Shown here one piece after another: positions 1 through 64,000 of a DNA stretch of 64,000 bases (within the stretch, counting starts at the first letter, position 1; each line of letters starts with the position of its first letter). The notes under the pieces are model-generated. The model saw only the letters and a program-made list of their open reading frames with translations, was not told the origin of the DNA and searched no databases. Origin of the DNA: Pseudodesulfovibrio indicus (GTDB lineage: Bacteria; Desulfobacterota; Desulfovibrionia; Desulfovibrionales; Desulfovibrionaceae); contig NZ_CP014206.1 in NCBI RefSeq assembly GCF_001563225.1, positions 2,542,001 through 2,606,000 on the forward strand, given 5' to 3'. The translations under genes were made by a program, and so were the position numbers.

Positions 1-126
1 ACCCTGGCTGAGATCAGCAAAAGGGTGGCGGGCCAGGTCCTGTCCCCCAAGCTGTTTTCGGACAAGGTGCGGAAGACATTGGGCTTTCTTTTTGATTACA
101 AGGGCAGGGGCTGTACGCTTGATTAA
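1..126 (+). CDS. C-terminal end of an unrecognised protein (5' truncated by window)
   Basis: Reading frame 1 is open from the first base to a TAA at 124-126 and gives 41 residues ending in KGRGCTLD. The stretch is mildly basic and shows no motif I recognise. It lies about 60 bp upstream of gpt on the same strand. The gene start is outside the window, so no function is assigned. Confidence 0.55.
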   Translation, partial: TLAEISKRVAGQVLSPKLFSDKVRKTLGFLFDYKGRGCTLD

Positions 127-186
127 TTGGCCGGAGACGGGTAGGAAGCCGTCTTCCCGGCAAATCAAGGCAAGGAGACGTTGTTC

Positions 187-669
187 ATGGCTGACAAGAG
201 CAGATATCAGAAGATGTTCCCGGTTTCCTGGGAGCAGTTGCACCGCGACTGCCGGGCGCTGTCCTGGCGTCTGGTGGAGAAGGGCCCGTGGAAGGGCATC
301 CTGGCCATCACCAGGGGCGGCCTCGTCCCGGCGGCCATCATCGCCCGCGAACTCGACATCCATCTGATCGACACCATTTGCCTTTCCTCCTACGACTGGA
401 AGGACCAGGGCGAGGCGAACGTGCTCAAGGATGTGGACTGCGACGGCGAGGGCTGGCTGCTCATCGACGACCTCGTGGACACCGGCAAGACCGCCAAGAT
501 CGCCCGCGACATGGTCCCCAAGGCCCATTTCGCCACGGTCTACGCCAAGCCCGCGGGTCGGCCCATGGTGGACACCTACATCACCGAGGTCAGCCAGGAC
601 ACCTGGATTCTCTTCCCCTGGGACGCCGCGTCGCAGTTTGTCGAACCCATTGCGCTGGTCCAGGAATGA
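187..669 (+). CDS. gpt: xanthine (xanthine-guanine) phosphoribosyltransferase
   Basis: Purine salvage enzyme that transfers phosphoribose from PRPP to xanthine or guanine; 160 residues against about 152 for E. coli Gpt. Visible features are RGG near residue 43 (pyrophosphate loop), the PRPP-binding segment [10 protein letters not shown] at about 93-102, and the WILFPWD signature at about 140-146 that separates this family from hypoxanthine enzymes. ATG at 187 is chosen over an in-frame TTG at 181 because AGGAG at 173-177 is correctly spaced only for 187. It precedes a BMP-type nucleoside-like importer, so salvage of imported purines is a plausible link (inference). Confidence 0.9.
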
Positions 670-700
670 CCCGCGCGGGTAAAATCTTTCGCCTTGAATT

Positions 701-712
701 GCAACCGGTTGC
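701..712. promoter_or_regulatory. LacI-family type operator palindrome upstream of the BMP transporter
   Basis: GCAACCGGTTGC is a perfect 12-bp palindrome with the central CG typical of LacI/PurR-family operators. It sits about 90 bp before the BMP lipoprotein start, in the only gap between gpt and the transporter. The regulator itself is not in the window. Assignment is by motif resemblance only. Confidence 0.45.
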
Positions 713-801
713 TGTAGCAGAAGCGAAAATGGGACTTGCCCGATTATCGTCGCTGGGATATGGCTTTCGGATATTTAACCGCTAACGGAGAGGTCCTGAT
801 C

Positions 802-1940
802 ATGAAATTGCTGAAACTGTTTGGTATACCTGCCGCCTGCATGATGCTGGCGCTGTCCCTTTTCGCCTGCGGTGAGGCTCCGCAGGAGAAGAAGGCCGAA
901 GAGCCCGCCAAGACCGAGGAGGCCGCCGCCCCCAGGAAGAGGCCAAGCTCATCAAGGCCGGATTCATCTATGTTTCCCCCGTGGGTGACGCCGGTTACTC
1001 CTACGCCCACGACCTCGGCCGCCAGGCCGTCGACGCCCTGCCCTGGGCCACCACCTATTTCGCCGAGTCCATTCCCGAAGGCGCCGACTCCGAGCGCGTG
1101 ATCCGCAACATGGCCCGCGAAGGCTATGACGTCATCTTCGCCACCAGCTTCGGCTACATGGACCCGATCATCAAGGTCGCCAAGGAATTCCCGGACACCA
1201 AGTTCATGCATTGCTCCGGCTTCAAGACCGCTCCCAACGCCAGCAACTACTTCGCCCGCATCTACCAGCCGCGCTACCTGACCGGCCTGATCGCCGGCTC
1301 CATGACCAAGTCCAACAAGCTCGGTTACGTGGCCGCCTTCCCGATCCCGGAAGTCATTCGCGGCATCAACGCCTTCACCCTGGGCGCGCGCGAAGTGAAT
1401 CCCAACGTCGAGGTGCGCGTGGTCTGGACCAAGACCTGGTATGACCCGGCCCTGGAAAAGGACGCCGCCAAGTCCCTGCTCGACGCCGGTTGCGACGTCA
1501 TCGCCCAGCATCAGGATTCCCCGGCCCCGCAGGAGGCCGCCCAGGAAGCGGGCGCCTACTCCATCGGCTACAACTCCGACATGACCTCCTTCGCTCCCAA
1601 GGCCCATCTGACCGCGGCCATCTGGAACTGGGGCCCGATGTACGTCAAGACCGTCGAGGAAGTCCGCGACGGCACCTGGCAGGGCGGCCAGTCCCTGTGG
1701 TGGTCCATGGCCGACGGCGTGGTCGATATCGCGCCCATGGGCTCCATGGTCCCCGATGACGTCAAGAGCATGGTCGAGGCCAAGCGCGCCGAGCTCAAGG
1801 GCGGCACCGACAACATCTTCGCCGGTCCCGTCAAGAACCAGGCCGGTGAGGTCGTCATCCCCGAAGGAACCAAGGCCGAGGACGGCCAGCTCCTGAGCAT
1901 GGATTGGTTCGTCGAAGGCGTGGTCGGCACCACCAAATAA
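802..1940 (+). CDS. BMP-family (nucleoside-type) substrate-binding lipoprotein, frameshifted
   Basis: Substrate-binding component of a BmpA/TmpC/Med-type ABC importer; characterised members bind purine nucleosides. ATG 802 follows GGAGAGG and encodes a lipoprotein signal ending in a LSLFAC lipobox, then a short Lys/Glu/Ala linker. The frame is lost at the C run 929-933. The rest of the mature domain (from QEEAKLIKAG) continues in the +2-shifted frame to the TAA at 1940. Adding one C gives a single 379-residue protein. Two permeases and a double ATPase follow immediately, so an operon is clear. The missing base is probably a sequencing error, but a real mutation cannot be excluded. Confidence 0.8.
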
Positions 1941-1949
1941 CGAGGCCGC

Positions 1950-3011
1950 GTGCTGAAGATCAAAAAAAGAGATGAACCCTGGAAGTGGGGCGCCCTGGTC
2001 GTATTCCTGGGCGCCCTGCTCTTTTCCCTTTTGGTGAGCGGGCTGCTCCTGGCGGGACAGGGCAAGGACCCCATGCAGGGGCTGGCCGTGCTCTGGCAGG
2101 GCAGCTTCGGCAGCGTCTGGGGACTGGGCGACGTGCTGCTCAAGTCCATTCCGCTGTTCCTCTGCTCCCTGGGCGTGGCCGTGGCTTTCCGCATGCAGAT
2201 CTGGAACATCGGCGCGGAAGGGCAGTTCGCGCTGGGCGCCATCGGGGCCACCTGGATGGCCCTTTCCTTCCCTGACCTGCCCCGGATCGTGCTCATGCCG
2301 CTCATGTTCGGCATGGCCTTCATCCTGGGCGGCATCTGGGCCATGATCCCGGCGCTGCTCAAGCTCAAGCTCAGGGTCAACGAGATCATCTCGACCCTGA
2401 TGCTCAACTACATCGCCATCCTCTTCCTGGACTACCTGGTCTTCGGCGTGTGGAAGGACCCGGCCAGCTTCGGGTTCCCCATGACCCCCGAATTCTCCGC
2501 CAACGCCGTCATTCCGGCCATCGCCGGGGGGCGCGTTCACTGGGGCATCGTCTTCTGCGCGGTGGTGGGCGTCGGCCTGTGGGCCTTCATGCGCTTCACC
2601 CGGCTGGGCTTCGAGCTCCAGGCCAGCGGCGAGGGCGCGCGCGTGGCCAAGTACGCCAAGATCCGCTACGGCATGCTCGTGCTCTTCGTCATGGGGCTGT
2701 CCGGCGGGTTCGCGGGCTGGGCCGGGTGCGTGGAGACCTCGGCGGTCCTGAACCGCCTCCAGCCCTCCCTGATGGTCGGCTACGGCTACACCGCCATCGT
2801 GGTCGCCTGGCTGGCGCGGCTCGAGCCGCTGAACATCGCCTTCGCGTCCATCCTGCTGGCGGCCCTGCGCGTGGGCGTGGAGAGCCTCCAGATCAGGCTC
2901 CAGGTCCCGGCGGCCTTCGGCGTGATCATGGAAGGCATGATCCTGCTGACCGTGCTGGCGGGCCAGTTCTTCCTGACCTACAAGCTCGGGCGCGGGACGA
3001 AGCAGGAGTAA
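1950..3011 (+). CDS. BMP/nucleoside-type ABC transporter permease 1 (YufP-like)
   Basis: 353-residue polytopic inner-membrane protein of the branched-chain-amino-acid/ribose permease superfamily, long form with about nine hydrophobic segments. It has the conserved IWNIGAEGQFALGAIGA region near residues 87-103 and FELQASGEGARVAKYAKI, the cytoplasmic coupling segment. GTG start at 1950, 9 nt after the lipoprotein stop, with a weak GAGG ahead. It would form the translocation pore as a heterodimer with the next gene product. Confidence 0.88.
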   Translation: MLKIKKRDEPWKWGALVVFLGALLFSLLVSGLLLAGQGKDPMQGLAVLWQGSFGSVWGLGDVLLKSIPLFLCSLGVAVAFRMQIWNIGAEGQFALGAIGATWMALSFPDLPRIVLMPLMFGMAFILGGIWAMIPALLKLKLRVNEIISTLMLNYIAILFLDYLVFGVWKDPASFGFPMTPEFSANAVIPAIAGGRVHWGIVFCAVVGVGLWAFMRFTRLGFELQASGEGARVAKYAKIRYGMLVLFVMGLSGGFAGWAGCVETSAVLNRLQPSLMVGYGYTAIVVAWLARLEPLNIAFASILLAALRVGVESLQIRLQVPAAFGVIMEGMILLTVLAGQFFLTYKLGRGTKQE

Positions 3012-3015
3012 GCGC

Positions 3016-3933
3016 ATGTGGGAATTTCTGATACCGCTGTTCGCGGCCACGGTGCAGTCCGGCACCCCCATCCTCTACGCCACGCTGGGCGAGATGATGA
3101 CCGAGAAGGGCGGGGTACTGAACCTCGGCGTGGAGGGCATGATGGCCGTGTCGGCCCTGGCCGCCTTCTGGGTCAGCTACTCCACCGGCTCCCCCTGGCT
3201 CGGCTTCCTGGCGGGCGGTTTCGCGGGCATGGTCATGGCTTCGGTCCACGCCTTCGTCTGCGTCTCCTGCCTTGGCAACCAGGTGGTCTCAGGCCTGGCC
3301 CTGACCATCCTCGGCGGCGGCCTGACCCATTTTCTGGGCGTTCCCTACGTGGGGCTGGCCGCTCCCGGCTTCGATCCCTTCGACTTTCCGCTGCTCTCCC
3401 GAATTCCGTTCCTGGGCGAGATCTTCTTCAAGCACGACATGCTGGTCTACGTGTCCTTTATCATCCCGTTCCTGTTCTGGTTCTTCTTCCGGCGCACGAG
3501 CCTCGGCCTGCACGTCACGGCCACCGGTGAAATGCCCGCCGCCGCAGCCGCCGCAGGCCTCAAGCCCATCCGGCTGCGCTACTTCGCGGTCATCGCGGGC
3601 GGCTTTCTCATCGGCCTGGGCGGTGCGTATCTCTCCCTGGCCTACACGCATCTGTGGACCAACGGGCTGTCCGGCGGGCGCGGCTGGATCGCCGTGGCCC
3701 TGGTCATCTTCGCCTTCTGGCGTCCGGGTCGGGCCGTTGTCGGCGCGTACCTGTTCGGCGGGGTCATGGCCTTCCAGCTCCGGCTCCAGGCCGTGGGTAC
3801 GCATTTGCCGTCCTCGCTGCTGCTCATGCTGCCGTACCTGCTGACCATCCTTGTCCTGATCCTGTCCGCCTGGCGGGGCCGCCGCATCGACGCCCCGGCC
3901 GCGCTCGGCACCAACATCGAGCCGGAGGGGTAG
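3016..3933 (+). CDS. BMP/nucleoside-type ABC transporter permease 2 (YufQ-like)
   Basis: 305-residue polytopic membrane protein. It carries the second-permease signature of this family: GEMMTEKGGVLNLGVEGMM near the N terminus, and TATGEMPAAAAAAGL as the coupling helix. Start is ATG 3016, four nt after the stop of the first permease and preceded by GGAG within that gene. Gene order lipoprotein-permease-permease-ATPase is complete here; in many relatives the ATPase comes second. Confidence 0.88.
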   Translation: MWEFLIPLFAATVQSGTPILYATLGEMMTEKGGVLNLGVEGMMAVSALAAFWVSYSTGSPWLGFLAGGFAGMVMASVHAFVCVSCLGNQVVSGLALTILGGGLTHFLGVPYVGLAAPGFDPFDFPLLSRIPFLGEIFFKHDMLVYVSFIIPFLFWFFFRRTSLGLHVTATGEMPAAAAAAGLKPIRLRYFAVIAGGFLIGLGGAYLSLAYTHLWTNGLSGGRGWIAVALVIFAFWRPGRAVVGAYLFGGVMAFQLRLQAVGTHLPSSLLLMLPYLLTILVLILSAWRGRRIDAPAALGTNIEPEG

Positions 3934-3936
3934 GGG

Positions 3937-5472
3937 ATGACCGAGCTGCAATTCGTCCGCCCGGTGAAACGGTGCCCCCTGCCCGACGACGCGGTCCCGG
4001 TGGTCTCCCTGCGCGGCCTGACCAAGCGGTTCGGCAAGGTTCTGGCCAACGACTCCATCACCCTGGACGTCTACCCCGGGCGCATCAAGGCGTTGCTCGG
4101 CGAGAACGGGGCGGGCAAATCGACCATGATGTCCATGCTCGCGGGCCGGTACAAGCCGGACGAGGGACACATCGAGATCGACGGCAAGCCGGTCCGTTTC
4201 AATTCCTCCAAGGACGCCATCGAGGCGGGCATCGGCATGGTCTACCAGCACTTCATGCTCGTGGACTCCATGACCGTGGCCGAGAACGTGCTGCTGGGCC
4301 AGGAGGGGCATTTCTTCGTCAGTCCCAAGGAGATGGAAAGCAGGGTGGGGCGGCTGGCCGAGCGTTACGGGCTGGGCATCGACCCCGGCGCGCGCATCAG
4401 CGAGCTGTCCATGGGCGAGCGCCAACTGGTCGAGATCCTCAAGCTCCTGTACCGCGAGAGCCGCATCCTCATCTTCGACGAACCCACGGCGGTCCTCACC
4501 CCTGAGGAGACCCGCAATCTTTTCGAGGCCCTGTGGCGCATGACCGAGCAGGGCAAATCCATCATCTTCATCTCCCACAAACTGGAAGAGGTCATCGCCC
4601 TGGCCGATGACGTGGCCATCCTGCGGCGCGGCCGCATCGAGGGCGAGCTGGAGACCGAATCCATCGAGTCCAAGGCGGACCTGGCTTCGCGCATGGTGGG
4701 CAAGGAAGTGCTGCTCGAAGTGGACCGCCGGCCCGTGGAGATCGGCGACAAGGTCCTGGAGATCAGGAACCTCACCGGGCTCGGGCTGACCGAGGTCGAC
4801 CTGGAGGTGCGCAAGGGCGAGATCGTGGCCCTGGTGGGCGTGGCGGGCAACGGCCAGAAGGCGCTGGTGGAGGCCGTCACCGGCCTGACCAAGCCGCCGC
4901 TGGACACCGTGTTCATCATGGGCCAGCCGTGGCGCAAGTTTTTTGCCGAGTCCACCTGGAACCGGTCCATGTGCTACATCCCGGAGGATCGCCTCGGGCT
5001 GGCCACCCTGCGCAACCAGAACCTGGTGGACAACCTGCTGCTGACCACCCGCGAGGGGTTCGCCCGGGGGCCGTGGCTGGACAAGAAGAAGGCCGCCAAG
5101 CATACGGTCCGGCTCATCGAGAAGTTCGACATCCGCCCGGGCCGCATTCACGCCCTGGCCTGGCAGCTCTCCGGCGGCAACCTCCAGAAGGCGGTCCTGG
5201 CCCGCGAACTGTATCGCGAGCCCAAGTTCATGGTCGCGGAACAGCCGACCCAGGGACTGGACGTCTCGGCCACCGAGGAGGTCTGGAAGCGGCTCCTGGA
5301 GACCCGCTCCATGGCCGGGGTCCTGCTCGTCACCGGCGACCTCAACGAGGCGTTGCAATTGGCCGACCGCATCGCGGTCATTTATCGCGGGCGCATACTC
5401 GGCGTCCTTCCCACATCGGACAAGGACACCGCCCGCAAGATCGGCCCGCTTATGGCCGGCATTGTCGATTGA
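3937..5472 (+). CDS. BMP/nucleoside-type ABC transporter ATPase, two ABC domains (YufO-like)
   Basis: 511 residues containing two fused nucleotide-binding domains. Domain 1 has Walker A GENGAGKS at about 55-62, signature LSMGERQ at about 157-163 and Walker B IFDEPTAVL at about 179-187. Domain 2 has a degenerate Walker A (GVAGNGQKALVEAV), signature LSGGNLQK and AEQPTQGLDV, as usual for sugar/nucleoside double ATPases. ATG 3937 overlaps nothing and follows GGGG. It energises the two preceding permeases. Confidence 0.92.
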   Translation: MTELQFVRPVKRCPLPDDAVPVVSLRGLTKRFGKVLANDSITLDVYPGRIKALLGENGAGKSTMMSMLAGRYKPDEGHIEIDGKPVRFNSSKDAIEAGIGMVYQHFMLVDSMTVAENVLLGQEGHFFVSPKEMESRVGRLAERYGLGIDPGARISELSMGERQLVEILKLLYRESRILIFDEPTAVLTPEETRNLFEALWRMTEQGKSIIFISHKLEEVIALADDVAILRRGRIEGELETESIESKADLASRMVGKEVLLEVDRRPVEIGDKVLEIRNLTGLGLTEVDLEVRKGEIVALVGVAGNGQKALVEAVTGLTKPPLDTVFIMGQPWRKFFAESTWNRSMCYIPEDRLGLATLRNQNLVDNLLLTTREGFARGPWLDKKKAAKHTVRLIEKFDIRPGRIHALAWQLSGGNLQKAVLARELYREPKFMVAEQPTQGLDVSATEEVWKRLLETRSMAGVLLVTGDLNEALQLADRIAVIYRGRILGVLPTSDKDTARKIGPLMAGIVD

Positions 5473-5533
5473 TCCCATATTTTTCCGGTCATCCCGACCG
5501 GGGCATACAATCATAATATCCAAGGAGATAGAT

Positions 5534-6292
5534 ATGAAGTTCAACCAGTTGCGTATCGTCGCCGTGCTCGCCCTGACCCTGGTCCTGGGCCTGTCCGCCG
5601 TGGCCAATGCTGAAACCACCCTGGAAAAGGTCAAGAAGGCCGGTGTGATCACCGTGGGCAACAGCCCGGACTACCCGCCGTTCGAGTCCATCGGCGACAA
5701 CGGCGAGCGCGTCGGTTTCGACGTCGATCTCCTGAACGCCATCGCCGCCAAGCTCGACCTGAAGATCCAGTGGGTGACCATGGACTTCGCGGCCATCGTC
5801 ACCGCCGTACAGAGCGGCCAGGTGGACATGGGCATGTCCGGCTTCTCCATTTCCGCCGAGCGCGCCGAGCAGGTCGACTTCTCCGCTCCGTACTTCGTCA
5901 GCGGCCAGGTGATCGTGGTCCAGTCCGAGTCCGCCATCGACTCCGCCGAAGCCCTGAAGGGCAAGAAGATCGCCGTTCAGCTGGGCACCACCGGCGAGCA
6001 GCAGGCCGACAAGATCGAGGGCGCGGAAGTGGTCAAGCCCGAGAGCTACAACATCGCCTTCATGATGCTCAACAACAAGGCCGCCGACGCGGTCATCGCC
6101 GACATCTCCGTGGCCGACGAGTTCGTCAAGCGCGGCATGTTCAAGCGCGCGGGCGAGCCGCTGTCCTACGAGGAGTTCGCCATGATCTCCCGCAAGGGCA
6201 ACGAAGACCTGCTGGGCGCCCTGAACAAGGCCCTGGAGGAAGTGAAGCAGGACGGCACCTACGCCGACCTGGTCAAGAAGTGGAATCTGTAG
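5534..6292 (+). CDS. amino-acid-type ABC transporter periplasmic binding protein
   Basis: 252-residue SBP_bac_3 family protein. It has a cleavable signal peptide (about 26 residues, ending VANA), then the usual opening LEKVKKAGVITVGNSPDYPPF and domain landmarks GFDVDLLNAIA and DMGMSGFSI. ATG 5534 is chosen because AAGGAG at 5522-5527 is well spaced; an in-frame upstream ATG (5462) lies inside the preceding gene. Members bind polar or basic amino acids, but the ligand cannot be read from the sequence. Confidence 0.88.
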   Translation: MKFNQLRIVAVLALTLVLGLSAVANAETTLEKVKKAGVITVGNSPDYPPFESIGDNGERVGFDVDLLNAIAAKLDLKIQWVTMDFAAIVTAVQSGQVDMGMSGFSISAERAEQVDFSAPYFVSGQVIVVQSESAIDSAEALKGKKIAVQLGTTGEQQADKIEGAEVVKPESYNIAFMMLNNKAADAVIADISVADEFVKRGMFKRAGEPLSYEEFAMISRKGNEDLLGALNKALEEVKQDGTYADLVKKWNL

Positions 6293-6305
6293 TTTCTGAA
6301 CCATG

Positions 6306-6331
6306 GGGCGGGGAGGGCGACCTCCCCGCCC
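6306..6331 (+). promoter_or_regulatory. intercistronic GC-rich hairpin
   Basis: An 11-bp perfect stem (GGGCGGGGAGG / CCTCCCCGCCC) with a GCGA tetraloop lies between the binding-protein and permease genes. There is no T tract, so it is not a classical terminator. Such hairpins commonly stabilise the upstream binding-protein mRNA and lower downstream expression (inference). Confidence 0.6.
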
Positions 6332-6347
6332 ATTCGAGGAGCCGGCA

Positions 6348-7058
6348 ATGGATTTTTCCCTGATCTTCAAACACCAGGACATGCTCCTGAACGGGGCCCT
6401 GGTCACCCTTGAGGTCACCTTCGGGGCCTTGGCCCTTGGCCTGTTCCTGGGCATCTTCGCCGGTATCGGTCGCATCAGCCGCCGGACGGTCGTGCGCATG
6501 GCCGCCGATGCCTATATCCAGGTCATTCGCGGCACCCCCATGCTGTTGCAGATATTCTTCTTCTACCTCGGCTTTCCGCAGCTTTACATGCTGGCCACCG
6601 GACAGGGCATCACCCCGGACCCGCTGATCACCGGTATCGTTGCTCTGGGCATCAACAGCGGGGCCTATAACGCGGAGATCATCCGGGCGGGCATCCAGTC
6701 CATCGACAAGGGACAGATGGAGGCCGCGCGCGGCACCGGGTTGTCCCACGTCCAGGCCATGTTCTGGGTCATCCTGCCCCAGGCCCTGAAGCGGATGATT
6801 CCGCCGCTTGGCAACGAGCTCATCGTCCTGCTCAAGGATTCGTCGCTCATCTCCACCATCGGCGTGGCCGAACTCATGTTCACCGCCAAGGTGCTCGGCG
6901 CGAAGTATTATACCTATGTGCCGTTCCTGGTGGGCGTGGCCTGCATCTACCTGACCCTGACCTTCGGCTTCTCCCGGCTGTTCAACGCGCTCGAACGCAA
7001 GCTCCACGCGGGCAGCGGAGCGCGCCAGGTCAAGAACGCGGTTCTCGACCTCGGCTAG
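6348..7058 (+). CDS. amino-acid ABC transporter permease (HisMQ/GlnP type)
   Basis: 236-residue inner-membrane protein of the His/Glu/Gln/opine permease family. Several hydrophobic helices are visible, and the EAA coupling loop reads GQMEAARGTGLSHVQAMFWVILPQA around residues 122-146. ATG 6348 is preceded by GAGGA at 6336-6340. It pairs with the binding protein upstream. No ATPase gene follows before the terminator, so the energy-coupling subunit must come from another locus. Confidence 0.88.
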   Translation: MDFSLIFKHQDMLLNGALVTLEVTFGALALGLFLGIFAGIGRISRRTVVRMAADAYIQVIRGTPMLLQIFFFYLGFPQLYMLATGQGITPDPLITGIVALGINSGAYNAEIIRAGIQSIDKGQMEAARGTGLSHVQAMFWVILPQALKRMIPPLGNELIVLLKDSSLISTIGVAELMFTAKVLGAKYYTYVPFLVGVACIYLTLTFGFSRLFNALERKLHAGSGARQVKNAVLDLG

Positions 7059-7083
7059 CGCGCCGGGCCGCACCCGACAGAAA

Positions 7084-7115
7084 AGCCCCTTCGCTTGCAG
7101 CGGAGGGGCTTTTTT
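7084..7115 (+). terminator. Rho-independent terminator after the amino-acid permease
   Basis: AGCCCCT...AGGGGCT with an inner CGCT-TGC-AGCG extension, followed by TTTTT. It closes the transporter operon ahead of the MarR gene. Confidence 0.85.
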
Positions 7116-7158
7116 CATGAATCAGGCGTCGTCGGCTTGACTCATTTGCCGATGGTAG

Positions 7159-7168
7159 TATTGTTAAT
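7159..7168. promoter_or_regulatory. putative MarR operator half (upstream of marR)
   Basis: TATTGTTAAT lies inside the near-palindrome GTATT-GTT-AATAC (7158-7170), directly against the MarR start codon at 7172. The same 10-mer recurs inverted before the next gene (7668-7677). A TTGACT at 7137-7142 could serve as the -35 box. No Shine-Dalgarno is visible between the element and the ATG. Confidence 0.45.
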
Positions 7169-7171
7169 ACC

Positions 7172-7642
7172 ATGAACAAAAATGCCGACACTTTCATTCC
7201 CGAACGCGACGTGGCCGAGTTTCAGCAGCTCATGGAAGCCGTTTTCCAGTGTTTCCAGGAGCGATTGCAGGATCAGAGCGAGCGGTTCGCCCTCCCGGAC
7301 GCCGAACTCCGTTGCCTCCTTCTTTTCGAAGGGGAGCGCTACCTGACGGCCAAGACCCTGGCCTACCGGCTTAACGTGGCCAAGAGCCGGGTGACCAAGC
7401 TCGTCTCGTCCCTGTTGAAGCGGGACCTCCTGACCAGTATGCCAGATCCGGCGGACTCGCGGGTCAAGCTCCTGTCCCTGACTCCTGAAGGGGGACGCGT
7501 GGTCCGGATGATCTCCCGGTTCCGCCATGAAGCCCACAAGATGGTGCTCTCGCAGTTCAACGGGGCACAGCGGGCCGAGCTGCTCCATTCCCTGTCCCTG
7601 CTCTCCAGGAACATGAAGGCGGCCAAGGATCTGCTGGCCTGA
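7172..7642 (+). CDS. MarR-family transcriptional regulator
   Basis: 156-residue winged-helix regulator. The recognition region LTAKTLAYRLNVAKSRVTKLVSSLLKRDLL covers about residues 54-83, followed by the wing DPADSRVKLLSLTPEG, which is typical of MarR. No ribosome-binding site is evident before ATG 7172, so translation may be leaderless or weak. The DsrE-like gene follows 46 bp downstream on the same strand with a shared operator-like 10-mer, suggesting autoregulation and control of that gene (inference). Confidence 0.85.
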   Translation: MNKNADTFIPERDVAEFQQLMEAVFQCFQERLQDQSERFALPDAELRCLLLFEGERYLTAKTLAYRLNVAKSRVTKLVSSLLKRDLLTSMPDPADSRVKLLSLTPEGGRVVRMISRFRHEAHKMVLSQFNGAQRAELLHSLSLLSRNMKAAKDLLA

Positions 7643-7667
7643 TTTTTTTGGAAGGAAGGTTAACGCC

Positions 7668-7677
7668 ATTAACAATA
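7668..7677. promoter_or_regulatory. putative MarR operator half (upstream of the DsrE-like gene)
   Basis: ATTAACAATA is the exact reverse complement of the 10-mer at 7159-7168 and is preceded by GTTAAC. It lies 11 bp before the DsrE-like start codon and overlaps the translation initiation region. Confidence 0.45.
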
Positions 7678-7688
7678 TGGAGGATGTC

Positions 7689-8150
7689 ATGTCCGAACAA
7701 AGCAAGAGCGGCGGGATGAAGCAGAAGCACGCCTTCATCACCTCCCGCGGAACACTGGACGGGGCCATGCCCGCGCTGGTCATGGCGCTCAACTCGAGGC
7801 GGCTCGGCAACGATGCGACCATCTTTTACACCTTCATGGGCATGGACGTGATCCGTCCCGGCGGCATCGACAAACTGAAGTTCTATCCCGAGGGGACCAT
7901 GGGAGCCATACCGGGAATGCCGCACCTGGCCACCAACATGATGAAGAAGTGGATGGCCGAGGCCAACATCCCGGACGCCTCGGAGATGTTCGAGATGGCT
8001 CAGCTGGAAGGGGTCAAGTTCGTGGCCTGCCACATGACCATGGAGATGATGAAGCTCAAGCAGGAGGATTTCGTCGAAGGCGTGGAGGTCTGGACTGCCG
8101 AGGAATTCATCAAGTACGCGGGCCAGTGCGACCTGTGCCTGTTCACCTAG
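7689..8150 (+). CDS. DsrE/DsrF/DrsH-like family protein
   Basis: 153-residue cytosolic protein of the DsrE/peroxiredoxin-like family, related to sulfur-relay proteins. The opening HAFITSRGTLDGAMPALVMA and the Cys at about 114 (FVACHMTMEMM) fit the larger DsrE-like subgroup. Two further cysteines near the C terminus (CDLC, about 147-150) could form a redox pair. ATG 7689 is preferred to an ATG at 7677 because GGAGG 7679-7683 fits it. It is probably co-regulated with the MarR gene. Exact role unknown. Confidence 0.8.
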   Translation: MSEQSKSGGMKQKHAFITSRGTLDGAMPALVMALNSRRLGNDATIFYTFMGMDVIRPGGIDKLKFYPEGTMGAIPGMPHLATNMMKKWMAEANIPDASEMFEMAQLEGVKFVACHMTMEMMKLKQEDFVEGVEVWTAEEFIKYAGQCDLCLFT

Positions 8151-8171
8151 CCCGTGCGCACGGCGCGCCAA

Positions 8172-8202
8172 GCAAAAACCCCGGTTTGTCCGGGGTTTTT
8201 GC
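8172..8202. terminator. bidirectional terminator
   Basis: GCAAAAACCCCGG - TTTGT - CCGGGGTTTTTGC, a perfect 13-bp stem with A and T tracts on both sides. It lies between the convergent DsrE-like and YgdI-like genes and can serve both strands. Confidence 0.9.
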
Positions 8203-8204
8203 GT

Positions 8205-8423
8205 CTATTGTTCCTTGATGAGTTCGATCTGCTGCTTGGACAGCCGCACCTGCTGGCCGTCCTGGTCGGTGAAGGCGTAGCTGTCCGTGGCCACGTCGTA
8301 GACCGGTGTCTCGTCCGCGATGTAGACCTGACCGTCCGTGGTGGTGATCCTGTAGCTGGACATGCAGGCCGCCAGGGCGAGGGTCAGGGCCGTGAGGAGG
8401 AGCGGTCTGAGCAGGTTCTTCAT
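8205..8423 (-). CDS. YgdI/YgdR-family small lipoprotein
   Basis: 72 residues. The lipoprotein signal peptide ends LALAAC, so about 53 residues are mature. The mature part YRITTTDGQVYIADETPVYD resembles the small SH3-like YgdI/YgdR domain, whose cellular role is unknown. A single-gene unit: a terminator follows directly, and the next minus-strand gene starts well upstream. Confidence 0.85.
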   Translation of the reverse strand: MKNLLRPLLLTALTLALAACMSSYRITTTDGQVYIADETPVYDVATDSYAFTDQDGQQVRLSKQQIELIKEQ

Positions 8424-8512
8424 CTATTCTCTCCGGAATTGTGCATGATTGGAGGTAGGGTAGACCTATTCCGGGCCGGATATCAACTCCAAATCGGTAA
8501 AAAGGGGATGAA

Positions 8513-9298
8513 TCAGCTGAAAAGCTTGCCGGCGCGGTTCAGAAAGGCTTCCACGCGGGCATCGCTCAGGCCGAGGCGCTGGGTTATGCGCCTGATCTCG
8601 TCCTCGGCGTCGTACAGGGGGTAGTCGCTGCCGAACAGAATGCGGTCAGGGGTGAAGGCGTCCACCAACCGGCGCAGCAGGTCGTCGTCCACGAAATCCA
8701 GGACGCTGGAGCAGTCCACATAGACGTCCAGCCCGGCCAGGTGCTCCATGGCGTATTCCCACTGCTTGAGCCCGCCGAAGTGGGCCGCGATCATCGGCGG
8801 CTTCGGAAAGGCGCGGCGCAGGGCGGCCATCTTCCTGGGGCAGGACGGGTTCTCGTCCGGCGGCAGGTCGTCGCCCACGTGGAACAGGCAGATGAACCGC
8901 TCGTCCACCAGGGACATGAGATCGTAGAACTTGGGATCGTCCATGCGGAACCGCTGGAAGTCCGGGTGGAACTTCAGTCCCCGGATGCCGTTGGCCGCCA
9001 GCCGTTCCAGCTCCTCGGCGTTGCGGTCGTATTCCGGGTGCAGGGTGCCGAAGGGGATGAAGCGCGGGCTGAGCCCCTTGAGTTCGATGGCCCAATCGTT
9101 GGCCGGGACCACCTGGGAAGGGGTGGTGGCGGCGGTCAGGACAACGGCCTTGTCCAGACCGGCCTTGTCCAGGTGCCTGAGCAGGTCGTCCGCGTCGCCG
9201 CTGCCCACCGGGCGGATGCCGTAGTGGGTTTCGAGTTGGTCAACGGCCTTGCGGGCGATCTTGGGATTGAAGGCGTGAGCGTGTACGTCGATTCGCAT
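8513..9298 (-). CDS. TIM-barrel amidohydrolase family protein
   Basis: 261-residue amidohydrolase-2-like protein. It has an N-terminal HAH metal motif at residues 6-8 and later conserved pieces GLKFHPDFQ, CLFHVGDD, IAAHFGG and ILFGSDYPLYD, which supply the typical His and Asp ligands. Metal-dependent hydrolysis or decarboxylation of a small substrate is the family chemistry; the substrate is not evident. No signal peptide, so cytosolic. It stands alone between a lipoprotein and a thioesterase gene. Confidence 0.85.
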   Translation of the reverse strand: MRIDVHAHAFNPKIARKAVDQLETHYGIRPVGSGDADDLLRHLDKAGLDKAVVLTAATTPSQVVPANDWAIELKGLSPRFIPFGTLHPEYDRNAEELERLAANGIRGLKFHPDFQRFRMDDPKFYDLMSLVDERFICLFHVGDDLPPDENPSCPRKMAALRRAFPKPPMIAAHFGGLKQWEYAMEHLAGLDVYVDCSSVLDFVDDDLLRRLVDAFTPDRILFGSDYPLYDAEDEIRRITQRLGLSDARVEAFLNRAGKLFS

Positions 9299-9384
9299 GG
9301 GGAGTTTTTACCCGTCCGGGGCCGGGTGTGTAAACAGTTGTTTGAATAAAATTCTGAAACGATTGGGCGGGCCGGTGTCGCGTC

Positions 9385-9795
9385 TTAGACGAACAGCTCC
9401 TTGAGCCAGCCCGGGATGGCCACGGGCTTGCCGTCGTGGTTCACGCAGGCGTGGGACGTCTTGCCCGTGGCGTGGAGCACCGATTTGTCGTCGTTGCGGA
9501 TCTCGTAGACGAATTCCACCGAGGCGCGGCCCCACTTGGAGATGCCCACCCGGACGTGGATGCGCTCGTCATAGCGGATGGGGGTGCGGTAGCGGCAGGA
9601 GGCCTCGCGCACGGGCAGCATGATGCCGCGCTCCTCGGCCTCGCGGTAGCTCAACCCGGCGTCGCGGATGAACTTGCTCCGCGCGCGCTCGAACAGGTGC
9701 AGGTATTCGGCGTGGTAGACCACGGCCATGGCGTCCGTCTCGCCGTAGGAGACGTAGTGCGTGTACCAGCTGTCGTGTTCCGGAAAGTCCGCCAT
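9385..9795 (-). CDS. acyl-CoA thioesterase, hotdog fold (YbgC/4HBT type)
   Basis: 136 residues with the 4-hydroxybenzoyl-CoA thioesterase signature SYGETDAMAVVYHAEYLHLFE near residues 16-36; the Asp at 21 is the expected catalytic residue. Its ATG shares one base with the TGA of the upstream apgM gene (TGATG), indicating translational coupling. Family members hydrolyse short or aromatic acyl-CoAs; the physiological substrate is unknown. Confidence 0.88.
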   Translation of the reverse strand: MADFPEHDSWYTHYVSYGETDAMAVVYHAEYLHLFERARSKFIRDAGLSYREAEERGIMLPVREASCRYRTPIRYDERIHVRVGISKWGRASVEFVYEIRNDDKSVLHATGKTSHACVNHDGKPVAIPGWLKELFV

Positions 9796-10994
9796 CACGC
9801 ACCCATCCCGAAGGTCTTGAGCGCGAAGGAGAGCAGTTCGTGTCCCTTGTCCAGCTTCAATCCGGTGGATGCCGCGCTCTTTTCGCTGAACTCGGCCACG
9901 CCGGACTCCTGTGCGCCGGGTCCGTTCAGGATGAACGGCACCGGGTCCGTGGTGTGGGTCTTTTCGGCGATGGGCGTGAAGTGGTCGCAGGTCACGATCC
10001 AGGCCGCGTCCCGGTCCTTGAGCGCCTCGCGCAGGGGGCCGACCACGCGGGCGTCGAACCGGCTGATGGCCTCGACCTTGTCCCGGGCCGAGCCGCCGTG
10101 GCCGCACTCGTCCGGGCCTTCCAGGTGGACGAAGACGAAGTCGTGGTCCTCCAGGAATTTCAGGGCCGCGTCCACCTTGCCCTCGTAGTTGGTGTCCAGC
10201 AGGCCGGTGGCGCCGGGCACGTCGATGACCGACATCTTCGAGGCGAAGCCCAGCCCCTTGATCAGGTCCACGGCGGAGATGACCGCGCCGTCCAGGCCGA
10301 AGGTCGCCTTGAAATCGGGCAGGTTGAGCGGGCGGCCCTGGCCCCACGGCCAGATGGAGTTGGCCCTGGAGCCGTTGAAGGAGCGGTCGGCCAAAAGGTC
10401 GCGCGCCTCGAAGAGCAGGTCCCAGAGCTGCGGCGAGCGGGAAAAGGCGCGCAGGTCGAGCTTGATGGACTTGTCCGTGATGTCGTGGGGCGGATTGATG
10501 AACAGGCCAGCGTCCTCGGTCTGCGCGCCGTCCTTCTGGACCAGCAGGTGGCGGTACTGGATGCCGGGATAAAAGGCGTAGGTCTCGTTGCCGAGCTTCT
10601 TCTGGAGCTGCTCCACGATGGGCCGGGAGACCTCGGTGGCGATGTGGCCGGAGGAGTAGTCGCGCATGACCCCGTCGATGGTCAGCTTGGAGACGGTCAC
10701 CAGATTGAGCCGCCAGACCAGGTCGTCCGGGCCGAGTTCGAGCCCCTGGGCCGCGGCCTCGATGGGGCCGCGCCCGGTGTGGTAGGTGGCCGGGTCGAAG
10801 CCGAGCAGGGCCATGTTGGCCACGTCCGAGCCGGGGGCCATGCCCTCGGGCACGGTCTGCGCCAGGCCGACCATGCCGGTCCTGGCCAGCTCGTCCATGT
10901 TCGGTGTGACGGCGGCCTCCATGGTGGTCTTGCCGCCGAGTTCGTCCAGGGGCCAGTCGCCCATGCCGTCCGCAATCAGGTAGAGAAGTTTCAT
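9795..10994 (-). CDS. apgM: cofactor-independent phosphoglycerate mutase, archaeal/ApgM type
   Basis: 399-residue alkaline-phosphatase-superfamily enzyme interconverting 2- and 3-phosphoglycerate. The N-terminal LIADGMGDWPLDELGGKT carries the metal-binding Asp; later come GSDVANMALLGFDP (the Ser nucleophile region), HLEGPDECGHGG and CDHFTPI, all expected metal-ligand blocks. Downstream of hom by 12 bp and overlapping the thioesterase. Some homologues have been annotated as homoserine kinase-like (ThrB2), and placement next to homoserine dehydrogenase makes that alternative worth keeping. Confidence 0.85.
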   Translation of the reverse strand: MKLLYLIADGMGDWPLDELGGKTTMEAAVTPNMDELARTGMVGLAQTVPEGMAPGSDVANMALLGFDPATYHTGRGPIEAAAQGLELGPDDLVWRLNLVTVSKLTIDGVMRDYSSGHIATEVSRPIVEQLQKKLGNETYAFYPGIQYRHLLVQKDGAQTEDAGLFINPPHDITDKSIKLDLRAFSRSPQLWDLLFEARDLLADRSFNGSRANSIWPWGQGRPLNLPDFKATFGLDGAVISAVDLIKGLGFASKMSVIDVPGATGLLDTNYEGKVDAALKFLEDHDFVFVHLEGPDECGHGGSARDKVEAISRFDARVVGPLREALKDRDAAWIVTCDHFTPIAEKTHTTDPVPFILNGPGAQESGVAEFSEKSAASTGLKLDKGHELLSFALKTFGMGA

Positions 10995-11006
10995 GTCCGG
11001 TCCGGG

Positions 11007-12305
11007 CTAGAGGATTCTGAAGCGCACGCAGGGTTCTACGGTGAAGTCCATGGCGTCCACGGCGGCGAGGACCGCGTCGGCGTTCCTGGCCGAGGTCTCG
11101 TGGGTGATGATCACCAGCGGAATGCCTTCGGCCCCGCCTTCACCCTTCTGCACCGCCTGGGCGATGGACACGTTGTGGTCGGCCATGGAGCGCGTGATGG
11201 CGGCCATGACGCCGGTCCGGTCGGCCACGGTGAAGCGGAAGTAGTACTTGGACTCCGACTCCTCCGGGGGCAGGATGTCCGCCCGCCTGATGGGCGCGTT
11301 GTTGAACCCGGTGTTGTCGAACAGGGAGCACTCCTGGCCCATCTTGCGGGCCAGGTTCATGATGTCCGCCAGCACGGCGCTGCCCGTGGGCAGGTCGCCC
11401 GCGCCCTGGCCGTGGAGCATGATCGGCCCCACCGCGTTGCCTTCCAACCGCACGGCGTTGTAGTTGCCGCCCACACGGGCCAGCAGGTAGGTGTAGGGGA
11501 CCAGGGCCGGGTGCACGCCCGCCTCCAGCCGGCCGTTCACGTCCATGACGTGGGCCAGCAGTTTGATGCGGTAGCCGAACTCGCGGGCGAAATCGATGTC
11601 CATGGGCGTCACGCTGGTGATGCCCTGGACCGGAATCTCGGACAGGGGATAGTCCGCGCCGTAGGCCATGCGGATGAGTACGCACAGCTTGTGGGCGGTG
11701 TCGAACCCCTCGATGTCGAAGGTCGGGTCGGCCTCGGCGTAGCCCAGGTCCTGGGCGTCGGCCAGGGCGGTCTCGAAGTCCATGCCCTTGGTGGTCATCT
11801 CGGACAGGATGTAGTTGGCCGTGCCGTTCATGATGCCGAGCATCTTGACGACCTCGTCGCCCGCCAGGCTCTCCTTGAGGGTCTGGACGATGGGGATGCC
11901 GCCTGCGCAGCTGGCCTCGAACATCAGCCCCACGCCGCTCTTCGCGGCCGCGTCGAACAGCTCCAGGCCGTGCTCGGCCAGCAGGTGCTTGTTGGCCGTG
12001 ACCACGTGCTTGCCCGCGGCGAACGCCTTGAGCATCAGGTCCCTGGCCGTGTCCAGGCCGCCCATAAGTTCGACCACGATGTCGATATCCGGATCGTTGA
12101 TCAGGTCCGCGGGATCGGCGGTGAACGCCACGCCCGGGCCGGGATCGAAGGCCCGCTTCTTGTTCAGGTCGCGGACCAGGACCTTTTCTATTTCAATCTT
12201 TTTGCCGAGGCGCTTCTCGATGCGCCCCGCATTCATGTCGAGTATTTTGGCAAGGCCGGAGCCGACGGTGCCGAAACCGGCCAGGCCGAGTCTGATACGA
12301 TCCAT
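11007..12305 (-). CDS. hom: homoserine dehydrogenase with C-terminal ACT domain
   Basis: 432 residues. It reduces aspartate semialdehyde to homoserine (Thr/Met/Ile branch). The NAD(P)-binding GFGTVGSGLAKIL lies near residues 10-22, followed by the catalytic domain with GGIPIVQTLKESLAGDEV and NGTANYIL. A C-terminal ACT domain (about 350-428, VADRTGVMAAITRSMAD) implies feedback regulation, typically by threonine. It starts two nt after the stop of the upstream aminotransferase, so the two are co-transcribed with apgM. Confidence 0.95.
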   Translation of the reverse strand: MDRIRLGLAGFGTVGSGLAKILDMNAGRIEKRLGKKIEIEKVLVRDLNKKRAFDPGPGVAFTADPADLINDPDIDIVVELMGGLDTARDLMLKAFAAGKHVVTANKHLLAEHGLELFDAAAKSGVGLMFEASCAGGIPIVQTLKESLAGDEVVKMLGIMNGTANYILSEMTTKGMDFETALADAQDLGYAEADPTFDIEGFDTAHKLCVLIRMAYGADYPLSEIPVQGITSVTPMDIDFAREFGYRIKLLAHVMDVNGRLEAGVHPALVPYTYLLARVGGNYNAVRLEGNAVGPIMLHGQGAGDLPTGSAVLADIMNLARKMGQECSLFDNTGFNNAPIRRADILPPEESESKYYFRFTVADRTGVMAAITRSMADHNVSIAQAVQKGEGGAEGIPLVIITHETSARNADAVLAAVDAMDFTVEPCVRFRIL

Positions 12306-12307
12306 GC

Positions 12308-13519
12308 TTACCCCTTTGCGAAAAATTTCCGCAGGTTACGGACGGCCTGGTTCGTGCGGTGGCGGTTTTCCACGAAGCTGAAACGGACGTGGTCGTCGCC
12401 GTACTGGCCGAAACCGAGGCCGGGAGAGACTGCAACTTCGGCTTCCTGCAGGAGCATCTTGGAGAACTCCACGGAACCCATGTTCCGGAATTCTTCAGGA
12501 ATCTGCGCCCACAGGAACATAGTGGCCTTGGGAGGGGTGACCTCCCAGCCGATGCGGTTGAGTCCCTCGCACAGCGCGTCGCGGCGGTCCTGGTACACGG
12601 CCATGATCTCCTTCACCGCGCAGTCCATGTCGTCCACGGTGAATTTGGGGCAGGCGTCCAGGTCGCCGTTCAGGGCGCAGGCCGCCGCGATCTGGATGGG
12701 CTGGTAGATGCCGTAGTCCAGGTAGCTCTTGATGCGGGTCAGGGCCTGGACCATGTCCGGGTTGCCCGCACAGAAGCCCACGCGCATGCCCGCCATGGAA
12801 TAGCTCTTGGTCATGGAGAAGAATTCGACGCCCACCTCCTTGGCCCCGTCGGCCTGGAGGAAGCTCGGTGCCTCGTAGCCGTCGAACACGAAGTCCGCGT
12901 AGGCCAGGTCGTGGATGACGTAGAGGCCGTTCTCCTTGGCGAAGTCCACGATGCGCTGGAAGAAGGAGAGGTCCACCACCTGGGTGGTCGGGTTGTGCGG
13001 GAAATTGATGATCAGCAGCTTGGGCTTGGGCCAGGTGTGCCGGATGGCGGTCTCCAGGTTTTCGAAGAAGTCCTGGCCGGGGCCGATGGGCACGCGGCGC
13101 ACGTCCGCGCCCGCGATGATCGAGGCGTAGGGATGAATGGGGTAGGCCGGGTCCGGGGCGAGCACGACGTCGCCGGGGGAGAGCATGGCCAGGGCGAGGT
13201 GGGCCAACCCTTCCTTGGCGCCCATGGTCACGCAGACCTCCTGGTCGCGGTCGAGCGACACGTCGTAGCGCCGGTAGTACCAGTCGCGGATGGCGTTGCG
13301 CAGGCCTTTGATTCCCTTGGATGCCGAATACTTGGAGTTGCCGGGCTTGTATGCCGCTTCTGCCAGCTTGTCGAGAATGAACTTCGGGGTGGGCACGTCG
13401 GGGTTGCCCATTCCCAGGTCGATGATGTCTGCGCCTGCATGACGCAGCTTCATTTTGAGTTCGTTGACCTGGGCGAAAACGTACGGGGGCAGTCGATCGA
13501 CTCTCGCAAACTGTGACAT
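12308..13519 (-). CDS. class I/II PLP aminotransferase (alanine/AlaC-like)
   Basis: 403 residues, fold-type I aminotransferase. [13 protein letters not shown] near 36-48, [21 protein letters not shown] and the PLP-lysine segment [15 protein letters not shown] are present. Overall it resembles the AlaC / LL-diaminopimelate-aminotransferase-like group. First gene of an aminotransferase-hom-apgM-thioesterase run, suggesting a role in amino-acid biosynthesis. Whether the main substrate is alanine, aspartate-family or LL-DAP cannot be decided from sequence alone. Confidence 0.85.
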
Positions 13520-13651
13520 GGTGGAAACTCCTCAATATGTATTAGTACAAGGAAATTTTCTTACTCTGCGTGCCTGGCACTGTCAAAATGAAAAATGGGC
13601 ATATTGTGGGCCTGGCAAAGGTGTCCATCCAGGAGATTGGCGGTTGCGTCT

Positions 13652-13676
13652 TGACCTCGCGGTCAGTTTTTTTTAG
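13652..13676 (+). terminator. hairpin with T tract in the ilvE leader
   Basis: TGACC-TCGC-GGTCA followed by G and eight Ts, about 65 bp before the ilvE start and on its strand. No gene ends here, so it may be an attenuator in the ilvE leader. A short open frame from ATG 13588, rich in Ile/Val/Leu codons, runs through it. Confidence 0.45.
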
Positions 13677-13738
13677 CGTCCATTTTTCCATCGAAACTGT
13701 GTCCGGCTCCAGGCCGGAACGACATAAGGAGAGTCTTC

Positions 13739-14662
13739 ATGGTTCAGAAATCCGAAACCATCTGGTTCAACGGCAAACAGGTTCCCTGGGACGAGGCCAA
13801 CGTCCACGTCCTGACCCACGCCCTGCATTACGGCACCGCCGTTTTCGAGGGCATCCGCGCCTACGAGTGCGCCGACGGTTCGTCCGAGGTCTTCCGCCTG
13901 CACGAGCACATGGTCCGCCTGGTCAATTCCGCCAAGATCCTCGGCCTGGTCCTGCCGTACACCGCCGACGAGCTGTGCGAGGCCGCCGTCGAGACCCTGA
14001 AGCGCAACAAGCTGGCCGGTGCCTATGTCCGGCCCCTGGTCTTCGTGGGCGAGGGCGCCATGGGCGTCCATCCCGGACAGAACCCCATCGAGACCATCAT
14101 CGCGGCCTGGCCCTGGGGCGCGTACCTCGGCGAGGAGGCCCTGGAGAAGGGCATCAAGGTCAAGGTCAGCACCTTCAACCGCCACCACGTCAACGTCATG
14201 ATGACCAAGGCCAAGGCCTCGGGCAACTACGTCAACTCCGTGCTGGCCAAGACCGAAGCCGTGGCCGACGGCTACGACGAGGCGATCCTGCTCGACACCA
14301 CCGGCCACGTGTCCGAAGGGTCCGGCGAGAACCTCTTCATGGTCCTCAACGACATCATCTACACCCCGCACACCGACGGCGTGCTGGGCGGCCTGACCCG
14401 CGACTCCATCATCAGCCTGGCCGGAGACCTGGGATACGAGGTCCGCGAGGAGCCCATCACCCGCGACATGCTCTACACCGCCGACGAGGTCTTCTTCACC
14501 GGCACCGCCGCCGAGCTGACTCCCATCAGCTCCATCGATCGCCGCCAGATCGGCAACGGCGCGGCCGGTCCGGTGGCCAAGCTGCTCCAGACCGAGTTCT
14601 TCAAGATCGTCAAGGGCGAAAACCAGGACTACGAGCACTGGCTCTACCGCTACCAGGTTTAA
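13739..14662 (+). CDS. ilvE: branched-chain-amino-acid aminotransferase
   Basis: 307-residue fold-type IV PLP enzyme, final step of Leu/Ile/Val synthesis. Conserved blocks are HALHYGTAVFEGIRAY (about 29-44), SGNYVNSVLAKTEAVADGYDEAI with the PLP lysine, and EGSGENLFMV near 190-203. A strong AAGGAGAG precedes ATG 13739. Divergent from the aminotransferase-hom operon across a 219-bp gap holding a leader hairpin. Confidence 0.95.
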   Translation: MVQKSETIWFNGKQVPWDEANVHVLTHALHYGTAVFEGIRAYECADGSSEVFRLHEHMVRLVNSAKILGLVLPYTADELCEAAVETLKRNKLAGAYVRPLVFVGEGAMGVHPGQNPIETIIAAWPWGAYLGEEALEKGIKVKVSTFNRHHVNVMMTKAKASGNYVNSVLAKTEAVADGYDEAILLDTTGHVSEGSGENLFMVLNDIIYTPHTDGVLGGLTRDSIISLAGDLGYEVREEPITRDMLYTADEVFFTGTAAELTPISSIDRRQIGNGAAGPVAKLLQTEFFKIVKGENQDYEHWLYRYQV

Positions 14663-14701
14663 TAGAAAGTCTAGAAAACCGGTCCATCATCTGGTACACA
14701 A

Positions 14702-14740
14702 GGGGAAATCCGGCGCGGAATGTCGGGTTTCCCCATTTTG
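14702..14740 (+). terminator. probable terminator between ilvE and dnaX
   Basis: GGGGAAA (14702-14708) pairs with TTTCCCC (14728-14734), and the tail ATTTTGATTTGTTTTT is T-rich but interrupted. It is the only hairpin separating ilvE from dnaX. Confidence 0.6.
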
Positions 14741-14791
14741 ATTTGTTTTTCAGGCAAATGCTTTTCCGCGCCGCAAGCTCCAGGCATACTC

Positions 14792-16639
14792 ATGAGCACA
14801 TCCAATCTCACGGCCAAGTATCGTCCCCAGACCTTTGAAGAGGTGGCGGGGCAGCAGGCGGTAAAATCGATCCTCTCCCGGGCCGCGGCCCAGGACAAGA
14901 TCGCGCCCGCATATCTTTTCTCCGGCACGCGCGGCGTGGGCAAGACGACCATCGCCCGCATCTTTGCCAAGGCGCTGAACTGCGTGAACGCGCCCACGGG
15001 CGAGCCGTGCAACCAGTGCTCACACTGCAAGCAGATCACCGCGGGCGTGGCCGTGGACGTCATCGAGATCGACGGCGCGTCCAACCGCGGCATCGACGAC
15101 GCCCGCCGCCTCAAGGAGGACATCGGGTACGCTCCCCTGGAGGGCCGCTACAAGGTGTTCATCATCGATGAGGCGCACATGCTCACCAAGGAGGCGTTCA
15201 ACGCGCTCCTGAAGACCCTGGAGGAGCCGCCGCCGCGCGCCACCTTCATCATGGCCACCACCGAGCACCACAAGTTTCCGGCCACCATCATCAGCCGGTG
15301 CCAGCACTATACCTTCAAGATGCTGCCCCAGGCCGAACTGGTGGCGCATCTCGAAAAGATCATGGATCTCGAAGGGCTGCAATACGAGCCGGGCGCGCTC
15401 CAGATCATCGCCAAGCGCGGCGCAGGGTCCGTGCGCGACTCCATGTCCCTGCTCGGCCAGGCCCTGGCCATGGGCGAGGACGTGCTCAGGGAGGCCGACG
15501 TGCGCGGCTTCCTCGGCCTGGCGGGCCAGGACGTGTTCTTCGGCCTCATGGAGTCCATGCATTCGCGCAACCTCGTTGCCGTGGGCCAGGTGCTCCGGCA
15601 GGTGCTGGACCAAGGATTGGACCTCGGATTCTTCCTGCGCGAGCTGACCAACTGCTGGCGCAACATGTTCCTGCTGCGCCAGGCGGGCGAGGAGGCGCTG
15701 CCCCTGCTCGGCCTGTCCGGCGAGGAGGCCAGGGGGTGGATGGACTGGGCCTCGAAGTTCGAGCCCGCCCACATCCACGCCTGCTGGCAGATGACCCTGG
15801 ACGGCCAGCGCAAGGTCATGACCAGCCTGGAACCGGCCCTGGCCCTGGAGCTGCTGCTGCTCAACCTGACCAGCCTGCCGGACCTCATCAACCTGGAGAC
15901 CATGGGGCCGCGCTCCACCGGTTCCGCGCCCAAACCGTCCATGGGCGGCGGAGGGCAGTCCGGACCCGGCATGCAGGGTCCCGGCGGTTCCGCGCCGGGC
16001 GGCCCGGGCGGTCCGGGCGGTGGCCCCGGCGGACGCCAGTTCGCGCCGCCCCAGCCGGTGCAGCAGAGCGCGCCGCCCATCCGCAACCAGCAGCCCCGCC
16101 ACGGCGAGCGGGAGAATTCAGGCAATCCGCCCAGGCCGGTCTCGGCACAGAGCGGAATGCAAGTCCCGTCCCGGCCCGAGCCGGAACCCGAGCCGGTCGG
16201 CCCGTCCGACGCAACGCCGCTGTCCGAGCGCGCGGCTGCGGCTTCCCCCGCAGCCGCCGGGGCGGCAATGCCCGGTCCCGGTCCCCGGAACTGGGAGGGG
16301 TTTCTGAAGTTCGTGGAGGAGCGCAACGGCCAGGCCGGGGTCAGGGTGTCCCTGCTCCACCTGACCGAGGGCAAGCGCGACAAGGACGACCTGGTCATTG
16401 CCTGCAAGACCAGGACGATGTGCGACCAGCTCAAGGAGAAATCCACGCTTACTGCACTGGATTCCTTGACAAAAGAATATTTCGGCCCAGCGGTTGAGGT
16501 TCGCGTGGAAACAGGCGATATTGCCGTTCCCAAAACGGACAAGCAACTGATGGAAGAGGCGGAGAGACATCCGGGCGTGATCAGGATCATGGAGGCCTTC
16601 AATGCCCAGATGCTTTCGGTAAGTCACAGAAAACAATAA
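14792..16639 (+). CDS. dnaX: DNA polymerase III subunit tau (gamma/tau)
   Basis: 615-residue clamp-loader ATPase. STSNLTAKYRPQTFEEVAGQ opens the protein, Walker A GTRGVGKTT lies near residues 45-53, then a four-Cys zinc site (CVNAPTGEPCNQCSHC, about 64-79) and Walker B IIDEAHML. Domain III is followed by a Gly/Pro/Gln-rich linker (about residues 375-480), then a C-terminal tau-like part. ATG 14792 fits family alignments better than the in-frame ATG at 14720. No slippery A-rich heptamer was seen, so a programmed gamma product is not supported. First gene of a dnaX-ybaB-recR-recD2 cluster. Confidence 0.95.
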   Translation: MSTSNLTAKYRPQTFEEVAGQQAVKSILSRAAAQDKIAPAYLFSGTRGVGKTTIARIFAKALNCVNAPTGEPCNQCSHCKQITAGVAVDVIEIDGASNRGIDDARRLKEDIGYAPLEGRYKVFIIDEAHMLTKEAFNALLKTLEEPPPRATFIMATTEHHKFPATIISRCQHYTFKMLPQAELVAHLEKIMDLEGLQYEPGALQIIAKRGAGSVRDSMSLLGQALAMGEDVLREADVRGFLGLAGQDVFFGLMESMHSRNLVAVGQVLRQVLDQGLDLGFFLRELTNCWRNMFLLRQAGEEALPLLGLSGEEARGWMDWASKFEPAHIHACWQMTLDGQRKVMTSLEPALALELLLLNLTSLPDLINLETMGPRSTGSAPKPSMGGGGQSGPGMQGPGGSAPGGPGGPGGGPGGRQFAPPQPVQQSAPPIRNQQPRHGERENSGNPPRPVSAQSGMQVPSRPEPEPEPVGPSDATPLSERAAAASPAAAGAAMPGPGPRNWEGFLKFVEERNGQAGVRVSLLHLTEGKRDKDDLVIACKTRTMCDQLKEKSTLTALDSLTKEYFGPAVEVRVETGDIAVPKTDKQLMEEAERHPGVIRIMEAFNAQMLSVSHRKQ

Positions 16640-16663
16640 TAAAGTAATGTTCAGGAGAATATA

Positions 16664-16975
16664 ATGAAAGGCATGAACGAGATGCTGCGCCAGGCGCAGA
16701 TCATGCAGCGCAAGATGACCGAGGCCCAGGACGCCCTGAAGAACAAGGAAGTCGAGGCTTCCAGCGGCGGCGGCATGGTCACCGTCCGCGTCACCGGCGC
16801 ACAGGAGGTCGTGGCCGTGACCATCGAACCTTCGGTCATGGAGTCCGGCGACGTGGAGATGCTCCAGGACCTGGTCATGACCGCGGCCAACGAGGCCATC
16901 AAGAAGTCCAAGGAGATGCAGGAAGACGCCATGAAGGGCGTGACCGGCGGCCTCTCCATCCCCGGCATGTTCTAG
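16664..16975 (+). CDS. ybaB: YbaB/EbfC-family nucleoid-associated protein
   Basis: 103 residues forming the usual small homodimeric DNA-binding protein: an N-terminal helix (NEMLRQAQIMQRKMTEAQ) followed by strand-rich GGGMVTVRVTGAQEVVAVTI. Placement between dnaX and recR is the classical conserved order in bacteria. GGAG precedes the ATG. Likely co-transcribed with both neighbours. Confidence 0.93.
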   Translation: MKGMNEMLRQAQIMQRKMTEAQDALKNKEVEASSGGGMVTVRVTGAQEVVAVTIEPSVMESGDVEMLQDLVMTAANEAIKKSKEMQEDAMKGVTGGLSIPGMF

Positions 16976-17102
16976 GGGCCGTCTTGGCGGAGGGCGCAGG
17001 CTGGGCCGGTGCCCGACGAGGCCCTGCGCATTGTGCGGGTCCGGACGGGTGTCCGCGCGGTTGCGTCCTCCCGAACCATCCGAGTTCATGTAAGGAGCTC
17101 AT

Positions 17103-17708
17103 TTGCAGAATCTCCCCGGACCGCTCAGGGAAGCGGTCGAACAACTTTCCAGCCTGCCCGGCATCGGGCCCAAATCGGCCCTGCGCATCGCCCTGACCCT
17201 GCTCAAGATGCCGCGCGAACGCGCAGCCGGAGTGGGGCAGTCCATCATCGAGCTGCGCGAACGGCTCTGCCTGTGCGACGACTGCGCCTGCCTGGCCGAG
17301 TCCTCCCCGTGCGCCATCTGCGGCGACTCGACCCGCGACGCCGGGCAGCTCTGCCTGGTGCCGGAGTGGGACGCGCTCCTGGCCATGGAGGAGATGGGCG
17401 TGTTTCGCGGCCGGTATCTGGTCCTGGGCGGGCTGCTCTCGCCCCTGGACGGCATCGATCCCGGTCAGCTCGAGATCGAGCGGCTGCGGCGCAGGCTGGA
17501 CAGCGGTGAGGTCTCCGAGCTGATCCTGGCCCTGGGCGCGACCCTGGACGCCGAGGCCACCGCCTCCTACGTCAAGAACCTGGTGGAGTCCGAATACCCG
17601 GACGTGGCCGTGACCCGGCTGGCCCAGGGCATCCCCATCGGGGCCGAGGTCAAGTTCATGGACAAGGAGACCCTCAAGCAGTCGCTGGTCTACCGGCAGA
17701 AGGTCTAA
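17103..17708 (+). CDS. recR: recombination protein RecR
   Basis: 201 residues, gap-repair factor of the RecFOR pathway. A helix-hairpin-helix SLPGIGPKSALRIAL lies near residues 17-31, a C4 zinc motif (CLCDDC...CAIC) at about 56-73, and a Toprim domain with VPEWDALLAME follows. Start is TTG 17103, preceded by AAGGAG at 17092-17097; no in-frame ATG fits the conserved N terminus. recD2 follows 12 bp downstream. Confidence 0.95.
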   Translation: MQNLPGPLREAVEQLSSLPGIGPKSALRIALTLLKMPRERAAGVGQSIIELRERLCLCDDCACLAESSPCAICGDSTRDAGQLCLVPEWDALLAMEEMGVFRGRYLVLGGLLSPLDGIDPGQLEIERLRRRLDSGEVSELILALGATLDAEATASYVKNLVESEYPDVAVTRLAQGIPIGAEVKFMDKETLKQSLVYRQKV

Positions 17709-17720
17709 CCGGGACCGTCC

Positions 17721-19925
17721 ATGGGTGAAGAACAGCTCCTGCCGGACGCCGAAGTCGTCAGCGTCATCTACCACAACAAGGAGAACGGCTACGCCATCGT
17801 CCGCGTGCGGGCCAAGGACGAGCCGGGCCAGGTGACCATCACCGGGACCCTCGGCGAGCTCGCCGGAGGCTCGTGCCTGAACCTGCGCGGCCGGTGGATC
17901 AACCACCCCAAGTTCGGCCGCCAGTTCGAGGTCTCGACCTTTGAGGAGTCCCGGCCCGCTACGGAGAACGGGGTCATCCGGTTCCTGCAGTCCTCCATCA
18001 AGGGGGTGGGGGAGAAGACCGCCACCCTGATCGTGGAGGAGTTCGGCATCGGGGTTCTGGACATCCTGGACGACGACCCGGAGCGGCTCCTGAAGATCAA
18101 GGGCATCTCCAAAAAGAAGCTCAAGGACATCATCGAGTCCTGGGGCCGCCAGCGGGAGATCAAGAACCTGCTGGTCTTCCTCCAGACCCATCAGGTGCCG
18201 ACCACCTTTGCCGGGAAGATATTCCACCTCTACGGCGCGCAGGCCGAACGCAAGCTGCGCGAAAATCCCTACGACCTGGCCTACGAGATCAGGGGCGTTG
18301 GCTTCAAGACCGCCGACAACATGGCCATGAAGCTCGGTTTTGCCCCGGACTGCTCCCAGCGGCTGGAGGCGGCCATCGCCTACACCATGCTGACCTCCTG
18401 CGAACGCAACGGCCATCTCTTCCTGCCCAAGCCCAAGCTCCTGGAGGAAGTGGCGCGGATGCTCGACACCACGGACTTCGAGAAGCTGGAGCTGGCCCTC
18501 TACGCCCTGGAGGACAAGAAGCGGGTGCGCATCGAGGACCTGTCCGAGCAGGGCATCTCCGAGGCTGTGTACCTGATGTATTTCTTTCACTTTGAAAACG
18601 AGACCACCCAGCGCCTCTACCAGCTCATCAGCCATCCGACCCCGGTGTCGCGCAAGAAGATCGACAAGACCCTGCCCAAGGTGGAGGAGAAGCTCGGCTT
18701 CGCCCTGTCCGACGAGCAGCGGGAGGCGGTCTTCGAGGCGTGCTCCAACAAGGTCTTCATCATCACCGGCGGACCCGGCACCGGCAAGACGACCATCACC
18801 AAGGCGATCCTGCTGACGCTCAAGGAGCTGGGGCTCAAGATCAAGCTGGCCGCGCCCACGGGCCGCGCGGCCAAGCGCATGTCCGAGGCCACCGGCCACC
18901 CGGCCAAGACCGTACACCGGCTGCTCCAGTTCCAGCCCGAGGGCGGGTTCCACTACTGCGAGGACCAGAAGCTCAAGGCGGACGTGCTGGTGGTGGACGA
19001 GGCGTCCATGGTGGACGCGCAGCTCTTCGTGTCCATCCTCCGCGCCCTGCCGCACACCTGCCGCCTGATCCTGGTGGGCGACGTGAACCAGTTGCCGAGC
19101 GTGGGCCCGGGTAACGTCCTGGGCGACCTCATCGATTCCAAGCGCGTGCCGTGCTCGGTCCTGACCCACATCTTCCGGCAGGCCCAGGAGAGCTTCATCG
19201 TGGTCAACGCCCACTTGATCAACGCGGGGCAGATGGTCCGACAACATCCATGCCAGGCCCCGGAGGCCGACTTCTTCTGGATTCCCCAGGAGGACCCGGC
19301 CAAGGTCCAGCGGCTGATCCTCGACTCGGTCTGCGAGCGCATTCCGGAGCGGTACGGGCTGGACCCGCTGCGCGACATCCAGGTGCTGACCCCCATGCAC
19401 AAGGGGGACGTCGGCACCCAGGCCCTGAACACGGCGCTCCAGGCGCGGCTCAACCCGCCCATGCCCGGCAAGCACGAGATCAAGCGCAAGTTCGCCACCT
19501 TCCGCGAAGGGGACCGGGTCATCCAGCTGAAGAACAACTACGACAAGGAAGTGTTCAACGGCGACCTGGGCTGGATTCTGGAGGTCGATCCCGAGGACCA
19601 GGAGCTGCTCATCGAATTCGACGGCAACCAGGTCCATTTCGAGACCTCGGACATGGACGAACTGGGGCTGGCCTACGCGGTCAGCGTGCACAAGTCCCAG
19701 GGCAGCGAGTATCCGGCGGTGGTCATGCCCATCGTCACCCAGCACTACATGCTGCTCCAGCGCAACCTCCTGTACACCGGCCTGACCCGCGCCCGCGAGC
19801 TGGCCGTGCTCATCGGTTCGGACCGCGCCTTCCAGATCGGCCTGAACAACGCCACCGCCGGCAACCGCAACACCCATCTGGCCCACCGGCTGCGGGCCAT
19901 CTTCGCCGAAAACCGGCTCTGCTGA
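17721..19925 (+). CDS. recD2: RecD2-type ATP-dependent DNA helicase
   Basis: 734-residue SF1B helicase of the RecD/TraA group with the long N-terminal extension of RecD2, including the HhH-like FLQSSIKGVGEKTATLIVEE. Walker A GGPGTGKTT is near residues 352-360 and the DEAS Walker B follows in VLVVDEASMVD; motif VI appears as HKSQGSEYPAVV...YTGLTRAREL. RecD2 works without RecBC in 5'-3' unwinding and genome stability. No recB or recC is nearby. It is the distal gene of the dnaX-recR cluster. Confidence 0.93.
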   Translation: MGEEQLLPDAEVVSVIYHNKENGYAIVRVRAKDEPGQVTITGTLGELAGGSCLNLRGRWINHPKFGRQFEVSTFEESRPATENGVIRFLQSSIKGVGEKTATLIVEEFGIGVLDILDDDPERLLKIKGISKKKLKDIIESWGRQREIKNLLVFLQTHQVPTTFAGKIFHLYGAQAERKLRENPYDLAYEIRGVGFKTADNMAMKLGFAPDCSQRLEAAIAYTMLTSCERNGHLFLPKPKLLEEVARMLDTTDFEKLELALYALEDKKRVRIEDLSEQGISEAVYLMYFFHFENETTQRLYQLISHPTPVSRKKIDKTLPKVEEKLGFALSDEQREAVFEACSNKVFIITGGPGTGKTTITKAILLTLKELGLKIKLAAPTGRAAKRMSEATGHPAKTVHRLLQFQPEGGFHYCEDQKLKADVLVVDEASMVDAQLFVSILRALPHTCRLILVGDVNQLPSVGPGNVLGDLIDSKRVPCSVLTHIFRQAQESFIVVNAHLINAGQMVRQHPCQAPEADFFWIPQEDPAKVQRLILDSVCERIPERYGLDPLRDIQVLTPMHKGDVGTQALNTALQARLNPPMPGKHEIKRKFATFREGDRVIQLKNNYDKEVFNGDLGWILEVDPEDQELLIEFDGNQVHFETSDMDELGLAYAVSVHKSQGSEYPAVVMPIVTQHYMLLQRNLLYTGLTRARELAVLIGSDRAFQIGLNNATAGNRNTHLAHRLRAIFAENRLC

Positions 19926-20018
19926 TCCCTCCCTCTCGCCGGAGCCCCGGCGGTTTCCTTTGCCCAAAGGTTGCAAAACAGCCGGAAAAATGGTGGATTA
20001 TAGTCTGGCCTTTTCGGC

Positions 20019-20037
20019 AATGATGCTTATTCTTATC
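20019..20037 (-). promoter_or_regulatory. candidate Fur box upstream of ferritin
   Basis: Read on the minus strand, GATAAGAATAAGCATCATT matches 14 of 19 positions of the classical Fur consensus GATAATGATAATCATTATC. It lies about 70 bp before the ferritin start in a locally AT-rich patch. Motif match only. Confidence 0.35.
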
Positions 20038-20105
20038 CATTGTGAAACCAACGGGCCCCAGTTGTCCGGCCCCATACGAACTACCAAGTCAAGGAGACGT
20101 AAGTC

Positions 20106-20612
20106 ATGCTCAGCGAGAAACTGGAAGATGCGCTCAACGCGCAGATGAATTGGGAAATCTACTCCGCGCACATCTACCTTTCCATGTCCTCCCACTTCGC
20201 CAGTGAAGGGCTGTCCGGGTTCGCCGCCTGGATGTACGCCCAGTACCAGGAAGAGATGTTCCACGCCATGCGCTTCTTCAACTACATCAACGAGGCGGGC
20301 GGCCACGCCAAGCTCGGGACCATCGACGCCCCGGCGCACAGCTGGAAGACCCCGCTGGCGGCCTTCGAGGAGGCCCTGGAGCACGAGAAGGGCGTTACCG
20401 CGCGCATCAACCGCATCGCCGACCTGGCCATGGACGAGCGCAATCACGCCGTGGGCATCTTCCTGCAGTGGTTCATCTCCGAGCAGGTCGAGGAAGAGGA
20501 CTCCGTGGCCGACGCCGTGGGCAAACTGAAACTGGTGGGCGACGGCGGCGGCCTGTTCATGCTGGACCGCGATCTCGGCACCCGGGTGTTCACGCCTCCG
20601 ACCAACGCGTAA
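20106..20612 (+). CDS. bacterial non-heme ferritin
   Basis: 168-residue four-helix-bundle iron-storage protein. The ferroxidase ligands are visible in NWEIYSAHIYLSM (Glu near 17), QEEMFHAMRF (Glu and His near 50-54) and the later EHEKGVTARI and FLQWFISEQVEEE helices. A strong AAGGAGACG precedes ATG 20106. Single-gene unit with a candidate Fur box upstream. Confidence 0.93.
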   Translation: MLSEKLEDALNAQMNWEIYSAHIYLSMSSHFASEGLSGFAAWMYAQYQEEMFHAMRFFNYINEAGGHAKLGTIDAPAHSWKTPLAAFEEALEHEKGVTARINRIADLAMDERNHAVGIFLQWFISEQVEEEDSVADAVGKLKLVGDGGGLFMLDRDLGTRVFTPPTNA

Positions 20613-20681
20613 CAGGGACGAATTCACGGGCCGGGAGGGGAGACTCTCCCGGCCTTTCCGCAACCGCAACCGGAGGTAGGC

Positions 20682-22367
20682 ATGTCAAAACAGAGCCTCA
20701 ACATCGTCATCGGCGGAGCCGCCGGGCAGGGATTGGCCACCATCGGCCGCCTGCTGTCCAAGGCCGTGGTCCGGGCGGGCTATCATCTGCTCGTGACTCA
20801 AAAATACATGTCCAGGGTGCGCGGCGGGCACAACACCTTCGCCGTCCGCCTGGGGACCGAGCCGCTCCTTAGCGGGACCGAGACCATCGACGTCCTGGCC
20901 GCGCTCAATGAGGAGACCCTGGACAAGCACTCGGAGGAGCTGGCGAAGAACGCGCTGGTGGTGGCCGGGGACGACCTGGACACCAAGGACCGCAACGCGC
21001 TGCGCATCCCCTTCAAGGAGCTGGCCCCGAAACCGCTTTTCTACAACATCGTGGTCCTTGGCGTGCTCGCCGGGGCCATACGGTTGGACATCTCCATCCT
21101 TGAGGAGCTCCTGACCCAGACCTTCGGCAAGAAGGGGGACGAGATTCTTCAGGGCAACCTCGACGTCCTGCGCAAGGCCTACGACTGGGTGGCGGAACAG
21201 GACCACGAGTTCGGTTTCGACGGGACCCCGAAGGCGGGCAAGGGACGGATGATGGTCAACGGCAACGAGGCCATCGCCCTGGGCGCACTGGCTGCGGGCT
21301 GCAATTTCGTCTCCTTCTACCCCATGACCCCCGCCACCTCCGTGGCCCTCTCCCTGATCGGCAAGGGCGCGCCCCTCGGCCTGCAATACGAGCAGGTGGA
21401 GGACGAGATCGCGGCGGTGAACATGGCCCTTGGCGCGTCCTATGCGGGAGCCAAGGCGTTGGTGACCACCTCCGGCGGCGGGTTCGCGCTCATGGAGGAA
21501 GGCATCAGCCTGGCCGGGGTGTCCGAGACGCCCCTGGTCTGCGTGGTGGTGCAGCGGCCCGGCCCGGCCACGGGCATGGCCACGCGCACCGAGCAGTCCG
21601 ACCTCAACCTGGTGGTCTATGCCGGTCACGGCGAGTTCCCCCGGGCGGTGTTCGCGCCCTCGGACCCGGAGGAGTGCTTCTATCTGACCCACCGCGCCTT
21701 CGACCTGACCGAGACGTACCAGACCCCGGTCTTCGTCCTCTCGGATCAGTACCTGGCCGATTCCTACCGTGACGAGGAGCTTTTCGACCTCGACGGGCTG
21801 CCCGAGATCGCGGCCCCGCTCCTGGAATGGAAGGAGGACGAGTACAAGCGGTACGCCCTGACCGACGACGGCGTCTCGCCCCGGCTCATCCCCGGCTACT
21901 CCGAGGCCCTGGTCCGGGCCGACTCCCACGAGCACGACGAATCCTCGCGGATCACCGAGAACGCCGAGAACCGCACGGTCCAGAACTCCAAGCGGCTGCG
22001 CAAGGAGACCGGGCTGTTCGAAGAGGTCATCGGTCCCGACTACTACGGCGAGGAGGGGGCCGACGTGGTCCTCATGAGCTGGGGGTCCACCCTGGGCGCG
22101 TGCCTGGAGGCGTGCGAGCGCATCGACTCCAAGAAGACCTTCGGCGTGCTCCACTTCAAGCAGGTCTACCCCCTGCGCGAGGAGCAGTTCATGGACTACC
22201 TGGAGAGCGCGGGCAAGGTGATCGCCGTGGAAGGCAACGCCACCGCGCAGTTCGCCCAGCTCGTCGCGCGCGAGACCGGCTTCTTCGCGCAGGACCGCAT
22301 CCTGCGCTTCGACGGCCGCGCCATGACCTGGGAATACGTCCTTAAGGGCCTGACCGAAATCCTCTAG
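20682..22367 (+). CDS. 2-oxoacid:acceptor oxidoreductase, fused gamma-alpha subunit
   Basis: 561 residues. The N-terminal third (about 1-185, GGAAGQGLATIGRLLSKAV) is the gamma domain that occurs separately in pyruvate enzymes. The rest is the alpha pyrimidine-binding domain (NGNEAIALGALAAGCNFVSF...PMTPATS) plus a C-terminal domain II. This gamma-alpha fusion with a separate beta subunit is the KorAB-type architecture, oxidising a 2-oxoacid to acyl-CoA with ferredoxin. 2-Oxoglutarate is likely but branched-chain 2-oxoacids are possible. CCGGAGGT precedes ATG 20682. Confidence 0.9.
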   Translation: MSKQSLNIVIGGAAGQGLATIGRLLSKAVVRAGYHLLVTQKYMSRVRGGHNTFAVRLGTEPLLSGTETIDVLAALNEETLDKHSEELAKNALVVAGDDLDTKDRNALRIPFKELAPKPLFYNIVVLGVLAGAIRLDISILEELLTQTFGKKGDEILQGNLDVLRKAYDWVAEQDHEFGFDGTPKAGKGRMMVNGNEAIALGALAAGCNFVSFYPMTPATSVALSLIGKGAPLGLQYEQVEDEIAAVNMALGASYAGAKALVTTSGGGFALMEEGISLAGVSETPLVCVVVQRPGPATGMATRTEQSDLNLVVYAGHGEFPRAVFAPSDPEECFYLTHRAFDLTETYQTPVFVLSDQYLADSYRDEELFDLDGLPEIAAPLLEWKEDEYKRYALTDDGVSPRLIPGYSEALVRADSHEHDESSRITENAENRTVQNSKRLRKETGLFEEVIGPDYYGEEGADVVLMSWGSTLGACLEACERIDSKKTFGVLHFKQVYPLREEQFMDYLESAGKVIAVEGNATAQFAQLVARETGFFAQDRILRFDGRAMTWEYVLKGLTEIL

Positions 22368-22383
22368 CATCGGGAGCAGAAAT

Positions 22384-23214
22384 ATGGTTTCCACAGAACA
22401 ATTCGGCGAATTCGAAACGTCCTGGTGCCCCGGCTGCGGCAACTTCTCCATCGTCAAATGCCTCAAGCAGGCGTTGGCGGACATGGACCTCGCGCCCCAC
22501 GACATCCTGGTGTCCTCCGGCATCGGCCAGGCGGCCAAGCTGCCGCACTACATGCTCTGCAACATGTTCAACGGGCTGCACGGCCGGTCCATGCCCGTGG
22601 CGCAGGGGATGAAAATGGCCCTGCCCGACATGCCCGTGCTCTGCGTATCCGGCGACGGGTGCAGCTACGGCGAGGGCGGCAACCACTTCCTGGCCGCCCT
22701 GCGGCGGAACATGGACCTGACCCTGCTGGTCCACGATAACCAGATCTACGGCTTGACCAAGGGCCAGGCCAGCCCGACCTCGTCGCGCGGCCACGTGACC
22801 AAGGCCCAGCCCGAAGGCAGCCGTTCCGACGGGTTCAACCCGGTGGCCACCGCGGTGGCCATGCGCGCCAGCTTCGTGGCCCGGGCCTTTTCCGGCGAGC
22901 AGGACCATCTCGTCTCGGTCATCAAGGAGGCCGTGAACCACAAGGGGTTCTCCCTGGTGGACATCCTCCAGCCCTGCGTGTCCTTCAACAAGGTCAACAC
23001 CTACGCGTGGTACAAGGAGCGGACCTACATCCTGGAGGACCACGACCCCACGGACTGGACCGCGGCCATGACCCTGAGCGAGGAGTTCGGCGAGCGCATC
23101 CCGCTCGGCGTGATCTACCGCGAGGACAAGCCCGTTTTCGGCCACGGCGAGCGCCTCGCCGAACACAAGTACGATAAAAACGACTTGAAAGCGGTGTTGC
23201 AGTCGTATACCTAG
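22384..23214 (+). CDS. 2-oxoacid:acceptor oxidoreductase, beta (TPP-binding) subunit
   Basis: 276 residues. CPGCGNFSIVK near 17-27 and the TPP motif GDGCSYGEGGNHFLAALRRN, followed by VHDNQIYGLTKGQASPTS, are diagnostic of the beta subunit. It lacks its own ferredoxin domain, so electrons must pass through an iron-sulfur site within the complex to soluble ferredoxin; a suitable ferredoxin gene lies at 36282. Starts 16 bp after the alpha gene. Confidence 0.9.
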   Translation: MVSTEQFGEFETSWCPGCGNFSIVKCLKQALADMDLAPHDILVSSGIGQAAKLPHYMLCNMFNGLHGRSMPVAQGMKMALPDMPVLCVSGDGCSYGEGGNHFLAALRRNMDLTLLVHDNQIYGLTKGQASPTSSRGHVTKAQPEGSRSDGFNPVATAVAMRASFVARAFSGEQDHLVSVIKEAVNHKGFSLVDILQPCVSFNKVNTYAWYKERTYILEDHDPTDWTAAMTLSEEFGERIPLGVIYREDKPVFGHGERLAEHKYDKNDLKAVLQSYT

Positions 23215-23251
23215 TGCGGCTGTTCCGAACGACACTTTCAATGAGGTTCCA

Positions 23252-24933
23252 ATGAGCAACGAAGCGGAAAAGATCATCTACTCGATGTACAAGGTGACCA
23301 AGCGTCACGGACAGAGGGAGGTGCTCAAGAACATATCCCTGTCCTACTTCTACGGCGCGAAGATCGGCGTGCTCGGCCTGAACGGCTCGGGCAAGTCCTC
23401 GCTGCTGAAGATTCTGGCTGGCGTGGACACCCAGTTCGATGGCGAGATTCACGTCAAGGACGGGTACACCGTCGGTTACCTGGAGCAGGAGCCGCTGGTG
23501 GACGAGACGCGCACCGTGCGCGAGGTGGTGGAGGAGGGCGTGGCCGACGTCATGGCCGTGGTCCACGAGTACAACGCCATCAACGAGAAGTTCGCCGAGC
23601 CCATGGAAGCCGACGAAATGGACGCCCTGATCGAACGCCAGGGCCAGGTTCAGGAGCTCATGGACGCCAAGGGCGCCTGGGACATCGATTCCAAGCTCGA
23701 AATGGCCATGGACTCCCTGCGCTGCCCCCGGCCGACACCCCGGTGTCGGTCATCTCCGGCGGCGAGCGTCGCCGCGTGGCCCTGTGCCGTCTGCTGCTCC
23801 AGGCCCCGGATATCCTGCTCCTGGACGAGCCCACCAACCACCTGGACGCGGACTCCGTGGGCTGGCTGGAGAAATTCCTGTCCTCCTTCCCCGGCACGGT
23901 CATCGCCGTGACCCACGACCGCTACTTCCTGGACAACGTGGCGGGCTGGATTCTGGAGCTCGACCGCGGCCGCGGCATCCCCTGGAAGGGTAACTATTCC
24001 TCCTGGCTGGAACAGAAGCAGAACCGGCTGGCCCAGGAGGGCAAGCAGGAGGAGGACCGCCAGAAGACCCTGGAGCGCGAGCTGGAGTGGATTCGCATGT
24101 CCCCCAAGGGACGGCGGGCCAAGTCCAAGGCGCGCATCAACGCCTACGAGTCCATGCTCTCCCACGAATCCGAGCGGCTGGCGGACGATCTGCAGATCTA
24201 CATTCCGCCGGGACCGCACCTCGGCAAGCAGGTGGTGGTGGCCGAGAACGTGACCAAGTCCATGGGCGACAAGCTGCTCATGGAGAACGTCAACTTCATC
24301 CTGCCCCCCAACGCCATCGTGGGCATCATCGGCCCCAACGGCGCGGGCAAGTCCACCCTGTGCAAGATGATCGTGGGCGACGAGCAGCCGGATTCCGGCA
24401 CCCTGACCCTGGGCTCCACGGTCAAGCTGGCCTACGCGGACCAGAACCGCGCCTCGTTGGTGCCGGGCAAGACAGTGTACGAGATCATCAGCGGCGGTGC
24501 GGAGTTCATCAAGCTGGGCGACCGCGAGATCAACGCCCGCGCCTACTGCTCCCGCTTCAACTTCGCCGGTTCCGACCAGCAGAAGAAGGTGGACGTCCTC
24601 TCCGGCGGCGAGCGCAACCGCGTGCACATGGCCCAGATGCTCAAGTCCGGGGCCAACGTGCTGCTGCTCGACGAACCGACCAACGACCTGGACGTGAACA
24701 CCATGCGCGCCCTGGAGGACGGGCTGGAGAACTTCGCGGGCTGCGTGCTGGTCATCAGCCACGACCGCTGGTTCCTGGACCGCATCGCCACCCACATCAT
24801 CGCCTTCGAGGACGACGCCCAGGTGGTCGTGGTCGAGGGCAACTACTCCGACTACGACGCGGACCGCAAGAAGCGCCTCGGCGCGGACGCGGACCAGCCG
24901 CACCGGCTGAAGTTCCGCAGACTCACCCGATAG
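23252..24933 (+). CDS. ettA: ABC-F translation factor EttA-like, frameshifted
   Basis: Soluble ABC-F ATPase that gates translation at the ribosomal E site. ABC domain 1 ([14 protein letters not shown] near 37) and the EttA arm and linker ([18 protein letters not shown]) are present, as is ABC domain 2 ([27 protein letters not shown]). The frame breaks at the C run 23725-23729, just before the first signature motif. Adding one C joins the two frames into a 560-residue protein, matching the usual length of about 555. The distal piece alone could start at 23743, but it would lack Walker A of domain 1. A homopolymer error is the likely cause. Confidence 0.85.
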
Positions 24934-24940
24934 ACGATAA

Positions 24941-24971
24941 ACAAAAGGGCCGGTTGTACCGGCCCTTTTGT
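24941..24971. terminator. terminator after ettA
   Basis: ACAAAAGGGCCGG - TTGTA - CCGGCCCTTTTGT, a perfect 13-bp stem with T tract, directly after the ettA stop codon. Symmetric A and T tracts make it potentially bidirectional. Confidence 0.9.
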
Positions 24972-24977
24972 TTGAAT

Positions 24978-25274
24978 GCCTCCGGCGGCCGGGGGAAGGG
25001 GAGAAGGGAACCCTTTGAGAAGGGTTCCCTTCTCCCCTTCCCCCGGCCCCCCATCCCCTCATCCCTCCTAAACTTTTTAGCGCCGCTTCGCGGAGTGCGA
25101 GGCAAAAGAAATCTTTTGGGGGCGAAATTCCGACTGAAGCGAGATTAGGCGTAAAAGCAAGAAGTCATGCCCTTAATCCCCGCGAAGCGGCTATAAAAAG
25201 TTCTGGAGATTCTTAAGAACCTCTTTCAAGAGGTTCTTAAGCGGGTCCAGGGCAGCGCCCTGGCCGCCGGAGGC
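24978..25274. repeat. nested palindromic intergenic element (~297 bp) with terminal inverted repeats
   Basis: The ends are perfect 13-bp inverted repeats GCCTCCGGCGGCC (24978-24990) and GGCCGCCGGAGGC (25262-25274). Inside are a perfect 29-bp-arm hairpin (24987-25048, loop TGAG), an inner imperfect inverted pair containing GCCGCTTCGCGG (25082-25093) and CCGCGAAGCGGC (25180-25191) flanked by AACTTTTTA / TATAAAAAGTT, a CAAAAGA-AA-TCTTTTG hairpin, a perfect 14-bp-arm hairpin CTTAAGAACCTCTT (25212-25241), and CCAGGGC-AGC-GCCCTGG (25247-25263). No coding potential. It fills most of the 393-bp gap between ettA and the EAL-GGDEF gene and resembles a REP/MITE-like element. Confidence 0.75.
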
Positions 25275-25326
25275 CTGATCCCCCCATAGCCGTGCAGCGG
25301 CCATCAAGTCCGGCTTCAGGAAAATA

Positions 25327-27558
25327 TCATTTGCACACGGCTGCATCGACCTTGCCCACGGCCGGGCGGCGGTCGATGGCCACGGAGTTTCCGGGGATGG
25401 ACTTCGCGTATTTCTTGATGTGCGCGGCGCGTTCGCCGATCTCCATCAGGGAGCAGGGGCCGTCGATCTCGATGACGCCGAGGGAGATAGTCACCAGCGG
25501 GTATTCCCGTTCCTTGTCGTCGCGCCCCTTGGCCTTGATCCAGCCGCGCTGCTGGTCCTCCTGGCAGTAGCAGTTGCGGACCAGCCGCCCGAAACAGCGG
25601 GTGATGGACTTGCACAGCCTCTGTACCGCGTCGGGCGGGGTGATGAGCACGAAGTCGTCGCCGCCGATGTGGCACAACCGGGCGTCCTGGGGCGCGTGTT
25701 TGCGCGTGGCCCAGGACATGATGTCCGCCGCCAGCTTGATGATCCGGTCGCCGTTCTTGAACCCGTAGGTGTCGTTGTAGACCTTGAAGTGGTCCAGGTC
25801 GCCGTAGATGATGCTGAAGGATCGTTTCTGCTTGATTCGTGATTCCACCTCCTGCTCGATGGCCACGTTGCCGGGCAGGCCGGTGAGCGGGTTGGTTCCC
25901 TTGGCCATCTCCACCTGGATCTTGGCCAGGACGTTGAGCAGGTCCTGGACCGTGACCACCCCGTAGAGCTGTCCCTTCTTGGTCACGATGATGTCGTCGT
26001 AGGTCTTGATGTGCTCCCGTTTCATGGCCGTGCGCGCGGCCTGCTCCACGGGCATGTCCATGTCCACGATGAGCGGGCTCTTGTCCATGACCGCGTCGAT
26101 GGACCGCTTGTGGTACAGGGCGATGCCGAACTGCGAGGAAAGCTGGCGGTTGAGGTGGTATTCCATGACCAGCCCCTTGGGCACGTTATCCTTGACCACC
26201 ACGATGTTGGTGAAGGTGTCGGTCTTGCGGAAAAAGTCATGGGCCGTGGACACCAGGCAGTCCGTTTCCACGGCGTGGGGGGCCTTGGCCAGGTCGCCCA
26301 CCGGGGGCGAGCAGATGATGTTGCTGGCGATGTCGCCCACGGTCTTGAGCTGGTGGCATTCCTCGTTCACGTCCGGCTTGGGGCAGCAGGGGTGGGCCAG
26401 GAAATAGCCCTGGCCGCAGTGCACGCCGATATCCTTGAGGCAGACCGCCTGGTCGCGGCTCTCGATGCCCTCGCCGATGATCCGCGAGCCGATCTTGTCG
26501 GCGAAGGTGGCCGTGGTCTCCACCAGGGCGCGCTTGACCGGGTCCTTGTGGATGTCGTCGATGAGCGATTTGTCGAGTTTGATGTAGTCGGGCTGGAGCT
26601 CGGCGATGAGGGTCAGCCCCGCGTAGCCCGCGCCCGCGTCGTCCACGGCGATCTGGAATCCCTGGCTGCGGTAGTGGGCCAGGGTGCGGTAGAAGAGGTC
26701 GAAGTCCTGGACGGAATGCTGCTCGGTGATCTCGAAGACGATGTTGTCCGGGGTCAGGTTGTATTTTTCCATCAGCTCCAGTGTCTGGCCGGGGGAAAAG
26801 TCCGGGTCCGCCATGGTTTTGGGATGGATGTTCAGGAACAGTTTCTGGCCGTCCTTGAGTTCGCCCACGTTGCTGATGGCCGCTTCGCGGCAGAGCTTTT
26901 CCAGGGCGAACAGCCTGCCCAGCTCTTCGGCGGTCTGGAAGAGCATGACCGGGGAGCGGAAGGTGGACCCCTCGGGCCCGCGCGCCAGGGCCTCCCAGCC
27001 GAGGATGGTGTCGGTGCGGAAGTCGAGGATGGGCTGGTAGTGGGCCGAGACCCAGCCCTGGACCAAAATGGTGTTGAACCGGCCCGCGATGGACAGCTCG
27101 TTCATGTCCAGGGGGCGGCTCTCCATGCGCCGGGCCAGACGCAGGGCGCGGCCCAGCGCCGTTCCCCAGTCCTCGCCCGACCGGCCGGAGCTGACCGGGG
27201 CGAACCCCATGCCCAGCTCGATGCCCAGCCCGGTGTGGCGGAGCATGGTCGGCTCCAGGTCTTTCTGGGCCTGGATCTTGTATTCGTAGGCTATGTCGGC
27301 GGGGTTGTTGTCCTGGGGCACGAGGAGGGCTGCCTTGCCCGCCTCGAGCCGGAGAATCTCGGTGTTCCGGGAGCTGTTCCCGGCGGCGGTGGCGGCCAGG
27401 GAATCCCGCAGTTCCTTTTCCAGCAAATCCACGAAGCTCTGCCCGTACATCTCCCGAAGTTTGGCGTAGTCGGTGATGGTGATCAAGATCAGGGTCTGGG
27501 TCAGGATGGACCCTCTTCTGAACTTGGAGAGAAGCTCCGTCGGTAGTTCCATATGCAT
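25327..27558 (-). CDS. EAL - CBS pair - GGDEF signalling protein
   Basis: 743 residues. After an N-terminal region of about 160 residues comes an EAL domain (YQPILDFRTDTILGWEALARG, FLNIHPKTM, VFEITEQHS, IAVDDAGAGYAG; about 170-400). A CBS-domain pair (about 425-560) follows, then a GGDEF domain (LTGLPGN, SIIYGDLDHFKVYND, HIGGDDFVLI; about 575-720). The signature is GGDDF rather than GGDEF, so cyclase activity is uncertain, while the EAL motifs look intact. No membrane segment or signal peptide. ATG 27558 is used, preceded by AAGGAC; the open frame extends upstream through the accDA terminator, which argues against an earlier start. Confidence 0.85.
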   Translation of the reverse strand: MHMELPTELLSKFRRGSILTQTLILITITDYAKLREMYGQSFVDLLEKELRDSLAATAAGNSSRNTEILRLEAGKAALLVPQDNNPADIAYEYKIQAQKDLEPTMLRHTGLGIELGMGFAPVSSGRSGEDWGTALGRALRLARRMESRPLDMNELSIAGRFNTILVQGWVSAHYQPILDFRTDTILGWEALARGPEGSTFRSPVMLFQTAEELGRLFALEKLCREAAISNVGELKDGQKLFLNIHPKTMADPDFSPGQTLELMEKYNLTPDNIVFEITEQHSVQDFDLFYRTLAHYRSQGFQIAVDDAGAGYAGLTLIAELQPDYIKLDKSLIDDIHKDPVKRALVETTATFADKIGSRIIGEGIESRDQAVCLKDIGVHCGQGYFLAHPCCPKPDVNEECHQLKTVGDIASNIICSPPVGDLAKAPHAVETDCLVSTAHDFFRKTDTFTNIVVVKDNVPKGLVMEYHLNRQLSSQFGIALYHKRSIDAVMDKSPLIVDMDMPVEQAARTAMKREHIKTYDDIIVTKKGQLYGVVTVQDLLNVLAKIQVEMAKGTNPLTGLPGNVAIEQEVESRIKQKRSFSIIYGDLDHFKVYNDTYGFKNGDRIIKLAADIMSWATRKHAPQDARLCHIGGDDFVLITPPDAVQRLCKSITRCFGRLVRNCYCQEDQQRGWIKAKGRDDKEREYPLVTISLGVIEIDGPCSLMEIGERAAHIKKYAKSIPGNSVAIDRRPAVGKVDAAVCK

Positions 27559-27756
27559 CTTCAGTCCTTGCTCCCGGGGCTGTGTCCGATCCGGGCTTTT
27601 GGCAACGCCTGGTTGGTTGAAAGGATGAAAATTGGCAACGAAGGCAAGCCATTCCGTGTGTCGAACGACACGAACCACCGCTGTTGATACATGCTGGAAG
27701 GAATAGGTTGTTACCGTCGGGTGACGGCGGGCTTGAATTTTTGTTTCAGCACGAAA

Positions 27757-27782
27757 AAGGGCAGCCCTTCGGGGCTGCCCTT
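27757..27782 (-). terminator. terminator of the acetyl-CoA carboxylase genes
   Basis: AAGGGCAGCCC - TTCG - GGGCTGCCCTT; on the minus strand it is followed by TTTTTCG. It lies 24 bp past the stop of the fused carboxyltransferase gene. Confidence 0.88.
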
Positions 27783-27805
27783 GTGTCATTCGGGACGGAT
27801 GGCGG

Positions 27806-30052
27806 CTACCGGTAGTAGAGGTTGCGGCCGCCGATGGTCAGGAACGCCTGGTGCAGGTTCTTGCGGATGTCCTTGCGGCTCCAGACGCCCTGGATGTGGC
27901 CCCTGGACAGGGCCTTGTAGCAGTTGTGGTAGTTGGGCGGAATCTCCAGGCCGGTGGTCTCCTTGATGACGCCGGGACCGGCGAAACCGATCCGGGAGGA
28001 GCGCACCGCGAACTGGTACGGGGAGCAGCCGAGGAACGAGGCCACGGGACCGGCGTAGGAGTTGGTGTCGTAGAGCACGATGTACAGGCCGCCTTCCTCG
28101 ATGTAGCGGCGCACGGCCATGGTTACGCGGGGCATCTGGATGAGGCCGTTGACTCCCTCCTGGATGCGGATGCCCGCCGTGCCGTGGATGTAGGCCAGGA
28201 ACGGCTGGTGCTTGGTCTGGGCCAGCTCCAGGGCGCGGATGAACTTTTCGCCCTCGGCGGCGCCCACGGAGCCGCCGCGGAAGTTGGCCACCAGGGTGGC
28301 GCAGGTCAGCCGCAGCCCCTCAAGGGAGGCGTTGAAGGTCAGGCAGCTGGACTGCAGCCCGGTCTTTTCCTTGGCGGCGTTTACGCGCGCCTCGAAGTTG
28401 GGGAAGTTCGTGGGGTTGCCCGAGGCGATGTCCCGGTTGAACTCGCGAATGGACCCCTGGTCGAAGACATTGTGGAGATACCACTGGTACTCCATGGGGA
28501 AGTTGTAGCCGCAGTTGGGGCAGACGCCCGCGTAGTCGGTGAACAGGTCGCGCGCCCAGATATCCAGGCAGCCGCGCTTCTTTGAGTGCGGGCAGGAGAT
28601 CTCGCGGTCTTCGCGGGCCTGGGGGGAGACGTAGCCGGTTCCGTTGGTCAGCGGCACGGCCTCGGGCTCGGATTTGGAGAGCCCGGTCAGCTCCATCTCC
28701 TTCTGCTTGTCCTGGAAGGAGGTCACGCCCACCTTCTTCAGGGCGGAGCGGAAGAAGGCGTCCACCTTGGCGGTGATCACGTGGACTTCGTCCAGGAATT
28801 CCTCGGTGATCCGCCCGATGCGGTGCTTGAACGGCTTGATCAGCCCGTACTGGACGATGCTCGCGGTGTTGGAGACGATGCCCGAGCTGGTGGCGCTCAG
28901 CTTCTCCATGAGGGAGCGGTTGTCCTGGTAGGCCCCCTGGGCCATGCGGCGGTACTTGCGGAACCGCTTGGCGACAAGCCGCTCGCGGGCCTTTTCGTTC
29001 AGGGACCAGCGGACGATGACGTCGGTGTTTTTCTTGAAATGGCGCAGGGCCACGGCGCGGAACAGGCGCACGCCGCGCACGCTCAGGGCCACCTCGTCGG
29101 TGGCGCGGATGACCTGCTCGCGGACGCGCTTGTAGAAGTCGAAGTGGTCGGCGCGGGCGCCCAGCGGCGGCTCCTGGATGATCTCGTCGATGTAGCCGCC
29201 CGCCAGGTTGTCCTGGGCGGTGATCCGCTGGGCCAGGGCGCAGGACTCGATCAGCTCGACCGGGGCGCGCTCGGTGCTCTTGATGCGGCCCTCGATGGCC
29301 GCCGCGCCTTCGGGCGAGATGACCGAATAGTAACCGTGGGAGAGCATCAGCCGCTTGTCGGCCATGCCGATGGCCTCGGCGCCGCCGGAACCGCCCTCGG
29401 AGAAGATGGCCACGATGGGCACGTCCAGTCCGGCCATCTCGTAGATGTTCTCGGCGATCTGCTGGGCCGCGCCAGGGAAGTCCTCCACCGGGTAGGAGCC
29501 GGGGGTGTTCACATAGGCGTGGATGGGGATCTGCTCAAGGGCGGCGACCTTCATGTATTTCAGCGCCTTGGAGTTGCCCCAGGGCTTGATGGAGCCGCCG
29601 TTGCGGAACTCCTCGCCGTGGCCCTTTTCCTGGCCCACGACCATGACCGGCTGGTTGATGATCTTCTTGCCGCGCCTGCGGGTTATGTAGGCGCGGGCGA
29701 TGAGCATGCCGGGGTCGATGGAGTGTTCGTCCTGACCGCCGATCTCGGTATAGTTGTCGTAGACGTTTTCCAGGATGTCCTTGAGGCTCGCCCGTTGCGG
29801 ATGGCGCACGATGCGGACCTTGTCCATGGCCGTGAGCTGCGCGTCGATGGCGGCTTCCATGGTGGTCAGCCGGTTGTCCAGGGACTCCACGGCGCGGACG
29901 GCCGCGTCTTCGGGCAGGTCGCTGTTCTTCTCCGGGAATTCGGCGATTTCCTTGGCAAAGGCGTCCAGTTCGGGACGGGATTTGTTGCCCAGGATCTCGC
30001 GGGCGTAATTGACCCGGCCGAGCAGCGCCTGCAGTGTTTTTTCTATATTCAT
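27806..30052 (-). CDS. fused acetyl-CoA carboxylase carboxyltransferase (AccA-AccD order)
   Basis: 748 residues. The N-terminal half resembles AccA: the KDILENVYDNYTEIGG region, then VVGQEKG, YVNTPGSYPVEDFPGAAQ and IFSEGGSGGAEAIGMAD. The C-terminal part (about 488 on) is AccD-like, with a zinc ribbon CPHSKKRGC...CPNCGY, and later HGTAGIRIQEGVNGLIQMPR and GPVASFLGCSPYQFAV. Together they transfer carboxyl from carboxybiotin to acetyl-CoA, making malonyl-CoA. The two subunits are normally separate in proteobacteria. A mid-protein segment (about 330-470) is not clearly either domain and may be a linker. It starts four bp after the biotin carboxylase stop. Confidence 0.88.
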   Translation of the reverse strand: MNIEKTLQALLGRVNYAREILGNKSRPELDAFAKEIAEFPEKNSDLPEDAAVRAVESLDNRLTTMEAAIDAQLTAMDKVRIVRHPQRASLKDILENVYDNYTEIGGQDEHSIDPGMLIARAYITRRRGKKIINQPVMVVGQEKGHGEEFRNGGSIKPWGNSKALKYMKVAALEQIPIHAYVNTPGSYPVEDFPGAAQQIAENIYEMAGLDVPIVAIFSEGGSGGAEAIGMADKRLMLSHGYYSVISPEGAAAIEGRIKSTERAPVELIESCALAQRITAQDNLAGGYIDEIIQEPPLGARADHFDFYKRVREQVIRATDEVALSVRGVRLFRAVALRHFKKNTDVIVRWSLNEKARERLVAKRFRKYRRMAQGAYQDNRSLMEKLSATSSGIVSNTASIVQYGLIKPFKHRIGRITEEFLDEVHVITAKVDAFFRSALKKVGVTSFQDKQKEMELTGLSKSEPEAVPLTNGTGYVSPQAREDREISCPHSKKRGCLDIWARDLFTDYAGVCPNCGYNFPMEYQWYLHNVFDQGSIREFNRDIASGNPTNFPNFEARVNAAKEKTGLQSSCLTFNASLEGLRLTCATLVANFRGGSVGAAEGEKFIRALELAQTKHQPFLAYIHGTAGIRIQEGVNGLIQMPRVTMAVRRYIEEGGLYIVLYDTNSYAGPVASFLGCSPYQFAVRSSRIGFAGPGVIKETTGLEIPPNYHNCYKALSRGHIQGVWSRKDIRKNLHQAFLTIGGRNLYYR

Positions 30053-30056
30053 AGGC

Positions 30057-31475
30057 TTAGAATTCGAGGAGGTTTGCGGTTTTCTCGATGAGGAACGGGA
30101 TGTTCGACTTCATGGGTTGGCCCGCGGAGTCCGCGCCGTTGAGCTTGAGGTCGTTCAGGAATTCGAGTCCCCGTTGCTTGGCCTCTGCGAGGTCCTTGCC
30201 CCAGATGATGGCCAGGGCCAGGTTGGGGTCGTACTCCGTCGGAATCTGGTAGGCGCGGTCGAGCGGGACGTGGGTGTGCATGGTGACCCAGTCGCGTCCG
30301 GTCCATTTCAGCTCCTCGATGCGACCGACCCAGGGTGCGAAGCCGCTCGTGGTGTCCTCGGCGATGAGCCGGTATTCAATGCCCACGCCGTCGAAGGAGA
30401 CGTCGTCCTGGGTGTAGCCCAGCGGCTCGCCCAGCCCGATGCGGATCTGCTCGCGGATGAGGTTCACGTCCCGGTCGCCCCGGACCGAGGCGATGCAGGC
30501 CGAAACGCCGTTCTCCACCTGGATGCGGGTGTTGACCTCCATCAGGAACGGCTCGCCGTTCGGGGTCACGATCCATTCCCAGGTGCCGACGTTGTCGTAC
30601 TTGATCTCCTTGGCGATGGACAGGGAATAGCCGGTGATGTCGTCCAGGACCTTGGCCGCGTCAAAGGAGTAGGAGAGCCCTTCGGGCCAGAAGCCGGGGG
30701 CCACTTCGATGCGCTTTTGCAGGCCGGGGGACTGCACCGAACAGTTGCGGGTGCCGAAGTGGACCGGGTTGGTCCCGGACCGGTCGGACACGATCTGCAC
30801 TTCCAGGTGATTGAAGTTGAAGACGCGCTGCTCGATGAGCACGCCCTCGTCGTTGAAGGTCCGGAGGCTGTAGTTGCGGATGCGGCGGTAGGTCTGGCGG
30901 AAGCGGGCCATGTCCTCGCACTCGTCGATGCCCATGCCGCCGCCGCCCGCCGAGGCCTTGACCAGGACCACGGGCTTCTTGATGCCCATCTTGACCTGGA
31001 ATTCGAAGAGGCTCTCGGCAATGGCCTCGGCCTCCAACTCGTCATAGATGGCCCGGTCGGAGCCGGGGACCGTGGGTACGCCCAGGGCGCGCGCGATCCG
31101 CTTGGTGTTGATCTTGTCGCCCAGGTCCCGGATCACTTCCCAGGAGGGGCCGATGAAATTCATGGAACGGTCGCGCTGCGTCACGCGGCGGGCGAACCGG
31201 TAGTTTTCGGAAAAGAAACCGTATCCGGGATGGATGGCGGTGGCGCCGGACTCGTCGGCCACGGACAGGATGTCCCCGGCGTCGAGGTAGTTGTGGATGC
31301 GGTATAGGGATTTATCGCCGCCCAGTCGGCGGGCGACGTCCAGGTGACCGGAAGCGGCGTCCTCAGCGGTGTACAAGGCCACGAAGTCCAGGCCGAGATC
31401 GGCGCAGGCCTCCATGATCCGGACCGCGATTTCGCCCCGGTTGGCGATCAGTACTTTGTGTCCGTCGATGCTCAC
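30057..31475 (-). CDS. biotin carboxylase subunit
   Basis: 472-residue ATP-grasp enzyme that carboxylates biotin on a carrier protein. The N terminus HKVLIANRGEIAVRIMEAC and HPGYGFFSEN are the classical pre-ATP-grasp motifs; KASAGGGGMGI is the glycine-rich ATP loop and EVNTRIQVENGVS the catalytic block. No biotinyl domain (AMKM-type motif) is present here or in the fused carboxyltransferase, so the carrier is encoded elsewhere. First gene of a two-gene operon after a 246-bp AT-rich upstream region. Confidence 0.9.
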   Translation of the reverse strand: MSIDGHKVLIANRGEIAVRIMEACADLGLDFVALYTAEDAASGHLDVARRLGGDKSLYRIHNYLDAGDILSVADESGATAIHPGYGFFSENYRFARRVTQRDRSMNFIGPSWEVIRDLGDKINTKRIARALGVPTVPGSDRAIYDELEAEAIAESLFEFQVKMGIKKPVVLVKASAGGGGMGIDECEDMARFRQTYRRIRNYSLRTFNDEGVLIEQRVFNFNHLEVQIVSDRSGTNPVHFGTRNCSVQSPGLQKRIEVAPGFWPEGLSYSFDAAKVLDDITGYSLSIAKEIKYDNVGTWEWIVTPNGEPFLMEVNTRIQVENGVSACIASVRGDRDVNLIREQIRIGLGEPLGYTQDDVSFDGVGIEYRLIAEDTTSGFAPWVGRIEELKWTGRDWVTMHTHVPLDRAYQIPTEYDPNLALAIIWGKDLAEAKQRGLEFLNDLKLNGADSAGQPMKSNIPFLIEKTANLLEF

Positions 31476-31721
31476 GTTATATTCTCTTTTGGTGGTGTGG
31501 TTTTAGCGGGGGTCTAAATAGCGTTTCTTCCGGTATCTTGCAAATTTTTTAAAATGGTGTTTGTCCTGTAATATCATATAATTAACTTGAAACAGCCGTT
31601 TTAATTATTTGCTGTGGATTTTTGACTAAAAAATGTGTAGAAAGTCGGTCCGGCAACATTTATCCGGCAATGTTTTTCATAATTGTCAATGTATTGCGAT
31701 GTCGATGAAGAGGAGATTTGA

Positions 31722-32984
31722 ATGGATTACGTAATTGTAGGAAACGGTGTTTCCGCCATCGGAGCCATCGAAGGCATTCGCCAGCACGACAAGTCCGGTT
31801 CCATCACGGTCATCAGCGACGAGGCCGTGCCCACCTACGGGCGTCCTCTCATCTCCTACTATCTTTCGGACAAGATCAAATTCGAGACCTTGCCGTTTCG
31901 TCCCGAGGAATTCTACGAAAAGAACGGGGTCGTCATGCGTCTCGGTTCCCGCGTCCTGTCCCTGGACACCGGGAACAAGGTCCTGACCCTCGACTGCGGC
32001 GACACCGTGAAATATGACAAGCTGCTGCTGGCCACGGGCGGCACCCCGGTCCGGCCAAGCCTGCCCGGCATCGAAGGCCCCGGCGTCCACAACTTCACCA
32101 CCGTGGCCCATGCCGAGACCCTCAAGGAACTGGTGGACAAGGTCAAGAAGGTTGTTGTCATCGGCGCCGGCCTGATCGCCCTCAAGGCGGCCGAAGGATT
32201 TGCCGAGAAGGGCGTGGAAGTGACCATCGTTGTCCGCTCCCGGATCATGCGCACCTATTTCGACGAGACCGCCGGTGAGCTGATCGTCAATCATCTGGAG
32301 AAGAACGGCATCCGTTTCCTCCAGGGGACCGGCACCAAACAGATCGTGCGCTACGACGACGGGACCATCAAGGGCGTGGACACCGACGCGGGCCTGGTCG
32401 AGGCGGACGTGGTCATCGTGGCCGCGGGCGTGCGCCCGAACATGGGGCTGGCCGCCCAGGCCGGGCTGACCACCAATCAGGGCATCCGCGTGAACGACTA
32501 CATGGCCACCAGCGACGCGGATATCTTCGCCGCGGGCGACGTGGCCGAGGCCAAGGACCTGCTGACCGGCGAATACACCGTCCGTCCCATCTGGCCCAAC
32601 GCCTACACCCAGGGCCGCTACGCCGGGCTGAACATGGCCGGGGCCGAGTCCCCCTACACCGGCGGGTTGTCCATGAACTCCATCACCTACTACGGTCTGC
32701 CGACCATCTCCGTGGGCGAGACCAACCTGGCCGACGACGAAGCCTACGAAACCGCCGTGTACCTGGACCGCGATCGGTCCGTGTACCGCAAGCTGATCTT
32801 CAAGGACAACGTCCTGGCCGGTTGCATCCTCATCGGGGAGATCGACGCGGCCGGTTTCTACACCAGCTTCATCAAGAACGGCTTCGAACTGGACGCCGAG
32901 GGCAAGGAACGGCTCATGGAGGGCGATCCCTCACCGGCGCTGTGGCCCGACAGCTTCATCGAGGCCATGATGAACAACCCCTAA
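31722..32984 (+). CDS. NAD(P)/FAD-dependent oxidoreductase (NADH:rubredoxin/nitrite-reductase-like)
   Basis: 420 residues, pyridine nucleotide-disulfide oxidoreductase fold. The FAD motif is VIVGNGVSAIGAIEGI at the N terminus, a second nucleotide-binding motif VVVIGAGLIALKAAEGFAEKG lies near 143-163, and TSDADIFAAGDVAEAKD is the FAD-ribityl site. No redox-active CxxC pair. Members pass electrons from NAD(P)H to rubredoxin or similar carriers or act as NADH oxidases; the partner is not in the window. AGAGGAG precedes the ATG. Divergent from the acetyl-CoA carboxylase operon. Confidence 0.85.
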   Translation: MDYVIVGNGVSAIGAIEGIRQHDKSGSITVISDEAVPTYGRPLISYYLSDKIKFETLPFRPEEFYEKNGVVMRLGSRVLSLDTGNKVLTLDCGDTVKYDKLLLATGGTPVRPSLPGIEGPGVHNFTTVAHAETLKELVDKVKKVVVIGAGLIALKAAEGFAEKGVEVTIVVRSRIMRTYFDETAGELIVNHLEKNGIRFLQGTGTKQIVRYDDGTIKGVDTDAGLVEADVVIVAAGVRPNMGLAAQAGLTTNQGIRVNDYMATSDADIFAAGDVAEAKDLLTGEYTVRPIWPNAYTQGRYAGLNMAGAESPYTGGLSMNSITYYGLPTISVGETNLADDEAYETAVYLDRDRSVYRKLIFKDNVLAGCILIGEIDAAGFYTSFIKNGFELDAEGKERLMEGDPSPALWPDSFIEAMMNNP

Positions 32985-33004
32985 ACCGGGTTTCGAGTGA
33001 ATGA

Positions 33005-33032
33005 AAAGAGCCGCCTTCGGGCGGCTCTTTTT
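33005..33032. terminator. terminator between convergent oxidoreductase and cyclase genes
   Basis: AAAGAGCCGCC - TTCG - GGCGGCTCTTT followed by TT; A and T tracts on both sides. It reaches the stop codon of the convergent adenylate cyclase gene. Confidence 0.88.
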
Positions 33033-35253
33033 ATTTGGTCTTGTGGGTGAACACGCAGTCCCAGTGGCAGTCGGGCGGGTTCTCAATGAGGTGCTCGCAC
33101 CGTTCGATATACATGTCGCAGAGCACCCGTTCGTTTCCCAGTTCCGCGACCTTTGCGAAGAGTTCGAGCGCCTTGGCGAAATCCTGGGCGACGTAGGCCT
33201 CGTGGGCCTGGTTGTAGGTCGTCAGCTCCTCCTTGCGCTCCTCGGCCTCCTCCGGGGTGTAGGCGGTGTAGATGGTCACCGGCTCCTCCTTGCCCTTGAC
33301 CCGCACGCGGTCGAGGATGCGGAAGACGAACCCGTCTCCGCAGGCGTCCACGATGTTCTGGCTGACCACCAGCTTCTGGCCGTAGTACTTGGTCAGCCCT
33401 TCCAGTCTCGATGCGAGGTTCACGTTGTCGCCGATGAGCGTGTAGTCGAAGAGGTCGGCGGACCCCATGTTGCCCACCCGCACCGGACCGGAGTGGATGC
33501 CTATGCCGACGGCGATGGTGAAGCCGTATTTGGTCAGGAACTCCTCGTTGAGTTCGATGAGCTTGTCCTGTTGCGCCAGGGCCGCGCGGAGCGCCTTTTC
33601 CTGGTGGTTCTCGATGTCCAGTGGGGCGTTCCAGAAGGCCATGACCGCGTCGCCGATGAATTTGTCCAGGGTGCCCTCGTGCTCGGTGATGATCCGGGTC
33701 ATGGGAGTCAGATAGTCGTGGAGCAGGTTCGTCACCTGCGTCGGCGTGAGCTTTTCGGACAGGGAGGTGAAGCTGCGCACGTCCGAGAACTGGATGGTGA
33801 TGTCCTTCTCCTGGCCCTCCAGGGAGAGGGCTTCCGGGTTGTCCATGATCTGCGAGATGACGGACGGAGCGAGGTAGTGGGCAAAGGCACCGTGGATGAA
33901 TCGCTTGGCCGCCTCCTCGCGCCAGAATTTGATGATGGTCAGGGTGGTGAAGGTCAGGGCCAGGGTGATGTACGAGTACATGGGCGAGAGAAAGTAGCGC
34001 TGCTCCTCGTAGAGCAGGACCGAGCCGTACCACATGGCGTACCCCATGCCGATCAGGGGCAGGATGATCCAGGACGCCCTGGCCCACATGAGCAGGAAGG
34101 TGGTCACCAGGCCGCCCGCGAGCATGCCCAGGAACTCCATGCCTGGGGCCCAGTCCGGGACGGACAGGAGCTGCTCGGAAAGGATATTGTCGACGATGGT
34201 CGCGTGGGCTTCCACGCCGGGAAAACCGGGGTCCAGTGGGGTGGCGCGGATATCCTTGAGGCCCGAGGAAGAGGTCCCGATGAAGGCGATCTTGCCCGCC
34301 AGCCGACCGGGCTCGAGCTTGCGGTTGAGAACGTCCGAGGCGGAAATGTATTCGAAGGTCCGGGACCCGCCCCGGTAGTTGATCAGCATCTGGCCCCTGG
34401 CGTCCGTGGGGATGACTATGCCGTTGAACTTGATGGACTCGATCCCCAGGGTGGACATCTTGAGGATGATGCTTTTCTGGCCCGAGGCCTGCATGAGCGT
34501 GGCCAGGGCAAGGCTGGCGTAGATCTCGCCGTTGCAGGTGTAGAGCAGGGGGACCCTGCGGTACACGGAGTCCAGGTCAGGGGTGATGGTGATGAAGCCG
34601 CTTTCCGGGGCGGCCTTGGCCAGGGGGGCGATGGGGCAGATCATGCCCTCGGCCTGGGGCAGCACGTCCTGGGGCGACGGCGCGCCCGGAGGCGACAGCA
34701 CGGCCACCTTGGCGGGCCGGACATAGCAGTCTTCGCGGGACGCCAACCCGCTGTGCTCGTCCAGTGTGCGGATGAAGTCGAAGCCCAGGATGAACGGGCC
34801 GTCCTTGAGATTGAAGGCCAGGAGCTTGTCGTAGTCGAGCAGGTCTTCGGGCAGGTTCTGGAATCCCATGTCGATGCCCAGCTCGCGCTTGACGTCGCGC
34901 TGCATGATCGTGGGCGAGGTCCGGTCCGGTTCGCCGTAGATGATGTCGGAGGCCACGCCCACGGCCCCGTAGGCCGTGAGGAACTTGAGCAGCATGGCCA
35001 CTCTGTAGCGCGGCCAGGGCCACTGTCCCAACTCGGCCAGGCTCTTTTCGTCCAGGTCGATGATCACCGGGACATCGGTGGCTGCGGGCTGGTGGTACTG
35101 CCGCAAATAGTGGTCGTATATCTTGAGATTGAGCAGATGCAGGAATTTCGGCTGGTGCAGGAAGAACGCGATCATGGTGAGCGTGACGCAAGTGCCCGCC
35201 GCCAGGAGTATCAACTGGTCTTTCTTGAAAAGGCGTTTCAGTAAGTTGAGCAT
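33031..35253 (-). CDS. class III adenylate/guanylate cyclase with CHASE2 sensor
   Basis: 740 residues. An N-terminal membrane anchor (about 15-31) is followed by an extracytoplasmic CHASE2 domain (about 40-330, with DIIYGEPDRTSPTI and FIGTSSSGLKDIRATPL). Three further hydrophobic helices (about 345-440) come next, then a cytoplasmic class III cyclase domain (about 475-660: IQFSDVRSFTSLSEKL with the metal Asp, LDKFIGDAVMAFWNAPL). A helical C-terminal tail (about 670-740) follows. It senses an external signal and makes cyclic nucleotide. Ends at the shared terminator. Confidence 0.9.
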   Translation of the reverse strand: MLNLLKRLFKKDQLILLAAGTCVTLTMIAFFLHQPKFLHLLNLKIYDHYLRQYHQPAATDVPVIIDLDEKSLAELGQWPWPRYRVAMLLKFLTAYGAVGVASDIIYGEPDRTSPTIMQRDVKRELGIDMGFQNLPEDLLDYDKLLAFNLKDGPFILGFDFIRTLDEHSGLASREDCYVRPAKVAVLSPPGAPSPQDVLPQAEGMICPIAPLAKAAPESGFITITPDLDSVYRRVPLLYTCNGEIYASLALATLMQASGQKSIILKMSTLGIESIKFNGIVIPTDARGQMLINYRGGSRTFEYISASDVLNRKLEPGRLAGKIAFIGTSSSGLKDIRATPLDPGFPGVEAHATIVDNILSEQLLSVPDWAPGMEFLGMLAGGLVTTFLLMWARASWIILPLIGMGYAMWYGSVLLYEEQRYFLSPMYSYITLALTFTTLTIIKFWREEAAKRFIHGAFAHYLAPSVISQIMDNPEALSLEGQEKDITIQFSDVRSFTSLSEKLTPTQVTNLLHDYLTPMTRIITEHEGTLDKFIGDAVMAFWNAPLDIENHQEKALRAALAQQDKLIELNEEFLTKYGFTIAVGIGIHSGPVRVGNMGSADLFDYTLIGDNVNLASRLEGLTKYYGQKLVVSQNIVDACGDGFVFRILDRVRVKGKEEPVTIYTAYTPEEAEERKEELTTYNQAHEAYVAQDFAKALELFAKVAELGNERVLCDMYIERCEHLIENPPDCHWDCVFTHKTK

Positions 35254-35320
35254 GTTTTCTGGCCGTGCTTGTAGTAGTTCCCCATTCTTATTGCAGATAA
35301 TTGATAAAGCATAAAGAAAA

Positions 35321-35364
35321 ACCCGCCATCGGAACCGTCTTTTTCGGGACGGGCCGATGCGGGT
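35321..35364 (-). terminator. terminator of the TSUP gene
   Basis: On the minus strand, ACCCGC-ATCGG and CCGAT-GGCGGGT arms enclose an inner CCGTC/GACGG stem and are followed by TTTTTCTTT. It lies 35 bp past the TSUP stop codon. Confidence 0.75.
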
Positions 35365-35398
35365 CTCCGCCTGCCTTGAATCCGGGCCGTTGCGGTCG

Positions 35399-36121
35399 TC
35401 AGATGTTGCGGTAGAGAAGCATGCAGCCGAGCAGGAAGACCAGCACGAAGGCGAGCCTGCGATAGCCGTGGTCAGAGATGTGCTTGTATGCCTGGGTCCC
35501 GAGGTAGATGCCCAGGATCAGGGTGGGCAGGGACATTGCGTACAGGGAGAGCACCTCGCGGGTGATCATCCCGGACAGGGCGTGGGACAGGATGACCATG
35601 AGCCCGGAAATGGTGAAGTACAGGGCGAGGGTGGCCTTGGCCTTGTCCTTGGGCCAGGGCTGGATGGCCGTGTAGATGATCACCGGCGGGCCGCCCGCCC
35701 CGATGCTCGCGCTGAGCACGCCGCAGGCGAATCCGGCCAGAACCGTCACCGCGCGGCCCAGGTGCAGGGGCTTGGGCCGGACGATCAGCTGATGACTGGT
35801 GAAGGCGATCATGATCACGCCGAGCACGATGGACAGGGTCTGGGGCGAGACCTGCTTGAGCACGTACACGCCCAGCGGGATGCCGGGCAGGGTGGCCAGC
35901 AGCAGTGTGAAAATGCATTTGAGATCAATGTGATTGCGCAACCTGATGCTGAGGTAGAAGCTGATGATGACGGCCAACAGCACCATCAGCGGGATGCTGG
36001 TCTTGATGTTCAGGAAGAACCCCAGCAGCGGGAGCGCGATGAGGCCGAATCCGAAACCGGTCAGTCCCTGGACAAAGGCGGCGACGAGGACGATGGCGAT
36101 GATGGCGATGGATTCAGGCAT
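35399..36121 (-). CDS. TSUP-family (TauE/SafE) sulfite/sulfonate-type membrane exporter
   Basis: 240 residues, about seven to eight hydrophobic helices in the two-repeat TSUP arrangement: VAAFVQGLTGFGFGLIALPLL at the N terminus and FACGVLSASIGAGGPPVIIY at the second repeat. Family members export sulfite, sulfoacetate or related organosulfur anions, which would suit a sulfur-metabolising anaerobe, but the substrate is unproven. Single gene with its own terminator. Confidence 0.88.
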   Translation of the reverse strand: MPESIAIIAIVLVAAFVQGLTGFGFGLIALPLLGFFLNIKTSIPLMVLLAVIISFYLSIRLRNHIDLKCIFTLLLATLPGIPLGVYVLKQVSPQTLSIVLGVIMIAFTSHQLIVRPKPLHLGRAVTVLAGFACGVLSASIGAGGPPVIIYTAIQPWPKDKAKATLALYFTISGLMVILSHALSGMITREVLSLYAMSLPTLILGIYLGTQAYKHISDHGYRRLAFVLVFLLGCMLLYRNI

Positions 36122-36196
36122 GGACGGGTGGGTACTCTATTTGCCTCGGGCTGCCAACGGGAATGACGGTCCCGCCAAAAAATAGCGTGAAAACGG

Positions 36197-36226
36197 TTGC
36201 CACCAAAATGCCTCGCAGGGTATAGA
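36197..36226 (+). promoter_or_regulatory. predicted sigma-70 promoter for ferredoxin
   Basis: TTGCCA (36197-36202), 18-bp spacer, TATAGA (36221-36226), about 55 bp before the ferredoxin start. Matches are 5/6 and 4/6 to consensus. The downstream leader is AT-rich and ends in a strong GGAGG. Confidence 0.5.
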
Positions 36227-36257
36227 TAACGGCAAAAGTGAAACCATTTTTAACTAA

Positions 36258-36461
<204 letters not shown>

Positions 36462-36475
36462 CCGGCCCGACAGTC

Positions 36476-36507
36476 AAAAAAAAGACCGCCCATGGCGGTC
36501 TTTTTTT
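36476..36507. terminator. bidirectional terminator
   Basis: An A-rich left arm ending GACCGCC, CAT loop, then GGCGGTC plus seven Ts. It separates the convergent ferredoxin and DUF1499 genes and can act on both strands. Confidence 0.92.
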
Positions 36508-36525
36508 GCGCTCGGCAAAAGTCGT

Positions 36526-36972
36526 CTATTGCATGCCCGCGAAGATGACCCGCAGCTCTTCCATGCGGTCGCGGTTGTCGCTGAAGTCCAGGGTCTCGCC
36601 CCGGGAAACGGCATGCACTTCGACCACCCCGGCCTGCTCGTCGTAGTAGAACTCGGCATCGTCCATGGTGCGAAGAATGGAGCTCTTGAACTCCGCCCGC
36701 AGGTAGTTGCCCTCGGTCTCCAGCACCTTGCCGCCGAAGATGGACTCCACGGCGTTGCCCAGGTCGACCATGACCTTGTTGGCGTCTCCACGGGCCTGGA
36801 ACGGCTCGATGCGGTGTTTTTCGTTCGTGGCCTGGGAGGAGACGCAGTCCGCGCCTTCCTGACAAAGGGCGAAACGGCCCTGCTGCATGCCCAGGTCAGG
36901 GACCTTGCTGGAGCAGGCGATGAGCGCGAACAGGGCGGCAACGGACAGGATGAGCGGAAGTGTCTTTTTCAT
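36526..36972 (-). CDS. DUF1499-family lipoprotein
   Basis: 148 residues with a lipoprotein signal (MKKTLPLILSVAALFALIAC). The mature part has the DUF1499 pattern: CVSSQA, then HRIEPF, VESIFGGKVLETEGNYLRAEF and DDAEFYYDEQAGVVEVHAVSR. Function of the family is unknown. ATG 36972 is used rather than the TTG nine bases earlier. No strong ribosome-binding site is visible. Confidence 0.85.
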   Translation of the reverse strand: MKKTLPLILSVAALFALIACSSKVPDLGMQQGRFALCQEGADCVSSQATNEKHRIEPFQARGDANKVMVDLGNAVESIFGGKVLETEGNYLRAEFKSSILRTMDDAEFYYDEQAGVVEVHAVSRGETLDFSDNRDRMEELRVIFAGMQ

Positions 36973-37027
36973 GGTCGTCAATCTATTGTGAAATCGGGGA
37001 AAAAGGCAACCCCTTTCCCCACTGTGG

Positions 37028-37915
37028 TCAACGAGGACGGGTGGCCAGGGCCACGCCGCCGAATATGAGCACGAATCCGGCCCCGTGCACCAGGGTGATG
37101 GGCTTTCCGAGCAGGAAGAACGCCCCGATGCCGCTGAATACGGGGATGAAATACTGAAACAGGGCGGCGGTTCCCGGACCGATGATCATGATTGCGGAAT
37201 TCCAGAGAAAGAAGGCGGCCAGGGATGCGCCGATGCCGACGTAGAGCACGGCCCCGACAATGGCCGGCGTCACGGCCCAGGGAACGTGGAACTGCTGCTC
37301 GATCAGGGCGGCGGGAATGAGCGGGATCGCGCCGAGCAGGAAGGTCGCGCCGAGATAGGAGTTCCGGCTGATGGTGATCGGCTTGCGTTTGACCAGGATG
37401 GAGTAGATGGCCCACAGGAATCCGGCCAGGAGCATCCAGACGTCGCCCACCCGGAAGGTCAGATGGAGCAGGGTGTCCAGGGACCCTCGCGTGGCGATGG
37501 TCAGCATGCCGCAGATGGCGATGGCCAGTCCTGCGGCGCGGGCCGGGGATATCCGTTCCTTCAGAAAGATGCGCGCCAGGATGACCACGAAGACCGGTGT
37601 GGTGGACCCGAGCAGGGCCATGTTCACCGTATCCGTGGTCCTGGCGCTGACGTAGACCAGGGTGTTGAACAGGGTCACGCCGGTCAGGGCGGCGCCCGCT
37701 ATGGCCCACCGGTTGTCGAGGAGGGATTGCATGTCCCGCTGCATGCCCCGCCAGGCGAAGGGGACGAAGATCAGCGAGGCCGTGACCCAGCGCAGCGCGG
37801 CCAGGGTGATGGGCGGGATGTCCTCCACGAATCCGCTGGCGATGATGAAGTTGCCGGACCAGATGGTCACGGCCATGAGGGCGAAAAGGAATCCGGCAAC
37901 GCGGGAATCGGTCAT
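37028..37915 (-). CDS. EamA/DMT-family transporter
   Basis: 295 residues, ten hydrophobic helices in two EamA repeats (opening AGFLFALMAVTIWSGNFIIA; second repeat GDVWMLLAGFLWAIYSILVK). Drug/metabolite transporter superfamily, typically exporting amino acids or metabolites. The substrate cannot be inferred. Start at ATG 37915; the open frame extends further upstream but overlaps the neighbouring gene. Confidence 0.88.
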   Translation of the reverse strand: MTDSRVAGFLFALMAVTIWSGNFIIASGFVEDIPPITLAALRWVTASLIFVPFAWRGMQRDMQSLLDNRWAIAGAALTGVTLFNTLVYVSARTTDTVNMALLGSTTPVFVVILARIFLKERISPARAAGLAIAICGMLTIATRGSLDTLLHLTFRVGDVWMLLAGFLWAIYSILVKRKPITISRNSYLGATFLLGAIPLIPAALIEQQFHVPWAVTPAIVGAVLYVGIGASLAAFFLWNSAIMIIGPGTAALFQYFIPVFSGIGAFFLLGKPITLVHGAGFVLIFGGVALATRPR

Positions 37916-37947
37916 GGGGAGGTCCTGGTCGTTGGAATGCGTTGGGG

Positions 37948-38271
37948 CTAGGGGATGGCCGGTGCGCGGAACCAGCCGTACAGGGCTAGGTCGATGCGGC
38001 CGCTTCGGTTGAACTCCACGCCTTCGTCTATTAGGAGGCGCTTCTGGAGATCGCCGCCCTGCATGGGGTCGAGGGAGATTCGCCCTTCGCGGTTCACGAC
38101 CCGGTGCCAGGGCAATCCCTCGGTGCGCGAGCAGGAATGCAGCACCCGAGCCACCTGACGCGCGCCCCGGCGGTTGCCCGCCATGGCGGCCACGTCGCCG
38201 TAGGTCGAGACCTTGCCCCAGGGAATGGACAGGATGGCGTCGATGGTTTTTCTGGTGAACGCGGACTGCAT
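37948..38271 (-). CDS. alkyltransferase-like protein (ATL, MGMT-related, no active Cys)
   Basis: 107 residues matching the C-terminal DNA-binding domain of O6-alkylguanine transferases: IPWGKVSTYGDVAAMAGNRR and the Arg finger RQVARVLH. The acceptor-Cys motif PCHRV reads PWHRVV, with Trp replacing Cys at about residue 67. That substitution defines ATL proteins (E. coli Atl, S. pombe Atl1), which bind alkylated guanine and recruit nucleotide excision repair. Start taken at ATG 38271; a TTG at 38307 is possible but has no ribosome-binding site. Confidence 0.9.
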   Translation of the reverse strand: MQSAFTRKTIDAILSIPWGKVSTYGDVAAMAGNRRGARQVARVLHSCSRTEGLPWHRVVNREGRISLDPMQGGDLQKRLLIDEGVEFNRSGRIDLALYGWFRAPAIP

Positions 38272-38316
38272 GGCTTCCTGATAAATCGCAACCCCCTGCC
38301 GAAGCAAGGGTGGTGA

Positions 38317-39027
38317 TCAGAAGAGTCGCACCCAAAGGGCGGACAGGGGCATGACCAGCAGCAGGGCCGGGATCATGCCCGCAACCGGGAACTGCTTGAT
38401 GCCGCAGATGCGGAATCCCGTGGCCAGCATGATCAGCCCGCCGCAGGCCGAGAAGTCGGCCAGCATGTCAGGGGTGGTCAGGGGCAGGATCAGGGACGAG
38501 AGGTAATAGAGCAGGGCCTGGACCGTCAGCTGGGGGATGACCAGGATGCCCACCGAGAGCCCCATGGTGGAGGCGAAGATGGGGGCCGTGAACAGATCGA
38601 GGATGGCCTTGACGATGAGCAGGGTGGGATCGCCGGTCATGCCCTCGCTCATGGCGCCGTAGATGCCGGTGCCGCTCAGGCAGAAGAGGACCAGCAGGGC
38701 CACGAACTTGTCCAGGAATTCCTCCTGAGACAGGTCTCCGGTGGGCCGGACGATCTTGTCGATGACCTTGCGCGTCTTGCCAGCGCCCTTCTGGATCAGG
38801 GATTCGAGTTGGATGAGTTCGCCCAGGACCGAGCCGACCACCAGGGCCAGGACCACCGGGGCCAGGAATTTGACCTTGACGATCATGGCCACGCCCAGCC
38901 CCATGGAGGCGCAACCGAAGACCATGGGCATCTTGACCCGCAGGTTCAAGCTCAGTTTGGGGCCGAGAAGCGCCCCGGCCGCGCTGCCTGCGATCAGCGC
39001 GGCACCGTTGACGAGAGGACCGATCAT
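38317..39027 (-). CDS. DUF554-family (YdfK/YqgA-like) membrane protein
   Basis: 236 residues, about seven hydrophobic helices. IGPLVNGAALIAGSAAGALLG at the start and FVALLVLFCLSGTGIYGAMSEGMTGD in the middle are the family landmarks. Putative membrane protein of unknown function. ATG 39027 chosen over a TTG two codons upstream. Confidence 0.85.
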   Translation of the reverse strand: MIGPLVNGAALIAGSAAGALLGPKLSLNLRVKMPMVFGCASMGLGVAMIVKVKFLAPVVLALVVGSVLGELIQLESLIQKGAGKTRKVIDKIVRPTGDLSQEEFLDKFVALLVLFCLSGTGIYGAMSEGMTGDPTLLIVKAILDLFTAPIFASTMGLSVGILVIPQLTVQALLYYLSSLILPLTTPDMLADFSACGGLIMLATGFRICGIKQFPVAGMIPALLLVMPLSALWVRLF

Positions 39028-39110
39028 GAACAAATCCTTATTTCGGCCGCCGGTCGGCGTCCGTTATTGGCGTGAGTGAAAAGAGAAGACGCGCCCCCGG
39101 CAGGGAGGCG

Positions 39111-39428
39111 CTAGCCGTCCGAGGTGAAGCCGAACTCGATCTCCGACCTGGTGTAGAACACGCGGAGGTTGCTCTCGGCGCACCGGGTCAGGAGCGCGTC
39201 GCATTCCTCGCCGGTCAGGGCCAGGGCCACCTGTACGGGCGGGTCGTCGAGGTCGAAGAAGTTGTCGGAATGGAACCGGCCGTCGTGCCCGAATCCCTCC
39301 CGGCCCGAGAACAGGGTCGCGCCGCGCACGCCGATCGCCCGGGCCGCCTCGACGATCCATGTGGCTATGGGCATGCCTTCGTGCTCGCGGCTCTGCTGGG
39401 TGAAAAAGGTAATGAAATATCCTTGCAT
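39111..39428 (-). CDS. DUF190-family protein
   Basis: 105-residue soluble protein. GYFITFFTQQSREHEGMPIATWIVEAARAIGVRGATLFSG matches the small ferredoxin-like, PII-related DUF190 fold, often found near ion-channel genes. Here the neighbours are a DUF554 protein and a ZIP transporter. No signal peptide or catalytic motif. Function unknown. Confidence 0.8.
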   Translation of the reverse strand: MQGYFITFFTQQSREHEGMPIATWIVEAARAIGVRGATLFSGREGFGHDGRFHSDNFFDLDDPPVQVALALTGEECDALLTRCAESNLRVFYTRSEIEFGFTSDG

Positions 39429-39612
39429 CGCATCAATCTCCGATGGCTTTCGTCTCCGTCCGCACGGACAGGTTGTCGGATGGCTCCGCGGGTGGTGTCC
39501 CGCTTCGGTGACTTGAGGCTACACCCGGCAGTGGCCGGACTCAACGAAAAACTTGAGGGCTGGGATGGTCGAATGCAACAGTCTGAGAGTAAAGAGCTTT
39601 ATGGCGTGAATC

Positions 39613-40422
39613 CTAGCCGAGCGCCACATCCAGGGCCATCATCAGGGTGAAGCCGGAGACCACGCCCATGGTCGCCAGGTCGCCGTTGCCCGAGGCCTGG
39701 GACTCCGGGATGACCTCTTCCACGACCACGAAGATCATGGCTCCGGCGGCAAAGGCCAGGGCGTAGGGCAGCACGGGGCGCATGAACAGCACCGCCGCCG
39801 CGCCGAGCACCGCGGCCACGGGCTCGACCATGCCGGACGCCTGGCCGTAGAGGAACGCCTTCATGCGCGACATGCCCTCGCGGCGCAGGGGAACCGAGAC
39901 CGCCGTGCCTTCGGGAAAGTTCTGGATGCCGATGCCGAGGGCCAGGGACACGGCCCCGGCCAGGCTGGCGGAATCGAGCCCGGCGGCCACCGCGCCGAAG
40001 GCGACGCCCACGGCCAGCCCCTCCGGGATGTTGTGCAGGGTGATGGCGGTGACCAGCAGGGTGCTGCGCTGCCAGCTGGTCTTCACGCCTTCGGCCTCTG
40101 ACATGGGCGCGTTCAGGTGCAGGTGGGGCAGGAAGACGTCCACCAGGCGCAGGAAGGCCGCGCCCAGCACGAACCCCACTGCGGCGGGGACAAAGGACCA
40201 TGTGCCCAAGTCGCCGCTCATCTCGATGGCCGGGGCGAGCAGGGACCAGTAGCTGGCGGCCATCATCACGCCCCCGGCGAACCCCAGCATGACGTCCAGC
40301 ATTTTCTTGGAGAAATCCTTGGCCAGGAACACCAGGGCGGCGCCCATGGCGGTCACCCCCCAGGTGAAGAGGGTGGCCAGAAAGGCCTGGAATATGGCGT
40401 TCTGTTCCGCAAACCACTGCAT
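39613..40422 (-). CDS. ZIP-family divalent metal transporter (GufA/ZupT-like)
   Basis: 269 residues, eight predicted helices. The metal-path motifs are present: [22 protein letters not shown] in helix IV and [19 protein letters not shown] in helix V. Uptake of zinc or other divalent metals is expected. Transcribed towards the DUF190 gene with a gap of 184 bp, so it may be a separate unit. Confidence 0.9.
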
Positions 40423-40609
40423 TCGTTACGGCTCCTTCCGGGTGGTGTGTCGATTGGGAAACCCTATCCGAAAGAGACGGCCGTCGTCTATACACTATCG
40501 ATCCGGCGCGGAATAGGGCGGGCAGCGCGCCGAATGAAACGGACTACGGTTCGAGGCGCACCTTCCGCGCCGTGCCTTAGCCGGGTTTCCGGTTGTTTCG
40601 GGTCCCGGC

Positions 40610-41119
40610 CTAGGGGAACCGGGCCGGAATCGTGTACACCCAGTCCCGCTCCTCTACCGGGACGTGGCAGTCTATGCATTCGTTTTCCACGGAAACGTCC
40701 GCGCCGTAGGGCTTGAGTTCCGGGCCAAGCCACCGAGCCCAGCCCCAACCGGTTCCGTTCCCGGCGTACTTCGCCGCGTCCTTGTGCATGAATTCGACGT
40801 GCACCAGCTTGTCCGGGACGATGGCGTCGGGCCAGGCCTCTTCGGGCCTTTCCTTCCACACGACCTTGGCGAGCACGGCTCCGTCGGGCCACGGGTCGGT
40901 CTTTCCGCCGCGCGCCGCCTCGACGGCGATGTCGTTGCCCAGGATCACTCTCAGGGTGTGATTGTCCACGCGATGCGAAACGGAAATCACCGGCCAGTTC
41001 TCAAAGCCTTCGGGGATGGTCATCCCGTTGGGGGAGGGCGCGGTCATGCCCCCGGCCCAGGCAATGGAAGCGGCCAGCAGGAGCAGGGCCAATGCCGACA
41101 GACGAGCGGTTCTTTTCAT
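40610..41119 (-). CDS. cytochrome P460-family protein
   Basis: 169 residues with a cleavable signal peptide (ends AWAGG). The mature protein has the P460 pattern: FENWPVISVSHRVDNHTLRVILGND, then DGAVLAKVVWKE, and a single c-type haem motif CIDCH near the C terminus (about 154-158). Periplasmic. Family members bind haem cross-linked to Lys or act as cytochrome c'-beta; activities on hydroxylamine or NO are known. GGAGG precedes ATG 41119. Confidence 0.85.
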   Translation of the reverse strand: MKRTARLSALALLLLAASIAWAGGMTAPSPNGMTIPEGFENWPVISVSHRVDNHTLRVILGNDIAVEAARGGKTDPWPDGAVLAKVVWKERPEEAWPDAIVPDKLVHVEFMHKDAAKYAGNGTGWGWARWLGPELKPYGADVSVENECIDCHVPVEERDWVYTIPARFP

Positions 41120-41192
41120 TCGAATTCCTCCGTGGGTTGTTTCGAGCAAAAGGCCCAGACTGCGCGCGGACGGAATGGCGGCGGGCCGAGGG

Positions 41193-41447
41193 CTACCTGT
41201 GCAGCCGCTCGCCTTCGCTCTTGGGTGGTTGCTCGCCGTCCACCAGCAGATAGCGCGTCTCCCACCGTTTGAGCATGGTCACCAGCACGATGAGGTTGTC
41301 GTTGAGCCTGGTGGTCTCCTCCTTGGTCGCCTTGGTCCATTTCCAGACGAAGAGCGGTGCCAAGGCAAGGAAGAGACACAGGACGAGAGACAGCAGGGAA
41401 AGGGCCAGCCAAATGACGCCGCCGGACGCGGCCACAAGGTTTTCCAT
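41193..41447 (-). CDS. small single-pass membrane protein, function unknown
   Basis: 84 residues: one long hydrophobic helix (about 8-35, SGGVIWLALSLLSLVLCLFL), then a basic, helical cytoplasmic tail with KATKEETTRLNDNLIVLVTMLKR that could form a coiled coil. GGAGAAG precedes ATG 41447. It lies 73 bp downstream of nothing recognisable and upstream of the P460 gene on the same strand, so the two may be co-transcribed. Family not recognised. Confidence 0.7.
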   Translation of the reverse strand: MENLVAASGGVIWLALSLLSLVLCLFLALAPLFVWKWTKATKEETTRLNDNLIVLVTMLKRWETRYLLVDGEQPPKSEGERLHR

Positions 41448-42150
41448 GTCTTCTCCGGGCCGGACGGGCCTGCGGGCGCGCGTCGAGGCCGGCCGTGGAG
41501 CAGCGGGCAGCCTATCTTCACCGGAAAGAATATACTCTATCCGAATTCGAATGCAAAGAAACACTTTGTGCGGCTGCCCGATCATTCCAGTGAAAAGGGA
41601 ATGGTCTCAAACAGTTGTTTCGCGTCTCATGTCACCGGCAGTTGATATCAATCGGATCAGCCGGTTAGTAAATGTGCCGCGTTTCACAATTGGCGTTTGA
41701 CATGCCATTTGAGTTTCTGTAGTTGAACTCTCCCGGCGCGGTTGGTTATTCCGTCTGCGCCGTTTTGCAGAGAGGGTTTTCGGGATTTGTGATCCGCTCG
41801 TTCCAATCGAACCACGGCATGGGAAAAATGGAACAAGCGGGGCTGACAGGCTCCCCGGAACGAATGGGTTTGGTTGCGCGGACAGGTGTTGCGGATGTCC
41901 GACGGCAAACCCGGAGTACCCCTCGGGAGGTTGCGATCCTTCCTTCTCTGCCGCGAAAACGAACCGGTTCGCCCCCGTTTTCGCACGTTCGTTGAGGAAT
42001 CGTCTCTGTCCGAACGGAAGACGCGAGCTCTCTCCGGCGGTCCGGCTGGACCGTCGAGGGCCGTCAATGTCCTGCGCCGTGTGTCGGCATGCCGCAAGGA
42101 AGGGCGAACGTTGATCTCGACCGGATATCCGGTCTGAATCTTTTATCAAA
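41448..42150. other. ~700-bp stretch without a recognisable gene
   Basis: Open frames here are low-complexity Arg/Pro/Ser-rich and overlap on both strands without ribosome-binding sites or homology that I recognise. Features seen: a perfect TTGACA at 41697-41702 with only a weak -10, a GGTCC-GGCT-GGACC hairpin near 42040, and a 16-bp palindrome at 42119-42134. It could hold a non-coding RNA or gene remnants. Confidence 0.5.
42119..42134. promoter_or_regulatory. 16-bp palindrome before the TSCPD gene
   Basis: GACCGGATATCCGGTC is a perfect palindrome ending 16 bp before the ATG at 42151. The position suits a repressor operator. No cognate regulator is adjacent. Confidence 0.4.
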
Positions 42151-42477
42151 ATGGATTGTATAGACATGGAAAATCTACAAGTGGCCCCCATGGTCCGCAC
42201 CCACTCCCTTCGCAACAAGGTCGAACATTTCGTTCCCGAAGCCAACGTCTGCACCAAGGAAATCGATTTCGTGGTGGACAACGGCTCCATCGACTACGTC
42301 CACTTCGCCGGAGGTTGCGAGGGCAATCTCAAGGCCATCGCCTCCATGATCGAGGGCATGAACGTGGACTTCGTCATCGACCGCTTCAGCGGCATCACCT
42401 GCGGCTCCAAGTCCACCTCCTGCGTGGACCAGTTCTGCCAGGCCCTGACCGAGTACCTGGGCAAGAACAAGCGGTAG
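42151..42477 (+). CDS. TSCPD-domain protein (TIGR03905-like)
   Basis: 108 residues. CTKEIDFVVDNGSIDYVHFAGGCEGNLKAI and the C-terminal ITCGSKSTSCVDQ match the stand-alone TSCPD domain; the same domain occurs at the end of some ribonucleotide reductases. Four conserved cysteines suggest metal binding. No clear ribosome-binding site; an alternative ATG lies at 42166. Biological role unknown. Confidence 0.85.
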   Translation: MDCIDMENLQVAPMVRTHSLRNKVEHFVPEANVCTKEIDFVVDNGSIDYVHFAGGCEGNLKAIASMIEGMNVDFVIDRFSGITCGSKSTSCVDQFCQALTEYLGKNKR

Positions 42478-42518
42478 CCCCCGCCGTCCCCGGTGTCGGC
42501 CGGGAACATGAAACGACA

Positions 42519-42555
42519 AAGCCCCGAATCCGGCGATTCGGGGCTTCTTTTTTTT
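42519..42555 (+). terminator. terminator after the TSCPD gene
   Basis: AAGCCCCGAATC - CGGC - GATTCGGGGCTT, a perfect 12-bp stem, then C and a run of eight or nine Ts. Confidence 0.92.
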
Positions 42556-42688
42556 GATCGGGTGCGTTCATCGCGTTTCAGGCATCGACCGGGAGCAAAG
42601 CCCGCAAACGGGCCGAATCCCCTATTGACCTGCCCGGGGCAGGGGAATAGCCTCCCTTGCACAAACTTCCCCATCGTAAAGGAAAACG

Positions 42689-43063
42689 ATGTCGGTCAGC
42701 TACTCCATAGATAATATGGGCGATCACCTGTGCGTGACGGTTCAGGGCGTCATCTCCAAGAAGGACGACGCGCTGGAGTTCGGCATTTCCTTTCGGCAGA
42801 AGGCGGAGGAGCTTGGTCTGAAGCGCATCCTGATCGATTGCCGACAGGCCCGAATCGAGCTCAGTTATTTCGAATCGGTGCAGTTGGCGAAGCACATCGA
42901 AAGCTCGGGGTTTATCTTCCAGGGAAACAGGATCGCCCACCTGATAGCCCCGGAACAGGTTCGCCTCTTCGCCGACTACAAAACTCCCGCCGCCAATCGC
43001 GGATTTTTCTTCGAATTCTTTACCGACCAAGACAAAGCGCTGGCCTGGCTGCTCAAGGACTAG
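42689..43063 (+). CDS. STAS/SpoIIAA-like protein, function unknown
   Basis: 124 residues with alternating strand/helix pattern: GDHLCVTVQGVISKKDDALEF, then LKRILIDCRQARIELSYFESVQLAKH and ending in a KALAWLLKD helix. This resembles STAS/SpoIIAA-like domains used in partner-binding or sensory proteins. AAAGGAA precedes the ATG. No operon partner: it converges on an SDR gene. Confidence 0.65.
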   Translation: MSVSYSIDNMGDHLCVTVQGVISKKDDALEFGISFRQKAEELGLKRILIDCRQARIELSYFESVQLAKHIESSGFIFQGNRIAHLIAPEQVRLFADYKTPAANRGFFFEFFTDQDKALAWLLKD

Positions 43064-43102
43064 GTCGGCCCGCCGCCGGACGCCCTGGCTTTCCGCGCCG
43101 GA

Positions 43103-43930
43103 TCAGAGCTTGCGGATCAGCTTGTGGAGACCCTTCTCGCGGTCCAGGACGGCGTCCAGGATCATGGCCACCAGGCCGCGCAGGACGAACAATGGCACCC
43201 AGCGGCGGGGGACGATGATGCGCGGCGCGCGGCGCTCGACGCCCCTGACCACGGCCTCGGCCACGGTTTCGGGCGTGATGGCGTATTTGAGGGGGCCGGG
43301 AAAGGCGAGGCGCTGAAGGCGGGTGGCGATGCGATTGCCGCCCAGTGCCGGAGAAGCGAGCCGGGTCTGCACCCAGCCGGGGATCAGGACGCCCGCCGTG
43401 GCCCCGGACCCGGCCAGCTCGCCGCGCAGGGACCGGCCGAGCATCTCGATTCCGGCCTTGGACACGGCGTAGGGCGCGGCGGTGGTCCCGTTCATGAAGG
43501 CGTAGATGGACGAGGCGAGCAGGATATGCCCGCCGCTTTGCAGGATGTGCGGCAGGCACGGCTTGACCGTCCGGTACGCGCCCATCAGGTTGACCTCCAG
43601 GACCCGCTCGAACTCGGCCCGGCCCATGTTGGCCACGGTGGCGGGCTCGTTGACGATCCCCGCATTGGCAAAGACCATGTCCAGCCGCCCGAACCGCTCC
43701 AAACCCTCGCGCACCGCGCGCTCCATCACCTCGGCGTCGGTCACGTCCGCCGCCAGGCAGAGCACGTCCCCGCCCAACGAATCGGCCAGCCGCTCGCACG
43801 CAGCCGACTCCAGATCGACCAATACCAGCCGCCCGCCCCGCGCGTGCAAGGCCTCGGCCACAGCCTTCCCGATCCCGTTCCCCGCCCCGGTGATCAGGAT
43901 GACCTTGTTCTCAATGGAAAATGCAGACAT
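43103..43930 (-). CDS. short-chain dehydrogenase/reductase (SDR)
   Basis: 275 residues, classical SDR. The NAD(P)-binding GAGNGIGKAVAEAL is near residues 15-28, NAG near 90, and the catalytic Ser and YxxxK appear as SSIYAFMNGTTAAPYAVSKAG. The C terminus carries a hydrophobic segment (VPLFVLRGLVAMILDAVL), suggesting membrane association. Substrate unknown. ATG 43930 chosen because it opens the conserved domain. Confidence 0.9.
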   Translation of the reverse strand: MSAFSIENKVILITGAGNGIGKAVAEALHARGGRLVLVDLESAACERLADSLGGDVLCLAADVTDAEVMERAVREGLERFGRLDMVFANAGIVNEPATVANMGRAEFERVLEVNLMGAYRTVKPCLPHILQSGGHILLASSIYAFMNGTTAAPYAVSKAGIEMLGRSLRGELAGSGATAGVLIPGWVQTRLASPALGGNRIATRLQRLAFPGPLKYAITPETVAEAVVRGVERRAPRIIVPRRWVPLFVLRGLVAMILDAVLDREKGLHKLIRKL

Positions 43931-44186
43931 GCGGCAGATTCGCACCTGAGGGACGGATGATCAACCCCTTTGTGCGGGGGGGGAGGGGAAAAGATGTTGG
44001 AGCAACGTCGGAAGGTGGTTCGTGCGTTGTAAAATTCTGGAGTTACAGGGTTTTGAGGGTGGTGGCTGGGTTTTTCTTCCGCATGCGTAAACTCATGGTT
44101 TGTATTCGTAAATAATACTAAAAGTCCTAGATATTGCGATCGCAACACTTGCTGAGTCGGAACTATCGGGGTATGTGTTGTTAAAT

Positions 44187-44387
44187 ATGAAGAAATTGGT
44201 TGTTTTGTGCATTAGACGCTATCAGCAGACCGAGACCGCGTTACACGCGCGGTGTCGCTTTGAACCGACTTGTTCCGAGTTTATGATTTTGGCAATTGAG
44301 AAATATGGATTGGTCAAAGGTTTGTTGGTCGGATTTAAACGGTTGTTGAGGTGCCGTCCGCCGCACGGCGGGATTGATTACCCTTAA
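44187..44387 (+). CDS. yidD: YidD-family membrane protein insertion efficiency factor, orphan copy
   Basis: 66 residues (70 if GTG 44175 is used). RYQQTETALHARCRFEPTCS, AIEKYGLVKGLLVGFKRLLRC and PPHGGIDYP are the YidD landmarks, including the three conserved cysteines. The usual yidD neighbours rpmH, rnpA and yidC are absent. The gene lies in a locally AT-rich islet (about 43.95-44.74 kb) with a DUF4177-like gene downstream, consistent with horizontal acquisition. Confidence 0.85.
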   Translation: MKKLVVLCIRRYQQTETALHARCRFEPTCSEFMILAIEKYGLVKGLLVGFKRLLRCRPPHGGIDYP

Positions 44388-44402
44388 ACAGAGTAGGTGC
44401 TT

Positions 44403-44642
44403 GTGCAATATCAGTATAAAACTGTCCCTGGACCGGTGGCGCTGCAGATCAAAAACGAACGTGAAGCCGAGTCTGCTATCTCCAGCTTTGGCGAGTTGAT
44501 CAACTCACATACTCATGGGGGGTGGGAATTTTATTGTATGGAAGATATCACGACAAGTGAGGCTCAAGGGTGCTTTGGCTCAGGGCCGCCTAAAAGCACT
44601 GTTTATAAAATGCTCATTTTCCGCAAATGTTGTGATGATTAG
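44403..44642 (+). CDS. DUF4177-like small protein
   Basis: 79 residues. YKTVPGPVALQIKNEREAE, GWEFYCMEDITTSEAQGCFG and KMLIFRKC fit the DUF4177-like pattern of small cytosolic proteins. GTG 44403 is preferred to GTG 44397 because GAGTAGG lies better spaced. Follows yidD by 15 bp on the same strand, so co-transcription is likely. AT-rich relative to surroundings. Function unknown. Confidence 0.7.
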   Translation: MQYQYKTVPGPVALQIKNEREAESAISSFGELINSHTHGGWEFYCMEDITTSEAQGCFGSGPPKSTVYKMLIFRKCCDD

Positions 44643-44718
44643 CCTTAGGCACACTAGAAGTGCGAGGCTGGGCAAAGAGTTCAGCCGTACTAAGTAACGC
44701 GTTCATCCTAGCTTTAAA

Positions 44719-44748
44719 AAAGGGTTGCAGCAGCTGCTGCAACCCTTT
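44719..44748 (-). terminator. terminator of tRNA-Ser (perfect 30-bp palindrome)
   Basis: AAAGGGTTGCAGCAG / CTGCTGCAACCCTTT without a spacer, followed on the minus strand by further Ts. It lies 9 bp past the encoded CCA end of the tRNA. Confidence 0.9.
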
Positions 44749-44754
44749 CAATTT

Positions 44755-44852
<98 letters not shown>

Positions 44853-45136
44853 TGGTGGCTCTCGCCGTTGTGGAATTGGGTATATAAACAGACTCGGCGC
44901 GGCTGGCAAGCAACTTTTGGGGTTGCGGGCGGTTGGAGGGGGGAATTGCCGGGAGCGGATTGTGGAGAAGATAGAGGAGAGGGTGGGGTGATTGGTGAGG
45001 AAAGAGGGAGCGGTCGAATGTCTTGGACAAGGGGGCCGAGGTTTGCCGGAGGTTGTGGTCCGTTGCGGTCGGGACGGTCGGGCTTCGGGCGGGCGGGGGG
45101 CGTGCGGGGTCGGTTGCGGTTGGTTGCGGAAACGGG
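44853..45136. other. G-rich non-coding stretch with a G-quadruplex-type motif
   Basis: No gene seen. The plus strand is strongly G-biased from about 44920 to 45135. GGGCGGGCGGGGGGCGTGCG at 45087-45106 continues to four Gs and fits a G3+ quadruplex pattern. It separates the tRNA from the NifX-like gene. Confidence 0.5.
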
Positions 45137-45170
45137 AAAACGCCTTGCTGCGTGGGCAACAAGGCGTTTT
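45137..45170 (-). terminator. terminator of the NifX-like gene
   Basis: AAAACGCCTTG (45137-45147) and CAAGGCGTTTT (45160-45170) form an 11-bp stem with a 12-nt loop, 23 bp past the minus-strand stop codon. Confidence 0.8.
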
Positions 45171-45193
45171 GCGGTTTCGTTGGGGTCGGCGGT

Positions 45194-45586
45194 CTAGAGC
45201 GGCTTGAGGTGGCTGTGGCCCGGCTCGTCGTCGTGGTGGTCGCAGTCGTGGTGGTCGCAGGTGATCTGGTTGTCCTTGAGTTCGCCTTTGAGCCACTTGT
45301 TGATGACCACGTCGATGGGGCCGGAGCAGCCGCGAATGACCTCGATGCCCGCCTTCTTGAGAATGTTCAGCGCGCCCTGGCCCATATTGCCCGCGAGCAT
45401 GACCTTGACGCCGCGCTCGGCCAGGATCGGGGCGATGTCGGATTTGCAGCCGCAACCCTGGGGCGATTCCATGCGCTCGCTGAAGACGATCTTGTTTTCC
45501 TCGTTGACCGTTATCAGGGTGTAATGGTCGCAGTGGCCGAAATGGTCGTCGATGTCGCCTTGGCGGGTGGGTAATGCTACTATCAT
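45194..45586 (-). CDS. NifX/NifB-family (dinitrogenase Fe-Mo cofactor) protein with metal-binding tail
   Basis: 130 residues. IVALPTRQGDIDDHFGHCDHY, then CGCKSDIAPILAERGVKVMLAGNMGQGALNIL, is the NifX/NafY-type cofactor-carrier domain. The last 25 residues are rich in His, Asp and Cys (CDHHDCDHHDDEPGHSH), an added metal-binding tail. No nif genes are nearby. Such proteins are common in sulfate reducers, often tied to Fe-S or Mo metabolism. Exact role unknown. Confidence 0.88.
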   Translation of the reverse strand: MIVALPTRQGDIDDHFGHCDHYTLITVNEENKIVFSERMESPQGCGCKSDIAPILAERGVKVMLAGNMGQGALNILKKAGIEVIRGCSGPIDVVINKWLKGELKDNQITCDHHDCDHHDDEPGHSHLKPL

Positions 45587-45663
45587 GAGCTTCTCCTGAA
45601 TATCTGAATGGGTTTCGATGGGAGCAAGTTAAGGCCCGTATCCCGATTGTAAAGGGCGGGCCG

Positions 45664-46152
45664 CTATTTTCTGCGCTCCAGGAAAAAACGCTTCAGCAGG
45701 GCGGAACATTCCTGGCCCATGACGCCCTCCACGGTCCACAGCCGGTGGTTGGCGAAGGGCAGGGCGCAGCCGTCCAGGTTCGAGACCAGGGCTCCGGCCC
45801 GCTCGTCCCTGGCCGCGAAGACCACTCCGGCCACGCGGGCGTGGAGCAGCGCGCCCGTGCACATCAGGCACGGCTCCAGGGTCACGGCCATGATGGTCCC
45901 GGTGAGCCGGTAGTTGCCCACGGCGGCTCCCGCCCTGCGCAGGCAGAGCACCTCGGCGTGGCCGGTGGGGTCGTTCAGGCCGATGGGGCCGTTGTGGGCC
46001 GAGGCGATCAGCGTGCCGTCCGGGGCGAACAGGGCCGCGCCGATGGGCGCCTCGCCCGCCTTGGCCGCCAGGCATGCCTCGCCGAAGGCCACGTCCATGA
46101 GACCGCGCCAGGTGGTCCCGGCGGGCGGCTTGGGCGCGGTGGGGCAGGCCAC
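45664..46152 (-). CDS. tadA: tRNA-specific adenosine deaminase TadA
   Basis: 162 residues. The zinc-dependent deaminase motifs are HAE (in GHAEVLCLR, about 67-69, with catalytic Glu) and PCLMC (about 94-98). It edits A34 to inosine in tRNA-Arg(ACG). GTG start at 46152, seven bp after the purQ stop codon. Confidence 0.9.
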   Translation of the reverse strand: MACPTAPKPPAGTTWRGLMDVAFGEACLAAKAGEAPIGAALFAPDGTLIASAHNGPIGLNDPTGHAEVLCLRRAGAAVGNYRLTGTIMAVTLEPCLMCTGALLHARVAGVVFAARDERAGALVSNLDGCALPFANHRLWTVEGVMGQECSALLKRFFLERRK

Positions 46153-46159
46153 GGGCGGC

Positions 46160-46975
46160 CTACCTTTCCTTCAGATAGCGTACCCCGGCTTCGAGCATGG
46201 TCAGGCCGAGCGGGATGTCCGGGTCGGTGCCTCGGGTCCAGGACGGATGGTTGGTCTTGTGGTTGTAGGCCTCGGGGTGGGGCATGAGGCCCAGGATGCG
46301 CCCGGTGGGGTCGGTCAGCCCGGCGATGCCCAGCGGGGAGCCGTTGGGATTGTACGGGTACTCCTGGGTCACCTCGCGGGTCTGCGGGTGGACGTACTGG
46401 ACCGCGATCAGGTTGTTGTCCTGCAACGCCTGGAAGGTGGCGTCGTCCATGGGGATGATCTTGCCCTCGCCGTGACGGATGGGCACGTCGAGGTATTCGA
46501 TGCCCTTGGTGAACACGCAGGGCGAGGCGGGGTTTGCCTTGAGCCGTACCCAGCGGTCCTCGAACCGGCCGGAGTCGTTGTAGGACAGGGAAACCTGGCG
46601 TTCGAAGTATTTGCCGCCGATGGCCGGGAGCAGGCCGAGCTTGCAGAGCAGCTGGAACCCGTTGCAGATGCCGAGGATGATGCCGCCCTTGTCGAAAAAT
46701 CCCTTCAGCTGGTCGAGGACGGGCTTTCCGTCCGCGTCGTTGGACCACCGCCAGCGCAGGGCCGCCGCCTGGGCCGCGCCCAGGTCGTCGCCGTCCAGAA
46801 ATCCGCCGGGGCAGAGGAGGTAGTTGTAGTCGTCCATGCGGACGTGGCCCGCAGCGAGATCGGAAAAGTAAACGATATCGGCGTTATCCGCACCAGACTC
46901 CCGCAGGGCGTAGGCGGATTCCTTCTCGCAGTTGGTGCCGTATCCGGTGATGACGATGGCGTTGACGCGGGCCAT
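46160..46975 (-). CDS. purQ: phosphoribosylformylglycinamidine synthase glutaminase subunit (PurQ, long form)
   Basis: 271 residues, class I glutamine amidotransferase: ITGYGTNCEKESAYAL at the N terminus, nucleophile Cys in GIILGICNGFQLL (about 106) and catalytic His in LMPHPEAYNH. Supplies ammonia to PurL in purine synthesis. Longer than the usual 220-230 residues. ATG 46975 follows GAGGAG; the upstream extension of the frame is not homologous. Confidence 0.88.
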   Translation of the reverse strand: MARVNAIVITGYGTNCEKESAYALRESGADNADIVYFSDLAAGHVRMDDYNYLLCPGGFLDGDDLGAAQAAALRWRWSNDADGKPVLDQLKGFFDKGGIILGICNGFQLLCKLGLLPAIGGKYFERQVSLSYNDSGRFEDRWVRLKANPASPCVFTKGIEYLDVPIRHGEGKIIPMDDATFQALQDNNLIAVQYVHPQTREVTQEYPYNPNGSPLGIAGLTDPTGRILGLMPHPEAYNHKTNHPSWTRGTDPDIPLGLTMLEAGVRYLKER

Positions 46976-47133
46976 GAAAATCTCCTCTTCGTATTGACTT
47001 TGTCGCAGTACCCTGCAAAATTTGCAAAGCAGCAATGTGCTGGACCGGAACATACGTGTCCGACGCACGACAGTCAACATGGCCCGCGAGCGAGGCGGGT
47101 TATGATATATCCTTCTAATTCAAGCTTAAATAA

Positions 47134-50120
<2,987 letters not shown>

Positions 50121-50738
50121 ATGAAAGGGCGTCCCGCGCTGACCCTGTTCCTCATCTTTGCCTTCGGCCTGCTGCTCGGCCTGGGCATCAATGCGGTCTT
50201 TTTCTCCGATCCCATCGTGGAGCCCGACACCACCGCTGAATCCACCCCGGCCTCGCGCCGCCAGTTGTTCGAGGACGCGGACGTGTCCGCCGAGGACATC
50301 GAGCTGGTCCAGGGCAAGCAGGGGAGCATGGACTGGAAGCTCCAGGCCAAGACCGCCAAATACAACCAGGGGCTGGGGCTGATCGCGGTGGAATATCCGC
50401 AGCTGACCGCCTTTTTCGGCGAGGATCGCCAGGAGGTTTACGTCCGCGCCGATCGGGGCGAGGTGGACCAGGAGAACGACAACCTGACCTTGTACGACGG
50501 CGTGAGCGGACGGTTCGGCGACATCGCCCTGGATGCCCAGCAGCTTGATTATGTGGGCGCGATAGGTAAGGTGTACCTCAAGGGCGGGATCACCGTGCGC
50601 CGCCCGGACATGACCATCCAGGCAAAGGCCCTGGAAATAGACCTGGTGGCCCGCCAGATGGTGGCTGCCGGGGGCGTCGAGGCGCTGCTGGCCCCGGAGG
50701 GGCTGGAGAGGAGTCCTCTGAATGAAAACAAGGAATAA
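50121..50738 (+). CDS. lptC: LPS export protein LptC
   Basis: 205 residues: one N-terminal membrane helix (LTLFLIFAFGLLLGLGINAVFF), a short acidic linker, then a periplasmic beta-jellyroll (SMDWKLQAKTAKYNQG, GRFGDIALDAQQLDYVGAIGKV). It links the inner-membrane LptBFG complex to LptA. Starts on the base after the kdsC stop, and overlaps lptA by 17 bp. Confidence 0.88.
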   Translation: MKGRPALTLFLIFAFGLLLGLGINAVFFSDPIVEPDTTAESTPASRRQLFEDADVSAEDIELVQGKQGSMDWKLQAKTAKYNQGLGLIAVEYPQLTAFFGEDRQEVYVRADRGEVDQENDNLTLYDGVSGRFGDIALDAQQLDYVGAIGKVYLKGGITVRRPDMTIQAKALEIDLVARQMVAAGGVEALLAPEGLERSPLNENKE

Positions 50739-51600
50739 GACGTTGCTGAAGACGTTTCGCTGTCTGTTTTTCGTGCTGGCGCTGACCGCGCTGCTGGTCC
50801 CCGTCTCCGCCGTCGCCCAGGACTGGGGCGAGGTGCGCGAGGCCACGGTCAACCTCAACGTGCGCAGCAAGCCGGACCGCTCCGGCGAGCACGTCCTCAC
50901 CCTGACCAAGGGCGAACGGGTGCGCACGGACTTCGCCACGGACGGCTGGGTGGCCATTTTCCGGCTCGACCAGGCGGACCGCGACGAGACCAAGGCCCTG
51001 GGCTACGCCAACGCCAAGTTCCTCAAGGTCGTGCCAGCCGAAGCCGTTGTCGCTGCAAAGCCCGAACCCCAGCCCGAACCCGCGCCTGTCGCGGTCGAGT
51101 CCGGGGAAGGGGAGGTCAAGGCCGAGGTGGCCGCGACGCCGCCGCCCGCGCCCGTCCAGGCGGGCACGGACCCGAACCGGCTTCCGGTGAAGATCACCTC
51201 CGACCGCATGGTCTACGACGAGTCCGGCAAGGTCGTGTCCTTCGTGGGCAACGTGGTGGCCGAGCACGGCGAGCTGACCCTGTGGGCCGACAAGCTCTCC
51301 GCCTACCTCTCGGACAAGGATAAAAAGAAGTTTTCCGCCGACAGCGTGGACCGCATCGTGGCCGAGGGCAATGTCCGGGCCAAGAAGGGGACCACCGAAG
51401 GGTCCTGCGGCAAGCTGACCTACTTCGTCGGCCCCCAGCTGCTCAAGATGGAGCAGAGCCCGCTGCTTCAGGACGGCCCCAATTCCCTGACCGGCGAAGT
51501 GATCAACTTCCACGTCCGGGACAACCGGTCCGAGGTCATCGGCGGCGACCAGCGGGTCAAGGCGATCTTCGTTGCTCCCGGCAGCATGAAGGTGCAGTAG
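50722..51600 (+). CDS. lptA: LptA/OstA-family periplasmic protein with N-terminal SH3b domain
   Basis: 292 residues: signal peptide ending about residue 33 (SAVAQ), a bacterial SH3 domain (about 36-107, EATVNLNVRSKPDRSGEHVL), a Pro/Ala/Glu linker (about 110-148), and an OstA/LptA domain (about 152-270: PVKITSDRMVYDESGKVVSF, GNVVAEHGELTLWADKL). Standard LptA has no SH3 domain, so this is a fusion. It would bridge LPS across the periplasm; the SH3 part may anchor it to peptidoglycan (inference). lptB follows at once. Confidence 0.88.
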   Translation: MKTRNKTLLKTFRCLFFVLALTALLVPVSAVAQDWGEVREATVNLNVRSKPDRSGEHVLTLTKGERVRTDFATDGWVAIFRLDQADRDETKALGYANAKFLKVVPAEAVVAAKPEPQPEPAPVAVESGEGEVKAEVAATPPPAPVQAGTDPNRLPVKITSDRMVYDESGKVVSFVGNVVAEHGELTLWADKLSAYLSDKDKKKFSADSVDRIVAEGNVRAKKGTTEGSCGKLTYFVGPQLLKMEQSPLLQDGPNSLTGEVINFHVRDNRSEVIGGDQRVKAIFVAPGSMKVQ

Positions 51601-52326
51601 ATGGCCACCGGTCTTCGAGCCACGAACCTGTCCAAGCGGTACGGCCAGAAAGAGGTCGTGCACGGCATCGACATCGAGCTGAACAAGCGCGAGGTGGTCG
51701 GGCTGCTCGGCCCCAACGGCGCGGGCAAGACCACGACCTTCTACATGTTGGTGGGCATCGTGGCCCCGAACACCGGCCAGGTGGTCCTGGGGGACGAGGT
51801 CCTGACCGGCAGGCCGCTCCACGAGCGGGCCAGGCTCGGCGTCAGCTACCTGCCCCAGGAGAGTTCCATCTTCAAGAAGCTGACCGTGCGTCAGAACCTG
51901 GAGATCATCCTCGAGCAGACGGCCATGAATTCGCGCCGACAGCGGGCCAGGGCGGATGAATTGATGGAGATGTTCACCATCACCAAGCTGGCGGACCAGG
52001 CTGCCATGTTCCTGTCCGGCGGCGAGCGGCGGCGCCTCGAGATCGCCCGCGCCCTGATCCTCGACCCGCAGTTCATCCTCCTGGACGAGCCGTTCGCGGG
52101 CATCGACCCCATCGCGGTCATCGACATCCAGGAGATTATCTCGGTGCTCAAGTCCATGGACATCGGCATCCTGATTTCGGACCACAACGTTCGTGAAACG
52201 TTGAATATCTGCGATCGCGCCTATCTCGTCTACGAGGGCACGGTCATCCTCGAAGGGTCGCCGGAGGAAATCGTCAAATCGAGCCGGGCCAGGCAGATTT
52301 ACCTGGGCGAAGACTTCCGGCTCTAG
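51601..52326 (+). CDS. lptB: LPS export ABC transporter ATP-binding protein LptB
   Basis: 241 residues. Walker A GPNGAGKTT near 38-46, Q-loop LPQESSIF, signature LSGGERRRLEIARAL, Walker B ILLDEPFAGIDP. Powers extraction of LPS by LptFG (not present here). Ends before the hairpin and promoter region in front of rpoN. Confidence 0.97.
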   Translation: MATGLRATNLSKRYGQKEVVHGIDIELNKREVVGLLGPNGAGKTTTFYMLVGIVAPNTGQVVLGDEVLTGRPLHERARLGVSYLPQESSIFKKLTVRQNLEIILEQTAMNSRRQRARADELMEMFTITKLADQAAMFLSGGERRRLEIARALILDPQFILLDEPFAGIDPIAVIDIQEIISVLKSMDIGILISDHNVRETLNICDRAYLVYEGTVILEGSPEEIVKSSRARQIYLGEDFRL

Positions 52327-52359
52327 CCGCGAAACCGCGCATTTTTTGCGCTTTCCGGA

Positions 52360-52388
52360 TTTACACGGTTCCCAAAGGTTGGTACACT
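52360..52388 (+). promoter_or_regulatory. predicted sigma-70 promoter in the rpoN leader
   Basis: TTTACA (52360-52365), 17-bp spacer, TACACT (52383-52388). It lies about 180 bp before rpoN and about 45 bp before a T-tailed hairpin. Confidence 0.45.
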
Positions 52389-52430
52389 TTTTTCATACTC
52401 GCGTATATCCGCTGGATTATTAATGGAAAC

Positions 52431-52464
52431 AGGACGTTAACACAATTGTGTTGCGTCCTTTTCT
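52431..52464 (+). terminator. hairpin with T tract between lptB and rpoN
   Basis: AGGACG / CGTCCT enclosing the inner palindrome AACACAATTGTGTT, followed by TTTTCTT. It may terminate lpt transcripts, or a short leader RNA from the promoter at 52360. Confidence 0.65.
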
Positions 52465-52566
52465 TGCATGTGGCATAGTTGAACCGAAAAAAACTTCCCG
52501 CAGCCGGGAAAAAAGTAAAAATATCCGGCGAGCGATATTGTGAAACCGTAAAGCGAGCAGGGAATC

Positions 52567-53985
52567 ATGGGATTGGAACTTCGGCAACAGCTCAAGCTCA
52601 CACAGCAACTGGTCATGACGCCTCAGTTGCAGCAGGCCATCAAGCTGCTGCAGCTCTCCCGTCTGGAGCTGCTGGAAACGGTACAGCAGGAACTATTGGA
52701 AAATCCGTTCCTGGATGAGACCGAGCCCGAGGTGGAACCGCAGGAAACGCCCGACCCACGGGAAGTCCTGACCGAGGCCCAGGCCGAGGAAGAGCTGGTC
52801 CGCACCGCCGATTGGGAAAACTATCTCGGCGAATTTTCCTCGACCTCCAAGCAGGCCCTGTCCCGGGACTCCGAGATTCCGGAGGAGGGGATGTCGTTCG
52901 AAGCGCGCCTTGCCTCCAAGCCTTCGCTGGAAGGCCACGTCACCTGGCAGATGCGGCTTTCGGATTTCACGGAGCACGAAGTGGCCATCGGCGAGGTCAT
53001 CCTCGGCAACATCGATTCCAACGGCTATCTCCAGGCCTCCATGGAGGAGCTGACCTCCATGATTCAGGCCACCGACGAAGAGGTGGAGTCGGTCCTGATG
53101 CGCATACAGCGCCTGGACCCCGTGGGCGTGGCCGCCCGTTCCCCCCAGGAGTGCCTGCTGGTTCAGATGGAAGTCCTGGGCTACGACGATCCGACCCTGG
53201 TCTCCCTGGTGCGCGACCACCTGGAAGACCTGGAGAAGAACCGCTACAAGCCGCTGGCCCGCAAGTTCAAGATCACCATGGAAGAGCTCAAGGACTACCT
53301 CGACACGATCCAGACGCTCGACCCCATGCCCGGCGCCAGCTTCTCCAGCACCGAGCCGCACTACGTCTCGCCCGACGTCTTCGTCTACAAGTATGGCGAG
53401 GACTTCGTCATCATCCTCAACGAGGACGGGCTGCCCCGTTTGCAGATGAACAGCTTCTACATGGATTCCATGAAGGGCGCGGCGGACAAGGAGAAGGAAT
53501 ATTTCCAGGAAAAGATGCGTTCCGCCGCATGGTTGATGAAAAGTCTGTACCAGCGGCAGCGAACCCTGTATAAAGTAGTCGAGTCCATTGTCGGCTTTCA
53601 ACGGGGGTTCTTCGAGGAAGGCGTGACAAAGCTCAAACCCTTGATCCTCAAGGAGGTCGCGGAAGACATCGAGATGCACGAATCCACCGTGAGCCGGATC
53701 ACGACCAACAAGTACGTTTCAACCCCCCACGGCATCTACGAGTTGAAGTTTTTCTTCAACTCCGCCCTGGACCTGAACGACGGTTCCCAGGTGGGCTCGG
53801 AGAGCGTGAAAGCGCTCATCAAGCAGATGATCGCGGATGAAGACACGAAGAAACCGCTCAGCGATGAACGGATCGGCGAGATCCTCAAGGAGAAACTTGA
53901 CGTGAACATCGCCAGGCGCACGGTCGCCAAGTACCGTTCGGCAATGGGTATTGCTTCGTCATCCAAGCGCAAGCAGTATTTCTAG
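52567..53985 (+). CDS. rpoN: RNA polymerase sigma-54 factor
   Basis: 472 residues. Region I is Gln/Leu-rich (LELRQQLKLTQQLVMTPQLQ), an acidic region II follows, then the core-binding domain. The C-terminal RpoN box ARRTVAKYR is present, as is the HTH with MHESTVSRITTNKYV. GAGCAGG precedes ATG 52567. hpf, ptsN and rapZ follow, the classical rpoN cluster. Confidence 0.97.
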   Translation: MGLELRQQLKLTQQLVMTPQLQQAIKLLQLSRLELLETVQQELLENPFLDETEPEVEPQETPDPREVLTEAQAEEELVRTADWENYLGEFSSTSKQALSRDSEIPEEGMSFEARLASKPSLEGHVTWQMRLSDFTEHEVAIGEVILGNIDSNGYLQASMEELTSMIQATDEEVESVLMRIQRLDPVGVAARSPQECLLVQMEVLGYDDPTLVSLVRDHLEDLEKNRYKPLARKFKITMEELKDYLDTIQTLDPMPGASFSSTEPHYVSPDVFVYKYGEDFVIILNEDGLPRLQMNSFYMDSMKGAADKEKEYFQEKMRSAAWLMKSLYQRQRTLYKVVESIVGFQRGFFEEGVTKLKPLILKEVAEDIEMHESTVSRITTNKYVSTPHGIYELKFFFNSALDLNDGSQVGSESVKALIKQMIADEDTKKPLSDERIGEILKEKLDVNIARRTVAKYRSAMGIASSSKRKQYF

Positions 53986-54019
53986 TCTGCTTGCCGGACA
54001 CACAACCAGGAGGCAGCGT

Positions 54020-54562
54020 ATGAACATCAGCTTCACTTTCAAGAACTTTGAGCCGTCCGATCACCTCAAGGGTTACGCTGAAAAGCGTTTTGAAAAGGTT
54101 GCGAAGTACGTTTCCGATGCGGAAGCAGATCTCCAGGTGAACCTGCTGGTCGAGAAGTTCCGCCACAAGGCGGACGTGATCCTCAACTCGGATCGCATTC
54201 ACATCTCGGCCTACGAGGACTCCGAGGATATGTATTCCACCATCGACATGGTCCTGGACAAGCTGGAAGCCCAGCTTCGCAAGATGCGCGAGAAGATGAA
54301 GAACCGCCCCAGACAGGCGCGTCCCAATAAGATGGTGCAGATGAACTACATCTCCTTCGATGAGATCGGAGCCGGAGCGGCCCCGACCATCGTCGGCACC
54401 GACGCATACGAGCCCAAGCCCATGTCCGTGGACGAGGCCGCCATGCAGCTGGATGCCCTGGAGAACGAGTTCCTGGTCTTCCGCAACGCGGAAACCGAAG
54501 GCGTCAACGTTATCTACAAGAGAAAGAACGGCGATTACGGCCTCATCGACCCCGGAAACTAA
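54020..54562 (+). CDS. hpf: ribosome hibernation promoting factor, long form
   Basis: 180 residues. The N-terminal S30Ae domain (INISFTF-like start, FEPSDHLKGYAEKRFEKVAKYV) is followed by a linker and a C-terminal dimerisation domain (KPMSVDEAAMQLDALENEFLVFRN), as in long HPF, which makes 100S ribosomes alone. ATG 54020 follows AGGAGG. ptsN starts 2 bp after the stop. Confidence 0.93.
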   Translation: MNISFTFKNFEPSDHLKGYAEKRFEKVAKYVSDAEADLQVNLLVEKFRHKADVILNSDRIHISAYEDSEDMYSTIDMVLDKLEAQLRKMREKMKNRPRQARPNKMVQMNYISFDEIGAGAAPTIVGTDAYEPKPMSVDEAAMQLDALENEFLVFRNAETEGVNVIYKRKNGDYGLIDPGN

Positions 54563-54564
54563 GC

Positions 54565-55014
54565 ATGAAACTCAGTGATTACCTGGCGAAGGAACTGATC
54601 CTTCCCGAGCTGCAGTCCGAGACCAAGTCGGACGTACTCAATGAACTGGTCGCCCCCCTGGGCGAGATATATCCCGAGATGGACACGGACCTAGCGGTCC
54701 GTGTCCTTCTCGATCGCGAGCGCCTCGGCTCCACCGGCATCGGCGACGGTATCGCCATCCCCCACGGCAAGCTGGAGAACCTGGAAAAGGTCATGGTCGT
54801 GGTCGGGCGAAGCCGAAAAGGAGTCGAGTTCGAAGCCCTGGACCACAGCCCGTGCGGCATCTTCTTCCTGGTCCTGGCCCCGGAACAGGTGGCGGGCATG
54901 CACTTGCGCGTGCTGGCCCAGATCTCCCGGCTGCTCAAGGACGAGGAGTTCCGCAAGGCGTTTCTCGCGGCCGACGGGTTCGACGGCCTCTGGTCACTCC
55001 TCAAGGACGTCTAA
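54565..55014 (+). CDS. ptsN: PTS IIA-like nitrogen-regulatory protein PtsN
   Basis: 149 residues, EIIA(Ntr) fold. The phospho-acceptor His lies in GDGIAIPHGKLENLEKVMVV (about 67). Also GRSRKGVEFEALD and FFLVLAPEQVAGMHL. Acts as a phosphorylation-dependent regulator, not a sugar transporter. Between hpf and rapZ, as in proteobacteria. Confidence 0.93.
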   Translation: MKLSDYLAKELILPELQSETKSDVLNELVAPLGEIYPEMDTDLAVRVLLDRERLGSTGIGDGIAIPHGKLENLEKVMVVVGRSRKGVEFEALDHSPCGIFFLVLAPEQVAGMHLRVLAQISRLLKDEEFRKAFLAADGFDGLWSLLKDV

Positions 55015-55030
55015 AACCCGGCAGGCCGTT

Positions 55031-55912
55031 TTGACCCCGACAAATCCCTTTCCCGTCGTCATCGTCACCGGGCTCTCCGGTTCCGGGAAGTCCACCGCCC
55101 TCAGGGTGTTCGAGGACCTGGGATTCTTCTGCATCGACGGGCTGCCCTGCGAGATGTCGCCCAAGCTGGCGGACCTGATCCTCAAGTTCGACACCAAGTA
55201 TCGCGGGTTGGCGCTCGGCATGGACCTGCGCCAGTTCGAGTTCGTCAACGGCTGGGACGAGGCGTTGCAGGGATTCGCCGATCTCGGCATCCTGCCCCAG
55301 GTGGTCTACCTGGAGGCCAAGATGGGCGAGCTGGTGCGGCGCTATGCCACCACGCGGCGGCCCCACCCGTTGGAGAGCCGCAACCTCGGCCTGGAGCAGG
55401 CGCTCGAGATGGAGCGCGAGCTGCTCGAACCGGTCCGCTTGGCCGCGGCCCTGGTCATCGACACCACGCATTATTCCATCCACGACCTGCGCCGGGTGAT
55501 CCAGACCAAGTGGTCGGCCATCGAGGAGGCGGGGAAGGGGATGCGCGTTCATATCATCACCTTCGGCTTCAAGTACGGCGTGCCGTCCGAGGCTGACCTG
55601 GTCTTCGACCTCCGCTTTTTGCCCAACCCCTATTTCGACGAGAACCTCCGGCCCCTTTCCGGCCTGGACAAGGCGATCTCCGATTACGTCCTGGACAACC
55701 CGGTGGGGGAGGGGTTCATGCAGCACCTGCTCGATTTTCTGACCTACACCCTGCCGCTCTATGCGGACGAAGGGCGGTACCGGATCACCCTCGCACTGGG
55801 CTGCACCGGAGGACGCCACCGGTCCGTTTCCGTGGCCGAGTCAGTGCTGGCATCCCTGAAGAAAAAAGGGTATACGGCAACGATTGAACATCGACACATG
55901 GAACTCGGCTAG
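55031..55912 (+). CDS. rapZ: RapZ/YvcJ-family RNase adapter, nucleotide-binding
   Basis: 293 residues. Walker A GLSGSGKSTAL near 16-26, DLGFFCIDGLPCEM, YLEAKMGELVRRYATTRRPHPL, FGFKYGVPSEADLVFDLRFLPNPYF and GCTGGRHRSV are the family signatures. In E. coli RapZ binds sRNA to control GlmS. Start taken at TTG 55031: no ATG is in frame near the conserved N terminus, and upstream sequence belongs to ptsN. Confidence 0.93.
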   Translation: MTPTNPFPVVIVTGLSGSGKSTALRVFEDLGFFCIDGLPCEMSPKLADLILKFDTKYRGLALGMDLRQFEFVNGWDEALQGFADLGILPQVVYLEAKMGELVRRYATTRRPHPLESRNLGLEQALEMERELLEPVRLAAALVIDTTHYSIHDLRRVIQTKWSAIEEAGKGMRVHIITFGFKYGVPSEADLVFDLRFLPNPYFDENLRPLSGLDKAISDYVLDNPVGEGFMQHLLDFLTYTLPLYADEGRYRITLALGCTGGRHRSVSVAESVLASLKKKGYTATIEHRHMELG

Positions 55913-55914
55913 AC

Positions 55915-56352
55915 ATGGCGGCACAGACTGAAAAGAAGAACGTTCCCATCGGCGTAGTCCTGGTCACCCACGGCACACTCGGCGAGACCCTGCTCAGGGC
56001 CGCGGAAATGGTCATGGGTGCGCAGGAAAACTGCATCGCCATCGGCGTGGACGTGAACAAGGGCGTGGACGAGACCCTGGAGGCCGTGCGCAAGGCGATC
56101 CAGTCCGTGGAGAAGGGCAACGGCGTCGTGGCTCTGACCGATCTCTTCGGCGGTTCGCCCACCACCATGTCCCTGTCATTGATGAAGTCCGAGAACCTGG
56201 AGGTCATCACCGGGGTCAACCTGCCCATGCTGGTGGCCACCCTCCAGTCCCGCACCATGAAGCTGCCCGCACTGGCCGAGAAGGCCATGGAAGCAGGGCA
56301 GCAGGGCATCAAGGTCGCAGGGGCGATGCTGCGCAGAAAAGCAAAAAAGTAG
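55915..56352 (+). CDS. PTS mannose-family IIA component
   Basis: 145 residues, ManX-IIA fold. The phospho-acceptor His is in VLVTHGTLGETLLRAAEMVMG (about 20), and ALTDLFGGSPTTMSLSLM follows. ATG 55915, two nt after the rapZ stop. IIB and IIC follow; no IID, EI or HPr is in the window, so a regulatory role cannot be separated from transport. Confidence 0.88.
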   Translation: MAAQTEKKNVPIGVVLVTHGTLGETLLRAAEMVMGAQENCIAIGVDVNKGVDETLEAVRKAIQSVEKGNGVVALTDLFGGSPTTMSLSLMKSENLEVITGVNLPMLVATLQSRTMKLPALAEKAMEAGQQGIKVAGAMLRRKAKK

Positions 56353-56353
56353 G

Positions 56354-56827
56354 GTGCCCGCCGTGTTTCTCGTTCGCATAGACAACCGCCTGATTCACGG
56401 CCAGATCATCGAAACATGGCTGCCCTACACCGGAGCCAAGTCCGTCATCGTCGCCAACGACGACCTCGCTCACGACATTCTCCAGCAGGAGATCATGTCC
56501 CTGGCCATCCCCCAGACCGTGGACAGCACCTTCGTCTCCGTGGACGAGGTCCAGGGCGTGGTGGCCGGTTCCGCAGGCGATTCCGCCGAGCCCGAGGCGA
56601 TCATTCTCTTTTCCAGCTGCGCCGACGCCCGGCGCGCCTTTGATTCCGGCTTCGGTTTCCACGTGCTGAACATCGGAAACGTCCACTACAGCCCCGGCAA
56701 GCGGCAGATATCCCCCAGCGTGGCCCTGTCCGTGGAGGACGAGAGCTGTCTGCGGCACCTGAACAGGAAGGGCGTGGAGCTCGACTTCCGCTGCGTTCCC
56801 AACGACCCGGTGCAGGTGAGGTTCTGA
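56354..56827 (+). CDS. PTS mannose-family IIB component
   Basis: 157 residues. FLVRIDNRLIHGQIIETWLPYTGA gives the canonical IIB start with phospho-acceptor His near 15; NIGNVHYSPGKRQISPSVALS is the later signature. GTG 56354 start. Its TGA overlaps the IIC start codon by one base (TGATG). Confidence 0.9.
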   Translation: MPAVFLVRIDNRLIHGQIIETWLPYTGAKSVIVANDDLAHDILQQEIMSLAIPQTVDSTFVSVDEVQGVVAGSAGDSAEPEAIILFSSCADARRAFDSGFGFHVLNIGNVHYSPGKRQISPSVALSVEDESCLRHLNRKGVELDFRCVPNDPVQVRF

Positions 56828-57530
56828 TGTCCGCGCTGCTGTTGCATCCGCTGGCCTGGTTTGCGGGGGTCGCTTTTTTTTTGCCCTCTTCTCCCTGTGC
56901 CGCACGGCCTTAAGCCTCGGACTGCTTGAGCGCCCCCTGGTTGTCGGCTTCTTCTGGGGCGCGGCCACCGGAGAATACACCACCAGCCTGTACATCGCCA
57001 TTTTCTTCGAGTTGTTCTGGCTCGACCTCATTCCGGCCGGGACGTACATCCCCCCGCACCTGACAGCCGCGACCTTCTCGGCCTTGACTCTGTCCACCTA
57101 TTTCGGCCTGGACCAGCCCTCCAAGATCATGCCCGTGCTCTTCGCCAGCATGCCGCTGGCCTGGCTCGGGGCCAGGTTGGAAGGGTGGTTGCGCGATCGG
57201 GAACAAGCCAGTTACAACGCCATGCTCAACTGGGCGCGCAATCCGCGCTCCATGCACACCCCTGGGACCATCATCCTGCGCTCCATGGGCAGGAACCTGT
57301 TTATCAACTGGGGCGTGTTTTTCGCTGCCGTTTTCACGCTCAAACTGTGTTTTCAGCTCTTTTACGACCTGTATCCCACCGCTTTTTCCCATCTGGGAGT
57401 GACCTGGGCGCATTTGTGGGTCGCCGCGTCCCTCGGCGGCCTCATGGCGCTGCGCCAGAAACGGGCGTATGTCGTTCTCGCAACGGGCATTCTTATTTTT
57501 GTGCTTTTCTTGCTTTGGCCGCGCTTTTAG
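56827..57530 (+). CDS. PTS mannose-family IIC component, frameshifted
   Basis: Polytopic membrane protein. ATG 56827 opens SALLLHPLAWFAGVAFF, but the frame is lost in the nine-T run 56874-56882. The rest (LFWLDLIPAGTYIPPHLTAATF... to LFLLWPRF) is in the next frame. One more T restores a 234-residue EIIC-like protein. As it stands the gene is broken. A slippage-prone T9 tract could equally be a sequencing miscall or phase-variable. Confidence 0.78.
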
Positions 57531-57549
57531 CTTGGCAGTCGAAGATGTT

Positions 57550-57565
57550 TGTGATATTCGTCACA
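57550..57565. promoter_or_regulatory. CRP/FNR-family (HcpR-like) site before ppaC
   Basis: TGTGATATTCGTCACA: perfect TGTGA-N6-TCACA dyad, 60 bp before the ppaC start codon. A CRP-family regulator such as HcpR is known to use this kind of dyad in Desulfovibrio. Confidence 0.5.
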
Positions 57566-57624
57566 TTCTATTTTGAACGGATGTATCCCTTGTTATATGG
57601 ATAATTCAATTAGGAGGACTTGAT

Positions 57625-58545
57625 ATGGCTATTTTGGTTGTTGGACACAAAAACCCCGATACCGACACTGTCGCTTCCGCGATTGCTGCCGCCGACCTGT
57701 ACACCAAGCGTGGCATGGACGCCAAGGCCGTCACCCAGGGCGAAATCGCTCCTGAGACCGCCTTTGTTCTCGAGAAGTTCGGCTTTGCCGCTCCCGAGAT
57801 CGTCGCCGACGCCACCGATCAGAAGATCATCCTGGTGGACCACACCGACATTTCCCAGACCATCGACAACCTGGACAAGGGTGAGCTCGTGGCCGTCGTC
57901 GACCACCACAAGCTGGGCGACGTCACCACCCCCGGTCCCCTGGAAATGTGGGTCTGGCCCGTGGGCTGCACCGGCACCGTCCTGAAGTCCATGTACGACT
58001 TCTACAACGTCGAGATCCCGGCCAACGTCGCCGGTATCCTGCTCTGTGCCATCCTGAGCGACACCGTCATGTTCAAGTCCGTCACCTGCACCGACGCCGA
58101 TAAGGATGCCGTCGCCGCCCTGGCCAAGATCGCCGGCGTCGCCGATGTCATGGCTCTGGGCATGGAGATGTTCAAGGTCAAGTCCGCCGTTGACGGCGCT
58201 TCCGCCAGCGACCTGGTCTTCCGCGACTACAAGGACTTCGACATGTCCGGCAACAAGGTCGGCATCGGCCAGCTGGAAGTCGTGGACCTGTCCATGCTGG
58301 ACGCCCACAAGGCCGCCCTGCAGGCCGAGATCGAGAAGGTCAAGGCCGATGGCCGCCACTCCGTCTTCCTGCTGCTGACCGACATCATGAAGGAAGGCTC
58401 CGAGATGCTCATCGCCTCCGACGATCCGGCAGTGGTCGAGAAGGCCTTCGGCATCGCCACCAAGGGCGAGCCCGTCTGGCTGGACGGCGTCATGAGCCGC
58501 AAGAAGCAGGTCGCCCCCAACTTCATCAAGGCCTTCGAAGGCTAA
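57625..58545 (+). CDS. ppaC: manganese-dependent inorganic pyrophosphatase (family II)
   Basis: 306 residues, DHH superfamily. GHKNPDTDTVASAIA (His and Asp ligands, about 7-21), LVDHTD and VDHHKLGD, and C-terminal SRKKQVAP with substrate-binding Arg/Lys. It hydrolyses PPi, pulling ATP sulfurylase forward during sulfate activation. AGGAGG precedes ATG 57625. Own promoter region with a CRP-type dyad. Confidence 0.96.
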   Translation: MAILVVGHKNPDTDTVASAIAAADLYTKRGMDAKAVTQGEIAPETAFVLEKFGFAAPEIVADATDQKIILVDHTDISQTIDNLDKGELVAVVDHHKLGDVTTPGPLEMWVWPVGCTGTVLKSMYDFYNVEIPANVAGILLCAILSDTVMFKSVTCTDADKDAVAALAKIAGVADVMALGMEMFKVKSAVDGASASDLVFRDYKDFDMSGNKVGIGQLEVVDLSMLDAHKAALQAEIEKVKADGRHSVFLLLTDIMKEGSEMLIASDDPAVVEKAFGIATKGEPVWLDGVMSRKKQVAPNFIKAFEG

Positions 58546-58575
58546 GCTGAAGCTTACTGATTAGTGCGCAAAGTC

Positions 58576-58611
58576 AGGCCCGCCAGCGTTGTGCTGGCGG
58601 GCCTTTTGTTT
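58576..58611 (+). terminator. terminator after ppaC
   Basis: AGGCCCGCCAGC - GTTGT - GCTGGCGGGCCT, then TTTGTTTTTTT. Perfect 12-bp stem. Confidence 0.92.
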
Positions 58612-58629
58612 TTTTGGGGGGAACGACGG

Positions 58630-59847
58630 CTATTGCCTGAAGGCGTGGACCACGTGGACCGGGTCGCTGACGCCGCGGGTCTCCAGGAAGTGGCGGTCGG
58701 CCTGGGGCCGCCAGTCGTTGCGCACGCTTTCCGCGCCCATGGGACCGCCGAACCCCGCCTCTTCCAGCAGTTGCAGCAGATATCCCACGCGTTCGAACTC
58801 ATGCAGTTCGGTCCAGCCGCGCGTCGTCTTGGTGGGGAACCAGCGATTGGAGACGCCGATCAGGATCACGCCGCCCGGCACCAGGCGTTGGGCGGCCTCC
58901 CTGAGTACGGCCACGGGGTCGGCCAGGTATTCGACGGACAGGCTTACGACCACCGCGTCAAAGGGACCGGAGAGGGGGATGGCCGGGTCCAGGTTCAGAT
59001 CGTGGACCGCGATCTCCGCCAGGGCCGTGTTGGCCTCCATCTCCTCGCGATTCATGCCCAGGCCGGTCACGTCGAGCTCAAGGCCGCTCGGCAGGTGGGA
59101 CTGCACGCTGCTCATCAGGTCGAGAACCTTCATCCCGGATTCGAGGAACCGGCCGTACATGGCCGCGAGATTGTCCCCGGCAGTGTCGTCCACATGGCCC
59201 ACGAAGCGCGGCGCGGCATAGAAACGGCCGTCATCCTCGTCGTCCCTGTCCAGGAATCCCGGGGTAATGAATTCGGTCGGGCCGTTTGGCGAACGCGCCT
59301 GCATGCCCGGGCCGTTGTCGCACAATTCCTCGCCCCAGTGGTAGAGTAGGCCGCCGGTGTCGGACACCTTGTCCTGAATCGACTGGATGGCCGCCTCCAA
59401 GGAGAACGGAAAGCGGGCGAGGGGGTGGTTCAGGTCCACGGTCATGGCGTCGCCGTTCACGGCCAGCACGCGGGCCGGGGTCATGGTGCCTGGATACACG
59501 CCGGCCAGCCCGGAGAACAGGCCCAGGGGATAGAACCGGCCGGGGTGCGGAAGGATGCGTCTGCCGTTGACGGATACGGACCGGAAACGGCGGGTGTCCA
59601 GTTCCCTGACCAGGCCGTCGTTGTACGCCGGGACCAGCGTTCCCGGGGCAAAATCCAGGCTGATGGATTCCCCCTCGGTTTTTCCTTGGAGGCCTTCCTT
59701 GAGGCCGGACGGAAAGATATCCCTCCAGGCGTTGACCCGGCGGGCCGTTATGCGGTCCTTGAACCGTCTGTTTCCATCGTTCCAGGTGAGAGCCAATTCC
59801 AAAGTAGCCAACGAGTTACTTCCGAATCGAGTCACATGTTCCTTCAA
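58630..59847 (-). CDS. SlyD-like PPIase domain fused to SAM-dependent methyltransferase
   Basis: 405 residues. The N-terminal part (about 1-140) resembles FKBP/SlyD-type proteins: GESISLDFAPGTLVPAY and VLAVNGDAMTVDLNHPLA (compare the SlyD flap). The C-terminal part (about 215-405) is a class I methyltransferase: GMKVLDLMSSVQSHLPSGL, then DLNLDPAIPLSGPFDAVVVSLSVEYLADP and LVPGGVILIGVSNR. No signal peptide. The methyl acceptor is unknown. The fusion itself is unusual to me. Confidence 0.75.
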   Translation of the reverse strand: MKEHVTRFGSNSLATLELALTWNDGNRRFKDRITARRVNAWRDIFPSGLKEGLQGKTEGESISLDFAPGTLVPAYNDGLVRELDTRRFRSVSVNGRRILPHPGRFYPLGLFSGLAGVYPGTMTPARVLAVNGDAMTVDLNHPLARFPFSLEAAIQSIQDKVSDTGGLLYHWGEELCDNGPGMQARSPNGPTEFITPGFLDRDDEDDGRFYAAPRFVGHVDDTAGDNLAAMYGRFLESGMKVLDLMSSVQSHLPSGLELDVTGLGMNREEMEANTALAEIAVHDLNLDPAIPLSGPFDAVVVSLSVEYLADPVAVLREAAQRLVPGGVILIGVSNRWFPTKTTRGWTELHEFERVGYLLQLLEEAGFGGPMGAESVRNDWRPQADRHFLETRGVSDPVHVVHAFRQ

Positions 59848-60059
59848 TGCTCACTCTGAATTGAGTTCAAAGGTTGTCGTGCGGGGCCATTGGTCCATTT
59901 CAATACATAAATCGCGGTTCAGCCCCAGGCAACCCCTGACTTCCTTTCAAAGGAGTCGTGGATATTGCGGCCTGGGGTGGTTTGTGGTGTATTGTCATGA
60001 CGTGAAAATTGTATCCGGCCTCTGCCGGTTCCCGTAACAGCATACCCGGAGTGAATTTC

Positions 60060-60482
60060 ATGAAAAGAATCCTTGTCGCTTTGATCCTGTGCTGCCTGCT
60101 CGCCTCCACCGCATTTGCCGGGGAGCCGAAGCGAGTGTTCACCAGCGTGACCACCGATGACGTGAACAAGGCCGCAATGGCCATCAAGTTCACCCACAAC
60201 ATCATGAAGAACAAGGGAGTGAAGGCGACGTTGTTCTTCAATGTCTATGGGGTGCTTCTGGTTAACGACAACATCCCCTCACCGATTTATCCTTCGGGCC
60301 AGTCCATCCAGGACCTGGTCAAGGCGTTCATTGCGGACGGCGGGGTGGTCCTGGCCTGCCCCATGTGCATGAAGAACGTCGGCGGAATGACCAAGGCCGA
60401 CCTGATGGCCGGCGTCCTGTCCGATGAAGGGGCCGGGGTGAATGCTGCGGTCCTGCCGGACACCCTGGCGCTTTCCTATTAA
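60060..60482 (+). CDS. exported DsrE-family protein
   Basis: 140 residues with a cleavable signal peptide (MKRILVALILCCLLASTAFA). The mature part has a DsrE-like fold: KRVFTSVTTDDVNKAAMAIKF, a VKATLFFNVYGVLLV strand, and GGVVLACPMCMKNVGG, whose CPMC pair is a likely redox or persulfide site. Exported homologues are probably in the periplasm. GGAG precedes ATG 60060. Confidence 0.82.
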   Translation: MKRILVALILCCLLASTAFAGEPKRVFTSVTTDDVNKAAMAIKFTHNIMKNKGVKATLFFNVYGVLLVNDNIPSPIYPSGQSIQDLVKAFIADGGVVLACPMCMKNVGGMTKADLMAGVLSDEGAGVNAAVLPDTLALSY

Positions 60483-60487
60483 AAAAA

Positions 60488-60514
60488 GAAGGGACGGCGA
60501 CAAACCGTCCCTTC
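60488..60514 (+). terminator. hairpin after the exported DsrE gene
   Basis: GAAGGGACGG - CGACAAA - CCGTCCCTTC, directly after the stop codon. No T tract follows, so termination strength is uncertain. Confidence 0.6.
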
Positions 60515-60530
60515 CAGGAGATGACGAAAA

Positions 60531-60555
60531 AGCCCCTGCCACGACGGCAGGGGCT
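60531..60555 (-). terminator. terminator of dapA
   Basis: AGCCCCTGCC - ACGAC - GGCAGGGGCT; on the minus strand followed by TTTTTCG. 8 bp past the dapA stop codon. Confidence 0.9.
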
Positions 60556-60562
60556 ATGAACA

Positions 60563-61444
60563 TTACAAAAGACCCGCGTTTTTCAGCACGGCTGCCAGTT
60601 TGGGTTTGTTCTCGTCCTGCAGGGGGACGATGGGCAGACGGAACTGGGCGTCCTTGAAAATACCCATCATGGCCAGGGAGGTCTTGACCGGGATGGGGTT
60701 GGTCTCCATGAACATGGCGCGGTTGACAGGGGCCATCTTGAGGCTCAGCTCGATGGCTTTCTCGTGGTCCTTGTCGAAAAAGGCCTTGCACATGTCGCTC
60801 ATGGTCTTGGGCATGATGTTGGAGATGACGGAGATGACGCCGACGCCGCCCACCGCGAGCAGGGGCAGGACGGTGAAATCGTCGCCGGAGAGCAGCTGGA
60901 AATCACGGCCGCACTGTTCGACCACCTCGGCGCACTGGCAGAGGTTGCCGGTGGCTTCCTTGACCGCGATGGCTTCGGGCACCGCGTCCTTGATCATCTT
61001 CAGGGTGGACGGCAGGCAGTTCAGGCCGGTCCTTCCGGGCACGTTGTAGATGACCATGGGCATGGAGGCCGCATCGGCGATGGCCTTGAAGTGGGCCACC
61101 AGGCCGCCGGGGGTCGGCTTGTTGTAGTAGGGGGTGATCTGCAGGGCCGCGTCCGCACCGGCCTCCTTGGCCAGTTTGGTCAGCTCGATGGCCTCCTTGG
61201 TGGAGTTGGAGCCGGCGCCCGCGATGACGGGAACGCGGCCTTTGGCCTGCTCCACGCAAATTTTGATGACCTTTCCCTGCTCGGCGTGGGTCATGGTCGC
61301 GGCTTCGCCGGTGGTGCCGCAGGGCACCAGGCCGTCGATTCCCTGCTCGATCTGCCATTCAATGAAATCGCGATAGGTGGATTCGTCCACCTCGCCATCC
61401 CTGAACGGCGTCGAGAGAGCGGTAAATGCTCCTCTTAATTCCAT
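60563..61444 (-). CDS. dapA: 4-hydroxy-tetrahydrodipicolinate synthase
   Basis: 293 residues, (beta/alpha)8 lyase. GAFTALSTPFRDGEVD, VPCGTTGEAATMTHAEQ, PYYNKPTPGGLVAHF and NVPGRTGLN with the Tyr residues, and the Schiff-base Lys in AIAVKEATGNL. First committed step to lysine and diaminopimelate. ATG 61444 gives six bases from AGGAGG; the ATG at 61450 is too close. Confidence 0.96.
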   Translation of the reverse strand: MELRGAFTALSTPFRDGEVDESTYRDFIEWQIEQGIDGLVPCGTTGEAATMTHAEQGKVIKICVEQAKGRVPVIAGAGSNSTKEAIELTKLAKEAGADAALQITPYYNKPTPGGLVAHFKAIADAASMPMVIYNVPGRTGLNCLPSTLKMIKDAVPEAIAVKEATGNLCQCAEVVEQCGRDFQLLSGDDFTVLPLLAVGGVGVISVISNIMPKTMSDMCKAFFDKDHEKAIELSLKMAPVNRAMFMETNPIPVKTSLAMMGIFKDAQFRLPIVPLQDENKPKLAAVLKNAGLL

Positions 61445-61492
61445 TGTCATCTCCTCCTGAAGTATGGATGCATCGGAAGGGCCCTGTCGGGA

Positions 61493-62356
61493 TCAATCCC
61501 CGAACATGGCGTCGACTTCCGGGTTGTCCTTGATCGTGTCGTTCATGCCTATGGAAGAAGTCTTATAGTTCGTCACTTCCTTCCACGCAAATGAATTCTC
61601 TCGTTGAGGCCACTGGTAGACGGCCACCTCGACCAGGGAGCGCCCCTTGTCGTAGGGGCGGACCCACAGCGCACGCCCGTCGGCCAGGATGCGCCCGTTG
61701 ACCCCTGCACCGGACCCGCTGCCGAGCAGGATGTCTGGAACCGATTCGGCGCGGGCCTGGAGGTAGGCGTTTTCCGCCACCCAGCCCCAATCGCACAGTC
61801 CGATGAGCAGATCCACCCCGTCGCGTTCCTTTTGAATCCTGGCCGACAACCTGCGGATGAGGTCGTCCGAGGGTTGATCCTCGTCGAGGCCAAGGGAAGG
61901 GAAGCGAAGGAAGCCGACCTTGCGGCCGCCGTCAACGGGGATGACCGTGTAGGGCTCTTCCCGGGCGGTCTTCTGCCAGGGCCAGGCCGGGATGGAGTCG
62001 GCTCGCAGGGCTTCGGCCTCGGCCGGGGAGAGCAGCCCCACGTCATAGCCCATGAAGCCGAACGCCTTGTTCATGGCCGCCATGGTCTCGGCCAGCCCCG
62101 GGTTGCCGCCCGGCCGCAGAAATTCATAGGCACCGGAAACAAGCAACCTGGGAGAGTCCGTTTTATGAACGTCAAAAAAATACGTGGCCCGACGGGCCAG
62201 TCCACCGAGGGTGCGACCGCCTCAGGTGGGACATGGCTTCACCGTGCCAAACGTATTCGCCGAATAAAGGATGGTCAGAACAGAGCCCTGTGCGTGGGCA
62301 ACGCCGCACACAGGGATACAGACCGCCAACAAAAGGCAGTATATGAGCCGTCGCAT
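61493..62356 (-). CDS. UshA/metallophosphatase-like exported protein with in-frame TGA (candidate selenoprotein)
   Basis: Reading through the TGA at 62224-62222 gives 287 residues. ATG 62356 begins a signal peptide (RRLIYCLLLAVCIPV, cleavage after AHA). Then GSVLTILYSANTFGTVKPCP, T, TGA (residue 45), GGRTLGGLARRATYFFDVHK. The GGLARRAT segment is a landmark of the UshA/5'-nucleotidase metallophosphatase domain. The TGA falls where the context gives Cys-Pro-Thr-X-Gly-Gly. A hairpin at 62185-62199 could be a SECIS. The usual metal ligand motifs (TNDxHG, DAGD) read SANTFG and SGAYEF, so normal catalysis is doubtful. Start codon is one nt after the HU stop. Alternatives: pseudogene or base error. 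Confidence 0.7.
62185..62199 (-). promoter_or_regulatory. SECIS-like hairpin 3' of the in-frame TGA
   Basis: On the minus strand UGGCCC - GUC - GGGCCA: a 6-bp perfect stem with a 3-nt loop starting with G. The loop begins 28 nt after the UGA. The published bacterial SECIS model wants a 4-16-bp stem, 3-14-nt loop with G in the first two positions, 16-37 nt after UGA, and all of these are met. GC-rich genomes form such hairpins by chance, so this is supporting evidence only. Confidence 0.55.
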
Positions 62357-62357
62357 C

Positions 62358-62633
62358 CTATTGGTTGATGAATTCCTTCAGCTCTTTGCCGGGACGGAAA
62401 AAGGGAAGTTTCTTGGGCTTGACCTGGACCACGGTACCGGTCTTCGGATTGCGCCCGGTGTACCCTTCGTAGTCCTTGATCTTGAAGCTGCCAAAACCCC
62501 GAATCTCCACGCGGTCGCCTTCCAGGAGTGCTTCCTTGATGGAGTCCACGAAGGCGGAAACCACCTTGGTAGCCTCGTCTACGTGCATTTTTTTCTGTTC
62601 TGACAGAGCCTTGATCAACTCGCTCTTATTCAT
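62358..62633 (-). CDS. HU/IHF-family DNA-binding protein
   Basis: 91 residues. MNKSELIKALSEQ, VEIRGFGSFKIKDY and GRNPKTGTVVQVKPKKLPFF give the HU/IHF fold with the beta-arm Pro. Bends DNA as dimer. Strong ribosome-binding GGGGGAAC region upstream. Its stop is one base from the ATG of the TGA-containing gene, so the two are translationally coupled. Confidence 0.93.
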   Translation of the reverse strand: MNKSELIKALSEQKKMHVDEATKVVSAFVDSIKEALLEGDRVEIRGFGSFKIKDYEGYTGRNPKTGTVVQVKPKKLPFFRPGKELKEFINQ

Positions 62634-62770
62634 GATGTTCCCCCTGAAACATACGTTGCCCGCAGGTTCCGTTATTGGTCCTGTGAGGTAACAAAAAAGA
62701 AATCTATCCAGAAATTCTCACTAACTATGCCGAAAAATAACTCTTTTCGTCAACAACTATTTGATAAATT

Positions 62771-63629
62771 TCATTCGGACGGAAAATCTTTCAGGATGGG
62801 CCTTCCGCCGATCCGTTCCAGGTTGTCTTCCCGGTACCGGATGAGCTTCTTGGCGATGCTGGTAATGTCCTTGGCCGCCTTGGCTTTCGGGGCGTATCTC
62901 ATGAGCGGGGTCTGGCGCCGGACCGCTTCGACGATGGTCCGGTCGTGGTGCACGAATCCCAGGTTGCGCAGCTCCAGACTCAGGAAATTCCGGCACGCGG
63001 CGTTAAGCCTGTCGAAGGTCTGGTTGGCCTCGGCCGCGTTGGTGGCCTGGTTGACCAGGACCAGGAAATCCTTCACGCCGTGCTGGGTCGCCAGGATTTT
63101 GATCATGGCGTAGCTGTCGGTCAGGGAGGTCGGCCGCCCCCCCCCCCCCCCCCCCCCCCCTGCTGTCGGTCAGGGAGGTCGGCTCCGGGGTGACCACCAC
63201 CACGCGCAGCTGGGTCAGGGCGGCCAGGGAGAGCACCGTCTGGCTGATGCCGGCACCCAGGTCGAGCATCAGGAAATCGTATTCGCCCGCCAGGGAGATG
63301 AGCTTCTTGAACAGGATGTCCTGGAGGTCCTCGTCCATCTCGACCAGCTCCGGCACCCCGCTGGTGGCGGGCAGCATGTCGAAGCCGTCCTCGATGGAGA
63401 CCAGCACGTCCTCGGCATCCACGCCGGTCTGCAACAGGTCGTGCAGGTTGCGGTCGGGGGAGATGCCGAGCAACACGTCGAGGTTGGCCAGGCCGAGGTC
63501 GCAGTCCATGAGCATGGAGGTCATGGACGCCTCGTGCATGGCGTAACCCAGGTTGAGCACGATGTTGGTCTTGCCGACCCCGCCCTTGCCGCTCATTATG
63601 GCGAGACTGAGAGTATTGTTGTGGTTCAT
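62771..63629 (-). CDS. FlhG/MinD-family ATPase, disrupted by duplication and poly-G tract
   Basis: The N-terminal part has the deviant Walker A SGKGGVGKTNIVLNLGYAM and the Asp of DCDLGLANLDVLLG. LMLDLGAGISQTVLSLA and VVVVTPEPTSLTDS follow. Then a 22-bp repeat plus 24 Gs (gene sense) interrupts the frame. The C-terminal part (YAMIKILATQHGVKDFLVLV...) continues in another frame to 62771. Removing 49 bp restores 269 residues, right for FlhG/YlxH, which sets flagellar number or place. No flagellar genes lie in the window, so MinD-like function elsewhere is possible. Confidence 0.8.
63113..63183. repeat. 22-bp direct repeat flanking a 24-C homopolymer
   Basis: A 22-bp sequence at 63113-63134 (starting GCTGTCGGTCAGGGAGGTC) recurs exactly at 63162-63183. 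Between them lie CG, 24 Cs (63137-63160) and T. Offset is 49 bp, which shifts the flhG frame by one. Looks like a poly-G read-tail artefact carried into the assembly. Confidence 0.9.
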
Positions 63630-63641
63630 GGTCCGTCTCCG

Positions 63642-64000
63642 TTATTTTCCGCCGAACAGGAATTGCTTTTCGTTTGCGTGGACCAGGGTTTCGTTGGGAA
63701 CGTTGTCCGCGAAAGAGAGCCTGGAAACCTTGACCTGGTCCTTGCCGGAACCCTTGGCCTCGTAGAGGGCGCCGTCCGCCAGTTCGATCAGCTCCTTGTC
63801 GGTGATGTTCTCGGTCCCCTTGTAGCAGGTCAACCCCACGGAGCAGGTGACGCGGAAGGTTCCGCCGCCGTCCGGGATGGCGAATTCGATCTTGCGGAAC
63901 TCGTCCAGCAGCCTGTTCAGGAGCCGCTGCGCCTTGACCAGGCCGGAGCCCGCCATGATCAGGGCGAACTCCTCGCCGCCGAACCGCGCCGCCAGGTCGT
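63642..64000 (-). CDS. GGDEF diguanylate cyclase, C-terminal part (truncated by window)
   Basis: The frame is open to the last base. FGGEEFALIMAG is the catalytic GGEEF motif; FRVTCSVGLTCYKGTENITD and ADGALYEAKGSGKDQVKV complete the domain. Synthesis of cyclic di-GMP is expected as the motif is intact. N-terminal sensory part lies outside. It is 12 bp upstream of flhG on the same strand, suggesting co-transcription and a motility link (inference). Confidence 0.9.
   Translation of the reverse strand, partial: DLAARFGGEEFALIMAGSGLVKAQRLLNRLLDEFRKIEFAIPDGGGTFRVTCSVGLTCYKGTENITDKELIELADGALYEAKGSGKDQVKVSRLSFADNVPNETLVHANEKQFLFGGK

Follow-up and report, generated by a model that had tools for sequence, protein, structure and literature searches.

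A TGA-interrupted gene of Pseudodesulfovibrio indicus is very probably a member of UshA-like selenoprotein family 2, in which the metal site of a phosphoesterase fold is apparently lost

Introduction

A long reading frame of Pseudodesulfovibrio indicus, located in the 64,000-nucleotide stretch of DNA analysed here (the window), is broken by a single TGA codon. The frame had been predicted, from the letters of the DNA, to encode a new selenoprotein: an exported, UshA-like metallophosphatase in which the TGA specifies the selenocysteine (Sec) of a CxxU redox motif. Is this TGA a Sec codon, is the protein new, and does it retain the chemistry of the enzymes whose fold it shares?

The interrupted frame and its family

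Translation of the frame bore out both the coordinates and the single interruption. The frame begins at ATG 62356 on the minus strand and ends at 61493, and only the TGA at 62224-62222 (codon 45) breaks it. The terminator, described originally as TAA-type, was misread and is TGA.

61493..62356, minus strand: putative coding sequence of UshA-like selenoprotein family 2 (287 residues, Sec at 45), assigned from the NF049981 match
62222..62224, minus strand: putative Sec codon UGA (codon 45) in the context C-P-T-U-G-G, assigned from the codons of homologues
61495-61493, minus strand: terminator TGA, assigned from the translated frame
62291..62356, minus strand: predicted signal peptide, residues about 1-22 (AHA/Q), read by eye

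The protein opens with MRRLIYCLLLAVCIPVCGVAHA; cleavage at this point, as read by eye, would leave a mature chain that starts QGSVLTILYSANTFGTVKPCPTUGGRTLGGLARRATYFF and so contains the CxxU motif (C42-P-T-U45). The N terminus thus reads as the signal peptide that had been proposed, and it is from this reading that we infer export of the UshA-like protein to the periplasm. The confidence of the structure model was low over residues 1-20 (mean 58-59). If the TGA is not read through, the listed ORF has 217 amino acids and starts at TTG 62146. The protein database entry for the P. indicus genome is this 217-residue form, and many relatives are likewise cut short. A scan of the whole window for frames that traverse a TGA with a nearby Cys returned 32 rows, including the UshA-like gene; by eye, the other rows look like chance frames.

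In a search of NCBIfam, the read-through protein matched NF049981, "UshA-like (seleno)protein family 2", with 316 bits over positions 1-261 of 262, relative to a curated cut-off of 140 bits. Given this full-model match, the same CxxU motif and no difference found, the protein is assigned to this family. A second model, NF041198 ("UshA-like (seleno)protein", PCGU), scored 39 bits, below its cut-off of 275, and the protein does not fall within it. The similarity to NF041198 lies in the N-terminal part, where residues 8-79 are homologous (E 3.7e-10). Both families carry Sec, but NF041198 has it at a nearby CxU rather than CxxU, and its profile spans 519 positions as compared to 262 for NF049981. 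Pfam returned nothing at E up to 1 for either the read-through protein or the part that follows the TGA.

The claim of novelty fails, because the family already has the curated model NF049981 and is entered in a table of a 2026 review as UshA-like selenoprotein family 2 (NF049981, CxxU, WP_420705249.1, GA for GenBank annotated; PMC13188914, available in part). The available parts of two earlier papers, a 2008 ocean survey (PMC2398784) and the table of a 2022 review (PMC9312934), contain the older relative that NF041198 represents, a COG0737 UshA-like selenoprotein with CxU. Furthermore, several homologues in UniRef or NCBI already bear the family 2 name (P0007, P0011, P0012, P0026, P0079, P0081). 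As a family claim, therefore, our analysis adds little to the existing NCBIfam model. A literature search found no paper that joins selenoprotein, Desulfovibrio and metallophosphatase. The rest of the original call, namely a selenoprotein with a CxxU motif and a relationship to UshA, was supported by NF049981 and by the machinery genes, codon tally, hairpin and structural matches described below. The gene is very probably a true selenoprotein gene belonging to this known family.

Selenocysteine machinery and codons at the TGA position

The genome, a single contig of 3,966,573 bases, contains matches over the respective cut-offs to tRNA-Sec (selC, 81.2 bits), selB (396 bits), selA (618 bits) and selD (328 bits), which are the four genes whose presence the original prediction had proposed to check. 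SelB and tRNA-Sec would read UGA-45 as selenocysteine. The selD match (L048, G000:C1:420357-421286) has an in-frame TGA itself, and the SelD of this genome is therefore probably also a selenoprotein.

We placed the Sec column by alignment at 119 distinct homologous sites, made up of 30 loci of a family-level search and 89 fetched stretches. The codon in this column was TGA at 93 sites, TGC at 24 and TGT at 2, with no other codon observed; the unrelated residue that would have spoken against the prediction was not seen at any of them. Eight listed matches were left out of the 119: three fragments of ~110 residues with TAG (G080, G109, G133) and five weak matches with E values of 2.5e-6 to 1e-4 (G140, G074, G117, G007, G093). 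With TGA at 93 of the 119 sites and Cys at the remaining 26, conservation of the TGA, as judged from these alignments, exceeds chance expectation. Selenocysteine at residue 45 is thus strongly supported by sequence comparison.

A Cys lies three residues ahead of the TGA in 92/93 TGA genes, and three residues ahead of the Sec-column Cys in 24/26 Cys genes. L150, with TGA at the Sec column and no Cys-42 (KPEAGU), is the sole such case among the 93. Twelve further loci, read apart from the 119, showed TGA in eight (L052, L053, L054, L056, L057, L060, L061, L063) and TGC in four (L055, L058, L059, L062), several of them (e.g., L052, L053, L060) not being independent of genomes among the 119.

A bSECIS-like hairpin under constraint in TGA genes

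A candidate SECIS element follows the TGA.

62185..62199, minus strand: bSECIS-like apical hairpin (6 bp, loop GUC, 28 nt from UGA to loop; -10.4 kcal/mol for the 21-nt stretch)

The bSECIS rules given in the available part of the 2026 review are a loop of 3-9 nt with G in one of the first two places, 4-16 bp, a spacing of 16-37 nt and an energy of <= -7.5 kcal/mol (PMC13188914). The hairpin of the window gene (row L013) agrees with all of them, and the 67-nt stretch that contains it had a fold z of -2.25. Its stem, which starts 22 nt past the UGA, would direct Sec insertion. Rfam gave no match at E up to 1 within window positions 61000-63000.

All four rules held in the same register in 81/93 TGA genes as compared to 5/26 Cys genes, in a register that was picked after the sequences had been inspected and in which 12/93 TGA genes fail the rules. 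Because the sequence that forms the hairpin also encodes the conserved GG-x-ARR motif, two pairs at third codon positions (synonymous sites) were tested. Both pairs form in 86/93 TGA genes versus 9/26 Cys genes (Fisher p 3.5e-9). Pairing in the TGA genes was better than in column shuffles, with 0 and 21 of 5000 shuffles reaching the observed value, while pairing in the Cys genes was no better than in shuffles (3459 and 4158 of 5000); these p-values are weakened by the relatedness of the genes. Among six independent Sec/Cys pairs on the tree, the hairpin went with Sec in 3.7 on average, in the opposite direction in 0.0 and equally in 2.3, and a sign test on these six pairs was not significant (median p 0.125). 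Overall, the synonymous-site comparison argues for constraint at the RNA level in TGA genes and not in Cys genes. Together, the TGA genes and the Cys genes, some of which have the hairpin and some of which lack it, represent a natural comparison set for bacterial SECIS constraint.

A metallophosphatase fold with replaced metal-site residues

The proposed metallophosphatase identity stood with respect to fold and probably not with respect to chemistry. The predicted structure has the N-terminal metallophosphatase fold of UshA/5'-nucleotidase enzymes, and SoxB came first among the structural matches listed, which were taken from VIA-align of Foldseek's top 1000. The C-terminal substrate-binding domain is absent: the protein has 287 residues, and none of its alignments to the listed targets, most of which have 462-565 residues (two are 336-residue constructs), extends past target residue 370.

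The metal site of UshA and 5'-nucleotidases is marked by the motifs DxH, GD, GNHE, a lone His and GHSH. The window protein keeps 0/8 of the metal-site residues, with equivalences drawn from weak profile alignments (best chain E 0.00091) rather than model distances, and with the alignment stretch for the two later His motifs not significant alone. The mature protein has one His. For the tree and the ligand count we used 111 of the 119 rows, leaving out L154 and L155 and dropping six rows of <150 residues. At the eight aligned positions, from DxH to GHSH, the original residue was kept in 9, 5, 9, 0, 0, 3, 0 and 0 of the 111 homologues; none was retained in 90 proteins, one in 16 and two in 5, and the whole DxH occurred in one. 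As nearly all metal-site positions are replaced, metallophosphatase chemistry has probably been lost, and the metal site of family 2 is apparently lost with it. In contrast, E. coli UshA, Thermus 5'-nucleotidase, CD73 and SoxB have both the metal site and the C-terminal domain; the CxxU motif is a further difference from these four proteins.

Conceivably, the protein has kept metal-dependent esterase activity of the UshA or SoxB kind, in a remodelled active site where Sec or Cys acts as a new metal ligand or in catalysis. We consider this unlikely, as the per-position counts (albeit from weak alignments), the near absence of an intact DxH and the missing C-terminal domain all argue against it. 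L154 and L155, which are distant, score below the NF049981 cut-off and are included in the 119 sites, have Cys at the Sec column, lack Cys-42 and carry Asp in the first ligand position (FSGD); they are possibly true metal enzymes.

We favour a protein that is no longer an esterase. After export to the periplasm, the mature protein would be a single UshA/SoxB-type N-terminal domain, with nearly all metal-site residues lost and the C-terminal domain absent. Hydrolysis of phosphate esters would be lost, and the Cys-42/Sec-45 pair would form the working centre. As to role and substrate, we infer a periplasmic protein of thiol/selenol redox or of sulfur-species handling. Alternatively, Sec may be a binding site for a metal or for a sulfur species. 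Taken as a whole, an exported NF049981 selenoprotein with hairpin-directed Sec, no esterase activity and a Cys-42/Sec-45 centre appears highly likely to us. The recoding signature, machinery genes, hairpin constraint, predicted fold and ligand replacement that enter this account were computed. Its possible interest is chemical: a phosphoesterase fold whose metal site is apparently lost, with Sec or Cys kept at 119/119 sites, would be an unusual selenoprotein. The SECIS contrast, the metal-site loss and the hup/dapA synteny computed here were not found in the available parts of PMC2398784, PMC9312934 and PMC13188914, and we claim no priority for them.

Gene neighbourhood and distribution

The two genes that flank the frame are also found beside its homologues; their names were assigned from sequence.

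62358..62633, minus strand: gene immediately upstream, presumably for an HU-type DNA-binding protein (hup), with 1 nt between its stop and the ATG; conserved neighbour
60563..61450, minus strand: gene immediately downstream, which we take to be DapA-type (dihydrodipicolinate synthase); conserved neighbour

At 95/119 sites an HU homologue was present in the 600 bases upstream of the Sec codon, and at 55/119 a DapA homologue in the 1500 bases downstream, counts that may be too low because 89 of the 119 stretches carry only about 500 bases of flank. The adjacency may reflect shared transcription only. The conserved place beside hup and dapA offers an entry point for genetics.

Matches over the NF049981 cut-off occurred in 101/149 genomes and 36/44 genera of the same bacterial family. 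Across the phylum, a relative at E up to 0.001 was found in 122/297 genomes. Only four of the 297 were over the cut-off, each a member of this bacterial family. The phylum-wide matches below the cut-off (e.g., L158-L162) are many and often have one TGA within the match, in frames of about 300-560 codons. They may point to a broader group of UshA-like Sec proteins, intermediate between NF049981 and NF041198. The tree of 111 proteins requires six changes between Sec and Cys (5-6 in bootstraps). In eight genomes (loci L034, L036, L037, L070, L078, L079, L080, L087) a Sec copy and a Cys copy lie side by side, and it is the Cys copy that adjoins the HU gene.

These observations fit a fuller history, to which we give about even credence: a UshA/SoxB scaffold without its metal site, now a stand-alone periplasmic CxxU selenol/thiol protein, would sit operon-like after hup and often before dapA, would have exchanged Sec and Cys about six times, and would persist in some genomes as neighbouring Sec and Cys copies.

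SoxB acts on SoxY-bound sulfur. By analogy, the protein might work more narrowly on sulfur-cycle intermediates, for example in persulfide or thiosulfate transfer. The position of SoxB among the structural matches listed is consistent with such a role, as are the frequency of the family in its bacterial family and the Desulfovibrio-like character of the named homologues; we nevertheless hold this narrower form to be improbable.

That the TGA is instead a true terminator, or an error of sequencing, with the 217-residue TTG ORF alone being made or the gene decayed, would accord with the truncated database entries and with a suspicious poly-G insert nearby that may indicate a flawed assembly, but it is very unlikely because of the 119-site codon tally, and the complete Sec machinery and the RNA constraint confined to TGA genes also weigh against it.

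The poly-G insert is a 24-G run (63160-63137, minus strand) that breaks a gene, presumably MinD/FlhG-like, at window positions 63113-63183 on the minus strand. A 22-base direct repeat flanks the run, with one copy at 63183-63162 and the other at 63134-63113. Judged from its sequence, the run appears to be an artefact of sequencing or assembly, although a real slippage tract is possible.
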